Below are positions 1 through 64,000 of a stretch of 64,000 nucleotides of DNA, piece after piece (within the stretch, counting starts at the first letter, position 1; every line of letters starts with the position of its first letter). The notes beneath the pieces were generated by a model. The model saw nothing but the letters and a program-made list of their open reading frames with translations. It was not told the DNA's origin and searched no databases. The stretch is from a virus. The stretch spans positions 124,001 to 188,000 of the IMG/VR virus record IMGVR_UViG_3300044701_003953. One strand, written 5' to 3'. A program made the position numbers and the translations under genes.

Positions 1-707
1 CCGACACCAAATCCGCACACTTGAGCAATCATGTGCGTGAACAGGCTGTAACTGGCTATGTTAAAAGGTACGCCCAGGAACATGTCACAACTGCGTTGAT
101 ACATCTGGCAACTGAGTTCATGGTTCTTGTTTACATAGAACTGCGCAAAGGCATGGCAAGGAGGTAGCGCCATGCTATCTAGTTCGCCAGGATTCCATGT
201 TGTGAGTATGTGACGCCGGCCGAATGGATCCTGCTTCAATCCTTCGATCAAAACTTTTAGTTGATCTGTTTCTTTGATGTGTAATGTGCCCTGGCGATTG
301 TATATGCTTCCAAAATCGTCTTTGAATGTTTCCGCTTTGTGTATGACAGGAGTGCGCCACTTGCGCCATTGTACTCCATATACCCTGCCCAAGTCGCCTT
401 CGTATTGTGCCTTTGGTTTCCAGTAAGGCGCTAATGCGTTTGGAGTCCAGATAGTAACTGGGCCTTCCCGTGTGCCGTGTGTAATTTCTGCTAGGCGACG
501 TTCGTCTCCCGACCCTTCAATGAACCAAAGCAGTTCGCCAACACATGCTTTCCATGCTAGTCGCTTGGTAGTGACTGCCGGGAAGCCTTGTCGTAGATCG
601 TATCTTTGTTGGAGCCCGAAAAGGGAGATCGTTCCTACTCCAGTGCGGTCATCTCTGACCTCACCATCATTCAATACTTGGGAGAGGGCGTTTAAATATG
701 CTTTCAT
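1..707 (-). CDS. thyA: Thymidylate synthase, 3' end cut by window edge
   Basis: Makes dTMP from dUMP with methylenetetrahydrofolate for phage DNA synthesis. About 235 residues are visible. The N-terminal DDRTG segment carries the phosphate-binding Arg (about 21), the catalytic Cys lies in PPCHAF (about 184), and the dUMP-binding QRSCD-x-FLGVPFN block follows at about 204-216. The C-terminus lies beyond base 1. The ATG at 707 lies inside the end of the DHFR gene (41-nt overlap), as in the T4 frd/td pair. DHFR regenerates the dihydrofolate this enzyme produces. Confidence 0.96.
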   Translation of the reverse strand, partial: MKAYLNALSQVLNDGEVRDDRTGVGTISLFGLQQRYDLRQGFPAVTTKRLAWKACVGELLWFIEGSGDERRLAEITHGTREGPVTIWTPNALAPYWKPKAQYEGDLGRVYGVQWRKWRTPVIHKAETFKDDFGSIYNRQGTLHIKETDQLKVLIEGLKQDPFGRRHILTTWNPGELDSMALPPCHAFAQFYVNKNHELSCQMYQRSCDMFLGVPFNIASYSLFTHMIAQVCGFGV

Positions 708-1185
708 ATTTCAAGAAGCTACATTGGAAATCGGGACTGGTGTCACAGCGTTTGACTTGGAATCCAGACAAGAACTCTTTGAGCTGTATACGGACATCGG
801 CTCTATGAGATCCCCTGAACACCGTCATATAGATATAGTCTAGGTAGCCTTGCATCTCCATCAGCAGGGCTGGCCCGCCGATGATGAATATCTTTTGATT
901 CTTATGTGCCTTCGCTACATTGGCCACCGCGGTTGGAAGGTCGCCCGAGATGGGTCTCCCATATAGCGGCAATGTCTGTGGTCTGTGCGTGTACACATAG
1001 CAGATCCGTCCTGGCAACGGTTTTGGAAATGTAGGATCGTCCCATGTTTTTCTTCCCATGACGAGCACATGCCCCATCGTCATCGATTGGAACCATTCCA
1101 TGTCGTACTTATTTTTTGGCCATGGTAACGTGCCAGCGTTGCCCATGGCACCGTTCATGTCGGTTGCGATTATAGCGTTTATCAT
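667..1185 (-). CDS. folA: Dihydrofolate reductase
   Basis: Reduces dihydrofolate to tetrahydrofolate, coupled to the overlapping thymidylate synthase. The 172-residue protein has the family's normal length. It shows the GTLPWP loop near residue 18-23, the acidic residue of DMEWF, the MGRKTW cofactor segment and the FIIGG motif near residue 110. An upstream in-frame start exists, but the ATG at 1185 was chosen because it gives the canonical N-terminus MINAIIATD and sits right after the stop of the preceding gene. Confidence 0.95.
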   Translation of the reverse strand: MINAIIATDMNGAMGNAGTLPWPKNKYDMEWFQSMTMGHVLVMGRKTWDDPTFPKPLPGRICYVYTHRPQTLPLYGRPISGDLPTAVANVAKAHKNQKIFIIGGPALLMEMQGYLDYIYMTVFRGSHRADVRIQLKEFLSGFQVKRCDTSPDFQCSFLKYESIFKRPLPSIE

Positions 1186-1186
1186 A

Positions 1187-1531
1187 TCAGAGATTTTTGA
1201 GTAATCTGTCAGTATAAGGTTGTACAGTCTTAGCAACCTTTTCTACACTGATCATAAAATCAACATCGTCGATAATTTCGTCCATTGCCTCGAGCCGATC
1301 ATTGATAGCCATCTCGAGATATTCCGGTTCATTGCCTTCGGAAAGTAACTGTTCTATATCAAGTACGACCTCTGTCCCGTCAGTGAGATTGATCCTGATT
1401 TTATCGATACAATGTAAGGGAACTTCACTTTTTTCTACGTCTTTAAGTATGCGTTCCCAGATCTGTTTGCGGGTATGGTTAAGCCGCTGCCTTTTGTTTT
1501 TTGGTGGTTGTTTTTTTGGTGGTGCGGGCAT
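1187..1531 (-). CDS. Hypothetical protein, basic N-terminus
   Basis: A 114-residue protein I do not recognise. The first 25 residues are rich in Lys, Arg and Pro. The rest is acidic and probably helical (IEQLLSEGNEPEYLEMAINDRLEAMDEIIDD). It overlaps the Lys-rich tail of the upstream gene by 45 nt and ends one base before the DHFR start, so it belongs to the same transcript as DHFR and ThyA. Small size and position suggest an accessory early protein. No function can be assigned. Confidence 0.75.
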   Translation of the reverse strand: MPAPPKKQPPKNKRQRLNHTRKQIWERILKDVEKSEVPLHCIDKIRINLTDGTEVVLDIEQLLSEGNEPEYLEMAINDRLEAMDEIIDDVDFMISVEKVAKTVQPYTDRLLKNL

Positions 1532-2063
1532 TTTTTGGTGACAGCGACATCGCTTCTTTCTCTAGTCGATTGGCTTCTTCTAAAAGTCTTTTTGCTTCGG
1601 CCTTCATCTGCGCGGCCTGTTTTTTCTGCGACTCGGCAAGGTCTCGATCGCTGAGCACACTGACATTTTCTACGATGCTAGGTTCTCCTAGGTCTTTCCC
1701 CATTGGTTCTCCGCTAGAGATTTTGTTCACCAAATCATTGAGTTTGTCTAGCTGGATATCGTTAGCACGATCAGTAGTTGGGGTCACCATCACGGAATTA
1801 GTTGGTACCTTGATCATATACCCGCCTGCGTGTAGACTGGTCAAGATGCTGTTTCCATCAGCCATGATGGTACGGAAAAATACTTCGTTGATGCTGTTGC
1901 TCTGTTGTCCACTAGGACTCTCTAAACAAGCCATCATTTCGTCGTGCAGTAGGCTAGGTAGTTTTTCGGGATAAACTATCAAGGCCTGATCGGATTCCCC
2001 CGGAACTTCACGGAAAACGATCACGGATTTTTTCTTTTTGTGTAATCCCACATGTTTGATCAT
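1479..2063 (-). CDS. Conserved phage hypothetical with C-terminal coiled coil
   Basis: 194 residues. The N-terminal ~120 residues look globular (KKKSVIVFREVPGES, then YMIKVPTNSVMVTPTTDRAND). Residues ~135-175 are an Ala/Glu/Lys coiled coil (AESQKKQAAQMKAEAKRLLEE) and the tail is Lys/Thr rich. The ATG at 2063 overlaps the stop of the upstream gene (ATGA), which implies translational coupling. From memory it resembles conserved proteins of marine T4-like phages near the nucleotide metabolism genes. Function unknown. Confidence 0.8.
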   Translation of the reverse strand: MIKHVGLHKKKKSVIVFREVPGESDQALIVYPEKLPSLLHDEMMACLESPSGQQSNSINEVFFRTIMADGNSILTSLHAGGYMIKVPTNSVMVTPTTDRANDIQLDKLNDLVNKISSGEPMGKDLGEPSIVENVSVLSDRDLAESQKKQAAQMKAEAKRLLEEANRLEKEAMSLSPKNARTTKKTTTKKQKAAA

Positions 2064-2311
2064 GATTGATCTCCTTTCACTTCATTACCATCAGTTGCAG
2101 GTGCGGTCCCTGTTGGTGCGGTACCTAAAACCCCTGCCGAGGTCAAAAATACTTTAAGACGGTCGTGTAAAGCGCCGACATTCGATAGTTCGTCGGCACG
2201 GAACCCGCCACGCTGTGCTACTACCTGTATGACCTGGAACATGAGTAGTAAATCCTGTACGCCCAGCGATGGCGCGGCCTGGGCAGTGCCTTGCTGATTA
2301 TTTTCTTCCAT
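2060..2311 (-). CDS. Small conserved T4-like phage protein
   Basis: 83 residues. The core (LGVQDLLLMFQVIQVVAQRG, then GFRADELSNVGALHDRLKVF) matches a pattern I recall in small hypothetical proteins of marine T4-like phages. A Gly/Thr/Pro-rich tail follows. A GGAG-type ribosome site lies upstream of the ATG at 2311, and the stop overlaps the next start. It is probably helical and small enough to be a regulator or assembly factor, but no function is known to me. Confidence 0.8.
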   Translation of the reverse strand: MEENNQQGTAQAAPSLGVQDLLLMFQVIQVVAQRGGFRADELSNVGALHDRLKVFLTSAGVLGTAPTGTAPATDGNEVKGDQS

Positions 2312-2381
2312 TTGATTTTTCTCCAGTGTGGGATATCATTGATATAGATATTTAACTTGTTTAACTGAGACTATAATTTTT

Positions 2382-2675
2382 TTACCAAGACGATTCGAGT
2401 CTGGGATTTAGTGAATCCAGCATCAGTGCAAAATAGCTGGCTTCTCCTGGTATTTCAAAAGCAACAGTTTTTTCAAAATAGATCTTATCATGTACATCTC
2501 GATGATAGTGATCACCGTAGAAAAAACGACCTTCTAAGTTAGTCCATATCCAATCCGAAATGCTTTTTTCCGAAGTGCGTAATTGGAAACTGATCTTATG
2601 GAAATGTGGAGGACAGTGATCTAATCTTCTCAGTCCAAACACATTAAGTGGATTAGGTTGTAGATCCTTCAGCAT
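2382..2675 (-). CDS. Hypothetical protein
   Basis: 97 residues, with a central segment SDWIWTNLEGRFFYGDHYHRD and a closing motif GEASYFALMLDSL that I associate with small conserved proteins of marine T4-like phages. It overlaps the upstream gene by 23 nt. The 70 bases downstream hold no gene and are AT-rich. There are no membrane segments or known catalytic motif. Function unknown. Confidence 0.75.
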   Translation of the reverse strand: MLKDLQPNPLNVFGLRRLDHCPPHFHKISFQLRTSEKSISDWIWTNLEGRFFYGDHYHRDVHDKIYFEKTVAFEIPGEASYFALMLDSLNPRLESSW

Positions 2676-2988
2676 CTTTATTTGATTTCAATATAGTGAT
2701 CTTCATTGGTCCGCGTTCAGGCTCTACCACAGTGATCTTATTCTGTAGCATTTCGTCGGCCCGACTACGGAATCCATCTACTAACTCAAACTGACGACTG
2801 ATCACAGCGATCTCGATCGCCCGCGATAGATCTTCTAGCGCCGTCTCAAGAGCCATGATGCGTTGTATGGCTGACTCAATATCTTCGGGGGCATTCTTAT
2901 ATTCGGGCACCGGTAGTTGGATATCGTCGAGCTTGTCGAAGATCTCTTGAGTGGTCTTTTCGTCTAATACAGGAGCGATTGAAGTCAT
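2653..2988 (-). CDS. Hypothetical protein, largely helical
   Basis: 111 residues. Residues ~35-90 are strongly helical with heptad-like spacing (AIQRIMALETALEDLSRAIEIAV), followed by a short strand-rich end (GPMKITILKS). It sits between the hydrolase gene and the 97-residue gene, overlapping the latter. No domain is recognised. The coiled-coil character suggests oligomerisation or partner binding. Confidence 0.75.
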   Translation of the reverse strand: MTSIAPVLDEKTTQEIFDKLDDIQLPVPEYKNAPEDIESAIQRIMALETALEDLSRAIEIAVISRQFELVDGFRSRADEMLQNKITVVEPERGPMKITILKSNKDAEGSTT

Positions 2989-2997
2989 GATGTTAGT

Positions 2998-3861
2998 TTA
3001 CTTGAAAGAGTTGTAAAAGTCAATGGATCTTTTTATTGAATCATTGGTTATTTTTTCATCGTACAAGTAAGTGACATGGACTCCAGTAGGTGACTGTTTT
3101 TTAAATCCGTGAAGCTCTTTACAATCCCAACAGTGCCCGGCACCTTCATAGATATGCCAGTCAACTTTGACTTTCTTTTCGATTACTTTCAGTGTCGGAA
3201 CGCAATCCTCGGGTGGTGTTTCTTTGTCATCGGACCCCATGAGCCATAAGACAGGGATGTTAGTGTCGTTGAATAGATATTTTCCGCCGCGGCCATAGTC
3301 ACATCCGCCATAGAGACCACCTACAGCCCGTGGCCTTAATCTACCATCGGCTACTTGTTGATAAACGTCTTGGCTAGCAGCAAGACCACTTACCATAGTA
3401 CCCAGACTGAGGCCAAAAGTGAAAATCCTATTTTTATCTACCCCAGGGATCTTGCTTAAATGTTCAACAGCATCGTACAGGTCTTTAACTAGTCGTCCTT
3501 CGGCTACTGTTCTATATCGAGACCCGCCGCAGTTTTTGCCAGCGTTGCGTGGTTGGTAATGATCGACTACCAATACAGTGTACCCAGCGTCAACGAATGC
3601 TTTAACCCACACTTTCAAATCATTTTCGGCCCGACTGTGTATTCCTGCACAGGCTGGTAATAGGACCATGCCCGGCCCGGGCTTGTTAGTTTTTGTGGTG
3701 GGCGAAAACACAGCGTTTCGTATAAACGACGAAGATTTAAATTCTTCAACTTGCGCAGAAAATTTTAAATCTTCTCCGATGGTTGCTTCTCGTCCATAAA
3801 AGGCTTCGGCCGGTGCTATGAATATCAGAGTTGAAAAAATAATCGCTAATGGTTTAATCAT
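2998..3861 (-). CDS. Exported alpha/beta hydrolase (dienelactone hydrolase-like)
   Basis: 287 residues beginning MIKPLAIIFSTLIFIAPAEA, a clear signal peptide with likely cleavage after AEA, so the enzyme should act in the periplasm. The nucleophile elbow is GLSLG, the acid is in LMGSDDKETP and the His in GAGHCWD, a full Ser-Asp-His triad in dienelactone hydrolase order. The start at 3861 was preferred over an upstream one because AAGGAG lies just before it and the VWA gene ends 10 bases away. The substrate is unknown; a cell-envelope ester is possible. Confidence 0.85.
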   Translation of the reverse strand: MIKPLAIIFSTLIFIAPAEAFYGREATIGEDLKFSAQVEEFKSSSFIRNAVFSPTTKTNKPGPGMVLLPACAGIHSRAENDLKVWVKAFVDAGYTVLVVDHYQPRNAGKNCGGSRYRTVAEGRLVKDLYDAVEHLSKIPGVDKNRIFTFGLSLGTMVSGLAASQDVYQQVADGRLRPRAVGGLYGGCDYGRGGKYLFNDTNIPVLWLMGSDDKETPPEDCVPTLKVIEKKVKVDWHIYEGAGHCWDCKELHGFKKQSPTGVHVTYLYDEKITNDSIKRSIDFYNSFK

Positions 3862-3871
3862 AGCATTCTCC

Positions 3872-5131
3872 TTAATGACGTTTAGCGGCTTCTTCGTAGT
3901 GGGCCCAGATACCAAAGGGTGGTTCGCAGTTAGGATTACCTTTGATGATCCAGACGGTTTCACAATACAACTCATCTCCCCAAGACCCAAACGGATAACC
4001 GTCTGTGAACATGATGAACTTTTTGGGTTCGATACCCTGTTCTTTCATGTAACGCCAGTTGGCATCAAAGTCAGTGCCGCCACCGCCCTGGGGCTCATAG
4101 GCCATGATGTCTTCTAGATTGTCGGAAGTGAATATCTGCGGATTGTAGACTTCGGTGTCGAAACTCCACACATGGATTCGATACTCGTCGTAACTGTCCA
4201 TGATACCTTTGATCTCGGTCAAGAACGCACGGATGTCCGATTCACCGATGGAACCTGATGTGTCAATACCGATGCAGACATCGATGGTCTCGCCGGGCTT
4301 CATGCCGGGCAGGATAGCATCGTGGTGCCAGCCTTTGCGGCTGGGACGAGCGAATGTGAAGTCGGATTTGATGGTGGAGATGATCTGTTGCTCCAGCAGT
4401 TCTTTCCAACCGATAACCGGAGCAGTGAGATCTTTGATCAAGCGTTTGACACCTGCTGGGATGTTGCCAGCACCTGCGGCCTGTGCCGATTGTAGCACAG
4501 CCTGCTTGATCTCGTCGCGGATCTGTTTGCGCTCTTCGTCGGTGAGTTTGGGGCGACCACCTTTGCCGTCCTTGTCACCATCACCTTCGCCTTCGCCATC
4601 ACCGTCCATGTGTTCGTCTAGGATCTGCTGGGCGAGTTGTTCGATGTCGATCTTGTCGGCGTTCTCCATCAAGTCGTCGTAGACTTCTTCGGCACTCATG
4701 CCCTTGTATTTGGAATCATAAAGGATGGGCACCACGGTGATGCGCTCGCCTACCCGCTGATCCAACAAGTCGGCGTTGACACAATAGTCGTCGGCGATGT
4801 TCCAGATCTTGGGATCACGGTCACCGCGTCGACCCATATGGTCATAGACAGCGTGGAGCACTTCGTGTCCGAACAAGAACTCGGTCTGCTTGAGCGGAAG
4901 GCTCTTGATGAACTGGGAATTGTAGTAGAACTTGCGTCCGTCTGTAGCGGCAGTGGGGCACCAGTCATCGGCGTTGATCAGCGTCATGCGGGTGGCCAGG
5001 TTGCCGAAAAACGGACTGCGGAGCAAGAGACCGATACGGGCAGTGACCAGTTTCTCGCGGGCCTCTGCGTCCACTTTGGGATCAGTGGTAACCTTGGATT
5101 TGGAACGTTCTGCTAGTGTGGTATCGCTCAT
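3872..5131 (-). CDS. VWA-domain protein with N-terminal metallopeptidase domain (DUF2201-like)
   Basis: 419 residues. The N-terminal half resembles the putative metallopeptidase domain fused to VWA-like proteins: HEVLH at ~89-93 is an HExxH zinc motif, followed by IADDYCVNAD. A Gly/Asp/Lys-rich linker lies near 174-190. The C-terminal VWA-like domain carries the MIDAS motif IDTSGS near 290. The ATG at 5131 has AAGGAG upstream and a consensus sigma-70 promoter behind it. It is the expected partner of the adjacent MoxR-type ATPase. The target of the pair is unknown. Confidence 0.88.
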   Translation of the reverse strand: MSDTTLAERSKSKVTTDPKVDAEAREKLVTARIGLLLRSPFFGNLATRMTLINADDWCPTAATDGRKFYYNSQFIKSLPLKQTEFLFGHEVLHAVYDHMGRRGDRDPKIWNIADDYCVNADLLDQRVGERITVVPILYDSKYKGMSAEEVYDDLMENADKIDIEQLAQQILDEHMDGDGEGEGDGDKDGKGGRPKLTDEERKQIRDEIKQAVLQSAQAAGAGNIPAGVKRLIKDLTAPVIGWKELLEQQIISTIKSDFTFARPSRKGWHHDAILPGMKPGETIDVCIGIDTSGSIGESDIRAFLTEIKGIMDSYDEYRIHVWSFDTEVYNPQIFTSDNLEDIMAYEPQGGGGTDFDANWRYMKEQGIEPKKFIMFTDGYPFGSWGDELYCETVWIIKGNPNCEPPFGIWAHYEEAAKRH

Positions 5132-5150
5132 TGGGTGCTCCTTAACTGTA

Positions 5151-5180
5151 TATCTATATTATACAATAATGGGAATTATT
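5151..5180 (-). promoter_or_regulatory. Strong sigma-70-type promoter of the VWA gene
   Basis: On the minus strand the sequence reads TTGACC, a 17-bp spacer containing AATTCCCATT, then TATAAT. It is one of four near-identical promoters in the window (also near 6400, 6740 and 60320) that share the spacer core and the downstream ATA-x-ATACAG region. Likely an early promoter read by host RNA polymerase. The rest of the 127-base gap to the ATPase gene holds nothing else. Confidence 0.85.
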
Positions 5181-5258
5181 GGTCAACTAGGCGTAAGGCG
5201 TAAAATGGGGGACTTATACGCCCTGAATGCGATGCCCCCGGCCCGTGACGGCCAAACT

Positions 5259-6359
5259 TTACTTGCCTGATGCGGCGATGATGTATTTGCCGAAGCGACT
5301 GTGGAACTCGTCGAAGCTCTTCATCTTGCCGGGAACCATGGGCAGGTTGTAGGTAGTAAGAGCTACTCGGGCACCCATCACTACCAGTTCGGTAGTGAAG
5401 TTATCCATCATGAACCGCAGGAAGTTATCGGCTTGGGCATGCCAATCTGCGATCTTAGAGCCAGCCAACTTTTTATGTTGCTCCTGGAGCTCGTAGCACA
5501 TGGAGATCGTCAACGAGTACATCGCGGACACTTCCTTGACTTTGAGCTCTTTGACTTTGCCAGTGAGCACATCTTCGGGTTTAGGCATCTCGCCAGCGAC
5601 CTTGCGATGAGCCATGAACTTGACAGCGAGTCCTTCACCTACGGTGCCGGCGATCAAGTCAGTGAGTTCTGCGTCAGTGGCTTCGCCATCTTCTAAGAAC
5701 TCAGAAACGAACGTCCAAGAGCGTGGGGTAGCGAAAGAGCGGCTAGCCGAGCGAGGGTCAAAGTCCATCAAGTCTTGTTTGGCGAAGCTCAAGTAACCCA
5801 CCACGTCCTTGTGGATGTTCTTGTTCACAGCCCACTGGAACCAGGAATCAAAGTCCGAGCGCACTTCCAAGTGGACGAAACGGTTGGCCAACGGCGTAGG
5901 CATGCGATAAGAGATGCCTTTGTCGCTTTCGCGGTTACCAGCGGCCACCACCACCACATTGTCGGGCAGAACATACTTGCCGACTCGACGGTTCAGGATC
6001 AACTGGAACGCGGCACCTTGGACGGCAGGCACAGCCTGGTTCATCTCGTCCAAGAATAGCACGATGATGGGATACTGATCAGCCATCTCCTGCGTGGGCA
6101 AGTCGATGGGAGGCGCCCAGTCCATGAGCCCGGTGTCTTTGTTGAAGAACGGGATACCACGGATGTCAGTGGGCTCCATCTGGCCCAAACGCAGGTCGAT
6201 CATATGACCACCCATCTCGCTGGCGAGATCTGCGATCAGTTCGGACTTGCCGATTCCGGGAGGACCCCACAAGAAAACGGGTCGTTTGTTTTTAAAACAG
6301 CGAAGGACACGGCTACGGGTCTCGCTGGGGGTAACGGTACGATTTTCACTTACACTCAT
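5259..6359 (-). CDS. MoxR-type AAA+ ATPase
   Basis: 366 residues. Walker A is GPPGIGKSE (~32-40), Walker B is LFLDEMNQ (~99-106), and sensor and arginine-finger segments follow (VVAAGNRESDKG, PLANRFVHLEV). MoxR ATPases act as chaperone-like remodellers with VWA partners, and the VWA gene follows 127 bases downstream. The ATG at 6359 was chosen over the GTG one codon earlier because AAGGAG is six bases upstream. It has its own TTGACC-17-TACAAT promoter. Confidence 0.9.
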   Translation of the reverse strand: MSVSENRTVTPSETRSRVLRCFKNKRPVFLWGPPGIGKSELIADLASEMGGHMIDLRLGQMEPTDIRGIPFFNKDTGLMDWAPPIDLPTQEMADQYPIIVLFLDEMNQAVPAVQGAAFQLILNRRVGKYVLPDNVVVVAAGNRESDKGISYRMPTPLANRFVHLEVRSDFDSWFQWAVNKNIHKDVVGYLSFAKQDLMDFDPRSASRSFATPRSWTFVSEFLEDGEATDAELTDLIAGTVGEGLAVKFMAHRKVAGEMPKPEDVLTGKVKELKVKEVSAMYSLTISMCYELQEQHKKLAGSKIADWHAQADNFLRFMMDNFTTELVVMGARVALTTYNLPMVPGKMKSFDEFHSRFGKYIIAASGK

Positions 6360-6385
6360 CACGGGCTCCTTGGAAAGGTTGTTGC

Positions 6386-6418
6386 TTCAGGGTATCACTA
6401 TTGTAAGATATCGGGATT
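6386..6418 (-). promoter_or_regulatory. Sigma-70-type promoter of the AAA ATPase gene
   Basis: Reads TTGACC, 17-bp spacer (containing AAATCCCGAT), TACAAT on the minus strand, about 30 bases upstream of the ATPase start. Second member of the four-promoter family. The spacer is a slightly diverged form of the shared AATTCCCATT core. Confidence 0.82.
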
Positions 6419-6438
6419 TTCAGGTCAACCACCGTATC

Positions 6439-6696
6439 TTAGCAGTATTCGTAGAACTTGACGCCGGGATCCAGCTTCAAGAGTTGATCGGCGCAACGGG
6501 CGAGGTTGCGGTAACGGGTTTGGACCTGCGAGCGGCTCAGTTCACCATCGCAAGTGAGGTTTTCAGGGCTCAGGGCAGAATCGATCTTGTCGGCGATCTT
6601 CTGGCGATCAGCAGCTGAGTTGAGATCTAGCGGACGCTGGCCAAATTTGGCGCTGAAACGGTTTTCTTGGTCCACGTAGTTTTTGAGTTCTTTCAT
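6439..6696 (-). CDS. Hypothetical small early protein
   Basis: 85 residues, probably helical, with a basic middle (SRSQVQTRYRNLARCADQLL). It begins at the ATG at 6696 with AAGGAG nine bases upstream and stands directly behind its own TTGACC-17-TACAAT promoter, so it should be strongly expressed early. It precedes the ATPase/VWA pair. Whether it works with them is unknown. Confidence 0.8.
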   Translation of the reverse strand: MKELKNYVDQENRFSAKFGQRPLDLNSAADRQKIADKIDSALSPENLTCDGELSRSQVQTRYRNLARCADQLLKLDPGVKFYEYC

Positions 6697-6726
6697 TGCT
6701 GGCTCCTTTATTTAACTGTATACCTA

Positions 6727-6757
6727 TATTGTAGCAAAATGGGAATTTTGGGTCAAC
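6727..6757 (-). promoter_or_regulatory. Sigma-70-type promoter of the 85-residue gene
   Basis: Minus strand TTGACC, 17-bp spacer with AAAATTCCCATTTT, TACAAT, then ATAGGTATACAG. Almost identical to the promoter near 60320, 54 kb away. The spacer core AATTCCCATT recurs in at least three copies and could be an operator. An imperfect hairpin (CCCC-N6-CGGGG then Ts, plus-strand sense, ~6757-6776) lies just behind it. Confidence 0.85.
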
Positions 6758-6837
6758 CACCCCAAAAAACGGGGTTTTTAGGTGTTGTTTTTATGCCACA
6801 ATAAAAATACCTGTTTCTGCTTGGATCGTAGCTGGGT

Positions 6838-6845
6838 CATAAATA
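6838..6845 (+). promoter_or_regulatory. T4-late-type promoter element CATAAATA
   Basis: CATAAATA lies about 85 bases upstream of the plus-strand TRAP-binding-protein gene. T4-like phages use NATAAATA as the late -10 element, read by gp55-type sigma. The same octamer stands before the paralogous gene at 57448. The long leader between it and the AGGAGA at 6915-6920 holds no gene. This 233-base gap also contains the divergent early promoter. Confidence 0.65.
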
Positions 6846-6929
6846 TATTGACGGCGCATGATCGATGGATGCCGGCAAAACACACATCGAAAAGACGCTA
6901 TCATCTAAAACTCCAGGAGAAATACAATA

Positions 6930-7898
6930 ATGGAAAAAAGAACTCTGCGTTGGGTACTAGCCCACGAACCAATCGAGATCTTCATCCGCGCCGCAGAAAA
7001 ATTTGCTAAATCCATCAGCGAGAAGACCAACGGTGCTATCAGCATCGAGATCATGACAGCTGAGCAATATGGCAAACAGTATCACGGTATGGAAAAGGTC
7101 GACACACAGTATCGTTACGATCTCATCAAGCACTTAGAAGCTGGTGAACTCGAAATGAGCCAGATGTACACAACCACATTAGGTACACATTATGACCAGC
7201 AACTGCTGGCCCTTGACATGCCTTACATTTTCGCTGATCACGATCATGTAGCTCGTGTACTTGATGGTGAAATCGGCGTTAGCCTCCGTAAGAGCCTCAG
7301 CGAGAAGACCAACATGGCTTCCCTGGCTTTCACATACTCGGGTGGTTTCCGCGTACTGCCTTCTGCTAAGAAGATCACAAGCATCACAGAACTCGCTGGC
7401 GAAAAAGTCCGCGTTGGTAGCCCTGTTTCGTTAGAAACATTCAAGGCCCTAGGTTGCGAAGCCGTTGACGGCATCAAAATCGAAGAGCTGGGCGAAGCGA
7501 TCGGCGACGGTCGTATCGTTGCTGGTGAATCCACATACCCACGCCTCTACGGTACAGAGCAGAACATCGCTCCTTCCAAGACTGCCAAGGCAGTCATCAA
7601 CACAGAGCACAGCCTATTCTTGACAACTATCCTGATCAACAAGGATATCTGGAATAGCTTCAGCGCAGAACTACAACAGTTCATGCTGGAAGCCGCACAC
7701 GAGGCTGCTCTGGAAGAGCGTAAAGAAGCACTGCTTGACATCCAGAAGAACCAGGCTCGCCTGCGTGCCGACGGTGTTGAAGTGGTTGATCTTCCTGCCA
7801 CAGAAATCGACTTGTTCAAGAACAAGACAGCAGTCGTATACGACGTATTAGCTGACATGTTCCCAGCTGGTCTGATCTCTAGCATCAAGAACGCCTAA
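6930..7898 (+). CDS. TRAP (DctP-type) solute-binding protein without signal peptide
   Basis: 322 residues with the DctP fold signature throughout: an N-terminal strand RWVLAHEP, LDMPYIFADHDH, SGGFRVLPS, the AGEKVRV segment, and a C-terminal helical region that normally closes TRAP binding proteins. DctP proteins bind carboxylates for TRAP transporters, yet the protein starts MEKRTLRWV with no signal peptide, so it should stay in the cytoplasm or enter virions. AGGAGA is ten bases upstream. It has a CATAAATA promoter element and a terminator. A paralog lies at 57448. No TRAP membrane subunit is present. Confidence 0.88.
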   Translation: MEKRTLRWVLAHEPIEIFIRAAEKFAKSISEKTNGAISIEIMTAEQYGKQYHGMEKVDTQYRYDLIKHLEAGELEMSQMYTTTLGTHYDQQLLALDMPYIFADHDHVARVLDGEIGVSLRKSLSEKTNMASLAFTYSGGFRVLPSAKKITSITELAGEKVRVGSPVSLETFKALGCEAVDGIKIEELGEAIGDGRIVAGESTYPRLYGTEQNIAPSKTAKAVINTEHSLFLTTILINKDIWNSFSAELQQFMLEAAHEAALEERKEALLDIQKNQARLRADGVEVVDLPATEIDLFKNKTAVVYDVLADMFPAGLISSIKNA

Positions 7899-7914
7899 TA
7901 AGTGTTTTGATAAA

Positions 7915-7942
7915 GAAAAAGCCCGCTTATGCGGGCTTTTTT
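7915..7942 (+). terminator. Bidirectional intrinsic terminator
   Basis: Stem GCCCGC / GCGGGC with loop TTAT, flanked by an A-run and a T-run. It lies between the plus-strand TRAP-type gene and the converging phasin-like gene and can work for both. Confidence 0.92.
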
Positions 7943-7959
7943 GTTGGCTGTGTAGCGTA

Positions 7960-8250
7960 TTACTCAGCGTCAGCTTTAGAAGCCTTCTTAGAAGAAACAG
8001 AAGGAACTTTGAAGAACTTGGTTAGGTCGAAATGAGTAGCCTCATTGATAGCCTTAACGCCTTCTTCTGTCAGACGTGTACCAACTTCTGTAGCGACCTT
8101 AACTGCGCTCTTTGTGTAAGCGGTCTGGCCGTCGATGAAACTATTCATGGCTGTCTTGATACCGTCGTGTTGTACGAAAGTGTTCACGAATTGCTTCTTG
8201 GCGTTTTGTACAGAGTCGATGTAAAAATCAGGGGTTGTATTGTAAAACAT
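7960..8250 (-). CDS. Phasin-like protein
   Basis: 96 residues with the amphipathic helix pattern of phasins: YIDSVQNAKKQFVNTFVQHD, then FIDGQTAYTKSAVKVATEVG, then a Lys/Ser/Ala tail. Phasins coat polyhydroxyalkanoate granules in bacteria and control their size and breakdown. The assignment rests on helix pattern and composition only; a generic amphipathic protein is the alternative. A clear ribosome site (AAGGAG) precedes the ATG. It is monocistronic, between a sigma-70-like promoter and a terminator. Confidence 0.6.
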   Translation of the reverse strand: MFYNTTPDFYIDSVQNAKKQFVNTFVQHDGIKTAMNSFIDGQTAYTKSAVKVATEVGTRLTEEGVKAINEATHFDLTKFFKVPSVSSKKASKADAE

Positions 8251-8331
8251 TTTGCTTTCTCCTTAGGTTAAGCGAGTTAAATCGTCCCTTGACCCGCACC
8301 ATGCGGCATCTTGGGTTTACTGCATTCATTG

Positions 8332-8360
8332 ATTGTAACATTACTTATATTGCGGCGCAA
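8332..8360 (-). promoter_or_regulatory. Probable promoter of the phasin-like gene
   Basis: Minus strand TTGCGC, 17-bp spacer, TACAAT, about 80 bases upstream of the ATG at 8250. The -10 box is good, the -35 box moderate. The 215-base gap (8251-8465) also carries a weak late-type GTAAATA element near 8430 for the divergent plus-strand gene. No other gene is seen there. Confidence 0.6.
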
Positions 8361-8465
8361 CATGTAATATGCCCACTTTACGATTTAAGATGTCCAAAAA
8401 GAAATTTTCGCCCGGGACTCTTGGCCCAGTAAATACTACACTAATCGATTAGGAGATTTTTCAAA

Positions 8466-8747
8466 ATGGAAATTATTATCGCACTAGTAGTAATTGCAGC
8501 TCTTGGGTATTTCATTTTTAGAGGCACCGACGCCAACAAAGATGGTAAAGTGACTGTAGCTGAAGTCAAAGCAGTAGCAGACGTCAACAAAGACGGCAAA
8601 GTTGACATCCAAGATGTCAAGGCCGCTGCCACTAAAGCCAAGACCGCTGTGAAGAAAACAGCGACCAAGGCCGGTGCCAAGACCAAGGCTGTTGTCAAGA
8701 AGGCTACCACTGCTCGTAAACCTGCTGCCAAGAAAACAGCCAAGTAA
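8466..8747 (+). CDS. Membrane-anchored EF-hand-like protein with histone-H1-like tail
   Basis: 93 residues in three parts: a hydrophobic anchor at ~3-18 (IIIALVVIAALGYFIF); two dockerin/EF-type calcium loops, DANKDGKVTVAEV (22-34) and DVNKDGKVDIQDV (39-51); and a Lys/Ala/Thr tail (52-93) like the C-terminal tails of H1-like bacterial and phage proteins. The tail could bind DNA or anionic polymers. AGGAGA lies upstream of the ATG and a terminator follows. I know no family with this exact architecture. Topology and function are inference. Confidence 0.82.
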   Translation: MEIIIALVVIAALGYFIFRGTDANKDGKVTVAEVKAVADVNKDGKVDIQDVKAAATKAKTAVKKTATKAGAKTKAVVKKATTARKPAAKKTAK

Positions 8748-8779
8748 ACTAGCAGACGAACCAAAATATAGGTGAAAAA

Positions 8780-8806
8780 CAAAAACGGGCTTCGGCCCGT
8801 TTTTTA
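8780..8806 (+). terminator. Bidirectional intrinsic terminator
   Basis: Stem ACGGGC / GCCCGT with a TTCG tetraloop, A-run before and T-run after. It separates the plus-strand EF-hand-like gene from the 3' end of the converging minus-strand operon; the stop codon of the latter lies in the T-run. Confidence 0.93.
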
Positions 8807-9178
8807 TTGGCTAAGACTGTCCAAGTATTGTTTTAAGTCACCACCATATAGACTCAGCATAGTGGCTTCTTTTTCTTCAAACACCAAGATCTTCTTCCGC
8901 TTGCCGAACAGGAAGTAGACGCTGGGAAAGTGACGTTCCAGCTGTAGGATGTTGCCGTTGCTGAGTGGCTCGGTGAGTTCGTAGGCGTAGTGCTTGAGCC
9001 CCAAGGTCTTGGCCAGGAAAGTATAACCTTCCATGGTAAGACTCAGGCTATTGGGGTCTGTGGGGTTCGACCAGATGCGGAGACGCAGTTCTCGCTGGGT
9101 TCCTTGCGAGCCCGCCATCTCCCAGAATATCTTAGTAAGTTGAGTCTGGGTGAAATGCTTAGGGGTAGATTTGGTCAC
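8804..9178 (-). CDS. Conserved T4-like phage protein
   Basis: About 124 residues from the GTG at 9178 (VTKSTPKHFTQ); a longer frame opens at 9253 inside the upstream gene. The end reads LVFEEKEATMLSLYGGDLKQYL, which I recall as a motif of conserved hypothetical proteins in marine T4-like phages. It is the last gene of the long minus-strand operon, ending at a terminator. It lacks known catalytic motifs. Confidence 0.72.
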   Translation of the reverse strand: MTKSTPKHFTQTQLTKIFWEMAGSQGTQRELRLRIWSNPTDPNSLSLTMEGYTFLAKTLGLKHYAYELTEPLSNGNILQLERHFPSVYFLFGKRKKILVFEEKEATMLSLYGGDLKQYLDSLSQ

Positions 9179-9446
9179 CGGCTTTGAGCAAGACCACTGT
9201 GAATTTATCGGTCTTGAACAGGGTGTTGAGTTTCTTGGCCAAGTTGATAGCATGACCGGGGTTAGAGAAAGAAACCTTCTTATACTTGGGACCCGGGTAA
9301 GAAACTAAGATGTTGTGTGTTTTAAGGTTGATGGGGCTATTATCGTAGAAGACCGCCCAGATACCTTCACTGTTTAGCACCTGGTCACTTTTGTAAGTTG
9401 TTTTGTTTACATGTTCAACGATTACCGTTGGCTTTGGTCTTGACAT
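9159..9446 (-). CDS. Conserved T4-like phage protein
   Basis: 95 residues: TTYKSDQVLNSEGIWAVFYD, then PINLKTHNILVSYPGPKYKK, then GHAINLAKKLN. Spacing of these blocks matches a small conserved protein of marine T4-like phages as I remember it. A GATAAATA late-type element lies 30-37 bases upstream of the ATG. Function unknown. Confidence 0.8.
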   Translation of the reverse strand: MSRPKPTVIVEHVNKTTYKSDQVLNSEGIWAVFYDNSPINLKTHNILVSYPGPKYKKVSFSNPGHAINLAKKLNTLFKTDKFTVVLLKAGDQIYP

Positions 9447-9475
9447 TTCCTAAATTCTCTTTTATGTGCGTACTT

Positions 9476-9483
9476 TATTTATC
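9476..9483 (-). promoter_or_regulatory. T4-late-type element GATAAATA
   Basis: GATAAATA on the minus strand, 30 bases upstream of the ATG at 9446, between two tightly packed gene groups. Fits the NATAAATA late consensus seen several times in the window. Confidence 0.55.
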
Positions 9484-9500
9484 ATTGATAAAGTGATACT

Positions 9501-9719
9501 TTAAAAAGCTCCGCCGTCTAATTGTACTTCGATTGTGCTTTCTTCAGAGTTTTGTTGAGATTTCGCCGATAACTCGCTGATCATGCTCAACAAAGTAAAG
9601 ATATCTGAATGCAAATTTCTGGCATCTTGGCAGGTCATAATGATGTCTTTTTTATTGGTTTGATTCATGATCTTTACACGCTCATTGAAAGCGTTGATGT
9701 GTGGTCCTGGTATGTTCAT
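9501..9719 (-). CDS. Small conserved phage protein
   Basis: 72 residues. The block TCQDARNLHSDIFTLLSMISEL and the ending VQLDGGAF resemble small proteins conserved in marine T4-like phages. The start could be the ATG at 9719 (overlapping the upstream stop by four bases) or an internal Met at residue 18 or 28. Function unknown. Confidence 0.72.
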   Translation of the reverse strand: MNIPGPHINAFNERVKIMNQTNKKDIIMTCQDARNLHSDIFTLLSMISELSAKSQQNSEESTIEVQLDGGAF

Positions 9720-10201
9720 GATGTTTGTTCCTTTGATTTTTCCAATTCTTTTTGTGCTTCATCCTTTGTCACAAACGGACCTATAAATCGGTGACGGTTG
9801 ATGGAAATGAGTTTGGGGCAAAATTCAATCAACCATTGGTTGCCGTAATCGACTAGATAGTAACCGGCACAGTAATAACTTTTGCTTTTATCGTTGAGGC
9901 TGTAGATTGGGAGTTGCCGACGCACATCAAACACTTCACTATAAGGGGTCTTATGGCAAGGGTAACCATAGATTTCTTTGTGTTTGCTTGCGGTCTTCTT
10001 TTTATTATGTGCTGTCAGTACACGGATATTGTACTGGCGTTTAATAGCCCGGATAGTAGGAAAATATTCTCGAGTCTGATTATGTACATAAGCAAAACCC
10101 CCGTCGTCTTTGGCCTGAATTGAGCCCACTTGACGCCCTTGTGATTCTACTACCCAAAATTTATCTTTGATAACAGGGGTGGCTGTAAGTTGTTCGATCA
10201 T
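9716..10201 (-). CDS. Conserved T4-like phage protein
   Basis: 161 residues with a Tyr/Lys/Arg-rich character. Recognisable blocks are GYPCHKTPYSEVFDVRRQLP, SKSYYCAGYYLV and FCPKLISINRHRFIGPF. The last two are familiar from marine T4-like phage hypotheticals. Its ATG overlaps the stop of the 5'-nuclease gene (ATGA), so it is translationally coupled to a replication gene. Function unknown. Confidence 0.8.
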   Translation of the reverse strand: MIEQLTATPVIKDKFWVVESQGRQVGSIQAKDDGGFAYVHNQTREYFPTIRAIKRQYNIRVLTAHNKKKTASKHKEIYGYPCHKTPYSEVFDVRRQLPIYSLNDKSKSYYCAGYYLVDYGNQWLIEFCPKLISINRHRFIGPFVTKDEAQKELEKSKEQTS

Positions 10202-11187
10202 GTTTGATACTCTGCTGAAAGGAAATCTACATATTGTTGGACGTTGTCAGAGATGCGGTTGAGTTCATACTTACCGCAGAACTTGAGAAACTTGGTACCG
10301 ACTTGCCCGACATTTTTAGACACCGAGTTTTCTGCGATTGTCTCTGCTATCTTGGCCTTGACGTCATCCGGCTGTGCTGTGAGATCCACTAATGTGCGAT
10401 TGCGTTCATAATCATCTAACACACGATGCTCTACACCATTATGATCAGTCCAGCGTTGTAGCATGAGGTTGTTCCAATTGAAACCTTTCTTGCCACGATC
10501 TTCATAGGCTTCTTGTAAGCCCACTTTGTTCTTGGTGCCTTTGGTGCGCACACCGGGATAGGCTGAAAACACATTGTCAGTGGGGTCACCACGCATGCAT
10601 TTCTCAAACAAGATCCACTGTGGGTCGGGGATCTTCTTGGGCTCCTTGGTCTTTTTATCGACTACTGGCTTGCCCTTCTTGTCAAAGATACCTTCGATAG
10701 TATGTAACTCGTCGGCGATACCGTTGTATTGGTTCACGTTAGCGGCTAACAGTTGATGGAAGTCAGTGTCGCTGGAAACGATGGTATGATGATCGTCGGG
10801 ATGGCTCTGTATCCACCCTGCGATGAGATCGTCCGCTTCGAGCTCGGGGTGACGCAATACTGTACAATTGGTCTTCTCATACAAGAAAGTCTTGAGCTCG
10901 TCGAAGGCTTCCCAAAAGAGTCGATCCTCTTCTTGCTCGGCTTCTGTGAGCGCGGCCCGGGCCACGGCACGATTCTTCTTGTAAGGCTCATAAAAGTCCT
11001 TACGCCACGAACGACCTTCTAAACAGAAAACAACGTGATCGGCTCGCTGTTCGCGCCATGCTTTGGCCACGCTAGAAAGCGTGACATGGACGGCAAAGCC
11101 CAAGCGATCCCAAGTATCACTTTGTCTATGGGCCGCGTGTCGTGCGCGGAAGAAAGTATTAGCGGTGTCTACGATCAGATATCTCAT
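10198..11187 (-). CDS. rnh: 5'-3' nuclease of T4 RNase H / FEN type
   Basis: 329 residues. Removes RNA primers and 5' flaps during lagging-strand synthesis. The first acidic residue is in LIVDTANTFFR (D7). The metal cluster continues with ELEADDLIAGW and IVSSDTDFHQLL, and CMRGDPTDNVFSAYPGVRTKG is the helix-hairpin-helix region typical of this fold. The ATG at 11187 gives the canonical N-terminus; the longer frame to 11247 runs through a promoter. It works with the clamp and polymerase encoded at 27-32 kb. Confidence 0.93.
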   Translation of the reverse strand: MRYLIVDTANTFFRARHAAHRQSDTWDRLGFAVHVTLSSVAKAWREQRADHVVFCLEGRSWRKDFYEPYKKNRAVARAALTEAEQEEDRLFWEAFDELKTFLYEKTNCTVLRHPELEADDLIAGWIQSHPDDHHTIVSSDTDFHQLLAANVNQYNGIADELHTIEGIFDKKGKPVVDKKTKEPKKIPDPQWILFEKCMRGDPTDNVFSAYPGVRTKGTKNKVGLQEAYEDRGKKGFNWNNLMLQRWTDHNGVEHRVLDDYERNRTLVDLTAQPDDVKAKIAETIAENSVSKNVGQVGTKFLKFCGKYELNRISDNVQQYVDFLSAEYQT

Positions 11188-11193
11188 AGAGTA

Positions 11194-11222
11194 ATAGTAG
11201 CAGTTTATAGTATTTTTGTCAA
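11194..11222 (-). promoter_or_regulatory. Sigma-70-type promoter of the 5'-nuclease gene
   Basis: Minus strand TTGACA, 17-bp spacer, TACTAT, ending seven bases upstream of the ATG at 11187. The transcript leader would be extremely short. It overlaps the 3' end of the upstream hydrolase gene. Confidence 0.7.
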
Positions 11223-11909
11223 CTGTGGATAGAGGAATTCGGCCCATTTTTGGTGAGCTTCTTTACCAAAATGGTAAGATCCCGGGGATGTTGGTTTGAA
11301 TCCCTGCGCTGATAACCACTCGAAATAAGTGCCGGACCGTTCATAAGGCGAGATATACGAATCTCCCCAATCGTATCTAGGAAAATCATTTGATCTGATC
11401 CAGTGGAAATGGCTATAGCAGTTGAAAAACAGATGTGGTATCTTTAAGCCAGAAAGTTTAAGATGGAAATCCCAGATCCGTTCGTGCCAGATCATTTCGC
11501 ATTCATTTAAACGCCGGCTCTGGGAAATGATCCAATCCCGATATCTATCCCTGAGCTCGGCCGGCACAGAGTCTCTTCCCGAGCAATTGATTTGTAACCA
11601 TTGACCGTCGTGGAACCATTCTTCTCTTTCCCAAGTAGTCCATCCGATCACTATAGCGTCGGGCCGATTAGTTGAAAGATATTCTAGTGTGGTCCTGATG
11701 ATACGATCGTTTCCGCCTGCTGATTCGGAATCGTTGAATCTTTCCCAACCGAGTTTTTCGGATAATATCGTCCCAAAGCAGACTTTTTCATTCTCTGGGT
11801 GAGGGCGACGGCCTAGATGTAAATATCGTCCGTCGTCTTCAGCGAACGCACAAGGATTGGCAGCTTCGGCACCGGCAGAATTACTGTCGCCGTTGATATA
11901 AAGGATCAT
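11205..11909 (-). CDS. SGNH/GDSL-like hydrolase
   Basis: 234 residues. Block I is INGDSNSAGAE (Ser 9), block III-like is SAGGNDRII, and a His-containing end (SPGSYHFGKEAHQKWAEFL) supplies block V. The family hydrolyses acyl esters of sugars, lipids or peptidoglycan. No signal peptide is seen. The ATG overlaps the stop of the upstream gene. It may act on virion or surface glycans. The substrate is unknown. Confidence 0.78.
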   Translation of the reverse strand: MILYINGDSNSAGAEAANPCAFAEDDGRYLHLGRRPHPENEKVCFGTILSEKLGWERFNDSESAGGNDRIIRTTLEYLSTNRPDAIVIGWTTWEREEWFHDGQWLQINCSGRDSVPAELRDRYRDWIISQSRRLNECEMIWHERIWDFHLKLSGLKIPHLFFNCYSHFHWIRSNDFPRYDWGDSYISPYERSGTYFEWLSAQGFKPTSPGSYHFGKEAHQKWAEFLYPQLTKIL

Positions 11910-12283
11910 GACACGGAAGTTTTGCCGCGGCCTATATCTTCTTTATCTACTCGGCGTTCCATGGTGTAATTGGCGTCCCACTGTTCGTAGTTTTCTTGTA
12001 CGACATTACGACATACGTCCTGGAACCAACGGTCGACGATAACAGATTCATCTTCGTTAGGCTTTTTTTGGTATCCGGCGCGGACTAAATTCGTGATAAA
12101 CTTGTCGTTCCAATCTAGTTCAAAAGCACCGTTACCGATGTTGTCGGGGTCTAGTTCTACCGCCACTACAGAGATATAAGGTTCACCTTTTTCTGTAGCG
12201 ATATCTTTGTCGGATTTTTTCTTAGGTGTCGCTTCTGTTTTTTTAGGTTCTGGTTTTTTCTTGAATCTATCGAATAAACCCAT
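11906..12283 (-). CDS. Conserved T4-like phage protein
   Basis: 125 residues. A Lys-rich N-terminus (FDRFKKKPEPKKTEATPKKK) precedes a compact domain EPYISVVAVELDPDNIGNGAFELDW and IVDRWFQDVCRNVVQ, a pattern I recall in many marine T4-like phages. It lies between conserved small genes and an SGNH hydrolase. Function unknown. Confidence 0.8.
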   Translation of the reverse strand: MGLFDRFKKKPEPKKTEATPKKKSDKDIATEKGEPYISVVAVELDPDNIGNGAFELDWNDKFITNLVRAGYQKKPNEDESVIVDRWFQDVCRNVVQENYEQWDANYTMERRVDKEDIGRGKTSVS

Positions 12284-12515
12284 GATGGGATCCTCTCATT
12301 ATCTTTATCAATGCTTCGTGTCGGTGATACCAACGATCCTCGATGATAGGATCACCGGGACCTGTGATGATCCTGCGCCCACGCACCGCTAATTCGCAGA
12401 ACAACCATCTGCGTGACATATAGCAACGCCGTGGAAGCCAACACCACACATATTGGAAGTCGGCACGGTCATCGAAGGGATCGTAAATGTGTAGGTCCAT
12501 AAACGGTATCGGCAA
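12267..12515 (-). CDS. Small conserved phage protein
   Basis: 82 residues or slightly fewer if the second Met (12500) is used. The blocks DLHIYDPFDD, YVWCWLPRRCYMSRRWLF and ITGPGDPIIEDRWYHRHEALI, rich in Trp, Cys and His, resemble a short protein conserved in marine T4-like phages. The Cys/His content could bind metal. It abuts queE. Confidence 0.75.
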   Translation of the reverse strand: MPIPFMDLHIYDPFDDRADFQYVWCWLPRRCYMSRRWLFCELAVRGRRIITGPGDPIIEDRWYHRHEALIKIMRGSHHGFIR

Positions 12516-13406
12516 TCAAGTGCCCCAAGCGTTACGCCAGATATCAACTTGTAGACGTGGACTGTAACGCCATCCACGTTCCATGGCCAATTTAGCGACT
12601 TCTTGTGTGTTAAGATTGTAAACTTGCGGAACACCGCCCATTGGCATGAGATACACTGGCCCACCGAATCCCGCCTCACGGAACTCAGCTACGGCACGTT
12701 CTGCGTCCTCTACGTCTTTGCGAGTAGCCACTACGAACTTGACATAAGTGTAACCGATCATCTCATAGCTCTTGATGACCTTGGGATTGATCGCCTTATC
12801 CCAGCTTTCGCCCGAGCATGGTAGTTTTGGACTCACAGAGAATGTGAGCTTGTCGTAGTCTCTACCGTTGCGTGTAAATTCTTGGAACAGGTATTCTTCC
12901 ACTTCAGGATACAAGGCTTGGCTACCATTGGTCTCAAACGTGAGATTGCGGAGTCCGTTGTCTCGACAGCGTTGGATCATGTCGGGATATAGTCGCTGAT
13001 AGCCCAGCAAAGGTTCACCACCAGTTATAACCAAATGTACATCATCATTGGCCCACTCGCCCGACCACTTTCCATTGGGAATCAATGCTTCCATTTTGTC
13101 CACGATCACATCCGGATCGTCTTGCTCATTGAACGACTTAAACTCGGGATAGATGCTCGCGTATGTGTCGCACCCCGTGGTCACTAGTGGTAGATCTTCG
13201 AACTTTTTATACTTGTCGGGATCTGCCTTGACCATGTTGATGATATCCACGACTTCTGGGTTGTGCCCTTCGAAGTCATCTGTACGGCCGAACTTCTTAC
13301 AACGGAAGTTACAACCATATGTTCGGAAGAACACGCTAGGCACACCTGCCCACTTGCCTTCGCCTTGTAGACTATAAAATATTTCTGTGTATGTGATTTT
13401 TTCCAT
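12516..13406 (-). CDS. queE: 7-carboxy-7-deazaguanine synthase (radical SAM)
   Basis: 296 residues. Converts 6-carboxytetrahydropterin to 7-carboxy-7-deazaguanine. The N-terminus has the QueE signature [19 protein letters not shown]. Cluster cysteines are C32 and C36 (CNFRC), but the usual third Cys two residues later is Phe; the likely replacement is C79 in [10 protein letters not shown] after a ~40-residue insertion. ITGGEP supplies the SAM-binding motif. The start overlaps the cupin stop (TGATG). QueD and FolE lie in the same operon. Confidence 0.92.
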
Positions 13407-13747
13407 CAATGATTCCTTTTGCCTTGGAACACGCAATTAAACAGCATGTGACTATCTCCATCGTTGATCACACGATGGAACGCACCGTCGGGGATCAATA
13501 CTACATCGCCAGGTCCCACACTAAATGGTTCGCTGGTCTCCTCTCCTACTATCATCTGCCCACGGCCTTGTACGAAAAAGTAAACTTCTTCTTGTCCGAC
13601 ATGCCTATGACCACGAGTCTGTTGATTACGATACAGCCATGTAGAACTCAGCACGAGATTATCGAGGTCGTGGTTATCCCGGAGCACATAAACTTCGTTG
13701 TCCTTGACTACTTCGCCACCGATATCATGTATGTGATATTTCTTCAT
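13406..13747 (-). CDS. Cupin-fold protein
   Basis: 113 residues with a single cupin_2 barrel. Metal ligands are likely in [13 protein letters not shown] (HxH...E) and the second motif [16 protein letters not shown] (His). It overlaps both neighbours, queE and the glycosylase gene. The cupin could be an isomerase, dioxygenase or sensor; the sequence does not decide. Confidence 0.85.
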
Positions 13748-14147
13748 TTAAATATCTCTTCAGTTCTTTGTCAGTGGGCTCAACGGCATAGTTATGTTTG
13801 AAAAAGATCTCATAACTGTCCGAGCCGTATTTGCCGATACCATATAACATTTTAGCATCACTGCCGTCCCAAGTCAAGTAGTCTTCGGTCATACCAAACA
13901 ACCTTTTAGTACGCACATTGACCATCCCCAATGGCCGGATCACTTCTTTGACCATCTCGGGGTCTGCCAATGAAAAGAATGCCGGGACAGGCCAGCGTTC
14001 TAGGAACTCTGGCAGCACCCGTTTCACGGGCTTGCGACCAGTTTGGTTCAGCATGATCACTGCCACCATGTGTTGCCAACGACGGACCCATTCTTCGCGG
14101 CCCGGCAGTTGTTGCTGGACCATCAGATCATCGCGCAATGGCTCCAT
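13725..14147 (-). CDS. MBD4-like HhH DNA glycosylase domain protein
   Basis: 140 residues from the ATG at 14147, which overlaps the upstream stop (TAATG). The layout VAVIMLNQTGRKPVKRVLPEF, LADPEMVKEVIRPLGMVNVRTKRL and the hairpin LYGIGKYGSDSYEIF matches the small HhH glycosylases related to MBD4, which remove mismatched T or U. The catalytic Asp would be expected just after the hairpin region and I cannot place it firmly. It may protect modified DNA or process host DNA. Confidence 0.72.
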   Translation of the reverse strand: MEPLRDDLMVQQQLPGREEWVRRWQHMVAVIMLNQTGRKPVKRVLPEFLERWPVPAFFSLADPEMVKEVIRPLGMVNVRTKRLFGMTEDYLTWDGSDAKMLYGIGKYGSDSYEIFFKHNYAVEPTDKELKRYLNEEISHT

Positions 14148-14515
14148 TATCGTGTCAGGAACGGTTTGAGTTGTGGGGGAGTCCAACCTTCTGGTTTGAG
14201 AACTTTACCATCTTCGCGTTTACGGACTTTACCGGTGGCTGAGTCGATCTTAGCGAAGTTGGTGCGCATGACTTCGTTCCATGCTCCCTCTGCGTCCATC
14301 CCTGCGGAATGTATGGCACCGATAGTGACGACCAGGATATCGATCAGCGCATCGAGTTGTTCGACCGGGTCAGCGTCCACTAGAGCATGGATGAGTTCTT
14401 GATGCTCTTCGTTGATCAATTTGAGATACATGTTATATTGATCGAGATCGAACTTGCCGACTGTTTGGTCGCAGGCTCGCATGAACCGCTCTTGGTCTTG
14501 GAAAGGATTTGTCAT
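14147..14515 (-). CDS. MazG-like nucleotide pyrophosphohydrolase
   Basis: 122 residues. The all-alpha NTP-PPase pattern is visible: EEHQELIHAL (ExxE), then DALIDILVVTIGAI (ExxD-type second helix with DxxxD), then GAWNEVMRTNFAKID. The C-terminal KREDGKVLKPEGWTPP is typical of phage and bacterial members near phosphoribosyl-ATP pyrophosphohydrolase. It probably cleans up non-canonical dNTPs or alters nucleotide pools. It is translationally coupled to the glycosylase. Confidence 0.85.
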   Translation of the reverse strand: MTNPFQDQERFMRACDQTVGKFDLDQYNMYLKLINEEHQELIHALVDADPVEQLDALIDILVVTIGAIHSAGMDAEGAWNEVMRTNFAKIDSATGKVRKREDGKVLKPEGWTPPQLKPFLTR

Positions 14516-14518
14516 TTT

Positions 14519-15043
14519 TTATCCTTCGTAGATGGCTGAGTTGGCTTCGTGCTCAAATACTTCCACAGAGCGTAACTTTACACCTTGTCCCACTGGATAA
14601 CGGGCAGAAAATGTTTTTCCATTGGGCAAGGTATATTCGCGACCTTGTTGATAGGTCTCAAGGATGTCTTGCATGGTGTTGTAGGCCAGTTCGGCGAATT
14701 TTTCGCAGCCCACTGCTTCCACGATGCGTAGGTCGCAAATGCCACCTTGCTCCTGGAGCCCCAACTTGGCCATGTTTTTAAAGATCTCAAGATGGGGATC
14801 ATCTGAGGCCACTACCAAAGTGTGATCGAACATGTATTCGCTCCACTCTTTGAATGCTTTCAGTCCACCGAAGTCCATAACCCAATTGCGATCATCAAGG
14901 GTAGTAGACTCAAATGCAAGACGAATGCCAATGCTATAACCATGCAATAGGCTGCAATGACTGTGAGTGCTACGCCATTGACGGAAACAGCACGAAAGGC
15001 CGCGGTCATTACCATAAGTTTTTGTTGAAAGGAATTTTGCCAT
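14519..15043 (-). CDS. queD: 6-carboxy-5,6,7,8-tetrahydropterin synthase
   Basis: 174 residues. T-fold enzyme converting 7,8-dihydroneopterin triphosphate to 6-carboxytetrahydropterin, the QueE substrate. Zinc ligands are H27 and H29 (STHSH) and H34 of HGYS; the catalytic Cys is C18 or C19. VMDFGGLK and the C-terminal VEVFEHEANSA are family motifs. It is longer than the ~120-residue E. coli enzyme, with an insertion after residue 90. GTP cyclohydrolase is encoded in the same operon. Confidence 0.92.
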   Translation of the reverse strand: MAKFLSTKTYGNDRGLSCCFRQWRSTHSHCSLLHGYSIGIRLAFESTTLDDRNWVMDFGGLKAFKEWSEYMFDHTLVVASDDPHLEIFKNMAKLGLQEQGGICDLRIVEAVGCEKFAELAYNTMQDILETYQQGREYTLPNGKTFSARYPVGQGVKLRSVEVFEHEANSAIYEG

Positions 15044-15148
15044 CTCTAGTCTCCTGTGTAAGGGGCAAGTTTGATGACACGCAGAATTTATAAAGCGGGA
15101 TGAGCGTCATTGAAAGGCCGCTGGTTGAACAACTATTTATCGCAGTAG
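15044..15148 (-). promoter_or_regulatory. Intergenic region with late-type element GATAAATA
   Basis: 105-base gap between the peptidase and queD. GATAAATA occupies 15134-15141 on the minus strand, with TTGACT shortly upstream of it. A second AT-rich TATAAATT stretch lies near 15090. GGAG lies before the queD ATG. No gene is seen. Confidence 0.45.
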
Positions 15149-15967
15149 TCAATTGAAGAGAAAACGTCGATACCAAGGCGACTGTCCTTCTTGACGATCT
15201 ACTTCTATGTCCATGAGTTGATTATACACTATCTTCCTAGTGATATCAAGTCTTTCTTGTTTACTTTTGGCACCTAAAACTACCACAACGAAGTTTTGTC
15301 CGTTCTTTTCCACCATGAGTGCCACACACCACCCCGCGGCAAACGTGAAACCGGTCTTAGAGATCATGATTTCGTCAAACTCAAACAGCAGTGGACGATT
15401 GGTGTTCTGTAACTCTATGGTCCGGACCTTTTGTCGGAGTTTGATATCAAACAACGCCTGTTTCTGTACAGATGTTTCCACGATGAATGGGTAGCGAGCC
15501 GCGGCCTTCACCATTTCGGCTACTTCCGCAGCCGCGGCCATGTTGCCGGCATTCAGTCCCGATGGATCAACGAACTTAGCGGTAGGCATATTCAATTTCC
15601 GGGCGTGTTGATTCATGTCACGGACGAAGGCCTTTTGGCCCCCGGGATAATCGGCGGCTAGCGCATCAGCGGCTCGATTGTCGCTACGGATCAGCATGGC
15701 TCTCATGACATCTCGCCGTGTATGTGATCCTGCGGGTAATTTGCTTCCTCGGCGCACTGTGATGCGACGATCTAAGTCTTGGTCATGATCTAGTGCTACC
15801 ATAGCGGTCATGAGCTTAGTGATGCTGGCTATGCTCTTAGGAACATTAGAATCACTGTCTATCACTATTTCGTTTTTAGTGATATCATGTAACCAAATGG
15901 AAGGCGTCGATTCTTTGGCTAGTGCTGGAATACAAACCAGCGCCAAAGACAGTATCAATGATTTCAC
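15149..15967 (-). CDS. D-alanyl-D-alanine carboxypeptidase/endopeptidase (S11)
   Basis: 272 residues. A signal peptide (MKSLILSLALVCIPALA) directs it to the periplasm. All three penicillin-binding-protein motifs are present: SITK (SxxK, ~48), SDN (SxN, ~94) and KTG (~204). Family S11 trims or cleaves peptidoglycan stem peptides, like PBP5 and PBP7. It lacks a clear C-terminal amphipathic anchor. It overlaps the HIT gene by four bases within a nucleotide operon, an odd place for a wall enzyme. It could modulate lysis or block superinfection. Confidence 0.92.
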   Translation of the reverse strand: MKSLILSLALVCIPALAKESTPSIWLHDITKNEIVIDSDSNVPKSIASITKLMTAMVALDHDQDLDRRITVRRGSKLPAGSHTRRDVMRAMLIRSDNRAADALAADYPGGQKAFVRDMNQHARKLNMPTAKFVDPSGLNAGNMAAAAEVAEMVKAAARYPFIVETSVQKQALFDIKLRQKVRTIELQNTNRPLLFEFDEIMISKTGFTFAAGWCVALMVEKNGQNFVVVVLGAKSKQERLDITRKIVYNQLMDIEVDRQEGQSPWYRRFLFN

Positions 15968-16356
15968 GGTTGTTGGTAATCTTTTTTACGATAGTTGGCT
16001 TGCCCGGGTATGACCCCGCGCACACCGCCTACCGGGTCTTCTATATCGCCTTTGCGTCTCGGGATAAGATGTATGTGTGGATACATGACGGTCTGGCCAG
16101 CAGCCTCGCCCATGTTCATCCCAATGTTGAAAGCGTCGCACTCTCCGAGTTCTACCATCTGTTGACCTGATGCCCATGCCTCGTATAGCGTAGTGCTCAT
16201 CGATACTGGGTCCGTGCTCTTTGGGATAAAGAGTAAGTGACCTTTTGTGACTGGGTAAAGATCGCGGAACACGATATAAGTCATGCCTTCGCGGACCCAA
16301 TTGTCCCAGGGTGCTCTTCCTTCTGTTTTAGCGATGTAGTAATTGTCGTAGAACAT
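15964..16356 (-). CDS. HIT-family hydrolase
   Basis: 130 residues. The end QTVMYPHIHLIPRRKGD is the HIT active-site block. The catalytic central His and the third His (H94, H96) are present, but the first His of HxHxH is Tyr. HIT enzymes hydrolyse nucleotide phosphoramidates or dinucleoside polyphosphates. The ATG at 16356 lacks a strong ribosome site; AT-rich sequence including GTAAATA lies close upstream. Confidence 0.85.
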   Translation of the reverse strand: MFYDNYYIAKTEGRAPWDNWVREGMTYIVFRDLYPVTKGHLLFIPKSTDPVSMSTTLYEAWASGQQMVELGECDAFNIGMNMGEAAGQTVMYPHIHLIPRRKGDIEDPVGGVRGVIPGQANYRKKDYQQP

Positions 16357-16363
16357 GATGTTA

Positions 16364-16939
16364 TTATATATTTACGGGTGAACGTTTGTCGAATAATTGC
16401 TTGACCACATCAATGGGCTGATAGAAATGTATACTAAACCAAACTCGAGGGCCTTGATTGTGTACTCTATGATACTGGGTGATGTTGATTATCGTGGGAG
16501 ACATGCTCCTCCCTGAGTAAAAGAAATCGTTTTGGTTATCGGGATCGTATACTACTCCTACAGAGTCACATATATGTAAAGGATAGACTAGACTGGCCTG
16601 ACCATTCTTGATGCTGTCGCGGTGCCTTGGTACATCATGACTAGAAAAACATACAGTGGCAGGCGTGAATGTGAGTTCAGGAAATGCCCGTTTAAATCGG
16701 TCTTCAAGGTCTTCGGTCTCATCGATGCCGCCCATGACGAAGAAGTCTTTGCTGGGACCACTCTTAGAGATCCAACCTCCCCCGGGTATCTCAGCGACTA
16801 CACTAGCGCCATCTTCGTAGAGGATATATTCTCGGTATATGTCAGTCTTGATAAAGTTATTGGCTATATCAGTGACGGTAGTCTTTAGTGCATCCCAGTC
16901 ATGATCGATATAGAGAGCAGGATGGAATCCCAGTAGCAT
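16364..16939 (-). CDS. Probable 2-oxoglutarate/Fe(II) dioxygenase-like protein
   Basis: 191 residues from the ATG at 16939, which overlaps the phosphoribosyltransferase stop (TGATG). A jelly-roll pattern is visible: VPRHRDSIKNGQASLVYPLH (HxD plus strand), then PTIINITQYHRVHNQGPRVW, offering a distal His and an Arg for 2-oxoglutarate. This suits Fe(II) dioxygenases that hydroxylate bases or proteins. The assignment is by pattern only. Confidence 0.6.
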   Translation of the reverse strand: MLLGFHPALYIDHDWDALKTTVTDIANNFIKTDIYREYILYEDGASVVAEIPGGGWISKSGPSKDFFVMGGIDETEDLEDRFKRAFPELTFTPATVCFSSHDVPRHRDSIKNGQASLVYPLHICDSVGVVYDPDNQNDFFYSGRSMSPTIINITQYHRVHNQGPRVWFSIHFYQPIDVVKQLFDKRSPVNI

Positions 16940-17514
16940 CAGACATGCTCCTCGTTGGGATTCCAACGTCTCCACCATTCTTCCCAAGGAAACACGATCC
17001 ACTGCGGGTCTTCGAATTTGTTGATAGTCTCGGCTGAGTAAGTTGGATGTAGTGTACTTTCACTGCTTTCGTTATCGTAAAGCACAGCCACACGCACATT
17101 ATCTCCCCAGATGCTATTCCAAACGGGATCATTGGGCATACAGCCGCCGGGCCAATCTTGCTTGATCCAGTTTAGTGTAGCACCCGAGTCATTGATATCA
17201 TCGACGATAAGGATTTTCTTTCGAAGTTCGGGGTTGCTATAGCCTGGCATGTCATCAGTGCGATGATACCCAAATGCTTCTTCGGCCATCCAAAGATTGC
17301 TTTCGCAATCACCGTCCTCGCCGCCATCACGCAATTTGACCTTAAGAGTTTCCATTGGGCAATCAAGATATTGGCTGATGAGGTTAGCAGGAACCAACCC
17401 ACCGCGAGTGATGCCTACCACATAGTCGGGCACCCAACGATCCTGCCACATCTGTCTTATCAGTTCTTGGACTTGGCGCTGGACATCTCCCCAGCTCACG
17501 TATACTTTTTTCAT
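16939..17514 (-). CDS. Purine-type phosphoribosyltransferase
   Basis: 191 residues. The PRPP-binding motif is ILIVDDINDSGAT; GITRGGLVPANLIS is the N-terminal loop. It resembles hypoxanthine/xanthine phosphoribosyltransferases, which make nucleotides from free bases. In an operon with FolE and QueE/QueD it may recycle purines or act on a deazapurine, but specificity cannot be read. A long insertion with Trp-rich ending (PWEEWWRRWNP) is unusual. Confidence 0.88.
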   Translation of the reverse strand: MKKVYVSWGDVQRQVQELIRQMWQDRWVPDYVVGITRGGLVPANLISQYLDCPMETLKVKLRDGGEDGDCESNLWMAEEAFGYHRTDDMPGYSNPELRKKILIVDDINDSGATLNWIKQDWPGGCMPNDPVWNSIWGDNVRVAVLYDNESSESTLHPTYSAETINKFEDPQWIVFPWEEWWRRWNPNEEHV

Positions 17515-17915
17515 CGTTTCAATGTTTCCCAGATTTGTCGTTTTTCCAACATGCGCTTTTCAACAGCGCGATATTCGTCGCCTATCCGGCGGAGTTCTTC
17601 GAATTCTGCTTCTAGTTCGGGATTGAGCTTGACCAATCCCAGTTTACGCTCGATGGCATCCAAGATAGACATGAGGCTCTTGTCCCCGATCTCAATGTCG
17701 GCATTTTCACCCTTGAGCGAGATCTTAGCCGAATTGGGTCCCACCATCCCGGAATCGTTGAAAGTCCATGGACCATTGGTGTTGTTGGTGACAGTCACTT
17801 TCCCAAGATAAGGGGTAGCCGGTAAAGACACCGATGTGGTCATGGTGCTGTAAGTGAGATCGGTAGCCGCGTCAGTGTTCCACACCGGTGGCACGTTCTT
17901 TGAGGTATTGGTCAT
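17511..17915 (-). CDS. Conserved phage protein with C-terminal coiled coil
   Basis: 134 residues. The N-terminal half is Thr/Ser/Pro rich and beta-like (YLGKVTVTNNTNGPWTFN). The C-terminal half is helical (IGDKSLMSILDAIERKLGLV, then ELEAEFEELRRIGDEYRAVEKRM). The helical part resembles a module seen in many T4-like phage hypotheticals. Its ATG overlaps the cupin gene end by 44 nt. Structural or scaffold roles are possible. Confidence 0.75.
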   Translation of the reverse strand: MTNTSKNVPPVWNTDAATDLTYSTMTTSVSLPATPYLGKVTVTNNTNGPWTFNDSGMVGPNSAKISLKGENADIEIGDKSLMSILDAIERKLGLVKLNPELEAEFEELRRIGDEYRAVEKRMLEKRQIWETLKR

Positions 17916-18318
17916 GCTTGATCCATTTATTGTTTACTAGGAATCCCCATTCTCTCTTGTGCGGTCCGGGCATAAACAACGTCCAGGCCGTCACACCTTC
18001 TTTTAGTTCGATGCGATGGTAAGAGTCGGGAGAGCAGATACGGAAATGACCGGGGCCGCGCCAGTGTCGGGTTTCCCCAATCTGTAGGCCTTGGGAATCG
18101 AAATCAGGAGTCCATTCATAGTATCCGCCACGTAAGATCAGAGTAGCATAAGGCCATGGATGGTCATGCACGTCATCGGGATCTGACTTAAGAAATTTGT
18201 GGACGAATACATTAAAAGGGAACCACTTTCGGTCGCGAAGAAAAACATAATATCTCTCCAAGTAAGGTTCGGTATCCACGCGATCCATGATCACGCGGTA
18301 GCGTCCCAACCTTTGCAT
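17872..18318 (-). CDS. Cupin-like protein
   Basis: 148 residues from the ATG at 18318; a longer frame runs into the upstream gene. A cupin barrel is suggested by DPDDVHDHPWPYATLILRGG (HxH) and SPDSYHRIELKEG (His), followed by AWTLFMPGPHKREWGF. It is a second, unrelated cupin in this operon. Function unknown; small cupins in phages are often sugar or amino-acid modifying enzymes. Confidence 0.72.
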   Translation of the reverse strand: MQRLGRYRVIMDRVDTEPYLERYYVFLRDRKWFPFNVFVHKFLKSDPDDVHDHPWPYATLILRGGYYEWTPDFDSQGLQIGETRHWRGPGHFRICSPDSYHRIELKEGVTAWTLFMPGPHKREWGFLVNNKWIKHDQYLKERATGVEH

Positions 18319-18325
18319 GATGCTT

Positions 18326-18538
18326 TTAAGCAACGGCACTTTTAAGGTTTTCCCCGAGTTCACGGATCTGTTCTGCGTTAAGGAAGAAATCATAGCTACT
18401 CTCATCGATCTTTTTACCATCGTTGTCGTATTGTTCGCCTGTGAATCTTAAGTGCTTGAGATCCGCTGGCATCACGCAATCATTGATCGTGACACGGATT
18501 TTAAAGGCTTGCCCGTCATTTGCTAAGAACTGTTTCAT
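18326..18538 (-). CDS. Hypothetical small protein
   Basis: 70 residues from the ATG at 18538, overlapping the stop of the upstream 48-residue gene (ATGA). Begins MKQFLANDGQAFKIRVTIND and ends LNAEQIRELGENLKSAVA. It is a compact alpha/beta protein with no recognised family. Frames upstream of 18538 belong to the small membrane protein in another frame. Confidence 0.72.
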   Translation of the reverse strand: MKQFLANDGQAFKIRVTINDCVMPADLKHLRFTGEQYDNDGKKIDESSYDFFLNAEQIRELGENLKSAVA

Positions 18539-18681
18539 TTCTCTGAACCTTTCACCGAGTCGAATACATGTGGTAACCAGCCGGTTAATCCAACCAACCA
18601 GCCATATACGGCAGGAGTGCCCCAACTAACATACATCATGAAAATACAAGAAATTGTGATAAACATAGCGGCTATCTTCAT
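18535..18681 (-). CDS. Small membrane protein, 48 residues
   Basis: MKIAAMFITISCIFMMYVSW begins the protein: one transmembrane segment with Met-rich hydrophobic stretch, then a Gly/Trp region and a polar tail DSVKGSEK. Start and stop both form ATGA overlaps with the neighbouring genes, which is strong evidence that it is translated. No homolog is recognised. Confidence 0.72.
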   Translation of the reverse strand: MKIAAMFITISCIFMMYVSWGTPAVYGWLVGLTGWLPHVFDSVKGSEK

Positions 18682-18878
18682 TCTGGTCTCCCCGAAGTAC
18701 ATGAATCATTCCATAAATCTTGTGCTTGCTGACGATATTGATCTAGTTCCCATTTGTTCTTTTTGATCAGATAGTCGTCTTCGGTAAGCCCATGCCAACC
18801 GATACATTTTCCTGTTGGACTGCGGCCACATCCACATGGCACACCACCGTCCTTGAATTGATCTACTCTTACTTGCAT
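18678..18878 (-). CDS. Small CDGSH-like Cys/His protein
   Basis: 66 residues. CGCGRSPTGKCIGWHGL at ~15-31 recalls the CDGSH iron-sulfur motif (CxC...C-x-G-x-H) with one residue fewer between the second and third Cys. It could bind a 2Fe-2S cluster or zinc. The remainder is helical and charged. It lies one gene from folE. Confidence 0.7.
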   Translation of the reverse strand: MQVRVDQFKDGGVPCGCGRSPTGKCIGWHGLTEDDYLIKKNKWELDQYRQQAQDLWNDSCTSGRPE

Positions 18879-18889
18879 GATCGTTTCCT

Positions 18890-19636
18890 TTATCTAGGTG
18901 CGTAGTCTTGCTGGAGTTTGATGTTGTCGATGAACTCTTTTTTCACGGCGGAGTCCAACTTAAATGCTCCATGTAGAACAGTAGTCTGGGTCAACGAACT
19001 ATGTGCCATGATGCCACGATTCTCGCAACAGCCGTGTGTGGCTTGGATATATACACCAACATCTTTGCTGTCAGTGGCCTTCATGATCTCACGAGCGATA
19101 TCATTACAGAGTTCTTCTTGTAAGGTTCCTCGGCGAGCACACCACTGTGCGATGCGAGTGTATTTGCTGAGGCCGATCAGTTTCTGTGCGGCAAGGATGC
19201 CAATATAAGCAACCCCAACAACGGGTTGATGATGATGGCTACACATACTACGAAGTTCACTACGAACCACGAGCATGCCCTCGTAACGGTCTTCCGAATC
19301 GTTTGGAAACGCTGTGCAATCTGGTGCTGGGTCATATCGACCTCCCATTATTTCGTTGAAGTACATCTTGGCCAATCGACGTGCTGTGCCCTTTGAATTG
19401 GGGTCGGTTTCCCTATCGATGAGCAAACGGTCTAGCACTAGTTCAAACGCTTCGGTGGCTTCGTCGATCAGTCGCGCTTTATCTTCTTCGCTTACATAGT
19501 CGCTGACATTATCGCCTGCCCAGAAACGCTTGTTATCACGTTTCATCTTGAAGCGGATAGCATCGCCTAAGTATGCTTCTTTGTAACCACTGTCGCCTGC
19601 CATCGCATCAAGTGCTGTTTGTTGTTTATCTGTCAA
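18890..19636 (-). CDS. folE: GTP cyclohydrolase I (TTG start)
   Basis: 248 residues. Converts GTP to 7,8-dihydroneopterin triphosphate, the first step to both folate and 7-deazaguanine. Zinc/active-site motifs are SMCSHHHQPVVG and ATHGCCENRGI; GLSKYTRIAQWCARR and LQEELCNDIA are classic family blocks. The start is TTG at 19636 with GGAGA seven bases upstream. It supplies QueD in the same operon and could also feed the phage DHFR/ThyA folate cycle. Confidence 0.95.
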   Translation of the reverse strand: MTDKQQTALDAMAGDSGYKEAYLGDAIRFKMKRDNKRFWAGDNVSDYVSEEDKARLIDEATEAFELVLDRLLIDRETDPNSKGTARRLAKMYFNEIMGGRYDPAPDCTAFPNDSEDRYEGMLVVRSELRSMCSHHHQPVVGVAYIGILAAQKLIGLSKYTRIAQWCARRGTLQEELCNDIAREIMKATDSKDVGVYIQATHGCCENRGIMAHSSLTQTTVLHGAFKLDSAVKKEFIDNIKLQQDYAPR

Positions 19637-19669
19637 TTTTATTTCTCCGAGTTATTGTCGTGGATGACG

Positions 19670-20248
19670 TTAGATTATTCTTATTTTCCTGAGGTCAGGA
19701 TACATTTTAGCACGAGGCTCTTCATTATGCGAGCCCAACATTACCAAACCTTTTTCTGCTTCTTCGGGTGTGGGTCTGTAATGATATCCCACTTCGAATA
19801 CTTGCTGTTCCTGCCATGGTGATATATTTAGGTCGCGGCCGTCATATCGTTGGCGGATCACTTTATTATAGAACTGTTCGTCGTCTGTGAGGATAGCACC
19901 ACCACGGCCGATCTCGAGTGGTTTGTCGAAACCAAAGCTCAGGCATTGTAACATACCCGGACGATACATATCACGTCTGAGCAAGCGAGCCGAATCCCAT
20001 ACACGTGAAGAACGGAAGCGATACTCTCCTACCCATTCTTCGTCAATGAGCTGATACTCTATTCCTAATCTTTTAAAAATCATAGGGACAGACAGATAAG
20101 TGAATGCTGTGAACTCTACTTTGCTGGGCTGGTCGTAGCGGAAACAAAGTTCGAGAGCGTGTGTACAACAGTCAGTCATGATAACATAAGGCGCCCCGGT
20201 GTAGTGCGCCAATGCTTGTTCGAAATCTGCTATGCTCTTAAACGACAT
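19670..20248 (-). CDS. Compact DegT/DnrJ-type aminotransferase-like protein
   Basis: 192 residues, half the length of the family. PLP features are present: TDCCTHALEL (phosphate loop), WDSARLL (Asp for the pyridine N) and CLSFGFDKPLEIGRGG with the candidate Schiff-base Lys near 109. The C-terminal small domain is mostly missing. The family transaminates keto-sugars on nucleotides. It overlaps the epimerase gene. It may be an active minimal enzyme or a degenerate one. Confidence 0.78.
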   Translation of the reverse strand: MSFKSIADFEQALAHYTGAPYVIMTDCCTHALELCFRYDQPSKVEFTAFTYLSVPMIFKRLGIEYQLIDEEWVGEYRFRSSRVWDSARLLRRDMYRPGMLQCLSFGFDKPLEIGRGGAILTDDEQFYNKVIRQRYDGRDLNISPWQEQQVFEVGYHYRPTPEEAEKGLVMLGSHNEEPRAKMYPDLRKIRII

Positions 20249-21209
20249 CTCGGCGATACCATTCCCATGCGTGTTCGATCATTTCATATAGATCGTATTT
20301 AGGCCGCCAACTGCTGGCACTCATCAACTTGTCAGCACTGGCCGTCAGCAAAGCAGGATCGCCGGCACGCCGATCTCCATACTTTTCAGGCCAGCGTGTG
20401 CCAGTGACTTGTTCAGCAGTCCTGACCACTTCTAAGTTGCTGGCACCACGATTGGTGCCGATGTTGTAGACACCATCGAGATCTTCTTCGATAGCCACAC
20501 GGATGGCCGACGCGATATCTGCTACATGGATGTAGTCACGGACGCAAGTGCCGTCGGGCGTGTCAAAGTCAGTGCCATTGATCACGAATTCTTTTTCGTG
20601 TAGCACGGCTTCTAGGTATCTCGCGATGATGTGCGTGGCTTCTTTTTCTTGACCATGCCTGCTTCCAGGATCGGCACCACATACATTGAAGAAACGGAAT
20701 GCGGTATACTTGAGCCCATACGCCATCTTGTAGTCGGCGAGTATCTGTTCAAACATTAGCTTGCTCCAACCATAGGGAGAGATGGGCACAGTGGGTCCAT
20801 CTTCCTTTAGCGGGACGATGCTGGGGTCGGGATTACCATATGTGGCCGCTGAACTAGCGAAAACGATCCTGGTCTCTGGACTGTGTTTACGGACCATATC
20901 CAAGAAACGGATGGAACGTGCCACGTTGTTTTCGTAATATTCGCCGGGGTCGGTCATGGAAGGACCTACTAGGCTAGTTCCAGCACAATGCACGATAGCA
21001 CGTGGTCTATGTTCTTTAATAGCATGTTCAACAGCCGCACTATCAAACCCATCCACGATGGTCTGGTGCCAGTTATTGGACACCGGGCGGCTGCGTCGAT
21101 CTACACCGATGACCCAGTATTTTTTCTGGTCCGCTAGTTCCAACCCAACCTGGCCACCGATGTATCCACCGGCGCCAGTGACTAGGATAGTATCAATACT
21201 TTGATTCAC
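20238..21209 (-). CDS. galE: UDP-glucose 4-epimerase-like enzyme
   Basis: 323 residues, usual length. The NAD-binding motif TGAGGYIGG starts at ~12, the catalytic YGWSK (YxxxK) lies near 150 and the substrate segment CVRDYIHVADIA near 220. It interconverts UDP-hexoses at C4. With the aminotransferase-like, glycosyltransferase and SDR genes on either side it forms a sugar-nucleotide cluster inserted in the deazaguanine operon. Confidence 0.9.
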   Translation of the reverse strand: MNQSIDTILVTGAGGYIGGQVGLELADQKKYWVIGVDRRSRPVSNNWHQTIVDGFDSAAVEHAIKEHRPRAIVHCAGTSLVGPSMTDPGEYYENNVARSIRFLDMVRKHSPETRIVFASSAATYGNPDPSIVPLKEDGPTVPISPYGWSKLMFEQILADYKMAYGLKYTAFRFFNVCGADPGSRHGQEKEATHIIARYLEAVLHEKEFVINGTDFDTPDGTCVRDYIHVADIASAIRVAIEEDLDGVYNIGTNRGASNLEVVRTAEQVTGTRWPEKYGDRRAGDPALLTASADKLMSASSWRPKYDLYEMIEHAWEWYRRDVV

Positions 21210-22371
21210 TAGTATGCTTTCTGTAGTCTACGGTGTTGCGTAACCACTGCTCGCCTTGTCCTTCCAAGATGTCACAGATGCGATCGATGGTGCCATCGTT
21301 ATAGTCTGAAATCTTGCCCATGTCTGGATGGGGTGCTTCTAACAATGGCTTCAGTTTGTTGATAGCATCATCTAGGCTCCATGGAACGTAAAGTCGGCTA
21401 GCATCATTTGAAAAAGTTTCAGGAAAGCTACGATATGCAGGGTAAAGAACATTACACCCCAGAGTGTCGGCTTCGGATACAGTGTTAGATACCCAGTCTT
21501 GAAGAGCACAATTAAAGAGAACACGACTATCATTAAGAAGGGCATAGTAATCATTTTTTTCCAAGTCCTCGTGTAATGACAGCAATCCGCGGGCCTGTAG
21601 GTCTCGTGTCCGCTTCATGTATGAATCGTTGTTGCTACGCAATTTAGCGCCCGAGAAGATGGCAAACTCCACACCCGAATCGGGATAACGGCGATGCCAT
21701 TCTTCGATGAGATCCATGTAAAAGTCAGGTTGCTTTTCTTGGTCCCAGCGAGCGGCAAAGCCAACCCGTAAGGCACGGTCCTGGAAAGGTTTCAATTCAC
21801 CTGGCACACGGCCACGCACTTCGTCCTTGCCAAAAGCAAGTCCGGAGATGTTGTAGATTGGGGCTTCCCAGCCAGCGATTTTCATGTGTGCCACCATCTC
21901 TTCGTTGGTAGCCAGGACCGTGTCTACGAATGAGTCCACCATCTTTTCATAAGTTGACATCCACTTCTGCATGCCCCAGACATGAACGAAATCATCGGGG
22001 TCAATAGTTTGTGCAAGACAACGAACGGCGATACGAGGGCGAAGAGCAGGATCGATTTGATCCATAATGTAAGGCAAGCTCTCGATACCGGGCTGGAACA
22101 TATCTTCAAAATAGATGACATCTTCTCCATTGACTTCTCCTGCTTTCATCTTTTTAACGAGATTCATGAGTTGGCTCATACCAAAGTAGGTTCTGCCATG
22201 AGCATCCAGGACCTGGCCAGTGACGATGGCCTTGTCGTTACTGAGTGTTTCACCTTCGACGATTTCGTAATCGATACCTCGACGCTCAAACACCGCACGA
22301 TTCCACTCTTGTAACTGTAGAGTGTAACGTGCCTTGTAGGGCTCTAGGCCCATGTACCATAACTTACGCAT
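21193..22371 (-). CDS. GT-B-type glycosyltransferase
   Basis: 392 residues from the ATG at 22371. The C-terminal half has the pattern of retaining GT-B enzymes: VGFAARWDQEKQPDFYMDLI, SLHEDLEKNDYYALL and LFNCALQDWVSNTVSEADTLGC (EADTLG as the EX7E-like acceptor region). The donor is unknown, but the adjacent epimerase suggests UDP-hexose. The target could be modified DNA or a surface glycan; the sequence does not tell. Confidence 0.78.
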   Translation of the reverse strand: MRKLWYMGLEPYKARYTLQLQEWNRAVFERRGIDYEIVEGETLSNDKAIVTGQVLDAHGRTYFGMSQLMNLVKKMKAGEVNGEDVIYFEDMFQPGIESLPYIMDQIDPALRPRIAVRCLAQTIDPDDFVHVWGMQKWMSTYEKMVDSFVDTVLATNEEMVAHMKIAGWEAPIYNISGLAFGKDEVRGRVPGELKPFQDRALRVGFAARWDQEKQPDFYMDLIEEWHRRYPDSGVEFAIFSGAKLRSNNDSYMKRTRDLQARGLLSLHEDLEKNDYYALLNDSRVLFNCALQDWVSNTVSEADTLGCNVLYPAYRSFPETFSNDASRLYVPWSLDDAINKLKPLLEAPHPDMGKISDYNDGTIDRICDILEGQGEQWLRNTVDYRKHTSESKY

Positions 22372-22939
22372 TGTTTTTCCTGTAATTTCCAATGGTTAAT
22401 TGCCTTACCACAAAAGGTTGATCCAACACCGAATGCACGATGTATTTGGCCATCTTGTCGGAGTCGATCTTTGAAAGTCTAATACGATCATCAGTTGTCC
22501 TGGGAGTATCAACCAGTCCAGGCTTCACTAAGACCACATCACATCTTGCTTCGAGATCGTTCCACGCCCATTGTGATGCCATTTCTAGAGCAGCTTTTTC
22601 GGAAGCATAATGAGCCCGCCCTAAAGGGTGTTGTGGACTGTCGGGGCCCGATCTCATGTCGTTAACTATGCTGCCAATATTAACGATCTTCTTCGGCTGG
22701 TCTCTCCAACTACGCCAGAGCCTAGTAAAAATCTCAACCTGGAAAAAACGTTCATGGGCATTGTTAACGAACATGTCAGCATCGGCTGACATTTCCACGA
22801 TTCTTTTTTGGGTTTCAACATCTGATATATTAAACCCAGCACTCCGAGAGATACCGACCACGTCGTGACCGCGCTTACAAAATTCTTCAGATAAAGATTT
22901 TCCAATCCCCGAAGTATTTCCGGTCACGATGATTTTCAT
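22364..22939 (-). CDS. Short-chain dehydrogenase/reductase
   Basis: 191 residues, shorter than the usual ~250. The Rossmann motif TGNTSGIGKSL is at ~6, NNA near 58, the catalytic Tyr/Lys in HYASEKAA near 110 and VKPGLVDT follows. It is NAD(P)-dependent. It overlaps the glycosyltransferase start and probably belongs to the same sugar pathway. Confidence 0.88.
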   Translation of the reverse strand: MKIIVTGNTSGIGKSLSEEFCKRGHDVVGISRSAGFNISDVETQKRIVEMSADADMFVNNAHERFFQVEIFTRLWRSWRDQPKKIVNIGSIVNDMRSGPDSPQHPLGRAHYASEKAALEMASQWAWNDLEARCDVVLVKPGLVDTPRTTDDRIRLSKIDSDKMAKYIVHSVLDQPFVVRQLTIGNYRKNNA

Positions 22940-23190
22940 CTCGGTTTCCTCTCAAAACGAGGTTTGTTAGGATCACGTGGCTTCCAGTACCACATATCGC
23001 GGGCCCAGCCTTTGCCACCAATCTTGCGCTGGAACTCGCCCCAGGGACCAAACTCTTTGTAGAGCTTGGCTTCGTCGAACGGGTGGCCGTGCTCCACACA
23101 AAACGCACGGTATTGGTCGAGATCGTCAAAGATCTGGCTGACCTCAGGTTTCATCTTAAGGTATTTTTCCAACCACTTAGGATTAGACAT
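22936..23190 (-). CDS. Conserved T4-like phage protein
   Basis: 84 residues. Contains HPFDEAKLYKEFGPWGEFQR and a basic end (KPRDPNKPRFERKPR). The HPF-x-EA-x-LY block is familiar from T4-like phage hypotheticals. Overlaps the SDR start (ATGA). The basic tail suggests nucleic-acid binding. Function unknown. Confidence 0.75.
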   Translation of the reverse strand: MSNPKWLEKYLKMKPEVSQIFDDLDQYRAFCVEHGHPFDEAKLYKEFGPWGEFQRKIGGKGWARDMWYWKPRDPNKPRFERKPR

Positions 23191-23207
23191 GCTACTTTCC
23201 TTTATAT

Positions 23208-23678
23208 TTAGACAGAAAGGGTTTGTGGACGGTGAGTTTCATATTTGATGAGGGCGCCGTTCTCACCATCTTCGGCAACCTCAATCCAGACGCTACGGCC
23301 AGGATACTTTTGTGCGATCTGGAGATACAGATCGTCAGCGATCATTTCACAGGATTTGTAGTTAAGGCTTAGAACTCCACCCTTATTATCGGGATTGGAG
23401 GGATTTCCCTGGGTATACAGGTTCTCCAGCCATCTTTTGAACTGGATGAACTCGATGTCTCGGTCGTTGTGGAACACATCGATCCACACCCTGAAATGGA
23501 AGATATGACGATGAGGATAACCAAGGAACGAAACATCATATTCATCTCCGGTAGCGAGTTGTGGATCTTCGAGTGCCGCTGGGTATTTATGTATGCCTTC
23601 TCGGCGGAAAGTGACCCAGATTTTGCGATCTGCTCGATCCATGATGCGTTCTACTGTGGCTCTTTGTTCTTGATTCAT
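23208..23678 (-). CDS. Conserved T4-like phage protein, possible T-fold
   Basis: 156 residues from the ATG at 23678, which overlaps the upstream stop. The blocks GYPHRHIFHFRVWIDVFHND, DIEFIQFKRWLENLY, SCEMIADDLYLQIAQKYPGR and WIEVAEDGENGALIKYE are ones I recall as strongly conserved in marine T4-like phages. The HRH strand and closing E-rich strand recall pterin-binding T-fold enzymes such as QueD. That link is speculative. Confidence 0.75.
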   Translation of the reverse strand: MNQEQRATVERIMDRADRKIWVTFRREGIHKYPAALEDPQLATGDEYDVSFLGYPHRHIFHFRVWIDVFHNDRDIEFIQFKRWLENLYTQGNPSNPDNKGGVLSLNYKSCEMIADDLYLQIAQKYPGRSVWIEVAEDGENGALIKYETHRPQTLSV

Positions 23679-24184
23679 TTTGTTTCCGTTGGGAACGGCC
23701 ATCCGTTGTTGGGTTTATGTTGATAGGGTTTGATGTTTTCTTCTATAACTGTATTGTATGAATCTGCATCTACGATGTCAATCTTTACTGGACCCAAAAT
23801 GTAGACACAGTCGTCTTCGATCTCCCAATCGTGTTCTCCATCAAACAACCAGGCTGTGCCCCAACGCCCATCTTCATCTTCTACACCATCCCAGAGGCTT
23901 TGGATCTCGGCCTTTTCTTCTTCGGTGAAATCACCAAACCAAGAAAAATATACACTACACAGATCATCTAGCTCGCAACCCCACCCTACCCCGGGATCAC
24001 ATCTCACACGATCCACTTCGTTCGCCCAGACTTCGTCGTCCATGTCGCGGAAGCCTTGCCCCCAACGATAGGTCTCTGTGACATCAAATCCGCGCACGGT
24101 GCCATCGGGTAGGGTTTCGTAGACATCCACGAAGAACTCTACGCTTTTCTTTTCTAAAGGAGTGATGCGATATAGTTGTGCCAT
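23675..24184 (-). CDS. Acidic conserved phage protein
   Basis: 169 residues, strongly acidic and Trp-rich: LDDLCSVYFSWFGDFTEEEK and DGEHDWEIEDDCVYILGPVK. Conserved, as I recall, next to the two flanking hypotheticals in marine T4-like phages. The negative charge suggests DNA mimicry or protein binding. Function unknown. It shares four-base or one-base overlaps with both neighbours. Confidence 0.75.
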   Translation of the reverse strand: MAQLYRITPLEKKSVEFFVDVYETLPDGTVRGFDVTETYRWGQGFRDMDDEVWANEVDRVRCDPGVGWGCELDDLCSVYFSWFGDFTEEEKAEIQSLWDGVEDEDGRWGTAWLFDGEHDWEIEDDCVYILGPVKIDIVDADSYNTVIEENIKPYQHKPNNGWPFPTETK

Positions 24185-24705
24185 TATTCTGAGACTTTGT
24201 CGTCTTGATATTTAGACCACGGCGTGAACACCGCACGATTTTTCAAGTCATGTAGGCTGTGGCACCACACACCAGGATTGGTGGCCTGGAAATCTCGGTC
24301 ATCGATCTTGATGGTGGTGTTGTAATTCCAGAGTTTGGCGTAAGGCAGTTTCACGGAGATCATGGGGATGAACAAGTCATGTTCGGTGAGTTTGCCCTCC
24401 AGCAAGCCCTCGGCACAACGAAGATCGAGATCTAATGTGCAGTAGTAACCTTCTTCCAAGAAAGGCCAGATCATGTTTTCCCAATCTTCCCAGGTCTGGA
24501 AATCGTCGAATTCGGGATTGGGGAAACTCTGATTGGCACCAAAGTAGATGTGCTTGATCTCGCGCTCAGCCATGGCCACTTGCACAGTGATCTCGCTAGT
24601 TGGCCGCAAGCCAACCACGAATAGTGTCTCCATGCCCAAGGCAGGTGTGTGTTCTACTTCGCGACCATAAAAGTAAGTCGCTGTTTCGTGTCCTGGTCTA
24701 TCCAT
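24184..24705 (-). CDS. Conserved T4-like phage protein
   Basis: 173 residues. ETATYFYGREVEHTPALGME and FVVGLRPTSEITVQVAMAER, then HIYFGANQSFPNP, match a conserved hypothetical of marine T4-like phages as I remember it. It begins three bases after the stop of the YdcH-like gene. No catalytic motif is recognised. Confidence 0.75.
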   Translation of the reverse strand: MDRPGHETATYFYGREVEHTPALGMETLFVVGLRPTSEITVQVAMAEREIKHIYFGANQSFPNPEFDDFQTWEDWENMIWPFLEEGYYCTLDLDLRCAEGLLEGKLTEHDLFIPMISVKLPYAKLWNYNTTIKIDDRDFQATNPGVWCHSLHDLKNRAVFTPWSKYQDDKVSE

Positions 24706-24708
24706 TTT

Positions 24709-24915
24709 TTACTCTTCGTCGAAGTTGACTCGTTCGTGCTCTTCTTCCCATTGCTTCTTCTTCATTTTAGCGATTTCGTCTTTTAAGAGCAACTTCTTTT
24801 TCTTCAGAGTCTGGAGATGTTCGTCCGAAAAGTTTCCAGACGTCTCAAGTTTAACAATTTGTTCGTCCAAAAGGCGGTGTGCTTCTTCTAGATGGGCGAT
24901 CCGATTTTCATACAT
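24709..24915 (-). CDS. YdcH/DUF465-like small helical protein
   Basis: 68 residues from the ATG at 24915. Two antiparallel helices (NRIAHLEEAHRLLDEQIVKL and LQTLKKKKLLLKDEIAKMKK) match the YdcH family of small bacterial helical hairpins. Overlaps the 3' end of the DpdA gene by eight bases. Role unknown. Confidence 0.72.
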   Translation of the reverse strand: MYENRIAHLEEAHRLLDEQIVKLETSGNFSDEHLQTLKKKKLLLKDEIAKMKKKQWEEEHERVNFDEE

Positions 24916-26464
24916 TTGGGTTCTCCTCGAGTTGATCAAGTTTCGATTCGTCAAGTTCGGGTTCTTCGGAAACCTCTTCTTCTACAGTCTCAAATAAAGC
25001 GTTAAACATGGTCATGGAGTTCTTGGCTTTCTTTCCAGAGAAGCCGCGTGTGCCTACGATCTCCATCCAATATTTGTCATACTTTTCGATTATAGCTTCG
25101 CTGGTAGCGCGATCCGGTGCAGTGAAGATCTCTTCTACGATGTCTTGGAAACGATCATGGCTGGGACCTGAGTAACGCATCATGGCAGGATATTCGCCGG
25201 CGTCAAAGCGTCTATTGGCTTCTTGGACGGCAGTGATATGCTGATAGACATTATGTCCCATGAGCAAAGCATACGAGAAACTATCCCAGGATGTCTTACC
25301 TTCTTTGCCCACTTTGTTGAGATCACCGGGCTTGTAGATACAGATGTCTTTCATGCGCAACAGGTCGCTGACTGGACTGTCTTGCCATATGGGATAGATG
25401 CCGTCAGCTATCACTCCTTGCCGCCACTGTCGGGTGTCGGTGGCGTATTTTTTGTCATCGGCTGAAGGAGCCATGCGGTACGACCATTTGGAGTCGTGTT
25501 CGAAGACGTTTTCGAAGTAGACTTGTCCGTTCGCTGTTGCGAGGAATGGACTGGCGCAGTCAAAAGAGATGGTAAACGATGGGTTGACATATTTCCTCAC
25601 GGCACGTTGTAAGATAGTGAGCAAGACTGCCCACTCCAATTTTGATGTTCCCAAGAAGTGCATCCAGTCATGTTTGCCCTCCTGTAGGAGTCCATCGTAG
25701 CGCAATGCCACCAAGCGTCGTAATACTAAGTGGACATCACACATATTCTGACCACCCATAGCCCAACCGTTGAAATGCGTGTCGGGATACTTTGCGGGAT
25801 CACAATATTCTTTCATCGTTTCATACCAATCATCTGCTTCAGCGTGATTAGCACCTTGTAGCACGTTGAGGAATTTCACTCCACCGTTCTTGACACCCCG
25901 ACGGTGGGTCATGAAATACTCGTTGTTGTATTTTGTAGCGTTGACTGCTTCTTCGTGTGTGGTGATACCACAGGCCCGAGATGCTTTTTCATCATGCACT
26001 ACCCAGGTCGGGATATCAAGGATCATGCCGTAGTCGGCGATGCCATCCAACCATTTCAGCACCGCTTCTCGTTTCTTCTGCGCTTTGGGACAACCAGAAC
26101 CGGCCTTCCAATCGCCTTCCCAGAGTCCTTTAGCGATCTGGAATCCACCCGAGTCACCTAGGATCAATGTGCCAGGATCACGGTTACGCACCATGTCCTC
26201 CGACCAGTCCTGCTTGTTGAGATCTAAGTTAGCGTGTCCACCCGAGTATAGACTCCACTTATAAGGGAAAAGTCCTTTGGCATCGTTGAGCCAGTTCAAC
26301 TCTTCCATGTCCTTCATGCCCGGCGGGAAACGAGCAGGATCTACATAAGGGCCGTTTACAGGGTCGCGTTGCTTGCCTATGAACGTGGCATAGAAGCCCG
26401 AGATAGCCGGCAAAAACACAGCATAGTCATTTTGTTTGGAAGTCAGGTTATCTCGGTTTGTCAT
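24908..26464 (-). CDS. dpdA: DpdA-like DNA 7-deazaguanine transglycosylase
   Basis: 518 residues related to tRNA-guanine transglycosylases. GDSGGFQ near 103-109 holds the Asp that binds the base, FNGWAMGGQ near 231-239 corresponds to the GG loop, and SFDCASPF near 300-307 aligns with the TGT nucleophile motif FDCVxPTR. No TGT zinc cysteines are seen, as expected for DpdA. Phage DpdA enzymes exchange guanine in DNA for a 7-deazaguanine. FolE, QueD and QueE supply the precursor from the same operon. Confidence 0.88.
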   Translation of the reverse strand: MTNRDNLTSKQNDYAVFLPAISGFYATFIGKQRDPVNGPYVDPARFPPGMKDMEELNWLNDAKGLFPYKWSLYSGGHANLDLNKQDWSEDMVRNRDPGTLILGDSGGFQIAKGLWEGDWKAGSGCPKAQKKREAVLKWLDGIADYGMILDIPTWVVHDEKASRACGITTHEEAVNATKYNNEYFMTHRRGVKNGGVKFLNVLQGANHAEADDWYETMKEYCDPAKYPDTHFNGWAMGGQNMCDVHLVLRRLVALRYDGLLQEGKHDWMHFLGTSKLEWAVLLTILQRAVRKYVNPSFTISFDCASPFLATANGQVYFENVFEHDSKWSYRMAPSADDKKYATDTRQWRQGVIADGIYPIWQDSPVSDLLRMKDICIYKPGDLNKVGKEGKTSWDSFSYALLMGHNVYQHITAVQEANRRFDAGEYPAMMRYSGPSHDRFQDIVEEIFTAPDRATSEAIIEKYDKYWMEIVGTRGFSGKKAKNSMTMFNALFETVEEEVSEEPELDESKLDQLEENPNV

Positions 26465-27074
26465 AGAAATGTGTAGAATTTATTAGTTCATAATCGATCG
26501 AAAAAGCATTTACTAATTTTGCCACCAATGGCGGATTCTGTTGTAACCGCTCTTTCATGAATTTTGAAATCTGTTTCGTGTCATAGTTATTCTCCGAAAC
26601 ATTATCCTCGACGCTGATATCATTGATCTCGACACCAAGAAGCCATCGTATCTGATCGAGTAAGTTATGATTATACTTGAGTAATATCGGGTCAGTCAAC
26701 TGTGATATATAGATGCTTTGTGGCGCGGTATGATCATCAAAGTATACGGTGTCAAAGATGATCCTTTCAGTGAGATCCGTGTAGTCTTCAACGAAGTGGT
26801 CACTACCGAAGTTCTGGCTACATAAGTGTAAGGTAGCATATGTGGCGAAACCACTGACCCAGCGATCTACAGGATCTCTCACGAAGGCGAACATTTTTTC
26901 AAAGTGATCGCTGTCCTTGAGTATATGTAGTTCCCACCCGTTCGCTAACAAAACATTCGTGAGATAAGTGCTGGCATTCTTAGGTATGTTAAGACAAAAG
27001 GCCTTCCCATCGGGCGATCTCATCCCTCCTCCGGGCTGATAGCCTTTAGTCTTTAACCAATCGAATGATATCAC
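26448..27074 (-). CDS. Sulfotransferase-like protein
   Basis: 208 residues. FCLNIPKNASTYLTNVLL supplies the 5'-phosphosulfate loop for PAPS and FVRDPVDRWVSGFATYA the 3'-phosphate motif, as in carbohydrate sulfotransferases. The fold is soluble with no signal peptide. The acceptor may be a phage or host glycan or a modified base. It overlaps the DpdA start and the clamp stop. Confidence 0.8.
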   Translation of the reverse strand: MISFDWLKTKGYQPGGGMRSPDGKAFCLNIPKNASTYLTNVLLANGWELHILKDSDHFEKMFAFVRDPVDRWVSGFATYATLHLCSQNFGSDHFVEDYTDLTERIIFDTVYFDDHTAPQSIYISQLTDPILLKYNHNLLDQIRWLLGVEINDISVEDNVSENNYDTKQISKFMKERLQQNPPLVAKLVNAFSIDYELINSTHFYDKPR

Positions 27075-27802
27075 TTAGTTTGGGCTGGGATGATGTAAGA
27101 GTAGTCAGCGATACCAGAATCTACAGTGATCATGGCAGCACCTTCGTCGCTGATTTTGAAAGTCTTGTCTCCGGGCAAGCTCAGGATAGCAATCACCGCC
27201 GACACAGGCCAGCTCCATGCTTTGGTCAATGAGCCCGACACACCTTGTTCAAACACGAATTCACCAGCGTGGCTGGCAGCATCGCCAAAGTAGAACTTGA
27301 GCTTGTCACCGTCGGTCTTGGCCACGAATGTGGTCTCCTCGCTGTTGGCTTGTGCCTGGAACTTGAGACGTTGGATGGATGCGGCACTGGGAACGATGTC
27401 TACGTTCCACTTCACGCCACGGAATTTCACTGCCTTGAGTTTTTCGTTGATGATCTCAGCAGTCATGAAACGATAGTCGTTCTTGAAGTCACCGGCTTTG
27501 TTTTCAAAGTGGATACCAACAGGAACTTTTTCTCCGTTACGATCCTGGCGCGTCACAGAGATACTGGCGTCTTCGCGATACTCGCTGATGTTGAGAACTG
27601 TGTTGAGTTTGGCCAAGTTGGGCATGCCGAATGTGCCTACGAATTCGGCCACAGGCTGTTTGAAACTGGCTTCCAGTATTACGCTACGATCTTCTGCGAT
27701 AGCGTTGATGGCAGTACCAGCAGAGTCGCCGGTGACTTTGACCAGGTCGATGTTGCCTAAGCCATGTGTGTGTTGAACGATGTCTTGTAAAAAGTCTTTC
27801 AT
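27071..27802 (-). CDS. Sliding clamp, gp45-like
   Basis: 243 residues, close to T4 gp45 (228). Organisation is two clamp-like halves, with FGMPNLAKLNTVLNISEYRED and a C-terminal beta strand region ending ADYSYIIPAQTK. The clamp tethers polymerase and, in T4, activates late transcription. It has its own sigma-70 promoter and GGAGG ribosome site, and two genes separate it from the polymerase. Assignment is by layout and weak similarity. Confidence 0.75.
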   Translation of the reverse strand: MKDFLQDIVQHTHGLGNIDLVKVTGDSAGTAINAIAEDRSVILEASFKQPVAEFVGTFGMPNLAKLNTVLNISEYREDASISVTRQDRNGEKVPVGIHFENKAGDFKNDYRFMTAEIINEKLKAVKFRGVKWNVDIVPSAASIQRLKFQAQANSEETTFVAKTDGDKLKFYFGDAASHAGEFVFEQGVSGSLTKAWSWPVSAVIAILSLPGDKTFKISDEGAAMITVDSGIADYSYIIPAQTK

Positions 27803-27825
27803 ATAGAGCCTCCAGTGATAGTTAG

Positions 27826-27855
27826 ATTATAGATGATTGTATTTAGATTTGTCAA
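27826..27855 (-). promoter_or_regulatory. Sigma-70-type promoter of the clamp gene
   Basis: Minus strand TTGACA, 18-bp spacer, TATAAT, about 25 bases upstream of the ATG at 27802. It heads the downstream replication and modification operon. Confidence 0.82.
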
Positions 27856-27858
27856 TGA

Positions 27859-28962
27859 TTATACCAATAAAATTCTTCGTTTGGCGAAATTTTGGACTTC
27901 TTTGGGCAATAGATCAAACATTCGATCTCCTCGTAGTTTATCCATCATCAACGTATGTGCAATGGTATGGTGGAACAGATCTTCTGTGTTGCCTATCATT
28001 GATCGAGCCTGCTGATAGACACGTCGATTGTGATTTTGATTTCTGTCCGGCGCAAAATCAATTTCAGGCAGGAGGTCCTTTAACTCATAGGGCAAAGTCG
28101 ACAAAGAAAGGAAATCCGGTCCTTCTAATACTGATGTATTTAGAGTTATAGATTTATCTCGGCACCAATCTACCAATTCTTGTAGGAACCATATATTCAG
28201 TAGTCCCAGTGTGCAAAAAACAAATATTTCTGTGTCGGGTCTTTGCTTCCGATATGCCAGTAGAGATTCTATATTTTTTTCTGCACGATCCCAGTCTAAT
28301 CCCGATCTTACCATCTGCCCGGGCTCTCCGATAGCTTCCAGACTGGCATAGACTCTTGTCTTCTTAAAATGTTTCCAAAGTTCGGTGACTTCTTTTCCTC
28401 GGTAGTTTAAAGTAGTGAGGTTGGTATTGTATCTCAATGAAATGTTTCTGCTCCGACCATTTTCGATCAATGTATCTAACAATTTCCAATGATCGGGGTT
28501 TAGCATAGGTTCGCCGCCAGTGAAATAGATTTCTGTAAGTTCTTCGTTAGTGATTCCCTCTAACATAGGCCATACATTGAATCTTTCAAATTCGAGATCT
28601 CCGACCAAACTAGTCCAACTGCTACTGAAGTTGGGACTACAGATACGGCAAGTGAGATTGCAGGTGTTGTTGTTTCTGAGGTCGAGATATTTTATCGAAT
28701 CTCTTTGCCCAACATCGTCACCATAGTTTTTCCTGTAGGATTCTAAACCATTTTGCTCGTCTTCCCAACAACCTCGACAGCCTTGGGGACATGACCCCGA
28801 TAACATCTCTTGCTGTAGATCCTTAAAAGTATCTACCCCTTGGAAATTTTCCCCAGATCTGGCTAACTTGTAATCATAGATACAGCAAGGAGCAATCTTA
28901 CCGTCGGGGTAGACAGTGATGCTATTCCAAACGGCATTACAGATAAAAGGCTTGCCTGTCAT
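27859..28962 (-). CDS. Radical SAM protein with SPASM/twitch-type Cys region
   Basis: 367 residues. Unusually the accessory Cys motif is N-terminal (FICNAVWNSITVYPDGKIAPCC, and CPQGCRGCW near 62-70). The radical SAM cluster motif CNLTCRIC is near 104 and FTGGEP near 148. These enzymes modify peptides, nucleic acids or sugars by radical chemistry. It begins directly after the methyltransferase stop (TAA then ATG). Twitch-type radical SAM proteins are known from marine phages; the substrate is unknown. Confidence 0.88.
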   Translation of the reverse strand: MTGKPFICNAVWNSITVYPDGKIAPCCIYDYKLARSGENFQGVDTFKDLQQEMLSGSCPQGCRGCWEDEQNGLESYRKNYGDDVGQRDSIKYLDLRNNNTCNLTCRICSPNFSSSWTSLVGDLEFERFNVWPMLEGITNEELTEIYFTGGEPMLNPDHWKLLDTLIENGRSRNISLRYNTNLTTLNYRGKEVTELWKHFKKTRVYASLEAIGEPGQMVRSGLDWDRAEKNIESLLAYRKQRPDTEIFVFCTLGLLNIWFLQELVDWCRDKSITLNTSVLEGPDFLSLSTLPYELKDLLPEIDFAPDRNQNHNRRVYQQARSMIGNTEDLFHHTIAHTLMMDKLRGDRMFDLLPKEVQNFAKRRILLV

Positions 28963-29895
28963 TTAATTGTTAGGTTTGATTGTACCCAAGACTTGGTGTG
29001 CTTTAACAGTAGTAAGTTCGCCGGGTCGTTTAAGTTCTATCCAACTTACAGCCGGTTCGAAGTCTTGGTGATTGATGATCTCAAAACCCAACATCTCGCA
29101 CATAGGTATCAGCAGACTTTTTGGCATATATGTCATGTAGTATCTTTCGGCATATTCGGCCGCGGCCGGTAAGTCTCCGTTGTTGTAACTGAACAAGACC
29201 TTACCACCCGGCTTTAGCAAGTTGTATATCTGTTGTAGATAATGCTTGATGGTGTCGAGACTAAGATAGTTAAAATGGTTCCAACTAAATACGAACCCAA
29301 ACTGTTCCTGTGGTAACATAGAAAAATTTTGATCCTTAATTAGATATGGGCGTATGCGACGCTGATAATCCGTGTTAAACGCTTTGACGGTAGAGTCAAG
29401 GAATTCTTGGTGAACATCTGTGACATACAAAGGGTCTCCAGCCACCAGATGTTTAGTGAACTCTCCGTCTCTGCATCCAATCTCTAGAGTGGCATATCTC
29501 CAATCAAGGTTAGCATCGATTCTGCTCATCAATATGGGCTCAGCATGTTGCGGTATATAAAGAATACGAGCTTGCCTTACACCTTCTGCTTCGTTGTAAA
29601 CAAATTCAGTTTCGTAGTTAGCGGCAAAAAACTTTTTAGTGAGTTCTTCGATATCCTGCAAGAGATTATTTGTCAGCAGGGTTTTTCTTGATTCAATGAT
29701 ATCAAGTTCAGCAAGTTTGATATCAATAAGCTGTATGGTGTTATTGACTATGCTAGAATAATTTTCAGTGAGTTCATATCGATCGATGATCAATTCTAGT
29801 TTCTTTCGCAGATCTGCCATGGCAGCAACGACTTTGCTAACATCAAAAGCTAGATCGGCGTCGTTTTTTAGTGAGACTAGTTTATTGAGTTTCAT
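28963..29895 (-). CDS. Class I SAM-dependent methyltransferase with helical N-terminal region
   Basis: 310 residues. The N-terminal ~110 are helical (VSKVVAAMADLRKKLELIID). The methyltransferase core follows: ATLEIGCRDGEF (motif I), YVTDVHQEF, FVFSWNHFNYLS and LKPGGKVLFSYNN. It is paired with the radical SAM gene, so the two may act on one target. A late-type AATAAATA lies 12 bases before the ATG, over the end of the polymerase gene. Confidence 0.85.
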   Translation of the reverse strand: MKLNKLVSLKNDADLAFDVSKVVAAMADLRKKLELIIDRYELTENYSSIVNNTIQLIDIKLAELDIIESRKTLLTNNLLQDIEELTKKFFAANYETEFVYNEAEGVRQARILYIPQHAEPILMSRIDANLDWRYATLEIGCRDGEFTKHLVAGDPLYVTDVHQEFLDSTVKAFNTDYQRRIRPYLIKDQNFSMLPQEQFGFVFSWNHFNYLSLDTIKHYLQQIYNLLKPGGKVLFSYNNGDLPAAAEYAERYYMTYMPKSLLIPMCEMLGFEIINHQDFEPAVSWIELKRPGELTTVKAHQVLGTIKPNN

Positions 29896-29907
29896 AATAT
29901 ACGCCGT

Positions 29908-29915
29908 TATTTATT
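29908..29915 (-). promoter_or_regulatory. T4-late-type element AATAAATA
   Basis: AATAAATA on the minus strand covers the last codons of the polymerase gene and sits 12 bases upstream of the methyltransferase ATG. It would allow late expression of the methyltransferase/radical SAM pair independently of polymerase. Confidence 0.5.
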
Positions 29916-32571
29916 GCCACTCAAACAAGCTGTCGAAAGTTGTTTTAATCTGTGTGTGTTCTTCTATCTTCCAATCTAGCACACCTAGCAGATTCTCTAC
30001 CTTTTGATCCACGATAGTGGACTCCATGTTATCGTCGTCGAAGGGCAATTCTTTGAACCAATTTGGGATATGTAACTCGTCGGTAGGGTAAGCTACGGAA
30101 GTATATCCGAGTGGATTATCTCGGAGTTTACAGACGATGACTTTCATGCCGTCCACGATCTGCATGGAATAATTGTCTCCGTGCATTCTCTTGAGGTTAT
30201 TCCAATTCATACCGGCTCTCACGTGTCCTGGCATGTTGGCTTTGCCCAGGCGTGCTTCTTCGGCTGTGTATTTGGTCAAGTTGTTGACACGCTTGGGTGT
30301 ACCTTTTTCCCAAGCCGGCCTTTCTGTGAATAACAGTTTAAAGTCCCGGACCTTCTCAATGATCTCGTCCCTGCCGGATCCTGTTAGGACCATAGTGAGC
30401 AATTCGCTGAGGAACTCTTGTACCACCTTGGGGGTGTCTGAACGCTTGAGGTCCAAGCCCATGGCCTTGACCTTGCCGGGTTTGCCGTGCGTATCCAGTC
30501 GCACACCTTCGAGATCGTAGATCAGAACAGCGTAGCGTTTTTTCTTGATGAACAAGCCCTTGGATGCCACTAGTTCACGACCGGCAGCGATGATGGCCCC
30601 CATGTCTCTGGGACAATGGCAGGCACGTTCCATGAACGCCGGGAACGAAGCGTTTACAGAATCGGCGATAGTGTCATACAGTTGTACGCAGATCTCGCGA
30701 TTCCATTCCATGCGCCCGGCCTCGACCTCGTCCTTGATAGCGGGCCAAGCAGAGAAGTACACCGAGTCGGTGTCTCCGTAGATCACGCTCTTGCCCACGT
30801 GGTCATATTCGCCAGTGATACATTCATTGACGAACGAGTCCATGTGCTTGGCGATGATACGGCCTGTCAGTGTCGTTGATTGTCCGATACGATGGTCGAA
30901 AAAGCGACAGCCCGGATTCAAGATAGCGCCGTATAGCGAGTTCAAGTTAATCTTCTTGACTAACTGACGCTTGTCCCAGAACGCTTTGTCTTCGGGAGTC
31001 TCGGCATCTTTTTTCTTGGCTTGTAGTTCTTTGCGTTCAGCATACCATCTTTCTAGCAAACCGGGGACGATACCTTTAGCATCGTACTTGAAAATAGTGC
31101 CGTTGGCACTGAGAGTCCAGGGCTGATTACTGTCGAATACCAAGCGCCATACATTGGCTGCCGATGTGACATCCGTGGTCCCATCCTCCCAGTCGATGGT
31201 GATCTCGGTGCCAGGCTCCATATTCATGACTGATTGATATTCGAGACTTCCGAACATGTTTTCCCAGGCGTCTGCGAAACTGCTGCCGCCAGCCATCTTG
31301 TCCTTGATATATCGATCCGTCATGATAGGCCGCAGTTGGCCCACGATGGTCTCGGGTCCCATGTTTAAAGCACGGATGGTAGAAGGATACAGACTGTTCA
31401 AGTCGATGGCGCCGATGTATTCGTGTATGCCACGCTTGGGGTAGGCCACATAAGCACCCGCGGCTTGTGTCTCACCTTGGTCATCACGGCTGCGACGATT
31501 GGGCACCACCATGCCGCGTTGGTGTGCTTCATTGATGATGGCTTGTTCTGTGACTGCCACTGCGCCCATGGTAGTGGGCAGTAACACGGTGTTGTCGTGT
31601 GCTAGTTCGTTGGCTAGATCCAGGAACCGGAGCTTCTTGTCGATTTTGACCAAGAGCATGACGTCTTGTCGGTTGTAGTCGATGAACTTGGGGAAGTCTT
31701 TGTTGTAGAGTTGGTCCAGAGTTCCTTCATAGGCCACCTTTGATTCACCGACTTCGTATTCTCCGATGGCATCCAGACTATAGGAGTGTCGTTCTTCATA
31801 AGTGTATTTACGATACAGTTGCATATAGTCCATATGTACTCGACCGATGATGTCAAAGGTCAAGTTCTCAGCACCAAAACGTTCGAAGGTACGTTGCTTA
31901 GGATACTGTCCCCACAAGCAGAATCGTCGCGTGTCGTCTTTGCTGAGAACACGATTCACTCGCATTACGGTATACGGGATATCAAAGCCTTCTGAGTTCC
32001 ACCCTGTCAGGATATCTGCGTCTTCGATGAGATCAAGGAATGTATCTAACATATCCTCTTCTCGCTCAAACAAGAAGCAATTATCAAACCCATCACAGAT
32101 CTCTTGCGCCGTCTCCCAGGAATAACTCTTAGGCGGGACCACTAGCGTGACGAGTCGGTCCAACCAGTCTAAGTAAACCGTGATGGATGTGATAGGATTG
32201 AAAGGATCTTCGGGTTTGGAATATCCGCGTTCGGGGTCGAAGTCGACCTCGATGTCGAAGAAACAAGTCTGTAGTTTAGGAGATGTCGCTCCTAGATAGT
32301 TTTCTTCGAGGCAGCGGAAGATGGGATTGATATCTGATTCCCAGAGACGTTTTCCGGAGTTGATCCGCATCTCTTTGTGGAACTCTTTGCTGTTGCGTGT
32401 GGAAAATCTACTGACAGGAGTGCCGTAGATAGTACGGAACTTGCCTTTGTTATCGTCGTAATAGAACACATACTTGGCCGGGAACTCGCGATATTCGCGG
32501 CTACCGTTTATACGTTCCACGACATGGATAGTATCACGCTCTCTATCAAAGAGCGCATCAATATAACTCAT
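29911..32571 (-). CDS. DNA polymerase, family B, gp43-like
   Basis: 886 residues, near T4 gp43 (898). Exonuclease motif I is FFDIEVDF (D106, E108) and Exo II NSEGFDIPY. Polymerase motif A is AIDLNSLYPSTIRA, motif B KINLNSLYGA and motif C YGDTDSVYF. The C-terminus ends in a short hydrophobic stretch that in T4 binds the clamp. It replicates the phage genome with proofreading. Two small hairpins next to the AGGAGGA ribosome site may mediate autoregulation. Confidence 0.97.
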   Translation of the reverse strand: MSYIDALFDRERDTIHVVERINGSREYREFPAKYVFYYDDNKGKFRTIYGTPVSRFSTRNSKEFHKEMRINSGKRLWESDINPIFRCLEENYLGATSPKLQTCFFDIEVDFDPERGYSKPEDPFNPITSITVYLDWLDRLVTLVVPPKSYSWETAQEICDGFDNCFLFEREEDMLDTFLDLIEDADILTGWNSEGFDIPYTVMRVNRVLSKDDTRRFCLWGQYPKQRTFERFGAENLTFDIIGRVHMDYMQLYRKYTYEERHSYSLDAIGEYEVGESKVAYEGTLDQLYNKDFPKFIDYNRQDVMLLVKIDKKLRFLDLANELAHDNTVLLPTTMGAVAVTEQAIINEAHQRGMVVPNRRSRDDQGETQAAGAYVAYPKRGIHEYIGAIDLNSLYPSTIRALNMGPETIVGQLRPIMTDRYIKDKMAGGSSFADAWENMFGSLEYQSVMNMEPGTEITIDWEDGTTDVTSAANVWRLVFDSNQPWTLSANGTIFKYDAKGIVPGLLERWYAERKELQAKKKDAETPEDKAFWDKRQLVKKINLNSLYGAILNPGCRFFDHRIGQSTTLTGRIIAKHMDSFVNECITGEYDHVGKSVIYGDTDSVYFSAWPAIKDEVEAGRMEWNREICVQLYDTIADSVNASFPAFMERACHCPRDMGAIIAAGRELVASKGLFIKKKRYAVLIYDLEGVRLDTHGKPGKVKAMGLDLKRSDTPKVVQEFLSELLTMVLTGSGRDEIIEKVRDFKLLFTERPAWEKGTPKRVNNLTKYTAEEARLGKANMPGHVRAGMNWNNLKRMHGDNYSMQIVDGMKVIVCKLRDNPLGYTSVAYPTDELHIPNWFKELPFDDDNMESTIVDQKVENLLGVLDWKIEEHTQIKTTFDSLFEWQ

Positions 32572-32573
32572 AG

Positions 32574-32637
32574 TCCTCCTGTGGTTTATGGCCCACTGGC
32601 CGTTCTACATGCTGGTTGAGCCAGCGACTCTATTATA
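32574..32637 (-). promoter_or_regulatory. Leader of polymerase gene: ribosome site, two hairpins, -10 box
   Basis: Upstream of the ATG at 32571: AGGAGGA at 32574-32580; a hairpin GTGG-N8-CCAC at 32581-32596 directly adjoining it; a second hairpin GCTGG-N5-CCAGC at 32611-32625; and TATAAT at 32632-32637 with only a weak -35. T4 gp43 represses its own translation through a hairpin at its ribosome site, so a similar operator is plausible here. Confidence 0.5.
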
Positions 32638-32647
32638 ACAGGATCGT

Positions 32648-32908
32648 TTACAGCGTACGACCAACAGTCTCAAGGATGGTGGTCAACTCTTCGTGTTCGT
32701 GAGTGGTTTCACCGAACTTGCTCTTTTGTGCGATCTTGATCGCTTTTTTCAAGATAGCAGGTTTGACTTCTAGTTCTTCTGCGATGGCCTTGATGGTGTC
32801 ATTGAGGCCGGCGCTGAGGTCTTCGACTTCTTGTAGCACAGCGATGCCTTCATTGATGAGTTGTGTGAGCTTGGCTTTCTGTTCGCCGGAAAACATTCTT
32901 GAGGACAT
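32648..32908 (-). CDS. DsbA-like dsDNA-binding late transcription regulator
   Basis: 86 residues, helical. The layout of LNDTIKAIAEELEVKPAILKKAIKIAQKSKFGE and the ending EELTTILETVG resembles T4 DsbA (89 residues), which binds double-stranded DNA at late promoters. It has a clear sigma-70 promoter and AAGGAG. NATAAATA late elements elsewhere in the window are its expected targets. Similarity is modest. Confidence 0.65.
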   Translation of the reverse strand: MSSRMFSGEQKAKLTQLINEGIAVLQEVEDLSAGLNDTIKAIAEELEVKPAILKKAIKIAQKSKFGETTHEHEELTTILETVGRTL

Positions 32909-32932
32909 TCAAATCTCCTTGATAAAAAACAC

Positions 32933-32961
32933 AGTATAGATACTTATTTTAAGATAGTCAA
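32933..32961 (-). promoter_or_regulatory. Sigma-70-type promoter of the DsbA-like gene
   Basis: Minus strand TTGACT, 17-bp spacer, TATACT, about 25 bases upstream of the ATG. It overlaps the last codon of the PP-loop gene, separating the two transcription units. Confidence 0.8.
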
Positions 32962-34127
32962 CCCTGGAAACTTTCTAATAGTTCCATAGCCGCTTCAGTG
33001 ACTCCGGGTTCCCAGGTATGGTATCCTACCCAATCATGATCGTAATACATCGGGGAGATCCACACTATTCTGCGCTCGAAATCGGGACTTTTAGATGCCA
33101 CTTTGATTTTTTGGTCGGCATAAGAACGATTGCCATCAAACTCGAAAATATATCGTTTAGCTTCGAGTTTCACACCGGCACGGCCCTTGTGTACATGTTC
33201 GAAATGATGCTGTAAATTACTGTAACTCCATTGCACGAATTCGTCTGTATTAAAATAACTGTACTGTGCATAATCACTATGGTGTTTTCTGTCGATCGGC
33301 TTCTTGAAATCTTTGCGAAGGTGCATAAATGGTCTCACTATTGCGGTAGCCCATTTAAAATTTACATAATGCCACCACCACCAATCTGAGATAGTCTTGA
33401 CATTTTCGGGATTGACTTCTATGAGGTTTTCGGTGATCCTTCTTACATACCATTGACCGAATTCTGGATCGGCATTGATGCTTTGATCACGATCAAAGAA
33501 ACTAGCGATGAGATGCTGATTGTCTTTAAATGGTAGGAGATGTTGATCGTTATTGACCAGATGCTTGAACGCCGGAAGAGTTGGCCCAAACACAGCGTCG
33601 CCTGGATCGCCATGTATGAGTATGTATTTTTCTAAGGTTTCATTGCACATCTCAAAATCTAACAGTTGTATGTATCGGAATCTTCCTGATATATATTTTC
33701 TAAAAAAGTCAAAGTTTTCGATGATCGATTCGGTGCTCATGACTATATCAATGATCCCTAAATCGGATTCGGAAAGATTCTTTAAGAATGAAACTAATAC
33801 AGCAGTAGAATCAATTCCGCCGCTCCACATCAGTGCTATTCTTTTGTTTGCCTTTTTAGCGTAGTTAAAGACTTCTATAGCTCGTTGATCAAACAAGTCG
33901 TGTAACTTATAGTCGACAAATTTAAGTTCAGGCATAGGATAATGATGATCGTATGGTGCTTGCCATGGAGTGGAAAAATTTCCAGTCCTGGCACGCAGAT
34001 CTTTAGCGCCTATCACCAAGTGCGCAAACTTTGACCATAGGTGCCCGCTTCGGTGCTTGATATCAAGTTCGGCTACTAGATGATTGTCAACAGCTAGGCT
34101 GTTTTTTATACCTTCAACATGGTTCAT
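32958..34127 (-). CDS. Asparagine-synthetase-like PP-loop enzyme, copy 1
   Basis: 389 residues. The ATP-pyrophosphatase loop MWSGGIDSTAVLVSFLKNL is near 98-116, and LIHGDPGDAVFGPT near 172-185 aligns with the GDGGDELFGG motif of asparagine synthetase B. There is no N-terminal glutaminase domain. Other conserved blocks shared with copy 2 are SDWWWWHYVNFKW and KLEAKRYIFEFD. Such enzymes adenylate a carboxyl or carbonyl group to form an amide or cyclic bond. The substrate is unknown. It overlaps its partner gene by 14 nt. Confidence 0.85.
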   Translation of the reverse strand: MNHVEGIKNSLAVDNHLVAELDIKHRSGHLWSKFAHLVIGAKDLRARTGNFSTPWQAPYDHHYPMPELKFVDYKLHDLFDQRAIEVFNYAKKANKRIALMWSGGIDSTAVLVSFLKNLSESDLGIIDIVMSTESIIENFDFFRKYISGRFRYIQLLDFEMCNETLEKYILIHGDPGDAVFGPTLPAFKHLVNNDQHLLPFKDNQHLIASFFDRDQSINADPEFGQWYVRRITENLIEVNPENVKTISDWWWWHYVNFKWATAIVRPFMHLRKDFKKPIDRKHHSDYAQYSYFNTDEFVQWSYSNLQHHFEHVHKGRAGVKLEAKRYIFEFDGNRSYADQKIKVASKSPDFERRIVWISPMYYDHDWVGYHTWEPGVTEAAMELLESFQG

Positions 34128-34797
34128 TTTTTAGAAGTTCAATTGATTTATTGATCGATTCGGTGAAATAGTATGCACTAATAGGTATCAGTCTGATCTT
34201 TTTCTCGATGTCTGCTTTAATCTCATTGAGAGGACGACTATAATCTAGATCCGATAAAATGCGAAAAAGTATGCCTTGGAATTCTTCGAGTATTTTTTTC
34301 GGTACATCTTTGTTGATTATTTCTCGATCGACAAACTCTTGTACAGCGACATCATTGGGCACTGTCAAGGATATAAACTTTTTAAACACTCTTAGACCTT
34401 TTTTGAGAGTCTCGACCTGTCGTAGATCCCTATCAAGTATATGATAGTTATGATCTCTAGATTTTTGTATAAAATCAAAAAGGAAATGCATTTTTTCTTT
34501 ATACTCTATATCGTCCTGCGTGAACTTAGTCCTTGCTGGCACGAGCCTATATGAAGGATTTGTAAAATACATGTCGATCTCTATCCGTATTTTTTCTCCA
34601 TTGGCTATAGTGACGTTCATGCATCGATCATTGTTCAGGAGATTTGGTCGGTAGTTAACGATGCCGTTTAAATCTACTAGATACAGCAATTCATGGTTCA
34701 TGGTTATCAACTGCAAATATTTTAAACTTTCGTAATCACTGTTAACCATAATGAATCTATTACGAAACGTATTGAACAATGCATATTCATTTGACAT
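34114..34797 (-). CDS. Unknown partner of PP-loop enzyme, copy 1
   Basis: 227 residues from the ATG at 34797 with AAAGGA upstream. I know no family. It is related to the product of 35962-36699: LKYLQLITMNHELLYLVDL matches MKLLQFVLMKQKFFFCINI, and FISLTVPNDVAVQEFVDREI matches FVKLTIPNDENIDNFVDWEI. The second half is helical and charged. Each copy is encoded just upstream of one PP-loop enzyme, so it probably presents the substrate or forms a complex with that enzyme. Confidence 0.8.
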   Translation of the reverse strand: MSNEYALFNTFRNRFIMVNSDYESLKYLQLITMNHELLYLVDLNGIVNYRPNLLNNDRCMNVTIANGEKIRIEIDMYFTNPSYRLVPARTKFTQDDIEYKEKMHFLFDFIQKSRDHNYHILDRDLRQVETLKKGLRVFKKFISLTVPNDVAVQEFVDREIINKDVPKKILEEFQGILFRILSDLDYSRPLNEIKADIEKKIRLIPISAYYFTESINKSIELLKNEPC

Positions 34798-34804
34798 AAA
34801 ACTA

Positions 34805-35965
34805 TTATCCTTTAAAAGTTTCAAGTCGATAACAAACTTGCTCATTGAGATAGTCTTCCCAACGAAAGTAGCCTTTCCAATTTCGATCAAAGCATATCGG
34901 GTTGTCGGATGAAGTGCGAGTAATGACGTCGGGTGGGGCACCGGCTAACTTTGGTTTATTCTCAAAATAGAATTCATTTTTATCGAGCTCGAAAATATAT
35001 CGTTTGGCTTCGATCTTGTGAGACTTCATGCCGTCCTTTAAAAGATTTTTGAGATTGCTATAACTCCAATGCTGGAAGTATTCGGTGTTATAGAAAGTAT
35101 TTTCTGCGAACGTTTTTTGATTTTCGATGCTGATGCCTTTTTTTACATCTTTTTGGGAAAAGATAAAAGGTCTCTGGCAGCTGAATTCCCATTTGTAATT
35201 GTAATATGTCCACCACCACCAATCACTGACGGTAGTCACGTTGTCGGGGTTCACTTCTTCGATGTTATCGGTTATTTTTTTGACTATCCAATTTCCAAAA
35301 TTTGGAACAGAGTACGGCAGATGTTTACCGGGCTGACAGAGATCAATGAGTTTTTTAAAATGTTTTTTATAACTTTCTTTATGTTCGCCACTGATTATCA
35401 ACTCTCGATATGCAACAGTAGTTGGGCCGTAGAGACAATCTGCTGGGTCGCCATGCACTAAAATATTTTTATCAAGAAAATCGTCATTAAGGTCTAACAA
35501 CGAGTAATGGAAACATTTTATTTTATTAGAAATAAATTTCATATAAAATTCAAAATTTTCCACCATTGAGCCAGTGTTCATCACCACAGTCAATAATTCG
35601 AGATCTGTGCTACTTAGATTTTTAATAAAAGACGCCAAGACTGCGGTAGAGTCAATACCACCACTCCAAAGTACAAATATTTTTTTATTTGTTTTTTTGG
35701 CCACAGAAAATATTTCTAATGCTCTTCGATCTAATAGATCTGAGAGAGAATCGTTGATGAATTTGAACTCGGGCGCAGAATAAAAACTATTGCTAGGAGC
35801 ATTCCACGGAGTAGTGAAAGTACCCAATCGTGCTCTTAGGTCGTGTACTCCGATAAAACTATCTAGAGTCGATTTCCACATTTTTCCGTAGGGATTTTTT
35901 AGGTTGCCGGCAATGTTGAAGTTGCGCACGTCAACCATGATGGAATCTTCTATTTTTATAGTCAT
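34805..35965 (-). CDS. Asparagine-synthetase-like PP-loop enzyme, copy 2
   Basis: 386 residues, homologous to 32958-34127 along its length: DLRARLGTFTTPWNAP, VLWSGGIDSTAVLASFIKNL, ILVHGDPADCLYGPT, VSDWWWWTYYNYKW and KIEAKRYIFELD are shared blocks. The PP-loop (SGGIDS) and the second motif (GDPADxxYGP) are both intact, so this copy should also be active. Divergence between copies suggests different substrates rather than a recent duplication. AT-rich compared with the polymerase gene. Confidence 0.85.
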   Translation of the reverse strand: MTIKIEDSIMVDVRNFNIAGNLKNPYGKMWKSTLDSFIGVHDLRARLGTFTTPWNAPSNSFYSAPEFKFINDSLSDLLDRRALEIFSVAKKTNKKIFVLWSGGIDSTAVLASFIKNLSSTDLELLTVVMNTGSMVENFEFYMKFISNKIKCFHYSLLDLNDDFLDKNILVHGDPADCLYGPTTVAYRELIISGEHKESYKKHFKKLIDLCQPGKHLPYSVPNFGNWIVKKITDNIEEVNPDNVTTVSDWWWWTYYNYKWEFSCQRPFIFSQKDVKKGISIENQKTFAENTFYNTEYFQHWSYSNLKNLLKDGMKSHKIEAKRYIFELDKNEFYFENKPKLAGAPPDVITRTSSDNPICFDRNWKGYFRWEDYLNEQVCYRLETFKG

Positions 35966-36699
35966 TGTTCTTTTAACACTGATAGTAAGGTTTTTTTAAA
36001 AACATCAGATAAGAATATTTTTTTCCAATTGGTATTGACGTAGTCCAACTTACCAAATTCCAATGAGTTTATTTTTTCTTCGATGATTTTTTTTGCATCG
36101 TCTTTTCGATAGTTTACGTTAATCAATAAATTTATTATATCTGATTTAAATGGTCTTGCTCGTCGAATAGCGTTGTTTCTAATTTCAATTTCCCAGTCAA
36201 CAAAGTTATCGATGTTTTCGTCGTTTGGTATAGTGAGTTTTACAAACTCTTTTAACTCGATAAACCCGTTGATTTCATCGCGGAACCTTCTTTTTTCTTG
36301 TTCCTCAAATTCGTCGACGATTTTTTCCAGGACGTGCAAAATTTTCTGCAATAACAATAAGTTGGATCTCAATATAGGGTCTGGAGGCGAATGCGAGTCC
36401 ACGATTTTAGTTAGATGCATACCGGGGTCGGCGTCGAGTTTGATGTGTTTTACTGCTTTTGGTATACAGCCGAACTCATGACAGTTGTTATTGTCTATAT
36501 TGGAAGTATCTTTTTCAGATTCGAATTTTGATATGTTGATACAGAAAAAAAACTTCTGTTTCATAAGCACGAACTGTAACAGCTTCATGACTTTATGATT
36601 ATCATCTATTAGATAAAAGCAATTTTCGGGCAACCCAAGAAGACCATATACGTCGGCATCGGATTCGAATCTTCTAAAAAAGGGAAAATGTGCTGTCAT
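35962..36699 (-). CDS. Unknown partner of PP-loop enzyme, copy 2
   Basis: 245 residues, paralogous to 34114-34797. The N-terminal third is beta-like and hydrophobic (ENCFYLIDDNHKVMKLLQFV), the middle is charged with several His/Cys (NNNCHEFGCIP), and the rest is helical. It is the first gene of the cassette behind its own promoter, and its stop overlaps the start of PP-loop copy 2 (ATGA). Function unknown. Confidence 0.8.
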   Translation of the reverse strand: MTAHFPFFRRFESDADVYGLLGLPENCFYLIDDNHKVMKLLQFVLMKQKFFFCINISKFESEKDTSNIDNNNCHEFGCIPKAVKHIKLDADPGMHLTKIVDSHSPPDPILRSNLLLLQKILHVLEKIVDEFEEQEKRRFRDEINGFIELKEFVKLTIPNDENIDNFVDWEIEIRNNAIRRARPFKSDIINLLINVNYRKDDAKKIIEEKINSLEFGKLDYVNTNWKKIFLSDVFKKTLLSVLKEQ

Positions 36700-36727
36700 T
36701 TAATTTCTAACTCAACGGTAGTTTTCT

Positions 36728-36756
36728 ATTTTACTATCTTTTAAAAGATTAGTCAA
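36728..36756 (-). promoter_or_regulatory. Sigma-70-type promoter of the PP-loop cassette
   Basis: Minus strand TTGACT, 17-bp spacer containing the palindrome ATCTTTTAAAAGAT, TAAAAT, about 28 bases upstream of the ATG at 36699. The spacer palindrome could bind a repressor. A GC-rich hairpin without a clear U-tract (CTGGGCCC-GAG-GGCCCAG, ~36778-36795) lies between this promoter and the isocitrate lyase stop. Confidence 0.78.
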
Positions 36757-36828
36757 TAGACTTATGGTAGATTGTGCTGGGCCCGAGGGCCCAGGTTATG
36801 CTAAAATGGTTTTTCTAATACGACTTGT

Positions 36829-38112
36829 TCAGTGGAACTGCTCTTCCTCTGTGGAACCTTTGAGGGCTTGTGTGGATGCGTCAGCTTCGATGGTCGTAGT
36901 GACAGCGTCGAAGTAACCTGTGCCTACTTCCCTTTGATGCTTAACAGCTTCAAAACCACGGCTCGCATCCGCGAACTCACGTTCTTGTAACTCCACGAAA
37001 GCAGACATACCGTTCCTAGCATAACCATGAGCAAGGTCAAACATGCCATGATTAAGAGCATGGAATCCAGCAAGTGTGATGAATTGAAAACGGTAGCCCA
37101 TTGCTCCAAGTTCACGTTGGAAACGGCTAATTGTGTCTGCATCTAAGTTCTTCCTCCAGTTGAATGATGGCGAGCAGTTGTAGGCTAACATCTTACCTGG
37201 ATGGTGCTTGTGTACTTGCTCTGCGAATTCCTTCGCGAATTGTAAGTCGGGCTTTCCTGTTTCACACCACACGAGGTCTGCGTAAGGTGCGTAGGCGACG
37301 GCTCTGCTGACTGCTTGATCGATTCCGTTACGGGTTCTGTAGAATCCTTCAACAGTTCTTTCACCAGTAAGGAAAGGCTTGTCGTTGTCATCAATATCGC
37401 TAGTGATAAGGTCACCGGCTTCGGCATCAGTTCGTGCAATAACAAGAGTAGGCACGCCCATAACATCACTAGCGAGGCGAGCGGCAACAAGTTTATTGAT
37501 GGCTTCTCTGGTTGGTACAAGGACTTTTCCTCCCATGTGTCCGCATTTTTTAGCAGACGCTAATTGGTCTTCGAAGTGTACACCAGCGGCACCAGCTTCG
37601 ATCATGGCCTTCATCAGTTCAAATGCGTTTAACACGCCACCAAAGCCGGCTTCGGCATCAGCTACGATGGGTGCGAAGAAGTCGTGATCATCTTTACCTT
37701 CCATCCACTGTATCTGATCGGCACGACGAAACGTGTTGTTGATCTTGCGGACCACGGCGGGCACAGAGTTCACTGGATACAAGCTCTGATCAGGATACAT
37801 CTCTCCGGCCAAGTTGGCATCACCTGCCACTTGCCAACCGCTTAGGTATATGGCTTTGAGTCCTGCTTTGACTTGCTGTAACGCCTGCATGCCTGTCAAC
37901 GCACCCAAGGTGTTGACATAGTCCTCAGTGGTCAGTAGGTTCCATAATTTCTTGGCTTGGTCTATCGCGAACTGATCGGGATATACACGACTGCCTTGCA
38001 AGCGAACTACATCATCGGCGGTGTAGTCTCGTTTGATGCCCAACCACCTTGGGTTGGTACTCCAATCCTGTTGTATCTGATAGGCTTTCCAGCTACGAGT
38101 GTTTTCAGACAT
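36829..38112 (-). CDS. aceA: Isocitrate lyase
   Basis: 427 residues, full length (E. coli 434). Cleaves isocitrate to glyoxylate and succinate in the glyoxylate shunt. The signature KKCGHMGGK with catalytic C190 is intact; [20 protein letters not shown] and [10 protein letters not shown] carry substrate and Mg contacts, and the active-site lid ending GSTEEEQFH is present. A TATAAATA late element and GAGGAG ribosome site precede it. It is monocistronic. A phage isocitrate lyase is unusual. No malate synthase is seen here. Confidence 0.96.
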
Positions 38113-38138
38113 TAGTTGATCTCCTCAGTGTTCTTAGA

Positions 38139-38146
38139 TATTTATA
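38139..38146 (-). promoter_or_regulatory. T4-late promoter element TATAAATA
   Basis: Perfect match to the T4 late consensus TATAAATA, 26 bases upstream of the isocitrate lyase ATG, with GAGGAG correctly placed downstream of it. Confidence 0.72.
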
Positions 38147-38230
38147 TTGCTCTGCAATAGCAAATTTCAATGTTGGCCGTACGGGTTTTTTCCGAACCCA
38201 GGAGCAGGCCATACCAAATATAGATCAGGG

Positions 38231-38383
38231 TTACTGTTCTGCTGATTCTCGGCAGCTAGGACACCCGCATTCTGTACAGGAGTCGCAGTCGAGGCAACTG
38301 TGTCCGCAGTGTTTTGTGCATCCACAGGGGCATTTTGGCAAGAGTCGTTGGTAGGCTTCGATATCATCGATGTAATTCTCCAT
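38231..38383 (-). CDS. Cys-rich 50-residue protein
   Basis: Starts at the ATG at 38383 with AAAAGGAG eight bases upstream. Residues 18-44 contain ten cysteines and two histidines (CPCGCTKHCGHSCLDCDSC, then CTECGCPSC), spaced like zinc-finger or metallothionein knuckles. It probably binds two or more zinc ions. No family is recognised. An overlapping longer frame lacks a ribosome site and is not used. Confidence 0.72.
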   Translation of the reverse strand: MENYIDDIEAYQRLLPKCPCGCTKHCGHSCLDCDSCTECGCPSCRESAEQ

Positions 38384-38423
38384 GTCCGGCTCCTTTTTGT
38401 TTATTTACCGGGACACTGGACTA

Positions 38424-38963
38424 TTACTCGACTTTACCCCAACCCGTTTTGGCACGGATGGCAAAGGCCAACTCTCGCATACGACCATATTCGGGACTGC
38501 CCTTGGGATGTGGCCCTGACTTTTTAAGTGCGTTGTAGGCTTTGACAAGTTCCGATTTGGTCTTGCCAGCATACTTGCCACGCTCTTCGGGGCCGACTTG
38601 TGTGTCTGTGCCCCATTTTTCTGCTAATGCCTTAGGGTTCTTGGCTAGAGCGATGCGATCGGCGAAAGTGACACGATCCTTGGGCGGGGCCAGTTTCGCG
38701 AGTTGTTCGCGGTCTAAGGCTTCTTGGGGTTTCTTTTCAGGGAGACCTTTATGTGGTGTCTTGGCGAAATCCTTGACATCACTTTTCTTCATGGTGCGAG
38801 CAGTTTGTTTGAGTTCCTTGCTGGCGCCTGGAATACGCTCGCCTTTTTGCATGGCATGCACCATGCCCATGTAACGCTGTTGGGCTTTGCTGACAGCACG
38901 CTCGGCCAGAGCGATTGCAGCACGCAGTTCGCGTGCCTCGTTGATGAATTCTTGGCTTTTCAT
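38424..38963 (-). CDS. Probable internal head protein with capsid-targeting sequence and DUF3008-like domain
   Basis: 179 residues. The N-terminus MKSQEFINEARE closely matches the T4 internal-protein targeting sequence MKTYQEFIAEA, which is cut by the prohead protease after FIAE. Residues ~24-78 (SKAQQRYMGMVHAMQKGE to TPHKGLPEKK) match the small basic DUF3008 family. A second basic domain with SGPHPKGSPEYGRMRELAFA follows. High Lys content suits packaging with DNA. It would be injected with the genome. Confidence 0.78.
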   Translation of the reverse strand: MKSQEFINEARELRAAIALAERAVSKAQQRYMGMVHAMQKGERIPGASKELKQTARTMKKSDVKDFAKTPHKGLPEKKPQEALDREQLAKLAPPKDRVTFADRIALAKNPKALAEKWGTDTQVGPEERGKYAGKTKSELVKAYNALKKSGPHPKGSPEYGRMRELAFAIRAKTGWGKVE

Positions 38964-38981
38964 TACGCCCTCCTTGGCGTG

Positions 38982-39416
38982 TTATTTGAGACTTGCTCTC
39001 AACATCCAGGAGTGTTTGCGGTGTGCGTCCATGCGCTCGGCCAGGAAGTTGGCAAGACCGTCTTCCCCAGCTTCAGTGGCCATGTCAAATACACGCTTAA
39101 GGATCTTGACCATCTTGTCAGAATCTTCTAGCAGTTCTTGGCACATGTCTTCAGCGGCTAGGATAGCAGTCTCGTCATCGACCATGCTGAGCATGGAGAA
39201 GCGGGTGAACGAGCCCGGGGTATAAGAATCTAGCTTGCGTATGTTTTCCGCGAACAGATCGATGCTACCGTATACTTCTTCGTAGATACCTCCAAACAGT
39301 TCGTGGAACTGTGCGAAGTGTATGCCTTCCACGTTCCAGTGGAAGTTGTGTGCTTTTAGATAAAACGCGAACTCGGATGAGAACGCGATCTTCATGGCTT
39401 TTTTAAGCTCGTCCAT
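38982..39416 (-). CDS. Dps/ferritin-like protein
   Basis: 144 residues. KAHNFHWNVEGIHFAQFHELF and IYEEVYGSIDLFAENIRKLDS carry the Dps ferroxidase ligands (His, Asp, Glu). Dps oxidises iron with peroxide and protects DNA in dodecameric shells. The N-terminal DNA-binding tail is short. It lies among internal-head genes, so it could be packaged or act on host DNA late in infection. Confidence 0.9.
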   Translation of the reverse strand: MDELKKAMKIAFSSEFAFYLKAHNFHWNVEGIHFAQFHELFGGIYEEVYGSIDLFAENIRKLDSYTPGSFTRFSMLSMVDDETAILAAEDMCQELLEDSDKMVKILKRVFDMATEAGEDGLANFLAERMDAHRKHSWMLRASLK

Positions 39417-39428
39417 AGTAATCAGTCC

Positions 39429-40217
39429 TTAGATGTCGTAGCCGGATTCTTTCATCTCGGCCAAGTATTTACTGACCTCTTCAGCTGTGACACTACGGCT
39501 TTCGTTGGATCGTACTGACCAGTCTACTTTGATGTCTTTGACAGTCTTGCCTTGTTTGGCGAAATGCTGTTTGATCATGTCTGTGTAGCCTTCGTCACTG
39601 CGAAGTCTCACTGTGACTTTGCTACCATCGTCGAAAGTGACTTCGGCTTCATGATGTTCACCGGGGCGCAGGCTTTCGTTGGTTTCGATGTCACCCTCGC
39701 TATATTCGTCTACGATTTTATCCCAAAGTATCTCGATCATCTTGTCGTGGTCGTTGATGACATCCGTCATGCCTTTTGCGGCCAACTCGTCTTTGAGTTC
39801 TTCCATCATGTTTTGTAGGACATCTGCTGTACCTGGTCCTAAGTCACCTTCGAGAGCAGCGATCAGATCTTCTTCATCACCGCGTGTAGCCAAGGCATGT
39901 AGATCGATATCGATTTCGCTCATAAAGCCTTCCGCTACACCTTGCTCTGCGCTTTCCCTTGGGCCCATGCTCTGTAGTGTGCGTTCCACTTGTTTGACCC
40001 ATCCGCTGACGTCGGAGGTGCCGATCTCTTCAGTGTCACCCACGAAGTCTGCTACGTCGTCGATGGCAGCGATCACTTTGTCGACGCCATAGGTCTTGAT
40101 GAGGTCAAGGTGTTGACCCATGATGCGACGTGCTACAGCACCGGCTACAGCATCACGGTCTTCCTTGACCACTACTCGAGTCTTGAGTCTGAATGGTCCA
40201 AATTCATCTAAAAGCAT
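39429..40217 (-). CDS. Probable head-associated protein with internal cleavage motif
   Basis: 262 residues, acidic. The motif EQGVAEGF near residues 91-98 fits the T4-type prohead protease rule (hydrophobic-x-E, then small residue) and is one I recall repeatedly in marine phage structural proteins. Beta-rich blocks (AEVTFDDGSKVTVRLRS) end in a helical tail. No enzyme motif. It lies between Dps and another candidate internal protein. Confidence 0.7.
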   Translation of the reverse strand: MLLDEFGPFRLKTRVVVKEDRDAVAGAVARRIMGQHLDLIKTYGVDKVIAAIDDVADFVGDTEEIGTSDVSGWVKQVERTLQSMGPRESAEQGVAEGFMSEIDIDLHALATRGDEEDLIAALEGDLGPGTADVLQNMMEELKDELAAKGMTDVINDHDKMIEILWDKIVDEYSEGDIETNESLRPGEHHEAEVTFDDGSKVTVRLRSDEGYTDMIKQHFAKQGKTVKDIKVDWSVRSNESRSVTAEEVSKYLAEMKESGYDI

Positions 40218-40219
40218 TT

Positions 40220-40564
40220 TTATTGTCCTGTCTTCTGTTGTGCTTTTTGTAGTGTATTCTTGATCTGTGGAGCAAGGGTAGGATCGGCTAATGCTTTTTC
40301 TACCGCCCCAGCGATACCTGCGGCATTGGCGGGATCTTCAGCATCTTTGTTGGGATCGATTTCGACACCAGCTCCTTTGAGTTGGTTGAGATTTTGTTTG
40401 AGTTTCTGTGCTTGCTGTGCAGCCTGCGCGGGATCAGAAGTCGTAGTTTGAGCATTGTCTGCTCCAAACTCACGCACACGCTTGATGGGTTTCTTGAATA
40501 AAGGTGTGGCTACTGTAGCGATAGCGCCGGAAGTTGTTTCTTTGATGATGTCGGTGATTTTCAT
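40220..40564 (-). CDS. Probable head-associated Ala/Gln-rich protein
   Basis: 114 residues from the ATG at 40564. It begins MKITDIIKETTSG, similar in layout to T4 targeting peptides, then an Ala/Gln/Lys-rich helical body (SDPAQAAQQAQKLKQNLNQL). A perfect TATAAATA lies only six bases upstream and there is no Shine-Dalgarno site, so translation may be leaderless or the true start may differ. Confidence 0.65.
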   Translation of the reverse strand: MKITDIIKETTSGAIATVATPLFKKPIKRVREFGADNAQTTTSDPAQAAQQAQKLKQNLNQLKGAGVEIDPNKDAEDPANAAGIAGAVEKALADPTLAPQIKNTLQKAQQKTGQ

Positions 40565-40569
40565 AACAA

Positions 40570-40577
40570 TATTTATA
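40570..40577 (-). promoter_or_regulatory. T4-late element TATAAATA next to start codon
   Basis: Perfect TATAAATA on the minus strand, five bases before the ATG at 40564. Transcription would begin at or beside the ATG. Confidence 0.55.
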
Positions 40578-40586
40578 ATCCCAGAA

Positions 40587-40892
40587 TTAAATAGAAAACT
40601 CGAAATTTGCTGGTTGATCATTGATACGCACATTACTGATTCTCAGCATATCTCGTGGATCATTAAGTTTTTCTACCTTTAAGCGATGCGCCCCTGGCCC
40701 CAGCTTTACTGTGATCAGTTCTTCAACATAAGTGTCTTCGTGTTGCCAGACATAGGTACGTTCAGTCAAAAGATCCGAGTCCACATATATGCGATAGGCA
40801 GGTCGATACACATAAGCACCAGTTAACCCATGGGGTATATCTTCGCCGGACCAGCGTACATCAATACGTATCTCTATCTGCCGGTCATTCAT
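40587..40892 (-). CDS. Beta-sandwich protein, possible carbohydrate-binding module
   Basis: 101 residues, almost entirely beta (QIEIRIDVRWSGED, YRIYVDSDLLTERTYVW, ELITVKLGPGAHRLKVEKL, RISNVRINDQPANFEFSI). The layout recalls the Ca-dependent xylan-binding-type modules found in phage structural regions. It overlaps the nucleotidyltransferase stop by eight bases. A role in virion or tail is likely but unproven. Confidence 0.65.
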   Translation of the reverse strand: MNDRQIEIRIDVRWSGEDIPHGLTGAYVYRPAYRIYVDSDLLTERTYVWQHEDTYVEELITVKLGPGAHRLKVEKLNDPRDMLRISNVRINDQPANFEFSI

Positions 40893-42222
40893 CGCTGAAA
40901 ATCCCTGGTGGGATTCCTCGTGCTCCTACTCCGCCTTTTTTCCTAAGAGCGGATAGGTCTCTGTAAGCCTTTAGCAAAGCATCGAGCATGACGGGCATCG
41001 GAGATTTCTGTAACAGATATTGTGCCTGACGAACTTGGTCGGCATCCATGCTAGACATCCTGTCTGACAGATCTTTAAAGTTATTTGCCAGTTTTTTATG
41101 TAATGTCGCGATAGTCAGGCGTCCGTACCCGGGTATCAATACTTCACTGTCGGACATTGGATTTGTGGGATCCTTAGCGTATAAACTTTCGATAAGGTTG
41201 AACGCTTTCATCATCTTTTTCAATGTATTTGTTTTTACATCAACAGTCATCGAAGTGCTGTATCTTGGATCGCGGGCCATCTTTTTATTTGATGCTACGA
41301 CACCGACTCCGGCCGCATCTTCATTAGAATGACGTCGATTTAGCCAATCTTTTTCTTGGTGGGCATCTCGACCGTTTCTTCCTAATATCCTGCTGGCATT
41401 CCGGTCCCCGCGAGCTATGGCCCGGATTTCTTGATCTATCTCGCCCTTTACTGAGTCTTTGCTGATATTTTGAATATTTTTCGCTGTGCGTAACGCGATT
41501 AATGCATCACGTGCTGTACCGGCATCAGTGGTGGCACAGCCCGGAGTTCCTGCGACGCATGCGGCCACTGCCGCGGCACCGAGAGCTTGCTTCCATCCTT
41601 CGGTAACGACCAGTTTCTGGTCCATGATGTGCTTTGCTTCTTCACTATAGCGTCCAAACAAGTCGGCGATTATCTGCTTACGAGTCGCAGGGTCGGCATC
41701 TTTGTACTGCTGTCGCACTTCTGTTGCTGACCGCATAGGCGCCCCAAGAACGGTGAAGTCCACCGTAGGTACCGTTAGGATATAGCCCGTCTTGTCGAAT
41801 GTATCGGCATCTTTTAGATCTGCGGGCAGAGGCTGGAAATATGTTGGGCTACCGTCTTTTTTAGTTCCCATACGGAAACGAGGATCTTCGGCCATGTCTT
41901 TTTCGCTGACCGCGAAGATCAATATAGTCGATTCTGCTGGATAATTTGCTGTTAGCTCAGGGACCTTGTAGGGTTCACGGCTTTCGATCACACGATCCAT
42001 TGGCACCCCTGTGAGCGCCATGAACACGGATTTGTCTGAAAAGTTGAAAGGACTCTTGGGGGGATCTACTTTGTTGCTGGTAGCGATGTAGACGCGATCT
42101 CGGCCAAATTTCTTGACGAGATAGTCATACACCGCTTTATGCCCTTTGTGGAAGGGTTGGAAGCGTCCGGGGTAGACTACGACAAGATTTTGCGTGTCTT
42201 CAAATAAATCAGCAACAAACAT
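40885..42222 (-). CDS. Nucleotidyltransferase fused to head-type C-terminal region
   Basis: 445 residues. The N-terminal domain has GRFQPFHKGHKAVYDYL with the HxGH motif (25-28) of cytidylyl/NMN-adenylyltransferases. The start MFVADLFEDT resembles the T4 Alt targeting peptide MELITELFDED. At 206-209 VTE-G fits a prohead cleavage site, followed by a hydrophobic stretch ending in Cys (AAAVAACVAGTPGC) and a 215-residue basic helical region. It may be packaged in the head like Alt. CATAAATA and GGAAT precede it. Confidence 0.8.
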   Translation of the reverse strand: MFVADLFEDTQNLVVVYPGRFQPFHKGHKAVYDYLVKKFGRDRVYIATSNKVDPPKSPFNFSDKSVFMALTGVPMDRVIESREPYKVPELTANYPAESTILIFAVSEKDMAEDPRFRMGTKKDGSPTYFQPLPADLKDADTFDKTGYILTVPTVDFTVLGAPMRSATEVRQQYKDADPATRKQIIADLFGRYSEEAKHIMDQKLVVTEGWKQALGAAAVAACVAGTPGCATTDAGTARDALIALRTAKNIQNISKDSVKGEIDQEIRAIARGDRNASRILGRNGRDAHQEKDWLNRRHSNEDAAGVGVVASNKKMARDPRYSTSMTVDVKTNTLKKMMKAFNLIESLYAKDPTNPMSDSEVLIPGYGRLTIATLHKKLANNFKDLSDRMSSMDADQVRQAQYLLQKSPMPVMLDALLKAYRDLSALRKKGGVGARGIPPGIFSDE

Positions 42223-42243
42223 GTGGATTCCATTTCGTTGCTG

Positions 42244-42251
42244 TATTTATG
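42244..42251 (-). promoter_or_regulatory. T4-late-type element CATAAATA
   Basis: CATAAATA on the minus strand, 21 bases upstream of the nucleotidyltransferase ATG, with GGAAT between them at proper spacing. Identical to the elements before both TRAP-type genes. Confidence 0.68.
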
Positions 42252-42252
42252 G

Positions 42253-42756
42253 TTAGAGATTCTCTAGCAACCAGATATAAAAAGGGCTACCGAACTTGAT
42301 ATCGTACGATCCGTTCCATCCCATATGCCGTATACCGGGTATTTCTGTGACTCCGGATTCACCTTTGTAAGTGACTGGCTGATCGAGTTTGTAGATGCCA
42401 TATCTTGCTTCGTCACCGTAATCTGCACCAATTGGAATATCAACGGTATCTATTTCAAGATTTTCAACGACTAATAACATGTCTTTGGCTATAGACATAT
42501 TTTCTTCGGTGTAGTCATCGGCTTTAACTGTTTGATCGGGAGTTTTATTTAAAAAACGTATCGATAAAATATGATCAGTTGATTCCCGGAATTCTTTTGC
42601 AAATTCGTGATATTCAACTTCCCCACTGGGCGCAGTTATTTCTGATTCCTTGATAACTTCACCGTTAACGAGTATCTGGAAGAGTGGCTTTTTATCCCAG
42701 TATATACCCGATAAACCTATTTTTATTAAAAGTTTTTCTGAAAATTCTTTTGACAT
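42253..42756 (-). CDS. Xylan-binding-module-like beta protein
   Basis: 167 residues from the ATG at 42756. The first 80 residues (LIKIGLSGIYWDKKPLFQIL, VNGEVIKESEITAP, DHILSIRFLNKTP) resemble Ca-dependent carbohydrate-binding modules related to the xylan-binding family, seen in phage surface proteins. The second half includes DIPIGADYGDEARYGIYKL. It lies beside a glycosyltransferase, so sugar decoration or recognition is plausible. Confidence 0.7.
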   Translation of the reverse strand: MSKEFSEKLLIKIGLSGIYWDKKPLFQILVNGEVIKESEITAPSGEVEYHEFAKEFRESTDHILSIRFLNKTPDQTVKADDYTEENMSIAKDMLLVVENLEIDTVDIPIGADYGDEARYGIYKLDQPVTYKGESGVTEIPGIRHMGWNGSYDIKFGSPFYIWLLENL

Positions 42757-42761
42757 TTTTC

Positions 42762-43583
42762 TCAATCCTTGGTATTTTGCTGCGACATAGTCATGGCTAG
42801 TGCTGCCGGTAAAGATACGTTATCGGGGTTCTGAGACGCATCAATTTTTTGGAATTTAGGCATCTGGTCGAGATTTCCGGCGAATTCGTGATGCCCGATA
42901 TGATTCAACAACACTTTTCCGTGTGCCCATATTTCTCCACCTAGGGCTTGCCAACGACGACAAAAAGTCCAATCCTCACTGAGATAGTGTCCTTTTTCGT
43001 CGATGATAGTATCGAAGATAGAATACATGTAAGGCTCGTACTGTTTGCCCAGATTCACATCGTCAACGTATTTACATTCGGGGTGTGCGGAGCAAAGTTT
43101 TTCATAAACATGACGTTTGAATAGCAAGAACCCGGTGCCGGCGGTATCTACAGTAAACATATCTCCGGATACTTTAGTGGTCTCGGCAAGATTGATCACA
43201 TAGTTGGACGGAAGACTTTTCTTGGGATATAATCCTGCGACGACGTCGCGATCCTGTATTATCATCTGGAATATCGACTCGGGCTGGAATCTGATATCGG
43301 CGTCAATGAACATGAAATGGGTCGCTTCTGTGTTGGACATCATTTTCGCCATGAGATTGTTCCGGGCTCTCGTGACCAGACTCTCATTAACCATAGTATC
43401 AAGACTCCATCGCATGCCGATGTTCTGGGCGAACAACACAAATTTCAAAAAACTTGTGAATGTGGGTTCGCTAATTTGCCCACCATAGCACGGTATTCCA
43501 ACATGGAGATTTATTTTTGAAAAATCAAAGTTGGGGGTATTGGGCACAGCCGCAGGTTTGCTAGATTTACTCTTTTTAGACAT
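42762..43583 (-). CDS. GT-A-type glycosyltransferase
   Basis: 273 residues. After a basic tail, NLHVGIPCYGGQISEPTFTS starts the GT-A nucleotide-binding fold. HFMFIDADIRF near 92-102 holds the DxD metal site and LSEDWTFCRRW the catalytic acceptor region. Phages use such enzymes to decorate virion proteins or modify host surface sugars. AAGGATT precedes the next gene at five bases. Confidence 0.85.
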   Translation of the reverse strand: MSKKSKSSKPAAVPNTPNFDFSKINLHVGIPCYGGQISEPTFTSFLKFVLFAQNIGMRWSLDTMVNESLVTRARNNLMAKMMSNTEATHFMFIDADIRFQPESIFQMIIQDRDVVAGLYPKKSLPSNYVINLAETTKVSGDMFTVDTAGTGFLLFKRHVYEKLCSAHPECKYVDDVNLGKQYEPYMYSIFDTIIDEKGHYLSEDWTFCRRWQALGGEIWAHGKVLLNHIGHHEFAGNLDQMPKFQKIDASQNPDNVSLPAALAMTMSQQNTKD

Positions 43584-43600
43584 TCGGTGACTTTGGGGTA

Positions 43601-43765
43601 TTAAGCGATTTGTAGTTCGACCAATGATCTTTCACCGGCGAGCTCTTGGACCACTTGTTCCAAGCTCCTTAGATCTGGGTTGCCCAATAAAGGATGCTCT
43701 TCTTCGGTGTCTTTGAGTAGTCGGCTGATTTTAATCACCAACACTTGTTCTTGGAGTTTTGCCAT
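43601..43765 (-). CDS. Small conserved phage protein, 54 residues
   Basis: MAKLQEQVLVIKISRLLKDT begins the protein and LEQVVQELAGERSLVELQIA ends it: a short strand followed by two helices. AAGGAA precedes the ATG and an AATAAATA element lies 24 bases upstream (43790-43797). It resembles, from memory, a tiny conserved gene of marine T4-like phages. Function unknown. Confidence 0.72.
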   Translation of the reverse strand: MAKLQEQVLVIKISRLLKDTEEEHPLLGNPDLRSLEQVVQELAGERSLVELQIA

Positions 43766-43789
43766 TTTGCGTTCCTTGAATAATAGTAG

Positions 43790-43797
43790 TATTTATT
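43790..43797 (-). promoter_or_regulatory. T4-late-type element AATAAATA
   Basis: AATAAATA on the minus strand, 24 bases upstream of the 54-residue gene. It overlaps the stop region of the preceding gene. Confidence 0.5.
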
Positions 43798-44494
43798 CTA
43801 CCGTCACGATCTCGTGGACATTTGTGATTATGCCCGGGCTGATCAACTCAACGAATGTGTTTATCGAAATATCGTTGGTGTAATAATATACTCCCCAAAA
43901 TGAAGAGTAAGACGAAGACAGCATTTTCCTTGGTGCCGCGGGCAGGCTGACAAGGTCCTCCATCGAAAGCAGGTAATTCAATAAGCTAGATTTCGATGCG
44001 GTATCTAATCTACCATCTCGTAACAATACTTTATAACGGTATTGGTTCCTTCGTGATTTCCTGAGTATCTTGTTTTCTTGTAACATCGGGATATGTTCAG
44101 GGCGTGGCACGCTGATAGAAAACACTCGCGACTGATCGACAGCAGTAAAATGCTCGATCACTTTTTTCAATGAGGTTTCATCCTCTGCGTAGACTTGTAT
44201 GTACGGTTCTTCGACCCTTAACTTGATAGTGTCATCTTTGAGCAGATCCTTGAACACTTCAAGCTGTGCGAGACTAGATTGGTCGAGCGATTTATTGTTA
44301 CGATATATCCAGCTACCGCCATGGTTCCTATGTACCACTCGTGTGTTTATAGATGATGATATATCCTCGTCGTGGATGGCCCTGCCGCCGGGGCAAAACA
44401 CCCTCATGCGGCACAGATATTTTTTAAAAAATATTTTCCGTGTCTCTTCGAAGACGACGACGGAGTTAAGATTGATCCAGTACAATATATCCAT
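43793..44494 (-). CDS. Conserved phage hypothetical
   Basis: 233 residues if the ATG at 44494 is used, overlapping the ClpA-like gene by 29 nt. Blocks: FKKYLCRMRVFCPGGRAIHD, NHGGSWIYRN, YRYKVLLRDGRLD and SSFWGVYYYTND. It is basic and beta-rich. I have seen similar layouts in T4-like phages but know no function. The gene start could lie further in at the Met of CRMRVF. Confidence 0.68.
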   Translation of the reverse strand: MDILYWINLNSVVVFEETRKIFFKKYLCRMRVFCPGGRAIHDEDISSSINTRVVHRNHGGSWIYRNNKSLDQSSLAQLEVFKDLLKDDTIKLRVEEPYIQVYAEDETSLKKVIEHFTAVDQSRVFSISVPRPEHIPMLQENKILRKSRRNQYRYKVLLRDGRLDTASKSSLLNYLLSMEDLVSLPAAPRKMLSSSYSSFWGVYYYTNDISINTFVELISPGIITNVHEIVTVE

Positions 44495-46751
44495 TGTTGT
44501 CCACGGCTGGTTGTAGTTTATAGTCGCCTTTAACATCAAAGACTACTTCATGATCGACGACACTAACTACTACTGTTGATCCCGGCGATAGCTTTTCAAA
44601 CAAGATCTTCTTGCTAAGTGGGACCTTCACCATTTCGTTGATTTTGCGAGCTAACGGACGAGCACCCAACTTGGGATCATACCCAACCTCTGCGAAATAA
44701 TTAACCGCGGTCTCTGTGAAATGCACACGCAGATTCTTATCACTGAGCAGTTCATTCATTTCCGACATGAGCTTGATCACGATCTTCTTCATGCTGAGAT
44801 GATCCAATTTGCCGAATTTACAGATGCCGTCGAGTCGATTGCGGAACTCTGGCTTGAAAAAGTCTTTGACTGCTTTATCATCTTCGCCGACTTTCTGGAA
44901 ATTCCTACCTATACCGATGGCATTCTTTTCTGAGTCTGCGGCACCCAGGTTGGAAGTCAATATCACGATAGTGTTGCGGCAATCGGCTTTCTTACCATTG
45001 CTGGAAGTGATCATACCCTCATCCATGAGGTTCAGTAAGACATTAGTGACATCGGGGTGTGCTTTTTCGATCTCATCAAACAGGATAACAGAGTTAGGAT
45101 TCTTCTCTACATCGCTGATCAAGAGTCCGCCACCGAGATTACTATCGTCGTAGCCTACATAGCCCGGGGGAGCACCAATCAGCTTAGATGCCGAATGCTT
45201 CTCTTGATATTCGCTCATGTCATAGCGTAATAATTTCATGCCCAAGTTATCAGCCAGGGCTTTCGCTAGTTCTGTCTTACCTGTGCCAGTGGGGCCGATA
45301 AACAGGAAATTGCCAATTGGTTTGTTGATAGCCTTGAGTCCGGCTTTGCTGACATAGATCTTTTCCAATACTTGGTCAACCACCGAATCTTGTCCAAATA
45401 CACGATCTTTAATACGATTTTCAAAATCATCGACGTCCTTGATCTCGTCGCTATCTCCGATCTGATCTGCAGGAATCTTGGTAAACTTGCTGATGGCTTC
45501 TACGATCTGGCTCTTGCCCACGATCCAATCATTGAGATGTATCTTGGATTTGGCGCAGGCTGTGTCAATAAGATCGATAGCCTTGTCTGGTAGTTTCTTG
45601 TCAGTCTGGTATCTCACGCTGAGATCTACAGCGGCATCGATAGCTTCGTCGGTAATCTTACCTCCGTGAAATTCTTCAAAGTAATTACGCAATCCTCGTA
45701 ATATGTCTTTGGCCACAACCGGACTTGGCTCCTCGATCGCCAACCTATGGAATCTGCGCATAAGAGCTCGATCTTTCTCGAAACTCTGTGTGAATTCTTC
45801 CCAGGTAGTAGATGCGATTACTTTGATGTGACCTTTGCTTAGGGCCGGCTTAATCATGTTAGCAAAGTCTACGCTGGAGTTAGATCCCGAACCGGCACCT
45901 CTCATCTGATGCGCTTCGTCAATGAATAGTATGCACTTACCGATAGCATGTAAAGCCGCGATTACTTCTTTGAGTTTTTCTTCGAATTCGCCACGATATT
46001 TGCTGCCGGCTAGTAGTCCGCCGATGTCGAGATTGTAAACAGTGAAGTCTTTGAGATAATCAGGCACTTCACCGTTGATGATGTTTAATGCTAACCCTTC
46101 GGCTATCGCGGTTTTGCCTACACCAGGATCGCCCACCATCAAGACATTGCTCTTGTTGCGCTTGGCTAGGATTTGTGTAATTTCGGCTATCTCGACTTCG
46201 CGACCAATCACGGGATCGATCTTGCCTTTTTCTGCCATCTCATTGAGATTGTCACAGAACTCCTTTAGTATTTCTGCTGCCTTGGCCTTGTTTGATGCCC
46301 CGGCTTCTTTTCGTTTGTCTTGCCAATTTTCGTTGTAATAGTCGACTAATCCGCTGCGGTCGATGCCGTACTTCATCAGAAAATAAGTAGCATGGCTGTT
46401 GCCTTCTTGCCATATGCTCAACACCAAATCGATGACTTGTATATGAGTGCGTCCCGAGAATAACACCTGAGTGAATGCTCGATTAAACACACGCTCGAGC
46501 GCATGTGTTTTTTTAGGAACATCGTCTTTGTCTGCCGAAGCTAGATGCTCTTGTGTTGTCAAGTACATCAACAACTCGTTGGACATGCCCTCGACGTTTA
46601 CACCATAATTGTTTAGAAATTCATTAAAAGGTTTATAGGTCAAAAGACCCTGTAATAGATGCTCTACAGTCACGTATTTGTGTCGTAGTTGGCGTGCTGC
46701 TGTAGTGGCATATTCTACGATCATTTCTATTTCAGGATTGGGTTGTATCAT
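44466..46751 (-). CDS. ClpA-like Hsp100 chaperone
   Basis: 761 residues, as long as E. coli ClpA (758). A Clp N-domain (1-145) is followed by AAA-1 with Walker A GDPGVGKTA (207-215) and CILFIDEAHQ, and AAA-2 with GPTGTGKTE (~490) and VILFDEIEKAHPD. No ClpB-type middle domain is present. The loop before FKPEFRNRLD reads NAIGIGRN, near the IGL loop ClpA uses to dock ClpP. It could redirect host ClpP or work with the neighbouring DnaJ. Confidence 0.94.
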   Translation of the reverse strand: MIQPNPEIEMIVEYATTAARQLRHKYVTVEHLLQGLLTYKPFNEFLNNYGVNVEGMSNELLMYLTTQEHLASADKDDVPKKTHALERVFNRAFTQVLFSGRTHIQVIDLVLSIWQEGNSHATYFLMKYGIDRSGLVDYYNENWQDKRKEAGASNKAKAAEILKEFCDNLNEMAEKGKIDPVIGREVEIAEITQILAKRNKSNVLMVGDPGVGKTAIAEGLALNIINGEVPDYLKDFTVYNLDIGGLLAGSKYRGEFEEKLKEVIAALHAIGKCILFIDEAHQMRGAGSGSNSSVDFANMIKPALSKGHIKVIASTTWEEFTQSFEKDRALMRRFHRLAIEEPSPVVAKDILRGLRNYFEEFHGGKITDEAIDAAVDLSVRYQTDKKLPDKAIDLIDTACAKSKIHLNDWIVGKSQIVEAISKFTKIPADQIGDSDEIKDVDDFENRIKDRVFGQDSVVDQVLEKIYVSKAGLKAINKPIGNFLFIGPTGTGKTELAKALADNLGMKLLRYDMSEYQEKHSASKLIGAPPGYVGYDDSNLGGGLLISDVEKNPNSVILFDEIEKAHPDVTNVLLNLMDEGMITSSNGKKADCRNTIVILTSNLGAADSEKNAIGIGRNFQKVGEDDKAVKDFFKPEFRNRLDGICKFGKLDHLSMKKIVIKLMSEMNELLSDKNLRVHFTETAVNYFAEVGYDPKLGARPLARKINEMVKVPLSKKILFEKLSPGSTVVVSVVDHEVVFDVKGDYKLQPAVDNNGYIVLDQS

Positions 46752-46792
46752 TGGGTTCCTATTCCGTTGAAAATTTAAGATAGCGTTGATTG

Positions 46793-46838
46793 ATTTTACG
46801 ACAAATCAAAAAAATACACAACCTTTGTGATATTTATT
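46793..46838 (-). promoter_or_regulatory. Promoter region of ClpA-like gene
   Basis: Two elements on the minus strand: TTGTGT, 17-bp spacer, TAAAAT (46793-46821) as a sigma-70-like promoter, and AATAAATA (46831-46838) as a late-type element over the last codons of the DnaJ gene. Confidence 0.55.
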
Positions 46839-47682
46839 GACCTTTTTTGAGTTCTTCTAACAATTCTTTCCGGTGGTGATCGGTCTCTTTGGGAATATAG
46901 ACTTCGACTTCAACTAAGAGATTCCCCCGCGCCCCATTAGTTGAGTATAGTCCTTGATCTTTGATCCTTAATTTAGTTCCGTATTGTGTGCCCGGTGGCA
47001 CTGTTAATAAAAAAGTCTTGTTTTCGAGATTGGTTATTTCTCTCTGTGTGCCCAGGATCGCATCGTAGGCTGATATTTTAAGCGAGCAAACGATGTCTGA
47101 GTGATGTACTCGGAACCTTGGGTGCGGAATTAGGCGCACCAATACATAGAGATCTCCGCGCGGCAAGGTACTAAAAAAGTTGTCGCCTAACCCGGGATAT
47201 TTGATCATTGATCCGTCTTCGACACCGCGGGGGATATTGATGTTGATTGTTTCTCGGTAACCATTGGTAGTTTGTATCTGTATGGTTTTTCCGACGGGAT
47301 TTAAAGTTTCCTCAAGACCCAATCCCATTTCTATCCTGATGTCTTTGTTGCGCCGCGGCTGACGCATGCGTTCAAAGGGATCTTCAGAACGATTCCGGAA
47401 CCCGAAGTTAAATTGAGTGAATATGTCGTCGAGATCGGGCATACCGTCGGTGTCTTGATTCCAACGAAATTGCGGACCGCCGCCAAAACCTTTTCTTTCG
47501 AGATCGTATCGTTGTCGAGATTCGGGATTACTAAGCACACGATATGCTTCTTCGATACGCTGGAACTCATCCGTATTACCACCTTTATCGGGGTGATGTT
47601 TGGACGCTAGGCGGCGATAGGCTTTTTTAATCTCTTCGGGCGTAGCCGTTTCGGTTACTTTAAGGGTGTCGTAGTGAGACAT
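46834..47682 (-). CDS. DnaJ/CbpA-like co-chaperone
   Basis: 282 residues. The J domain (1-65) has HHPDKGG, so the HPD tripeptide needed to stimulate Hsp70 is intact. A Gly/Phe-rich linker and two substrate-binding beta domains follow; the zinc-finger is absent, as in CbpA. The HPD motif implies recruitment of host DnaK. No Shine-Dalgarno site precedes the ATG, and the promoter places transcription start at about the ATG. Confidence 0.93.
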
Positions 47683-47688
47683 CCATGT

Positions 47689-47731
47689 ATTTTATGACAA
47701 AAGATGTGCGGAAGTCAACAAACTTCCGCAC
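47689..47731 (-). promoter_or_regulatory. DnaJ promoter overlapping a strong hairpin
   Basis: Minus strand TTGACT (47713-47718), 18-bp spacer, TAAAAT (47689-47694), six bases from the ATG. The same bases contain a 9-bp inverted repeat GTGCGGAAG...CTTCCGCAC (47706-47731), which may terminate the upstream holin transcript or bind a regulator. Confidence 0.62.
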
Positions 47732-47740
47732 GATCTTGAT

Positions 47741-48208
47741 TTACTTGATACCAAAATCCATTGGCGCTGGCTTAGCGACTGGTGGAATCGTTGGTGCTGG
47801 GTCTGCCGCTGGCATTGGTGCTGGCGCTGGTGCTGTGCTCGCCGTGTTGCCACCTAGCGGTGCGCTACCACTACCAAAGCTGGGTTTAGGCATAGCTGGT
47901 GCGTCTGTGGCTGATGAACCACCGGTGACTCCGGCCATCTTCTCTTGACCGCGGCTCCAAGCAGTGATACCAAGTACGGCACCCATAGCCATATGGAATA
48001 GACCTGCGCCTTGTAGCGTCAGTGGCTGCCATTGGCGGAATGCGTCGTTGGCCGCTTGTGTCTCCCAGAATTGGACGATGGTGAACATAACTGGAAATAC
48101 TATGAAGTCGAAAGCGCAGACTGTCATGTACATCATGGCCATCATTGGACGCCATTTTTTCTGCATCCAGTCTTCGGTTTTCTTGTCGGGTTTTGCTTGA
48201 TCGCTCAT
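47741..48208 (-). CDS. Probable holin
   Basis: 155 residues. A charged start is followed by WMQKKWRPMMAMMYMTVCAF and a second hydrophobic segment QGAGLFHMAMGAVLGITAW, giving two transmembrane helices. The WRP motif before the first helix is typical of phage holins. A 70-residue Ala/Pro/Gly tail is cytoplasmic or periplasmic. It lies at the end of a cassette with spanins and endolysin, so it should form the lysis pore. Confidence 0.82.
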   Translation of the reverse strand: MSDQAKPDKKTEDWMQKKWRPMMAMMYMTVCAFDFIVFPVMFTIVQFWETQAANDAFRQWQPLTLQGAGLFHMAMGAVLGITAWSRGQEKMAGVTGGSSATDAPAMPKPSFGSGSAPLGGNTASTAPAPAPMPAADPAPTIPPVAKPAPMDFGIK

Positions 48209-48245
48209 TGAATAGCTCCTTTTTTTAGTATTTACTAAAAATGGG

Positions 48246-48488
48246 CTATTTGTCGCTCGTGAGGGTGTAAGTTATGGGGCGATCGCTTTTGATGATAGTG
48301 GCTTTTTTAGTGCCATAATCTTGGTATATTATACAGTTATCGGCCTTTTCTTTGAACGCCGACACCCATACTGTGTAGAGCTCTCCGTTGAGCCAATACT
48401 GTAGCAAGAAGCGACTGCGGAACAGTTTCGCTAACCATCCCAACTCGGGGATCTCTGGGATGCTGATCGCTTCTTGATTGTCGCTCAT
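48246..48488 (-). CDS. Small conserved phage protein
   Basis: 80 residues. RFLLQYWLNGELYTVWVSAF and CIIYQDYGTKKATIIKSDRP, ending ITYTLTSDK, resemble a small gene I recall in marine T4-like phages. It overlaps the upstream gene by four bases. It sits in the lysis region. Function unknown. Confidence 0.75.
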   Translation of the reverse strand: MSDNQEAISIPEIPELGWLAKLFRSRFLLQYWLNGELYTVWVSAFKEKADNCIIYQDYGTKKATIIKSDRPITYTLTSDK

Positions 48489-48733
48489 AGTAGTGCTGGT
48501 AAATTAGTGACCAATTGGAATATCTTGGCTACTTGATACTCTTCGTCGGCGGTACGGCACATGCCTTTGAGAGTCTCGATGTCTGCCATCAAGTCGTTGT
48601 ATTCGTTTTGCGAGATTTCGCGATTAGCCAATGCTTGACCATAGATTATAGCCTTCCCGGCGAATTCAGCGATAGCTGAATTTTCATGTGCGCAGAATAT
48701 GTTGAGTTCTGCGATAGTCTGTTCAAAGCTCAT
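48485..48733 (-). CDS. Hypothetical helical protein
   Basis: 82 residues, all helix in appearance (AELNIFCAHENSAIAEFAGK, then YNDLMADIETLKGM). Four-base overlaps (ATGA) on both sides tie it to the lysis-region operon. No family recognised. Confidence 0.72.
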   Translation of the reverse strand: MSFEQTIAELNIFCAHENSAIAEFAGKAIIYGQALANREISQNEYNDLMADIETLKGMCRTADEEYQVAKIFQLVTNLPALL

Positions 48734-49131
48734 TCTCTTTTCTCCCCACTAGATGATCGCAGTATCTCTGCGGCCTTGACTATGTTCTTGCTACGCTCTT
48801 TACAAAAGAATGCTGACATGGTTTCTCGCTTGGCTGTGTCCTCGACCATGCTCAATAACTTGCCATTGAGTTCTAAGGTGCGTTTGTTATAAGGACGACC
48901 TTCTAAGTATGCTTGGTGATACTTTAACTGGGAAGCCATGTGTGTGATAGTGGCTTTATAATCACCGGGCGTCGAGCATTTGGCTTCTAGTCCACGGGCT
49001 GTGACTAACTGTGCTACCGCACGATCATACTCGATGGGATCATAGTTGTGATAGTTGCCCATGATACCATCGATCAATGTTGAGCAACCTGTCAGTACTA
49101 CGAATATTGGGACGATCAACAGCTTTTTCAT
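48730..49131 (-). CDS. Lipoprotein, lysis region
   Basis: 133 residues. MKKLLIVPIFVVLTGC is a lipoprotein signal with lipobox LTGC (Cys16). The mature part is helical (AVAQLVTARGLEAKCSTPGD, KATITHMASQLKYHQAYLEG) with two further Cys. It is anchored to the inner or outer membrane facing the periplasm. It may assist lysis or superinfection exclusion. No family recognised. Confidence 0.78.
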   Translation of the reverse strand: MKKLLIVPIFVVLTGCSTLIDGIMGNYHNYDPIEYDRAVAQLVTARGLEAKCSTPGDYKATITHMASQLKYHQAYLEGRPYNKRTLELNGKLLSMVEDTAKRETMSAFFCKERSKNIVKAAEILRSSSGEKRE

Positions 49132-49141
49132 TTTTCTCTCC

Positions 49142-49300
49142 CTACCAATGTCTTATAACACCAGCGATAATAAAAATATTAGTAACAATATAGAATAGAA
49201 CGATAACAGTTCGTACCAGCGCCACCCTGTCTGCTTCTTGTTCGTCCTTGCCACTCTTTTCTCCTAGAGCCTTGGCCCACACACGCCAGAGAGATTTCAT
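49142..49300 (-). CDS. Small membrane protein, 52 residues
   Basis: MKSLWRVWAKALGEKSGKDE, then a transmembrane segment TVIVLFYIVTNIFIIAGVI near the C-terminus. The WRVWAKALG-x-K start with a C-terminal anchor resembles a tiny membrane protein I recall in marine phages. The ATG overlaps the stop of the o-spanin candidate (ATGA). It could be an antiholin or accessory lysis factor. Confidence 0.75.
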   Translation of the reverse strand: MKSLWRVWAKALGEKSGKDEQEADRVALVRTVIVLFYIVTNIFIIAGVIRHW

Positions 49301-49719
49301 TTCTTGGAGTCGTCTTTTTTAGGCTCGTAATATTCTTTGTATTTGATGATGATAGCTCTTTGTGTGTTAATCAGATTCCTGAGGTCACCGATCGTCATCG
49401 CTAATTGCTGATAACCATCACTGGTTATAGCGAATAACACTACATCTTGGCCTTTTTCTTCGAGTTTCTTGAAAACGGCATCTGCGTTCTCCGGTGTGAC
49501 TACCATCCATTCGATCGGCTTGGTCTTGATCGGATCAGGAAGAGGAATATCTAGGTTGGTTCTTTCGACCGGCTTGGTCGTTATCTCAATAGGCTTTTCT
49601 CTCTTACCGAAGAGATCAAAACTGGCGCATCCGCTGAGACTACTGACCAGAAACAGGCTGGTAGTTAGGATTAGCCAACGAGGGACATTCTTTGTTGATT
49701 TCACTTGGTTTAGTTGCAT
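49297..49719 (-). CDS. Lipoprotein, probable o-spanin (Rz1-like)
   Basis: 140 residues. The signal region RWLILTTSLFLVSSLSGC gives a lipobox LSGC (Cys31). A Pro-rich stretch (DIPLPDPIKTKPIEW) follows, then a small globular part. The gene starts inside the i-spanin candidate in another frame (80-nt overlap), the classic Rz/Rz1 arrangement. It is longer than usual Rz1 proteins, so an extra function is possible. Confidence 0.68.
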   Translation of the reverse strand: MQLNQVKSTKNVPRWLILTTSLFLVSSLSGCASFDLFGKREKPIEITTKPVERTNLDIPLPDPIKTKPIEWMVVTPENADAVFKKLEEKGQDVVLFAITSDGYQQLAMTIGDLRNLINTQRAIIIKYKEYYEPKKDDSKK

Positions 49720-50140
49720 TTTTCTCTGTGTCCGTTAAAGGTGCGCCGCTGGCTATTTCTAGACAACGGAGTGCGTTTACGGTACCTCGGTTGATAGCAC
49801 GTTCTAGACTAGACGGCTTGGCCGCGGCTGTCTTTCCGAAGTCTCGTTTTTGACCATTGGCACTAGTATTGAATCTGTCAGAGAGATTCTGTAGATCCTT
49901 GTTCTGTAACTTTATGGTCGTGTTGAGTTCGGAGTTGATATCTTTTATTTTTTGTGCGTCTGCCTGGACTTGTTTGATCGCTTCTTGCTGTTGCTGTACA
50001 GCCTCGGTGAGTTTTTTAGTGTTCTCTTGGCTGATGGCCAGATCCGCACGAAGTCCAGTGACGTACCACAAACCACCGGCGCATACTAGCACGATGACTA
50101 GTGCGACGATGGCTTTGACGACGGCACTTATCCCGAACAT
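49640..50140 (-). CDS. Probable i-spanin (Rz-like)
   Basis: 166 residues. An N-terminal transmembrane anchor (VVKAIVALVIVLVCAGGLWY) precedes a long coiled coil (QENTKKLTEAVQQQQEAIKQ and on to ~95) and a C-terminal part with two Cys. This is the topology of inner-membrane spanins that fuse with the outer membrane at lysis. It lies two bases after the endolysin stop. Confidence 0.75.
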   Translation of the reverse strand: MFGISAVVKAIVALVIVLVCAGGLWYVTGLRADLAISQENTKKLTEAVQQQQEAIKQVQADAQKIKDINSELNTTIKLQNKDLQNLSDRFNTSANGQKRDFGKTAAAKPSSLERAINRGTVNALRCLEIASGAPLTDTEKNATKPSEINKECPSLANPNYQPVSGQ

Positions 50141-50142
50141 GA

Positions 50143-50772
50143 TCAGACGTTATCGTAAAGTATGTTCAAGCAATGGATCAGATGCTGTTTGCGATCTTCC
50201 AAGCCAATGGTGCCACCGTTGATTCGTTTGGTCATCTTGGTGTTGTCACGCTCGTCGGCCATAGCATTGAGACCGTTCTTGTACCAGAACCAGCAAGCAG
50301 ATTCTACGGCACCACGTAATGTCTCTAGATACTCGACTACGCTGTCGATGTCTGCTCCGATGTCGGCAGCAAATCTTGCGTAATTGTCATGACCAGTCAA
50401 TTGGATAGCACCACGTCCGCGATACTTCCAACCATCACCGGACGCTTCGTCGCCGTTGCCCATGCGGTTAGCATAAGCGCGGTTAGCGATAGCTTCTGGA
50501 TTGCGATTATATTGATCCTTGTTGGATTCATTGAAGTAACGTGGCCATACGCGGCAAAGCGAATCACCAGAGTAGTTCAAGTTTTCTTTAAGGATAGTGA
50601 AGTCGGCACTCTCGTGCCCGCATTGTGCCAAGAAGGCGGCTACGCGGTCGCGTGTGACGATTTCGTATTTAGGGAGCAGTTCGCACATGACGGCATAGAG
50701 TTCTGTGACGTCGGGGTTACGATGTAAGCATTCTGTTAGTTTTTCTTGGGTAAAGTCAAAATCGAAGCTCAT
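50143..50772 (-). CDS. GH19-type endolysin
   Basis: 209 residues. Chitinase-class lysozyme fold: CGHESADF with catalytic Glu54, LNYSGDSLCRVWPRYF, and YANRMGNGDEASGDGWKYRGRG with the second acidic residue, then AIQLTGHDNYARFA. It cuts the glycan backbone of peptidoglycan. There is no signal peptide, so release depends on the holin. A GTATTTAG region upstream provides a CTAAATA late-like element. Confidence 0.94.
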   Translation of the reverse strand: MSFDFDFTQEKLTECLHRNPDVTELYAVMCELLPKYEIVTRDRVAAFLAQCGHESADFTILKENLNYSGDSLCRVWPRYFNESNKDQYNRNPEAIANRAYANRMGNGDEASGDGWKYRGRGAIQLTGHDNYARFAADIGADIDSVVEYLETLRGAVESACWFWYKNGLNAMADERDNTKMTKRINGGTIGLEDRKQHLIHCLNILYDNV

Positions 50773-50800
50773 GTTTGTATACCTCAGGTTAAAATTTTGA

Positions 50801-51613
50801 TTAAGTATTTAGCCCTTTTGTTGCGAGCCAATGTTTCCAACGATCGAATTGGTCAGCCGTGATGAGTTTGCGGGCTTCTCGGTGTATGCTGACAGTCAGC
50901 GTATCTTCGCGTTTCATTTCCTCAAATAATCTTTCAAAATCGTGTTCTTCGCCATGTGTGATATTGACCGGGCGGAATCGCTGTGTCTGGCTATAAGGGC
51001 TGTAATCTTTGTGTATCATCAATACCATGGCAGAATAGAGATTAAACTCAGTTATGAAGTTTGGCTCCATGACGTTTTCGCAGAAAAATTCTACCAAGTT
51101 GGGTTTGGCGTAATGTCCGATGGTGTTCACGACCCGCCGATCCATGAGATACGGGACACCGCCCGGGCCGACTATCTGATCGATATAAGGTAACCCAAAG
51201 TGCTCGAGCAAAAACCTCCAACCATGCTCAAACACTGGCTGTATTTTTTGTGTCCTTATGTCGATCTTGCCATCGGGCCCGATGAAGGTATCTAAAGAAA
51301 ATTCTCGCACGAACCAAGTCTTGGTGTCTAATACCAACGCCCACTCAGTCGATTCTTTAGCGGCCATGATCTTAGAGATCTGTTGTTGATCCCAGCCAGA
51401 TGACATTTTAGGTATGCCGTAATATGTGTAATGCTTTATGTCTACGCGGTCTTGATATCTACCCCACCATGCGGGGTCTATCACGTAATCGTCGTCGTCA
51501 TTGATGACCACACGTATGCGATTTATATCACGTGCGTATAAGTGTATGCTTTGTGCTTGTGTTTTTAATAGATCTAGTTCGTCACGGAATACTACCGTGA
51601 CTAGGTCCATCAT
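50801..51613 (-). CDS. DUF6492-like glycosyltransferase
   Basis: 270 residues beginning MMDLVTVVFRDELDLLKTQA, the signature of a phage and bacterial glycosyltransferase-like family. VVINDDDDYVI and ALVLDTKTWFVRE supply acidic residues expected for a metal/nucleotide site. The start may be either of two adjacent ATGs overlapping the upstream stop. The acceptor is unknown. Confidence 0.72.
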   Translation of the reverse strand: MMDLVTVVFRDELDLLKTQAQSIHLYARDINRIRVVINDDDDYVIDPAWWGRYQDRVDIKHYTYYGIPKMSSGWDQQQISKIMAAKESTEWALVLDTKTWFVREFSLDTFIGPDGKIDIRTQKIQPVFEHGWRFLLEHFGLPYIDQIVGPGGVPYLMDRRVVNTIGHYAKPNLVEFFCENVMEPNFITEFNLYSAMVLMIHKDYSPYSQTQRFRPVNITHGEEHDFERLFEEMKREDTLTVSIHREARKLITADQFDRWKHWLATKGLNT

Positions 51614-52176
51614 CGGATACCGGCGGCGATCCTTAGACTCTCGGTATATTCGTTTTTAGGAGCTTGAGATTCTACAGGTAGGCCGGCCGCCAGCTTGATG
51701 TCATTGATTTCTTTTTCTCCAACGCGACTAGCGTATTCGTCAGCGGTAGTTGGCACCACTTTAGAGATTTCTTCGCTAGTGACAGCGAATTCGCCGGGAA
51801 CTCGATGATAATGGAAATGCCATTCGCTGATGTCTTGGGATGTGAGATTAACGAGATCATTGAGCAGGCTCACGATGTTGTCGGGCAAGTCTGCGTCTCG
51901 CTCGATCTCAACGAATACCAAGTAGTCACCGTCGTCCATCTCACCAGAGCTGACATCGGCGTCGATGACCCAGCTGTAGCCTTTTTCCACGAATGATGCC
52001 AGATCCTGTGCGGGGTCTTTGCCTGAGACTTTGAAACTGAGCACACAGACATCTTCGTCGCGGCCCATCTTGCTGCGGAACTCGTCGATGTGCAGTTCGG
52101 GATGGACTAGTCGAGCTAGGTCGCCTTGCTCGTTGCCTTCGGTGATGATGTTAGGCTGCTGGTTGTTGCTCGGCAT
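51610..52176 (-). CDS. Conserved phage hypothetical
   Basis: 188 residues from the ATG at 52176 with AGGAAA upstream; frames further up lie in the neighbouring gene. GYSWVIDADVSSGEMDDGDY and LVFVEIERDADLPDNIVSLL are central blocks, and the end repeats two short LAAGLP/IAAGIR motifs. It is acidic and possibly structural or core-associated. I recall relatives in marine T4-like phages without function. Confidence 0.72.
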   Translation of the reverse strand: MPSNNQQPNIITEGNEQGDLARLVHPELHIDEFRSKMGRDEDVCVLSFKVSGKDPAQDLASFVEKGYSWVIDADVSSGEMDDGDYLVFVEIERDADLPDNIVSLLNDLVNLTSQDISEWHFHYHRVPGEFAVTSEEISKVVPTTADEYASRVGEKEINDIKLAAGLPVESQAPKNEYTESLRIAAGIR

Positions 52177-52690
52177 TTTCCTGACCTTCTTCACTTTGAT
52201 AGACATCCTCGTCGGCACCAGTTTCGTAGGCCTGCTCGATGTCCTCGGCGTCGATGCTTTCGCCTTCGAGCTCGAGGCTACCACGGTGTATCTCTTGCAT
52301 GAGACGCTTGGGCATGACTATCTCGACCAGCCACACAGGAACGTGCTTCATCTTGGGCATCTTGGTGCCGGCTTCGAAATCGTCGAGGGATTCTATTTTT
52401 TGTGGCACTTCCAGCTGATCTTTTTTGTAAAACACTTCGCAGCCGTACTCTAAGAGACGCTCGCCGCCCCTGGGGTCGGGCATCATCTTGTAGGGCCACA
52501 TGAACACACAAGTCACGAAATACTTTTCGTAGTGTGGTCCCTGTACCAGCTCACCTTTTTTCCAGTTGTCAAAAACATAGATGTCGAGCTCGTCGATCAC
52601 ACGCTCAAAATCTAGGAGCGTGTTGAGACTGCTGTCGGTGAGATAGATCTCTCGGGTGTTTTCAATGATGTCTGCGATACTTTGTGCCAT
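52151..52690 (-). CDS. Conserved T4-like phage protein
   Basis: 179 residues. LLDFERVIDELDIYVFDNWK, GPHYEKYFVTCVFMWPYKMMP and DPRGGERLLEYGCEVFYKKD are blocks I recall as highly conserved in marine T4-like phages, followed by an acidic tail. The ATG is seven bases from a CATAAATA element and has no clear ribosome site. Probably a virion or assembly protein expressed late. Confidence 0.8.
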   Translation of the reverse strand: MAQSIADIIENTREIYLTDSSLNTLLDFERVIDELDIYVFDNWKKGELVQGPHYEKYFVTCVFMWPYKMMPDPRGGERLLEYGCEVFYKKDQLEVPQKIESLDDFEAGTKMPKMKHVPVWLVEIVMPKRLMQEIHRGSLELEGESIDAEDIEQAYETGADEDVYQSEEGQENAEQQPAA

Positions 52691-52697
52691 AGTACTG

Positions 52698-52705
52698 TAT
52701 TTATG
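52698..52705 (-). promoter_or_regulatory. T4-late-type element CATAAATA
   Basis: CATAAATA on the minus strand, seven bases before the ATG at 52690. TTGACA lies 15 bases upstream of it, so a mixed sigma-70/late promoter is possible. Confidence 0.58.
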
Positions 52706-52728
52706 CTGATCTAGTTTTTGTCAAGCAT

Positions 52729-52756
52729 AAAAAAATGCCCCTTGCGGGGCATTTTT
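52729..52756 (-). terminator. Intrinsic terminator of the Tct operon
   Basis: Stem ATGCCCC / GGGGCAT with loop TTGC and runs of A and T on both sides. It lies immediately after the first TctC stop and would end the minus-strand tctA-tctC-tctC transcript. Confidence 0.92.
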
Positions 52757-53591
52757 ATTTGGCGACATAACTCTTGATATATCGATCAATCCACACTTCG
52801 ACACGATCTAGCAGTGCTTTATCGCTGGTGGTGGTTCTTGCTACATAATTTCCTTGGTCTAGTAGACCCACAAATCCCTTGGACTCTAGTGCCGACTTGA
52901 CTCGAGCACGTTGATCTGCGCTGTCAACGCCATTGACTAATACCGTGACAGGGATACGCAAATCGGGAATTTTCATCTTAAGCTGTTTTCCGATGTAGTT
53001 TTGATCCACAGGATTGGTACTGGCCACACATTCAATGGCACCCGAGGACTCTTGTTTCTGCGCAGCAGAAGCACCCAATAGGCCTAGGTCAAGGTCGCCG
53101 CTCATGATCTGCAGCAAGACATCCTTGCTGCCTGAAAATGGTAGAGCTTTGATGCTGGTGCCATTTTGTGCATTGATGTCAGCCACGATGGGTCCGGGTT
53201 GCATCACTGATGGAATACCAAAAGTGGCATTGGCAGAACGGAAATTCTTGCCGGATCCTTTTTTGGTGCAGATCTTGAAAAATTGTTCGCCGTAAAACAC
53301 GATGTTCTTTTCTGTGATCTGTGGTTTGCAAATCTGCCCTTTGGCAACAGATGCAAAAGCCAGGCTGGTGCCATACACCAGAACACTGTCCTTGGTATCC
53401 TGGAACTTCTTGACGCCGTCGAGACAACTATCAGCTTGGTAAAACTTCGAGCCCGCAAGATTTTCTTGAAGAGTCATAGCAACAGTAGTGGTTGGACTGT
53501 TCCTTGATGAAGTAGAAATCACTGTGATGTCGGAGGCTTGAGCCATCAAGGGCATAAAGGCAGCAATTACAGCCAATTTGATTTTTTTCAT
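52755..53591 (-). CDS. TctC-like tricarboxylate-binding periplasmic protein, copy 1
   Basis: 278 residues with signal peptide MKKIKLAVIAAFMPLMAQA. The mature protein has the two-lobe TctC/Bug layout; FRSANATFGIPSVMQPGP and LLQIMSGDLDLGLLGASAA form the ligand cleft. These proteins deliver citrate or other carboxylates to the TctA/TctB permease. Conserved cysteines (SCLDGVKK, QICKPQI) may form a disulfide. Tandem copy of the next gene, with near-identical DNA around KKGSGKNFRSANATFG. Confidence 0.82.
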   Translation of the reverse strand: MKKIKLAVIAAFMPLMAQASDITVISTSSRNSPTTTVAMTLQENLAGSKFYQADSCLDGVKKFQDTKDSVLVYGTSLAFASVAKGQICKPQITEKNIVFYGEQFFKICTKKGSGKNFRSANATFGIPSVMQPGPIVADINAQNGTSIKALPFSGSKDVLLQIMSGDLDLGLLGASAAQKQESSGAIECVASTNPVDQNYIGKQLKMKIPDLRIPVTVLVNGVDSADQRARVKSALESKGFVGLLDQGNYVARTTTSDKALLDRVEVWIDRYIKSYVAK

Positions 53592-53594
53592 TTA

Positions 53595-54422
53595 TTATTT
53601 CCCGTAGTTTGAATGAGATCGTTGGATATATGCATTTACATTCTTTACCAGTTCCTCGGAACCTTGGTAAGTCACATTTGCATACTCACCTTTATTTAAT
53701 AGAGTTTTTACGTCGTTGGAAATAATTCCTTGTTGTACCAGAGACAGAGCCTTGCTATCTTTGATGTTGTGAAGTATCAAAGTTTGTATGCGGATATCGG
53801 GCTGTTTCATTTTCAAAGCACTACCTAAAAACTTCGAGCTTTTGGGATCTGTGGATGCGATACACTCGATGGTGCCTAGTTTTTCCTGGGAGGCTGCGGT
53901 GCTGGTTCCGATCAGACCGAGATCAAGGTCGCCGCTCATGATCTGCAGCAAGACATCCTTGCTCCCGGCAAAAGGCACAGGGCGTAGCGTAGTGGCGTTT
54001 TGTGCATTGATGTCGGCCACGATGGCGTCTACAGGTTGCACAGAGGCCATCCCAAAAGTGGCATTGGCAGAACGGAAATTCTTGCCGGATCCTTTTTTGG
54101 TGCAGATCTGATAGTACTGCTCGCCATAGAACAAGATATTATTGGCTCGGATACTGGTGTCACAGGGTTTGTTTTTTCTCAAACCCGTGATGGCCAAATT
54201 GGTTCCATAGACTAGTAGACTGTTGTTGGTGCTTTCATATTTGGCCACAGCAGCCTGGCAGCTTTCGCCCTGATGGTACGCACTACCAGGGATATTTTTT
54301 TGCACAGTCATGGCCAAAGTGGCCACCGGCGATGTTTTTGCTTGTGGATTGATTACAAGGGTTTCAGCAGCTACCGAGACCAGCGGCAGGCATGCTAGAG
54401 CGGATAAGATGATTTTTTTCAT
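53595..54422 (-). CDS. TctC-like tricarboxylate-binding periplasmic protein, copy 2
   Basis: 275 residues with signal peptide MKKIILSALACLPLVSVAA. Shares CTKKGSGKNFRSANATFG, VLLQIMSGDLDLGL and ECIAST with copy 1. The two have diverged at the ends, so they may bind different acids. It lies between copy 1 (three bases) and tctA (18 bases). No TctB small subunit is found nearby. Confidence 0.82.
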   Translation of the reverse strand: MKKIILSALACLPLVSVAAETLVINPQAKTSPVATLAMTVQKNIPGSAYHQGESCQAAVAKYESTNNSLLVYGTNLAITGLRKNKPCDTSIRANNILFYGEQYYQICTKKGSGKNFRSANATFGMASVQPVDAIVADINAQNATTLRPVPFAGSKDVLLQIMSGDLDLGLIGTSTAASQEKLGTIECIASTDPKSSKFLGSALKMKQPDIRIQTLILHNIKDSKALSLVQQGIISNDVKTLLNKGEYANVTYQGSEELVKNVNAYIQRSHSNYGK

Positions 54423-54440
54423 GGTATTTTTCCTTTTGAA

Positions 54441-55727
54441 TCAGATAGTGGAGATGACCTGTAGAGCAGTCCATATGACTTTGTCCCCCAGGATAAACGC
54501 GAATAGCATGGGAATAGGATCGATGTTCTTTTTATCTAGTGCATAACCGATCGCGCTAAAAAACAAGAACAAGCAAACATATTTCAATGCTCCCAACTCT
54601 GAATAGTAGAAATCTATCAACCCCAGGCCTGCTATCAACAACAACAGTATGAATCTAAATCTCGACTGTAGAAACAACAGGGCACGAGCATAGACGTCCA
54701 ACAAACTGGTACTCAGGAAGTAGTAGATCACAGCCAGCAACACACAGGCCAGTTGTATGGTCAACAACATACGACCCACTTCTTCGAGATTGGCCAGGTC
54801 CGGCCAGTCAATGAGTTTGGTCTGCAGGATCTGTAACACTATGACTTCACCCACAGTGATGGGTATGCCCACGATCAACAACGGTAACATGCTAGTGATC
54901 ATGGCCGAGTTGTTGGCCGATTCTGCCGAAGTGACTTTTTTACTCAAATCTTTTTCGGTGTGGAACGCCAAGTTGCTGCTCAAAGTCGCCGACGGTCCTG
55001 GTATGAGCCCGATCATGCTGCCAATGACGCCGCCTTTGACAGCACTGGTCCATGGCATATCACCAATCACAGATTCAGCATTACGAGATTGCCATATTTC
55101 ACTGTCATATTTTTTAAACAGCTCGGGCACGATCAACAAGCCCAAGGCCATGGAAAAAAACGTGGTGTTCTGGAAAGTCTCTTGTAAGTGATACCAGGCT
55201 TCTGGCAAAGCATAATTGTTTTTTGGGCCCAGTAGAATACCAAACATCACTAACACCAATGCCACCGGTCTGTTTTTACTGAGTAATACAAAAAACAACA
55301 ATGCGAATCCGAAGATCACGGCCTTGACCCAGATTTTGTTGAACCAAAACATGAAATCGTACGACCCCAGCACAAACACAGCCACACATGCCACTGATGC
55401 AGCCACAGATGCTACCACTGATCCACGTGCGGTGTATTTGATCAGTTTGATACGATCTTTGATGCCCAAGGGTTTGATCGAATTCAAGTAGATCAAACTC
55501 GACGTTTCGCCAGGTACACCAGTGGTTATGGCAGCCACGCTGCCAAAATACTGCGACCCAATGATCACGGCTGCCCAGTATAGGAATATGTCAAACACCG
55601 ACATGAATTCCACAAACGGGAACATCAACATCATGCCCAAAGCAATAGGCATGGCCGGGAAAAGTCCTACCAACATCCCGGCCATGATTCCTGAAACAAA
55701 AGTTATGATTGTTGAAAGTTCGATCAA
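54441..55727 (-). CDS. TctA-like tricarboxylate transporter membrane subunit
   Basis: 428 residues, shorter than the usual ~500. About ten hydrophobic segments. ITTGVPGETSSLIYLNSI is the TctA signature loop, and IGLIPGPSATLSSNLAFHTE is its second repeat with the PG-x-SA motif. It uses ion gradients to import carboxylates delivered by TctC. The shortening is at the C-terminal end. A host TctB may complete it. Confidence 0.88.
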   Translation of the reverse strand: MIELSTIITFVSGIMAGMLVGLFPAMPIALGMMLMFPFVEFMSVFDIFLYWAAVIIGSQYFGSVAAITTGVPGETSSLIYLNSIKPLGIKDRIKLIKYTARGSVVASVAASVACVAVFVLGSYDFMFWFNKIWVKAVIFGFALLFFVLLSKNRPVALVLVMFGILLGPKNNYALPEAWYHLQETFQNTTFFSMALGLLIVPELFKKYDSEIWQSRNAESVIGDMPWTSAVKGGVIGSMIGLIPGPSATLSSNLAFHTEKDLSKKVTSAESANNSAMITSMLPLLIVGIPITVGEVIVLQILQTKLIDWPDLANLEEVGRMLLTIQLACVLLAVIYYFLSTSLLDVYARALLFLQSRFRFILLLLIAGLGLIDFYYSELGALKYVCLFLFFSAIGYALDKKNIDPIPMLFAFILGDKVIWTALQVISTI

Positions 55728-55785
55728 TTGATTTCTCTATTCGATGTAAAAATTTATCAATGGAAAATCACTGGTGCGCCCCACT

Positions 55786-56475
55786 TCAGTGGGTGGGTTT
55801 GAGAGCGCCGGTCTTGCTGGCCAAGATGAGTTGTGTGCGGTTCTGCACACCGTATCGTCGAATGATGGCCGATACATGACCTTTGACGGTGTCTTCGCTG
55901 ACCTGTAAGATCTCAGCTATCTTGCGATTGGGCAGGCCGCGTTGTGTGATCAACTTGAACACTTCGGCCTGGCGATCCGTGAGACCGATCTCTCGCTTGC
56001 GCACCACTGCTCGCTGGAGTTCGGGTTTGACCACGATGCTGGGCCAGTGGCTTTCACCGCGGGCCAGAGTCTGATATGCTGTCACTGAATGTTCAGCATC
56101 AAAGAATCGCATGCCCGGAATCACGCCTAGAACATCGTTGCGTTTGAGTTTGGCCAAGAGATCGGCGTCCAGGAGTTCGGGTACTACCACAGCGATGTCC
56201 ACCCGCTGGCGCTCGGCCACGAAGCGCGACAACGATGACAGCATGCTCAACACTTCGTCGATCATCATGTCATTGCGTTCCAGACAGTCCAAGCGGAACA
56301 CCACCAAGGCGTCCTCGGGCTCTTCGAGCTGGCGCATGAGATTGGGCCAGCCGGCTGTGATGGTTATGGCGATGCCTACCGCGGCATGATGGTCGACCAC
56401 ACGCTGGATAGACTCCAACTCGACCTCAGAATCGGTGCTGGGCGAGAAGTAAATGATTTTTCGGGATTTGGCCAT
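55786..56475 (-). CDS. LuxR-type response-regulator-like protein
   Basis: 229 residues. The C-terminal HTH (~165-225) is canonical: LTDRQAEVFKLITQRGLPNR and VSEDTVKGHVSAIIRRYGVQ. The N-terminal ~140 residues look like a diverged receiver domain without a clear phospho-Asp site. It lies directly upstream of tctA and may control it. It has a TTGACA-18-TAAAAT promoter. It is GC-richer than the Tct genes. Confidence 0.85.
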   Translation of the reverse strand: MAKSRKIIYFSPSTDSEVELESIQRVVDHHAAVGIAITITAGWPNLMRQLEEPEDALVVFRLDCLERNDMMIDEVLSMLSSLSRFVAERQRVDIAVVVPELLDADLLAKLKRNDVLGVIPGMRFFDAEHSVTAYQTLARGESHWPSIVVKPELQRAVVRKREIGLTDRQAEVFKLITQRGLPNRKIAEILQVSEDTVKGHVSAIIRRYGVQNRTQLILASKTGALKPTH

Positions 56476-56482
56476 TTTGTTG

Positions 56483-56512
56483 ATTTTACTATGACCTGGT
56501 GTTGCCTGTCAA
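56483..56512 (-). promoter_or_regulatory. Sigma-70-type promoter of the LuxR-type gene
   Basis: Minus strand TTGACA, 18-bp spacer, TAAAAT, ending eight bases before the ATG at 56475; the leader would be very short. The adjoining divergent gap (to 56646) otherwise carries a CTAAATA late-like element for phoH at ~56610. Confidence 0.72.
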
Positions 56513-56646
56513 GGCCGTAAATGCGGGTATGGAGGAATTTGGTTAGCCAAATATTTAGTAGTCAGTGACAAAAAAGAACTCTTCTGTTTTTATACGAGCA
56601 TATGGGTACCTAAATATCTGTGTCACTTCCGCCAAAGGAGGCACAC

Positions 56647-57390
56647 TTGACCAAAAGAAAACATCGCGACTCATATTCGCATCATCCGCAAGCCCTTCAA
56701 CAACAGCACATAGACTACGAACATTATCGATCAAATCGACAAAATATACAGCTCATCCCTAAGAGTCTTGGGCAAGAGAGGTATATAGAGTTGCTGACCG
56801 ACCCAGCACGAACGATCATATTCGCCACAGGCCCAGCCGGTACTGGCAAGACCATGTTGGCGGTGTTGGCAGCACTGCGAGCACTCAAGAATGGCGAGTG
56901 CAAGAAGATAGTGATCACTAGACCGGCAGTGGGTGTAGATGACGAGAAGCACGGTTTCCTACCCGGAGACTTGAACCAAAAGATGGAACCCTGGACCCGT
57001 CCCATATTCGACTACATGGGCGAATATATGAGACCCCAGGAAATCGCAAGGATGCTAGACGAACAGATCGTGGAAATTTCCCCACTGGCATTCATGAGAG
57101 GACGCACATTTAAAAATGCGTGGATCATCGCAGACGAAATGCAGAATGCCACGCCCTCGCAGATGAAGATGCTGCTTACGCGACTCGGCGAAGGTTCCCG
57201 TATGGTAGTAACTGGTGACACGAAACAAGCAGATCGCCAGGACCCTGACAACGGACTACTTGATTTCAAGAAAATAGTAGCAGATTATGATGGAAAATTA
57301 CTACATATTTCCGGTGTAGAGTTTGATTATCGTGATATAAAGCGCCACCCAGCGGTGTCAGAAGTACTAAAACTTTACGGTGAAATCTAA
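56647..57390 (+). CDS. phoH: PhoH-like ATPase (TTG start)
   Basis: 247 residues from the TTG at 56647, chosen because AAAGGAGG ends six bases upstream. Walker A is TGPAGTGKTM and Walker B WIIADEMQNA; RPAVGVDDEKHGFLPG and VVTGDTKQADR are PhoH blocks. PhoH is a phosphate-starvation-linked RNA-binding ATPase common in marine phages. It is the first of two plus-strand genes in an otherwise minus-strand region; CTAAATA lies 30 bases upstream. Confidence 0.93.
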   Translation: MTKRKHRDSYSHHPQALQQQHIDYEHYRSNRQNIQLIPKSLGQERYIELLTDPARTIIFATGPAGTGKTMLAVLAALRALKNGECKKIVITRPAVGVDDEKHGFLPGDLNQKMEPWTRPIFDYMGEYMRPQEIARMLDEQIVEISPLAFMRGRTFKNAWIIADEMQNATPSQMKMLLTRLGEGSRMVVTGDTKQADRQDPDNGLLDFKKIVADYDGKLLHISGVEFDYRDIKRHPAVSEVLKLYGEI

Positions 57391-57406
57391 AGGTTTTTGC
57401 CATAAT

Positions 57407-57414
57407 CATAAATA
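57407..57414 (+). promoter_or_regulatory. T4-late-type element CATAAATA
   Basis: CATAAATA, 33 bases upstream of the second TRAP-type gene and downstream of phoH. Same octamer as before the first TRAP-type gene. Confidence 0.68.
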
Positions 57415-57447
57415 AAGTTATCATATCACTCAATGGAGACTTCCCCA

Positions 57448-58536
57448 ATGACACAATTAACTGGAAAAAATGGACGTAGAAAAGTCCGTTGGATCATAGC
57501 TCACTTCCCACTAGAACTGTTTGTTCGTGCGGCCAAGGCATTTCAGCTCGAAATTGAAAAACTTTGCCCCGGGCAGTTCGACATCGAGATCCATACTATC
57601 GGTTCTTATCTAAGAGCTTACGGTAACGAACTCACTGAAGAACAGAAAAAGAATCTTGGATTCGTGGCCCCACGTATTCCTGGACTCGAAGATCCCAAGA
57701 ACACAGTTGCAACTAAAAACCCAGACAGCCTAGTTTTTGCTAAAGACTTCAACCAACTCAAAGTTTGGTGGAAGACATTGTTTGAGGTGATGAAAGAGCA
57801 GAAGTTTGAGATGAGCCAGACACAGGTCAACATCGTTGGTAGCCATCTGCACACCAACTTCCATGCCATCGATCTTCCTTACCTTTTCAAAGATCACGAT
57901 CACGTAGCTAAAGTACTCGACGGCGAAGTCGGACAAAAGATCAGCGACCAAGTAGCAAAAGACACTGGTGTAAAAGCACTGGGTTACACATACTCGGGCG
58001 GATATCGAATCATCGGTAGTACCGAGGGTATTACAAAACTTGATGATCTTAAAGAAAAGAAATTCATCAGCTTTACTGCACCTAGCAATATGTTGTTCAG
58101 ACTCGCAGACGTACCACGTCTTCCACGTTACCTCACAACAGCAGAAGACCTCGGTGATATCGCTGAGCAAGGTGGTGCCATTGAGACCACATATCTGCGC
58201 TTTGCTGGTAAGAATGTTCTTAAAACAAACCACAGCATGTTCATGACATCGATCCTGACCAGCGAAAACTTCATAAATTCGTTAACAGAAGACCAGCGTG
58301 CCGCTTTTACAGAAGCTGCACATCGTGTTGCCAAAATCGAAAGACTTTGGTCTGTTGAAGATGCCGCCAAGTATGAGCAGGATGCTGAAAGCCGTGGCGT
58401 TACTATCGTTCCAGTTAACGAAGAAGACGACACAAGACTCAGAACAGCAGCCAAGGAAATTTACAAGAAAGAAAATCTTGAGAAGATTGGTATCGACTAC
58501 ACATTAGTAGAAGAAATCATCAAACTCGGTAAGTAA
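57448..58536 (+). CDS. TRAP (DctP-type) solute-binding protein without signal peptide, copy 2
   Basis: 362 residues from the ATG at 57448 (GGAG eight bases upstream; an ATG at 57433 lacks a site). Paralog of 6930-7898: VRWIIAHFPLELFVRAAK matches LRWVLAHEPIEIFIRAAE, and LPYLFKDHDHVAKVLDGEVG is nearly identical. An insertion near 50-95 lengthens it. It also has no signal peptide. CATAAATA precedes and a terminator follows. The ligand and site of action are unknown. Confidence 0.88.
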   Translation: MTQLTGKNGRRKVRWIIAHFPLELFVRAAKAFQLEIEKLCPGQFDIEIHTIGSYLRAYGNELTEEQKKNLGFVAPRIPGLEDPKNTVATKNPDSLVFAKDFNQLKVWWKTLFEVMKEQKFEMSQTQVNIVGSHLHTNFHAIDLPYLFKDHDHVAKVLDGEVGQKISDQVAKDTGVKALGYTYSGGYRIIGSTEGITKLDDLKEKKFISFTAPSNMLFRLADVPRLPRYLTTAEDLGDIAEQGGAIETTYLRFAGKNVLKTNHSMFMTSILTSENFINSLTEDQRAAFTEAAHRVAKIERLWSVEDAAKYEQDAESRGVTIVPVNEEDDTRLRTAAKEIYKKENLEKIGIDYTLVEEIIKLGK

Positions 58537-58551
58537 TATTCTTGCACTAAT

Positions 58552-58578
58552 AAAAAACCGCCTCCGGGCGGTTTTTTA
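58552..58578 (+). terminator. Bidirectional intrinsic terminator
   Basis: Stem CCGCC / GGCGG with loop TCCG, A-run before and T-run after. It lies between the plus-strand TRAP-type gene and the converging HAD gene. Confidence 0.93.
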
Positions 58579-59163
58579 TTGGCCGACTACTAGCTCGTAT
58601 ATCTCTCGCCAGTCCTTGACTTTAGGAATGTCTTCGTGATAGTAGTGCATATTATGACCGTGCTCGACTAGTATCGGTTTAAGTCCTAACATCCAGCCCA
58701 ATTCGGCATTTGTGACTTTGTCCTCGATCCACCACAGCCCGGTCTTGCGATAAGGTGCCAGTGCTTCGTCTTTGTCAGCACCAGTATCCAAGCACACTAT
58801 CTTTTCGAAAACAGTCTCCCCAAACAGTTTGGCGAGATTCATCTCGCGGAGTCTCTGTGCGTTCCTGTCTAAGCTCAATGACGTGATACAGTGGAATACG
58901 AATCCGTGTTCTTCGTGTAGCCTCTTCACGTAATACATAGCATCACGGAGTGGTGGGAGGAACCCAATAGCGGCACTTTCGTTGAACATCTTGATCAGCT
59001 TCTTGCCTTGTGTTTTCGTGATGCCGTAACGTTCGCCGATGTCATAGTTGAGTTCTCCACCGGGCACCATCTCGAAGCCATGGTCCTCCATCCAAACAGA
59101 AAAGGCATACTCCCAGTTAAGGAGCACGCCGTCGCAGTCAGTTAAAATAATCCTATTCGTCAT
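58576..59163 (-). CDS. HAD-superfamily phosphatase, 5'-nucleotidase-like
   Basis: 195 residues. LTDCDGVLLNWE provides the DxDG nucleophile motif, CITSLSLDRN motif II (Thr/Ser) and WWIEDKVTNAE the acidic motif IV. The size and cap layout suit 5'(3')-deoxyribonucleotidases. It may adjust nucleotide pools or dephosphorylate sugar phosphates. It overlaps the upstream gene by four bases. Confidence 0.82.
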   Translation of the reverse strand: MTNRIILTDCDGVLLNWEYAFSVWMEDHGFEMVPGGELNYDIGERYGITKTQGKKLIKMFNESAAIGFLPPLRDAMYYVKRLHEEHGFVFHCITSLSLDRNAQRLREMNLAKLFGETVFEKIVCLDTGADKDEALAPYRKTGLWWIEDKVTNAELGWMLGLKPILVEHGHNMHYYHEDIPKVKDWREIYELVVGQ

Positions 59164-59915
59164 AACACCTTTACACGATTGAGTTGGGTTGAGTCGTCAC
59201 GATGTGCTTTCACCGTGCCTTGTATTTTAAGTTTCGCTCCAGCGGCCAGTTGCTCGCGGTAGCTGAAGAAAATCATTTTGCCATCGCCGGTGATAGCATT
59301 GTTGAACCATACGTTCCACTTCTGGCTGTAATTGCTACGAATCACTTCCACATCCAGCGACACCTTGTCACCTTCGGCACCGATGTGCCCACCGGTGCTA
59401 CGCTCACGGGCATCTTCTTCCCGGCGTCCGTGCGTATACGAACGGATCTGGCTGGGCACCAGGCTCAGGGCATAGCGATCAGCACGGGTGTCAAAGTTGT
59501 CAAGATTGATCATATCCATCATGGAGCGATCAAAGTCTGACAGATTGCCTTTGAGGCTCTTGAGCGTGAGATTCTTCTGGTGCCACTCGCGCACGGCACG
59601 ACCTTCGGCCTGGTCTGCTTCTGACACACCGGTGTTCAGGGCATCTAGCATGAGATCTCGGTTGGTACGATTTTTGGTCACATACTGATCGTTCTCGATC
59701 TGTACATTGGGCACCTTGTAATAGTTGCCACCATTAACCCTATCAGCCACTACTGCCGCACCCCAGACTTGATCCGCGGTGTAGAGAACGCTCACGGGCT
59801 TAGCCGATGCTCGACGGCTTCTTTTTTCTGTGGGAGTATCTTCGTCGTCGTCCATCTGCCCGAGACGTTTGATCTCGAGCGAAGTCCAACCAGTCACGTC
59901 AACGAATCCAGACAT
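59160..59915 (-). CDS. Conserved phage protein with C-terminal OB-like domain
   Basis: 251 residues. The C-terminal ~85 residues (GDKVSLDVEVIRSNYSQKWN, GDGKMIFFSYREQLAAGAKL, KIQGTVKAHRDDSTQLNRVK) have the five-strand pattern of OB folds and resemble modules in phage replication-region proteins. The N-terminal part is charged and helical. It may bind nucleic acid. Function unknown. Starts 14 bases after the next gene. Confidence 0.7.
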   Translation of the reverse strand: MSGFVDVTGWTSLEIKRLGQMDDDEDTPTEKRSRRASAKPVSVLYTADQVWGAAVVADRVNGGNYYKVPNVQIENDQYVTKNRTNRDLMLDALNTGVSEADQAEGRAVREWHQKNLTLKSLKGNLSDFDRSMMDMINLDNFDTRADRYALSLVPSQIRSYTHGRREEDARERSTGGHIGAEGDKVSLDVEVIRSNYSQKWNVWFNNAITGDGKMIFFSYREQLAAGAKLKIQGTVKAHRDDSTQLNRVKVL

Positions 59916-59928
59916 AGTTGCTCCTTGA

Positions 59929-60273
59929 TTAATCTAAACGGCTACCAGCATAAGCACGGAAACCATATTTCTCGAATACCTTCTGGGCCGCGTATGCGCC
60001 AGCCTCTTTGGTATCGACATTCTGTACTGGCATACCACTCGGGTCCCAGATCGAAAAACATTTTTTATAGTCTGAGCGGTCAACACCAGCGGCTTTCAAC
60101 ATCTTGCCTAATCGGGTGTTGCCTTTGATGCCATAGATATCAACCCAGGCGAAACCACAGGCATATTGATCTTGGCCGTTCAATTTCTCTTGGAAGAATC
60201 GATCAGCGGCTTTACGTGCGGCCACTTTGGCCTCGGCTACTATATCGTTGATTTGCTCTTGTGTATATTCCAT
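59929..60273 (-). CDS. Conserved phage protein
   Basis: 114 residues from the ATG at 60273 (GGAG upstream). After a helix, YACGFAWVDIYGIKGNTRLG, FSIWDPSGMPVQNVDTKEAG and a closing FRAYAGSRLD are blocks I recognise from a widespread phage protein of unknown function. It stands behind the fourth TTGACC-17-TACAAT promoter, so it is likely abundant and early. Confidence 0.82.
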   Translation of the reverse strand: MEYTQEQINDIVAEAKVAARKAADRFFQEKLNGQDQYACGFAWVDIYGIKGNTRLGKMLKAAGVDRSDYKKCFSIWDPSGMPVQNVDTKEAGAYAAQKVFEKYGFRAYAGSRLD

Positions 60274-60304
60274 AATCTGCTCCAATCTTTTACTGTATGC
60301 TTAT

Positions 60305-60334
60305 ATTGTAGCAAAATGGAAATTTCTGGTCAAC
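60305..60334 (-). promoter_or_regulatory. Sigma-70-type promoter, family copy 4
   Basis: Minus strand TTGACC, 17-bp spacer with AAATTTCCATTTTGC, TACAAT, then ATAAGCATACAG. Nearly the same as the promoter at 6727-6757. Drives the 114-residue gene and probably the two downstream. Confidence 0.85.
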
Positions 60335-60338
60335 CGGG

Positions 60339-61508
60339 CTATTTTTTGGTGAAAATATAGATTCCTTCGTGCTTGAAACCATTGGATTTTTTATTATTAC
60401 CTTGCCCTGGGCGCACATTCAACATCATCTTGATTTCACGTTGATACTGAAATCCACACTTTTCGCTTAATTCACGCCAGCGATCTACTATTTCAAACTT
60501 TTCTTTACCAGTACGATAATCTGCTATGTTTACAGCATATACACCATCATCATCAAGAGCACGATGGATCATATTAAGAGTGGGTTCTACATAGAGTTCA
60601 AACCAAGCGTCAAGATTGCTACAACGATTCATACACTGGGTAGGTTCGTCGCTATAGGTTTCAAGATTAAAATAAGGTGGGCTACTGAAAGCGGCCTGAT
60701 AAAATCCTGGTTCGGGATCAAAATCTTCGCTAGGCATGCAATTCATATCATATCCGTTGCCCTGCCCGCATTCGGTTAGAAGTTCTCCTAACGCTACCAG
60801 ACCTTCATAGGTTTTGGTATTTGGGTCGATACCTGTGTAATGGTATCTCATGCGGCTAGTCATGGCTCCCATCATACGACCGCCATATCCTGAACTGAAG
60901 TCTAATAGATTTCCAAACAATGTAGGACAGATATATTCCCACACCGCCCGAGCATTCATAGGTTTGAAATTCTGTATACTACCGCCTGATACCAAATCAA
61001 AGGCTCGACGCAGATTTTTCGGCACTACCGCCAAATCTCCTTCATCTCTATGTTTGTAACAGAGATTGATAGCACGACGTAGTTTATTGTCATTCATGAA
61101 TCTACCACGCAGACTGACCTCTGTATTGTCTCTGGTATATGCATCTTGAATGTTTTCGAACCAGAACCTGCCCAAGGTTAGTCCTTCATTGTTACCAACC
61201 TGCAGGATGCCATTGTCTATCCTTTTTTGTTGTCGGGCTAGATCAAATATGGCCTCCTGGCAACCTTCGAGATTGAAGTAATATATGGGAAGGATGTTCT
61301 TGTTGCGATAGATATCAAAAACTTCTTGTTCGATATCCTCCTTGCCAGCATCGTCTGCAGCCAGCCATGCTTCTTTGCTCAACTGATGCAATCTCGGCAT
61401 TTCAACTTCGTAGCCGGTACATATCTTATCCGTGGGAGTATAACCCCATCGTTGGCACAGTTGGTTGTAATAATCTAGTATTTTTTGATTAGTTGTAATA
61501 CTTGTCAT
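60339..61508 (-). CDS. DNA methyltransferase (SPPY motif)
   Basis: 389 residues from the ATG at 61508; the longer frame runs into the upstream gene. LLDFSSGYGGRMMGAM is the SAM-binding region and AFSSPPYFNLETY the catalytic SPPY motif of amino-methyltransferases (N4-cytosine or N6-adenine). DGVYAVNIADYRTGK is a later motif. The 180-residue N-terminal part could be target recognition. It is encoded last in a trio with a degenerate MTase-like protein and a helicase. Confidence 0.85.
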   Translation of the reverse strand: MTSITTNQKILDYYNQLCQRWGYTPTDKICTGYEVEMPRLHQLSKEAWLAADDAGKEDIEQEVFDIYRNKNILPIYYFNLEGCQEAIFDLARQQKRIDNGILQVGNNEGLTLGRFWFENIQDAYTRDNTEVSLRGRFMNDNKLRRAINLCYKHRDEGDLAVVPKNLRRAFDLVSGGSIQNFKPMNARAVWEYICPTLFGNLLDFSSGYGGRMMGAMTSRMRYHYTGIDPNTKTYEGLVALGELLTECGQGNGYDMNCMPSEDFDPEPGFYQAAFSSPPYFNLETYSDEPTQCMNRCSNLDAWFELYVEPTLNMIHRALDDDGVYAVNIADYRTGKEKFEIVDRWRELSEKCGFQYQREIKMMLNVRPGQGNNKKSNGFKHEGIYIFTKK

Positions 61509-62691
61509 ATATCTCTTTGACTTTGGCAAGATACTTAATGTTAGGTATCTTGCTCCAAAAATCTTTGGTATGGGTTTTGACCAACACAGTTTTGAACAGT
61601 ATATTGTAGCACAGTTCGTTGTTGATTGCATCCGTCAGTTTGTCGAATTCTCTTTTACTCATAGCGACCCAGGGTACTTGAGCACTACAAGCTAGTTCTC
61701 CTTTGGCATCATAATAAAAGTTTGGAATACGACCGGGATTTCCATTTTTTGGTACCATGAGTTTAGGAACACCATACCCCATCCTATCAGTGACATCACG
61801 TTTACTGATCATCATGATTTTGACTTTGTGCTGTTTGTTATAAGTAGTTTTTAGTTTTTTACCACTAATAACATCATCTAACCATTCACGAAATACTAAT
61901 GGAACAGATCCCGCTGCGGGATTGAATTTTGAGTTATCTTCAGGGCCTGATTCAGAACGATAACCTTCAAACCCTGTCTGTAAAACTTCTTGAACAAACT
62001 CGAATCCAGCAGCATCTTCAGTGGGCACTGTTTTTGGATTATCGATTACCAGAGAATTTTTTCCGCAGATGAATTTTACTTTTTTATTCTTTTTAATGGC
62101 AGGTACATGGATCAGGCACATAGGAGTCATTTTGACTCGACGAAGAAACTGATAGGTGTTGATTTCAGTTAATTTGCTTTCGACATATCGATGCGAATTT
62201 GATTTTGTGATTACGATAACATGTTCACTTAAATTTTTATAGTGTTCAATAAATTCATTTGTTGTGTCAAAATCGATGGATCCAAATGTATAAGTGGTTT
62301 TCTTTTCATTTTGGAAACAATCTTGTACCTCGATATTAGGCTCAAAAGACATATCGCCCACCGCATGCTTGATATTGGCTCGGGCGATCCTGGCCTGGAT
62401 AGGTTCTTTATCGCCCAAGAAAATCTGATTCTTGAAAATATGCCATAACCTATCCTGTTCATCGGGGATGGCATCCTGGAGATCGATCATCAATTGTTCG
62501 GCTAAGATCAGGGCATCAAGACCCGTGCCGCATTGACTGTCCTGGTATGTAGTAGCAAGATTCCGTCGATCCTTCACTGGAATCATCGCCACTAGTTTAC
62601 GAGCATCACCTTCGTTGGTGATGCTCTGTGCACCGGACCTGTTGAAGTACGGAATCTTTTCGATCTGCCGAGAAATCTTGTTAGATAGCAT
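61489..62691 (-). CDS. Methylase-like protein of unknown function
   Basis: 400 residues. TTYQDSQCGTGLDALILAEQ recalls motif I of N6-adenine methylases (DPxCGTG), and NIKHAVGD and YTFGSIDFDTTNEF take the place where NPPF-type motifs occur, without an intact one. The C-terminal half (VPLVFREWLDDVISGKKLKT, RMGYGVPKLMVPK) may bind DNA or form a target domain. It lies between the methyltransferase and helicase and overlaps both. Confidence 0.6.
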   Translation of the reverse strand: MLSNKISRQIEKIPYFNRSGAQSITNEGDARKLVAMIPVKDRRNLATTYQDSQCGTGLDALILAEQLMIDLQDAIPDEQDRLWHIFKNQIFLGDKEPIQARIARANIKHAVGDMSFEPNIEVQDCFQNEKKTTYTFGSIDFDTTNEFIEHYKNLSEHVIVITKSNSHRYVESKLTEINTYQFLRRVKMTPMCLIHVPAIKKNKKVKFICGKNSLVIDNPKTVPTEDAAGFEFVQEVLQTGFEGYRSESGPEDNSKFNPAAGSVPLVFREWLDDVISGKKLKTTYNKQHKVKIMMISKRDVTDRMGYGVPKLMVPKNGNPGRIPNFYYDAKGELACSAQVPWVAMSKREFDKLTDAINNELCYNILFKTVLVKTHTKDFWSKIPNIKYLAKVKEIYDKYYN

Positions 62692-64000
62692 TGAATTGTC
62701 CTAACGCAAGATCCATACCGATCACATCAATAGCAGGCAAAATCGTCTTCCATTCTCTGGGCATCAATCCTGTGATCGCTACTACCAGTCCGGGATCCTT
62801 GAAGTTCACGACATCATACATGGATCCTATTTTTAATCCATCGCCTTGCGCTATCTGAGATAGCTCATAGACTTGTTTCAATGCGTAGCGTATCCTGAGT
62901 TCGGTGAGATCTTGTTCTTCTTGTGTTGTGGTGCCACCGGGTTTGTTCTTTTTGCCTTTCTTTTGATTGGAGCCCCGTACGAGATCATTTTCATTGAGCT
63001 GTGTGGTAGCTGACACAGAATTTGAGTCTTTGTTCTTATCGGCCATCAATTGTTTGATCTCGTCGGTGATGCAGGCGGATTTCACGAAACTACCGATTCG
63101 TTCTATGTAATTTCCTATGTTACTGAGGAATCTCTGCTTGAGATCAACACCGTCGACAATGTTCCAACCATTGTCAGTGTAGTCATAGATGTCACTGCAT
63201 TCGCCAAACTCAGCGGCCACTTGCTCGGGATCACGACCGGTTGCGTCGGCCTTTCGTTGTATATGCTGATACATCACGCTCACGAAGCGTTCGGGGTTGT
63301 AGTCAAACACGATGACTTCTTGTTTGTCGCCGTCGGACCATGGAGTCTTGCAACGGAACGAACCTTGGAAATAGTCTTCGGCGCTCTTGGCATCATTGAT
63401 CTGATGTACAGCCCACCATTGCTTAATGCTGGTGCCTTCCAGGAAACGTCCACAGGTAAGTGTGATGGTCCCGATGAAGTCGCTCTTACCTGATTCTACA
63501 GCATCGATACGGGTCTGTACGTCACCGATATCACTTACACTTGCTATATTGTCTTTGTTGCCTTTATCTGTGGCCAGAATGATGTCATACTTCTTGAAGT
63601 AAGGGTGTTCCTGTAGCATCCGAGCCACTGCTTTGATAGCCTTTACATTTTTAGGCAGGACCCATAGCGTGTGCTTGGTGACTTTTTCCACAATGTTTTC
63701 AAACTTTGGTGGCAGATTTTTATAACCACGTAGCCGGACATGATTGATGAGTTCGTTTACCGCGTCTCGATATACCAGCTGATCGCCTTGGGTAGAAAAG
63801 ATACCACGGGCGCCGAGATTGAAGTTCTCGTCATTGACCAGAGATCGGATCTTTGCAGGTACAGAGATCAAGGCCCAATTGATACGAGACTTGTAACGGA
63901 ACTGTCGAGTCTGTTCGTCATCAAGGTCATTGACAGCCAGTAACTCATCACGGATTTTCTGCTCGTCGATGTAATCAAAACTGTAGATGGATTCTTCTGG
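62681..64000 (-). CDS. SF2 helicase-like protein, 5' part outside window
   Basis: The frame stays open to base 64000, giving 439 visible residues and no start; the apparent first Met-equivalent near 63871 is an internal TTG. LTCGRFLEGTSIKQWWAVHQ and YFQGSFRCKTPWSDGDK match the C-terminal RecA domain (motifs V and VI) of type III restriction/DEAD-family helicases. QEVIVFDYNPERF follows. A Lys/Gly-rich linker lies before the C-terminal domain. The Walker motifs would lie to the right of the window. Confidence 0.75.
   Translation of the reverse strand, partial: PEESIYSFDYIDEQKIRDELLAVNDLDDEQTRQFRYKSRINWALISVPAKIRSLVNDENFNLGARGIFSTQGDQLVYRDAVNELINHVRLRGYKNLPPKFENIVEKVTKHTLWVLPKNVKAIKAVARMLQEHPYFKKYDIILATDKGNKDNIASVSDIGDVQTRIDAVESGKSDFIGTITLTCGRFLEGTSIKQWWAVHQINDAKSAEDYFQGSFRCKTPWSDGDKQEVIVFDYNPERFVSVMYQHIQRKADATGRDPEQVAAEFGECSDIYDYTDNGWNIVDGVDLKQRFLSNIGNYIERIGSFVKSACITDEIKQLMADKNKDSNSVSATTQLNENDLVRGSNQKKGKKNKPGGTTTQEEQDLTELRIRYALKQVYELSQIAQGDGLKIGSMYDVVNFKDPGLVVAITGLMPREWKTILPAIDVIGMDLALGQFNAI

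Follow-up and report, generated by a model that had tools for sequence, protein, structure and literature searches.

Tandem pairs of an asparagine-synthetase-like PP-loop enzyme and a partner protein in a large T4-like phage

Results

Organization of the duplicated cassette

The window analyzed here is a stretch of 64,000 nucleotides from a large T4-like phage (IMG/VR record IMGVR_UViG_3300044701_003953, positions 124,001 to 188,000). Its minus strand carries two tandem partner-enzyme pairs between positions 32958 and 36699 (Table 1). An earlier note, made from the bare DNA, had described a two-gene unit present twice, and four minus-strand open reading frames were indeed found at these positions. 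The two enzymes share 42% identity over 386 aa (E 6e-111) and the two partners 20% over 206 aa (E 3e-8), showing that the two pairs are related to each other. As the note had also stated, the genes overlap or nearly touch: partner1 overlaps enzyme1, partner2 overlaps enzyme2, and 7 nt separate enzyme1 from partner2. An alternative in-frame ATG upstream, at about 34845, is also a possible start of partner2. The gaps inside and around the cassette measure 7, 49 and 129 nt; none within the cassette is of precursor-peptide size, and a neighboring precursor-peptide gene would not fit. With a GC content of 34-41%, the cassette genes are AT-richer than the polymerase gene (49.5% GC), again as described before, and than the whole window (46.3%). 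A conserved 86-aa gene lies 3' of the cassette and 5' of the DNA polymerase gene in the DNA-polymerase-linked relatives.

Table 1 Features of the cassette region, in window coordinates.
Feature	Position	Strand	Description
Promoter-like site TTGACT-17-TAAAAT	36728..36756	-	Upstream of cassette; sigma-70-like, 10/12 consensus
partner1 (class II partner)	35962..36699	-	245 aa; homologous to partner2; matched by partner HMM
enzyme1 (class II)	34805..35965	-	386 aa; PP-loop asparagine-synthetase-like ATPase
partner2 (class III partner)	34114..34797	-	227 aa, counted from ATG at 34797
enzyme2 (class III)	32958..34127	-	389 aa; PP-loop asparagine-synthetase-like ATPase; SGGIDS and HGDPGDAVFGP intact
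Promoter-like site TTGACT-17-TATACT	32933..32961	-	Gap after cassette, before 86-aa gene; 10/12 consensus
86-aa conserved gene	32648..32908	-	Context, outside the system

The two promoter-like sites in Table 1 are the only minus-strand sites matching the consensus at 10/12 positions, and the upstream one ends about 29 nt 5' of the partner1 ATG. Since 16 promoter-like sites were observed in the region versus 13.5 expected from shuffles, position alone makes the upstream site notable. A candidate genome-wide promoter motif, AAGTGAGCA..TATAAT, was discarded, as its single occurrence in seven records was the one at the cassette.

The enzymes resemble the synthetase half of asparagine synthetases

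Both enzymes were previously described as asparagine-synthetase-like proteins without a glutaminase domain and with intact SGGIDS loops, and motifs and fold model agree with this description. The SGGIDS loop is unbroken in both, and each has an HGDP-type second motif, which reads HGDPADCLYGP in enzyme1; both motifs are invariant among 28 clade members. In enzyme1, they occupy residues 101-106 and 171-181, respectively, followed by WWWW at 249-252. Across 71 sequences, bacterial ones included, the invariant core comprises SGGxDS, R46, W252, K258, W300, K317 and K337. In the AlphaFold model of enzyme1 (pLDDT 92.7), the SGGIDS loop is placed between strand E95-99 and helix H104-116, as in PP-loop (N-type) ATP pyrophosphatases, in which a beta strand of a Rossmann-like (HUP) domain leads into the SGGxDS loop. 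The proteins start with MTIKIED.. and MNHVEGI.., with no catalytic cysteine at position 2 and the PP-loop about 100 residues from the N-terminus; a glutaminase domain is thus absent.

Carbapenam synthetase, TsnB9, asparagine synthetase and LarE were the top matches in a Foldseek search of the PDB, all of them weak (E above 1e-3, best 3e-3; TM at most 0.39). Enzyme1 also matched, over the full length of the fold (TM 0.81-0.84), proteins of uncultured phages that are named 'asparagine synthase' and are database entries without an assigned function, e.g., UniProt A0A6J5LYZ2. No Pfam or NCBIfam family reached threshold (best TIGR01536, E 0.011, far short of its cut-off), PF00733 was not matched by any protein of the window, and PHROG matches covered little outside the PP-loop. 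Matches to prion proteins when the PDB was searched by sequence (E 0.15-0.9) were dismissed as chance hits to an aromatic-rich stretch.

The bacterial relatives of the enzymes carry a transitional motif, VTGEHGDQLFGS. When their profile was compared with a full-size AsnB homologue, this motif and SGGLDS both aligned, with a probability of 95% and an E-value of 3.8e-8 in this single comparison. Bacterial GEHGDQLFGS aligns with GEGGDPCFGG of AsnB, and the phage HGDPxDxxxGP falls at the same alignment position. The phage enzymes' own profile aligned with AsnB over the PP-loop half only. The invariant K317 and K337 lie beyond the end of the alignment between the bacterial profile and AsnB, and may include the C-terminal catalytic lysine expected near the active site in this branch. 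Given the weak PDB fold matches and the lack of a family at threshold, assignment to the asparagine synthetase branch is based on the motifs and the bacterial intermediates. By motifs and predicted fold, the enzyme is a PP-loop ATPase, and class-B asparagine synthetases come nearest to it with their synthetase half.

With AsnB and the asparagine-synthetase-like ligases, i.e., beta-lactam and carbapenam synthetase, TsnB9, lasso cyclases, TsrC/ScdTA and the nitrile synthetase PesC, the cassette enzymes share the SGGxDS PP-loop and a PP-loop domain followed by a helical region, and this group provides the best PDB fold matches. The second acidic-glycine motif (GExGDxxFG) is common to these ligases and the bacterial relatives. 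Similarity to beta-lactam synthetase and lasso cyclases is only distant. In contrast to such ligases, the cassette enzymes lack the glutaminase domain, are shorter and contain unique DWWWW and WSYSNL blocks, and the cassettes add a dedicated helper protein, tandem paired paralogues and a phage location.

PP-loop enzymes of the TilS, TtcA, MnmA and QueC type modify tRNA, and a related activity was considered for the cassette, in which tRNA or phage DNA would be the substrate and the partner would bind the nucleic acid. LarE, TilS, QueC and MnmA have the same ATP-binding signature, the enzymes gave weak matches to QueC and PAPS-reductase-like families, and the cassette adjoins the DNA polymerase gene. 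In addition, two tandem relatives in the cultured Pseudomonas phage Cygsa01 (XAI71054 and XAI71056) are annotated as MnmA. They align across the family core, with PP-loops WSGGIDST and, in the second protein, FSGGVDCT, and show about 19-30% identity to the bacterial relatives. Their genes are located 3' of long-tail-fibre and Gly-rich genes and are accompanied by a 90-aa protein in place of the 230-aa partner. However, the weak family matches barely extend past the PP-loop, the second conserved motif is of the AsnB type and no recognized RNA-binding domain was found in the scanned libraries. The 71-sequence alignment contains no invariant or nearly invariant cysteine for sulfur chemistry, making thiolation of the MnmA/TtcA type unlikely. 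We therefore regard nucleic-acid modification as unlikely.

The partner proteins

A common block links the two partners (FVKLTIPND..FVDWEI and FISLTVPND..FVDREI), in line with the FVxLTxPND...FVD-x-EI pattern that the earlier note had reported. From the partner2 model (pLDDT 92.6), partner1 is predicted to consist of an N-terminal beta-beta-alpha-beta domain and a helical C-terminal part. No PDB fold match was obtained for partner2, the best listed being ESCRT-III helices at E 0.45. An assignment as RRE (PqqD-like winged helix) was rejected, as no such fold was among the listed matches and no Pfam family matched at threshold.

In contigs L006 and L018, a lone enzyme is followed by a 347-aa protein, and its interpretation as a diverged partner was unsupported (E 0.27). 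By eye, this protein contains Rieske-like C-x-H motifs.

Enzyme and partner are inherited as cognate pairs

The partner adjoins the enzyme in 36 of the 47 IMG/VR contigs that contain this enzyme clade, in one to three tandem cassettes. Conversely, two class-specific partner scans recovered the enzyme in 16/16 contigs. Co-occurrence, a check that could have refuted the pairing, thus upheld it, and the pairing is not due to chance. The remaining 11/47 contigs encode the enzyme with no detectable partner, indicating that the partner is either dispensable in some cases or too divergent to be detected.

Enzyme and partner trees agree cassette by cassette (Mantel r 0.854; maximum 0.195 under full permutation and 0.76 under in-contig swaps), which indicates that the two genes were duplicated together and that each enzyme kept its own partner. 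Purifying selection acts on both genes, with dN/dS values of 0.04-0.10 wherever dS was measurable; the partner diverges faster than the enzyme. The two cassettes probably represent ancient paralogue classes, and two different substrate specificities are therefore plausible.

Neutral or decaying duplicates without function would fit the lower GC content relative to the neighboring genes and the lineages in which the partner is missing. Such decay is extremely improbable, as the dN/dS values speak strongly against it, the PP-loop motif is invariant in every copy and the trees of enzyme and partner match.

Relatives in other phages and in bacteria

Beyond this clade, a much larger related phage family was found, often accompanied by a cupin or a partner-like protein. 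Some of its members adjoin gp38-like adhesins or baseplate genes, and distant relatives often lie amid late structural and packaging genes. Among the cultured phages of INPHARED, there was no homologue of enzyme1 (limit 1e-5) or partner1, and enzyme2 gave chance-level matches only (E about 8). Bacterial copies are sparse, as a census of the family to which the Xanthomonas prophage host belongs found them in 2/249 genomes. No cupin gene was found in the present phage genome. Gly-rich adhesin neighbors, as seen for distant relatives, were not found near this cassette, and a search of this genome for a Gly-rich or Pro-rich adhesin as substrate yielded no convincing candidate; the adhesin idea is consequently applied to the distant relatives only.

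Virome papers list phage 'asparagine synthase' under amino-acid metabolism (PMC10980836, PMC8226683). Accordingly, the cassette could be an auxiliary metabolic gene set, in which the enzyme forms an amide on a metabolite, e.g., an amino acid, a cofactor or a nucleotide-sugar precursor, with the partner serving as its regulatory or structural subunit. The bacterial relatives pair with cupins, which are frequent among small-molecule enzymes, and the phage has other metabolic genes, e.g., isocitrate lyase. On the other hand, the glutaminase domain is absent, and the presence of two or three paralogous pairs in parallel, with partners that diverge faster, points to recognition of a macromolecule rather than to a single metabolic step. 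A small-molecule substrate is thus a serious but somewhat unlikely alternative.

Alternatively, the enzyme might inactivate a host factor early in infection, as in counter-defence or host takeover, or form a poison-antidote pair with the partner. A host-like promoter of its own, AT-richness, variable copy number and the faster divergence of the partner than of the enzyme would suit such a role. The PADLOC defence models, however, returned no match other than QueC (E 0.006), restricted to the PP-loop; the late-gene surroundings of the distant relatives and the strong conservation of the tandem copies also argue against it, and we consider this role quite improbable.

Proposed mechanism

We favor, at a probability of about one half, a model in which each cassette encodes a two-component ATP-dependent adenylating ligase. 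The enzyme, which lacks the glutaminase half, would be a divergent protein within the asparagine-synthetase-like branch of the PP-loop (N-type) ATP pyrophosphatases. With ATP bound at SGGIDS, it would activate a carboxyl (or amide) group of the substrate by adenylation, releasing pyrophosphate, after which a nitrogen nucleophile would create an amide, a lactam or a comparable bond. The role of the partner would be to bind its own cognate enzyme and to deliver or select the substrate, probably a protein. Tandem cassettes, two here and three in other phages, may serve different targets or successive steps, and the cassette probably modifies some target during infection.

A comparable logic is found in RiPP maturation with asparagine-synthetase-like enzymes, where an adenylating ligase acts with a recognition component and sometimes an iron enzyme. 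Such enzymes amidate, cyclize or nitrilate peptides, and one depends on an iron enzyme for a preceding oxidation (PMC13060819). The cassette differs from RiPP systems in having no precursor peptide beside its genes and a partner without an RRE fold match. The enzyme-partner pair was not described in the literature or family libraries searched, consistent with the earlier suggestion of an undescribed system.

More tentatively, the cassettes could belong to a widespread class of phage protein modification, in which asparagine-synthetase-like adenylating ligases and substrate adaptors (a cupin in other lineages) covalently finish phage proteins, which in some phages could include tail-fibre adhesins, and are multiplied as matched enzyme-adaptor cassettes so that several targets are covered; we consider this generalization possible but doubtful. 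If true, phages would modify proteins by asparagine-synthetase-like chemistry with dedicated adaptors, for which we found no description in phages. A testable function would then be available for at least 334 related genes of viral contigs, which currently belong to no Pfam, NCBIfam or PHROGs family and of which some are named asparagine synthase or MnmA.

Two enzyme-partner pairs beside the DNA polymerase gene

The cassette lies in a viral record of 207,520 bases, of which the window spans positions 124001-188000. The source is a T4-like phage, whose B-family DNA polymerase gene directly adjoins the cassette. The minus-strand gene order is isocitrate lyase, partner 1, enzyme 1, partner 2, enzyme 2, an 86-aa gene and the DNA polymerase, with the enzymes being asparagine-synthetase-like (AS-like) PP-loop ATPases and the partners helper proteins encoded beside them. 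The enzymes share 42% identity and the partners 20% (E 3e-8). Neighbouring cassette genes overlap or lie 7 nt apart, and their GC content is 34-41% in comparison to 49.5% for the polymerase gene. These values bear out the earlier note, which had described two duplicated, homologous pairs that overlap or nearly touch and are low in GC. A promoter-like site directly upstream of the cassette is the best placed on the minus strand.

The isocitrate lyase family protein is phage-encoded and lies directly upstream; similar ORFs occupy the same place in contigs L004 and L005. Elsewhere in this phage genome, further proteins (listed under L123 and L125) appear SPASM-like by eye.

Identity of enzyme and partner

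No curated family matched the enzyme at cut-off. Its confident AlphaFold model, built on 71 sequences (pLDDT 92.7), gave carbapenam synthetase, the hydroxyamidotransferase TsnB9, asparagine synthetase and LarE as best PDB matches (E >1e-3, TM <=0.39). As modelled, the ATP-binding core is common to these proteins and the remainder differs. Full-length matches in a viral structure library (TM up to 0.84) were proteins of uncultured phages, some named 'asparagine synthase'. Bacterial relatives (19-28% identity) carry TGEHGDQLFGS at the aligned position of the phage HGDPGDCLFGP, and in a single comparison this bacterial motif aligned with GEGGDPCFGG in an AsnB homologue of full size (probability 95%, E 3.8e-8). 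As the bacterial relatives bridge the phage motif to that of AsnB, the enzyme most likely belongs to the AS-like PP-loop branch, as a divergent form that lacks the glutaminase. A true AsnB was rejected, as the glutaminase is absent.

In the partner model, which is confident (pLDDT 92.6), a small beta-beta-alpha-beta domain at the N-terminus is followed by a bundle of long helices; the PDB search gave no matching fold. More distant viral enzymes have genes for proteins of about 210-280 aa (alignment A9) immediately upstream. Their N-terminal similarity to the partner is weak and collinear, with an hhalign score of 27.7 in comparison to <=14.7 in column-shuffled controls and a probability of 6-18%; homology is possible to probable.

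Enzyme and partner are inherited as pairs

IMG/VR scans seeded with the enzyme returned 16 and later 47 contigs. The partner adjoins the enzyme in 36 of the 47, mostly directly upstream and in one, two or three tandem cassettes per contig; this is a count of contigs with many near-duplicates rather than of independent events. The 11 contigs lacking it form two lineages (L022/L053, earlier L006/L018; and L054-L059, L062, L063, L065). All 16 contigs from partner-seeded scans, for which two groups of class III partners served as seeds, contained the enzyme.

By position, the cassettes fall into three old classes, i.e., first, middle and last, of which the window carries the middle and last. Comparison of enzyme and partner trees for 42 pairs yielded a Mantel r of 0.854, whereas 2000 full permutations reached at most 0.195 and partner swaps between cassettes of one contig a mean of 0.41 and a maximum of 0.76. 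Since the trees agree this closely, in three old classes, the duplication most likely involved the pair as a whole and predates the divergence of these phages, each enzyme keeping its own partner. Where dS was measurable, dN/dS was 0.04-0.10 in both genes, synonymous changes far exceeding amino-acid changes. No extra full copies were found outside the cassette among 12 large records searched. The AAAGTGAGCA-like element is conserved in single-cassette lineages, and a search of seven large records gave a single exact match, which lies at the cassette.

Proposed mechanism

We give a reading of the cassette as a two-component ligase a probability of about 0.5. Enzyme and partner would form a complex in which the enzyme adenylates a carboxyl or amide group of a substrate brought by the partner; the product would be an amide, lactam or related bond, and the paralogous pairs may act on different targets. 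The bases established here are the intact ATP-binding motif, the modelled fold, the missing glutaminase, pairwise inheritance and selection. Among worked precedents, AS-like enzymes acting on peptides come closest, with reactions that include C-terminal amidation and lasso cyclisation.

The proposed chemistry is of a known type, and the two-component, multi-copy phage arrangement is undescribed in the literature searched, which included few subscription journals or preprints. Only with a demonstrated protein target would it count as categorically new. 'Asparagine synthase' appears among the auxiliary genes of two virome papers, neither of which demonstrates membership in this enzyme family.

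Distant relatives and their neighbours

Scanning viral contigs with a bacterial-type alignment gave at least 334 confirmed places. Among the matches listed, a cupin lies within five genes in nearly half of 46 dereplicated loci, and an A9-type upstream protein in about 20. The tree separates the cassette clade of the window (support 1.0) from a large A9-type clade, from one in which Gly-rich tail proteins occur and from the cupin-associated bacterial sequences. The Gly-rich neighbours match phrog_2056 ('tail fiber protein; host specificity'), the gp38 adhesin type with its polyglycine sandwich (PMC6851490); the enzymes of the six adhesin loci in the table and of L196 form one clade. In Mu-like prophages, the tail-fibre position holds a tail protein rich in Pro, a protein of 199 aa and the enzyme, and in Pseudomonas phage Cygsa01 two tandem relatives follow the tail-fibre genes. 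Its two proteins annotated MnmA look misnamed, as their core aligns with the AS-like family. Genes of the baseplate gp8-like, tail sheath stabiliser and terminase types also occur among the neighbours. This gene order suggests a virion-protein target in the distant relatives; the window's cassette is not adjacent to tail genes. At L067, the bacterial operon scanned, neither the 127-131-aa protein nor the enzyme matched a curated family.

ATP-dependent C-terminal nitrilation by an AS-like enzyme takes place only after an iron enzyme has hydroxylated the substrate (PMC13060819), and the cupins recurring beside distant relatives are compatible with such a pattern. No cupin was found in the window's phage genome, and therefore it cannot be essential for the cassette here. 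The enzyme fragment at L066 may reflect host DNA beside phage DNA, or an assembly chimera.

Features and recurring gene arrangements; L-numbers are contigs or loci, mostly carrying enzyme relatives
Feature	Locus	Position
Partner 1 (class II pair)	window	35962-36699 (-)
Enzyme 1 (class II pair)	window	34805-35965 (-)
Partner 2 (class III pair)	window	34114-34797 (-)
Enzyme 2 (class III pair)	window	32958-34127 (-)
Isocitrate lyase family protein (PF00463, E 8e-108)	window	36829-38112 (-)
Radical-SAM/SPASM protein and methyltransferase behind polymerase	window	27859-29895
Further proteins elsewhere in the genome, SPASM-like by eye	L123	2846-5114
Further proteins elsewhere in the genome, SPASM-like by eye	L125	8110-13282
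Partnerless enzyme, then protein with Rieske-type motifs (CPHKH..CPVHKW, by eye) and methyltransferase-like ORF	L006	4022-6532
Same	L018	7172-9682
Enzyme fragment, 64% identity to window's enzyme, extreme end of Polynucleobacter MAG contig	L066	6941-7246
Cygsa01 proteins annotated MnmA	L119 (PP179332)	7422-9571
AAAGTGAGCA-like element ~20-25 nt before TATAAT-like box, upstream of cassette	L039, L041, L046, L048, L056, L057, L060, L062	
gp38-type Gly-rich adhesin gene, then (cupin in some) 563-576-aa PP-loop enzyme	L138, L142, L167, L190, L202, L204	
Tail protein of Mu-like prophages, its long C-terminus Pro-rich (PTPTP/PPPP), followed by 197-208-aa protein, PP-loop enzyme, cupin in several	L083, L100, L215, L219, L220, L223, L224	
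Bacterial chromosomal operon: cupin, 127-131-aa protein, PP-loop enzyme	L067, L070, L074, L077, L082, L087, L092, L097	
Full-size AsnB homologue, cupin, enzyme	L086/L088/L090
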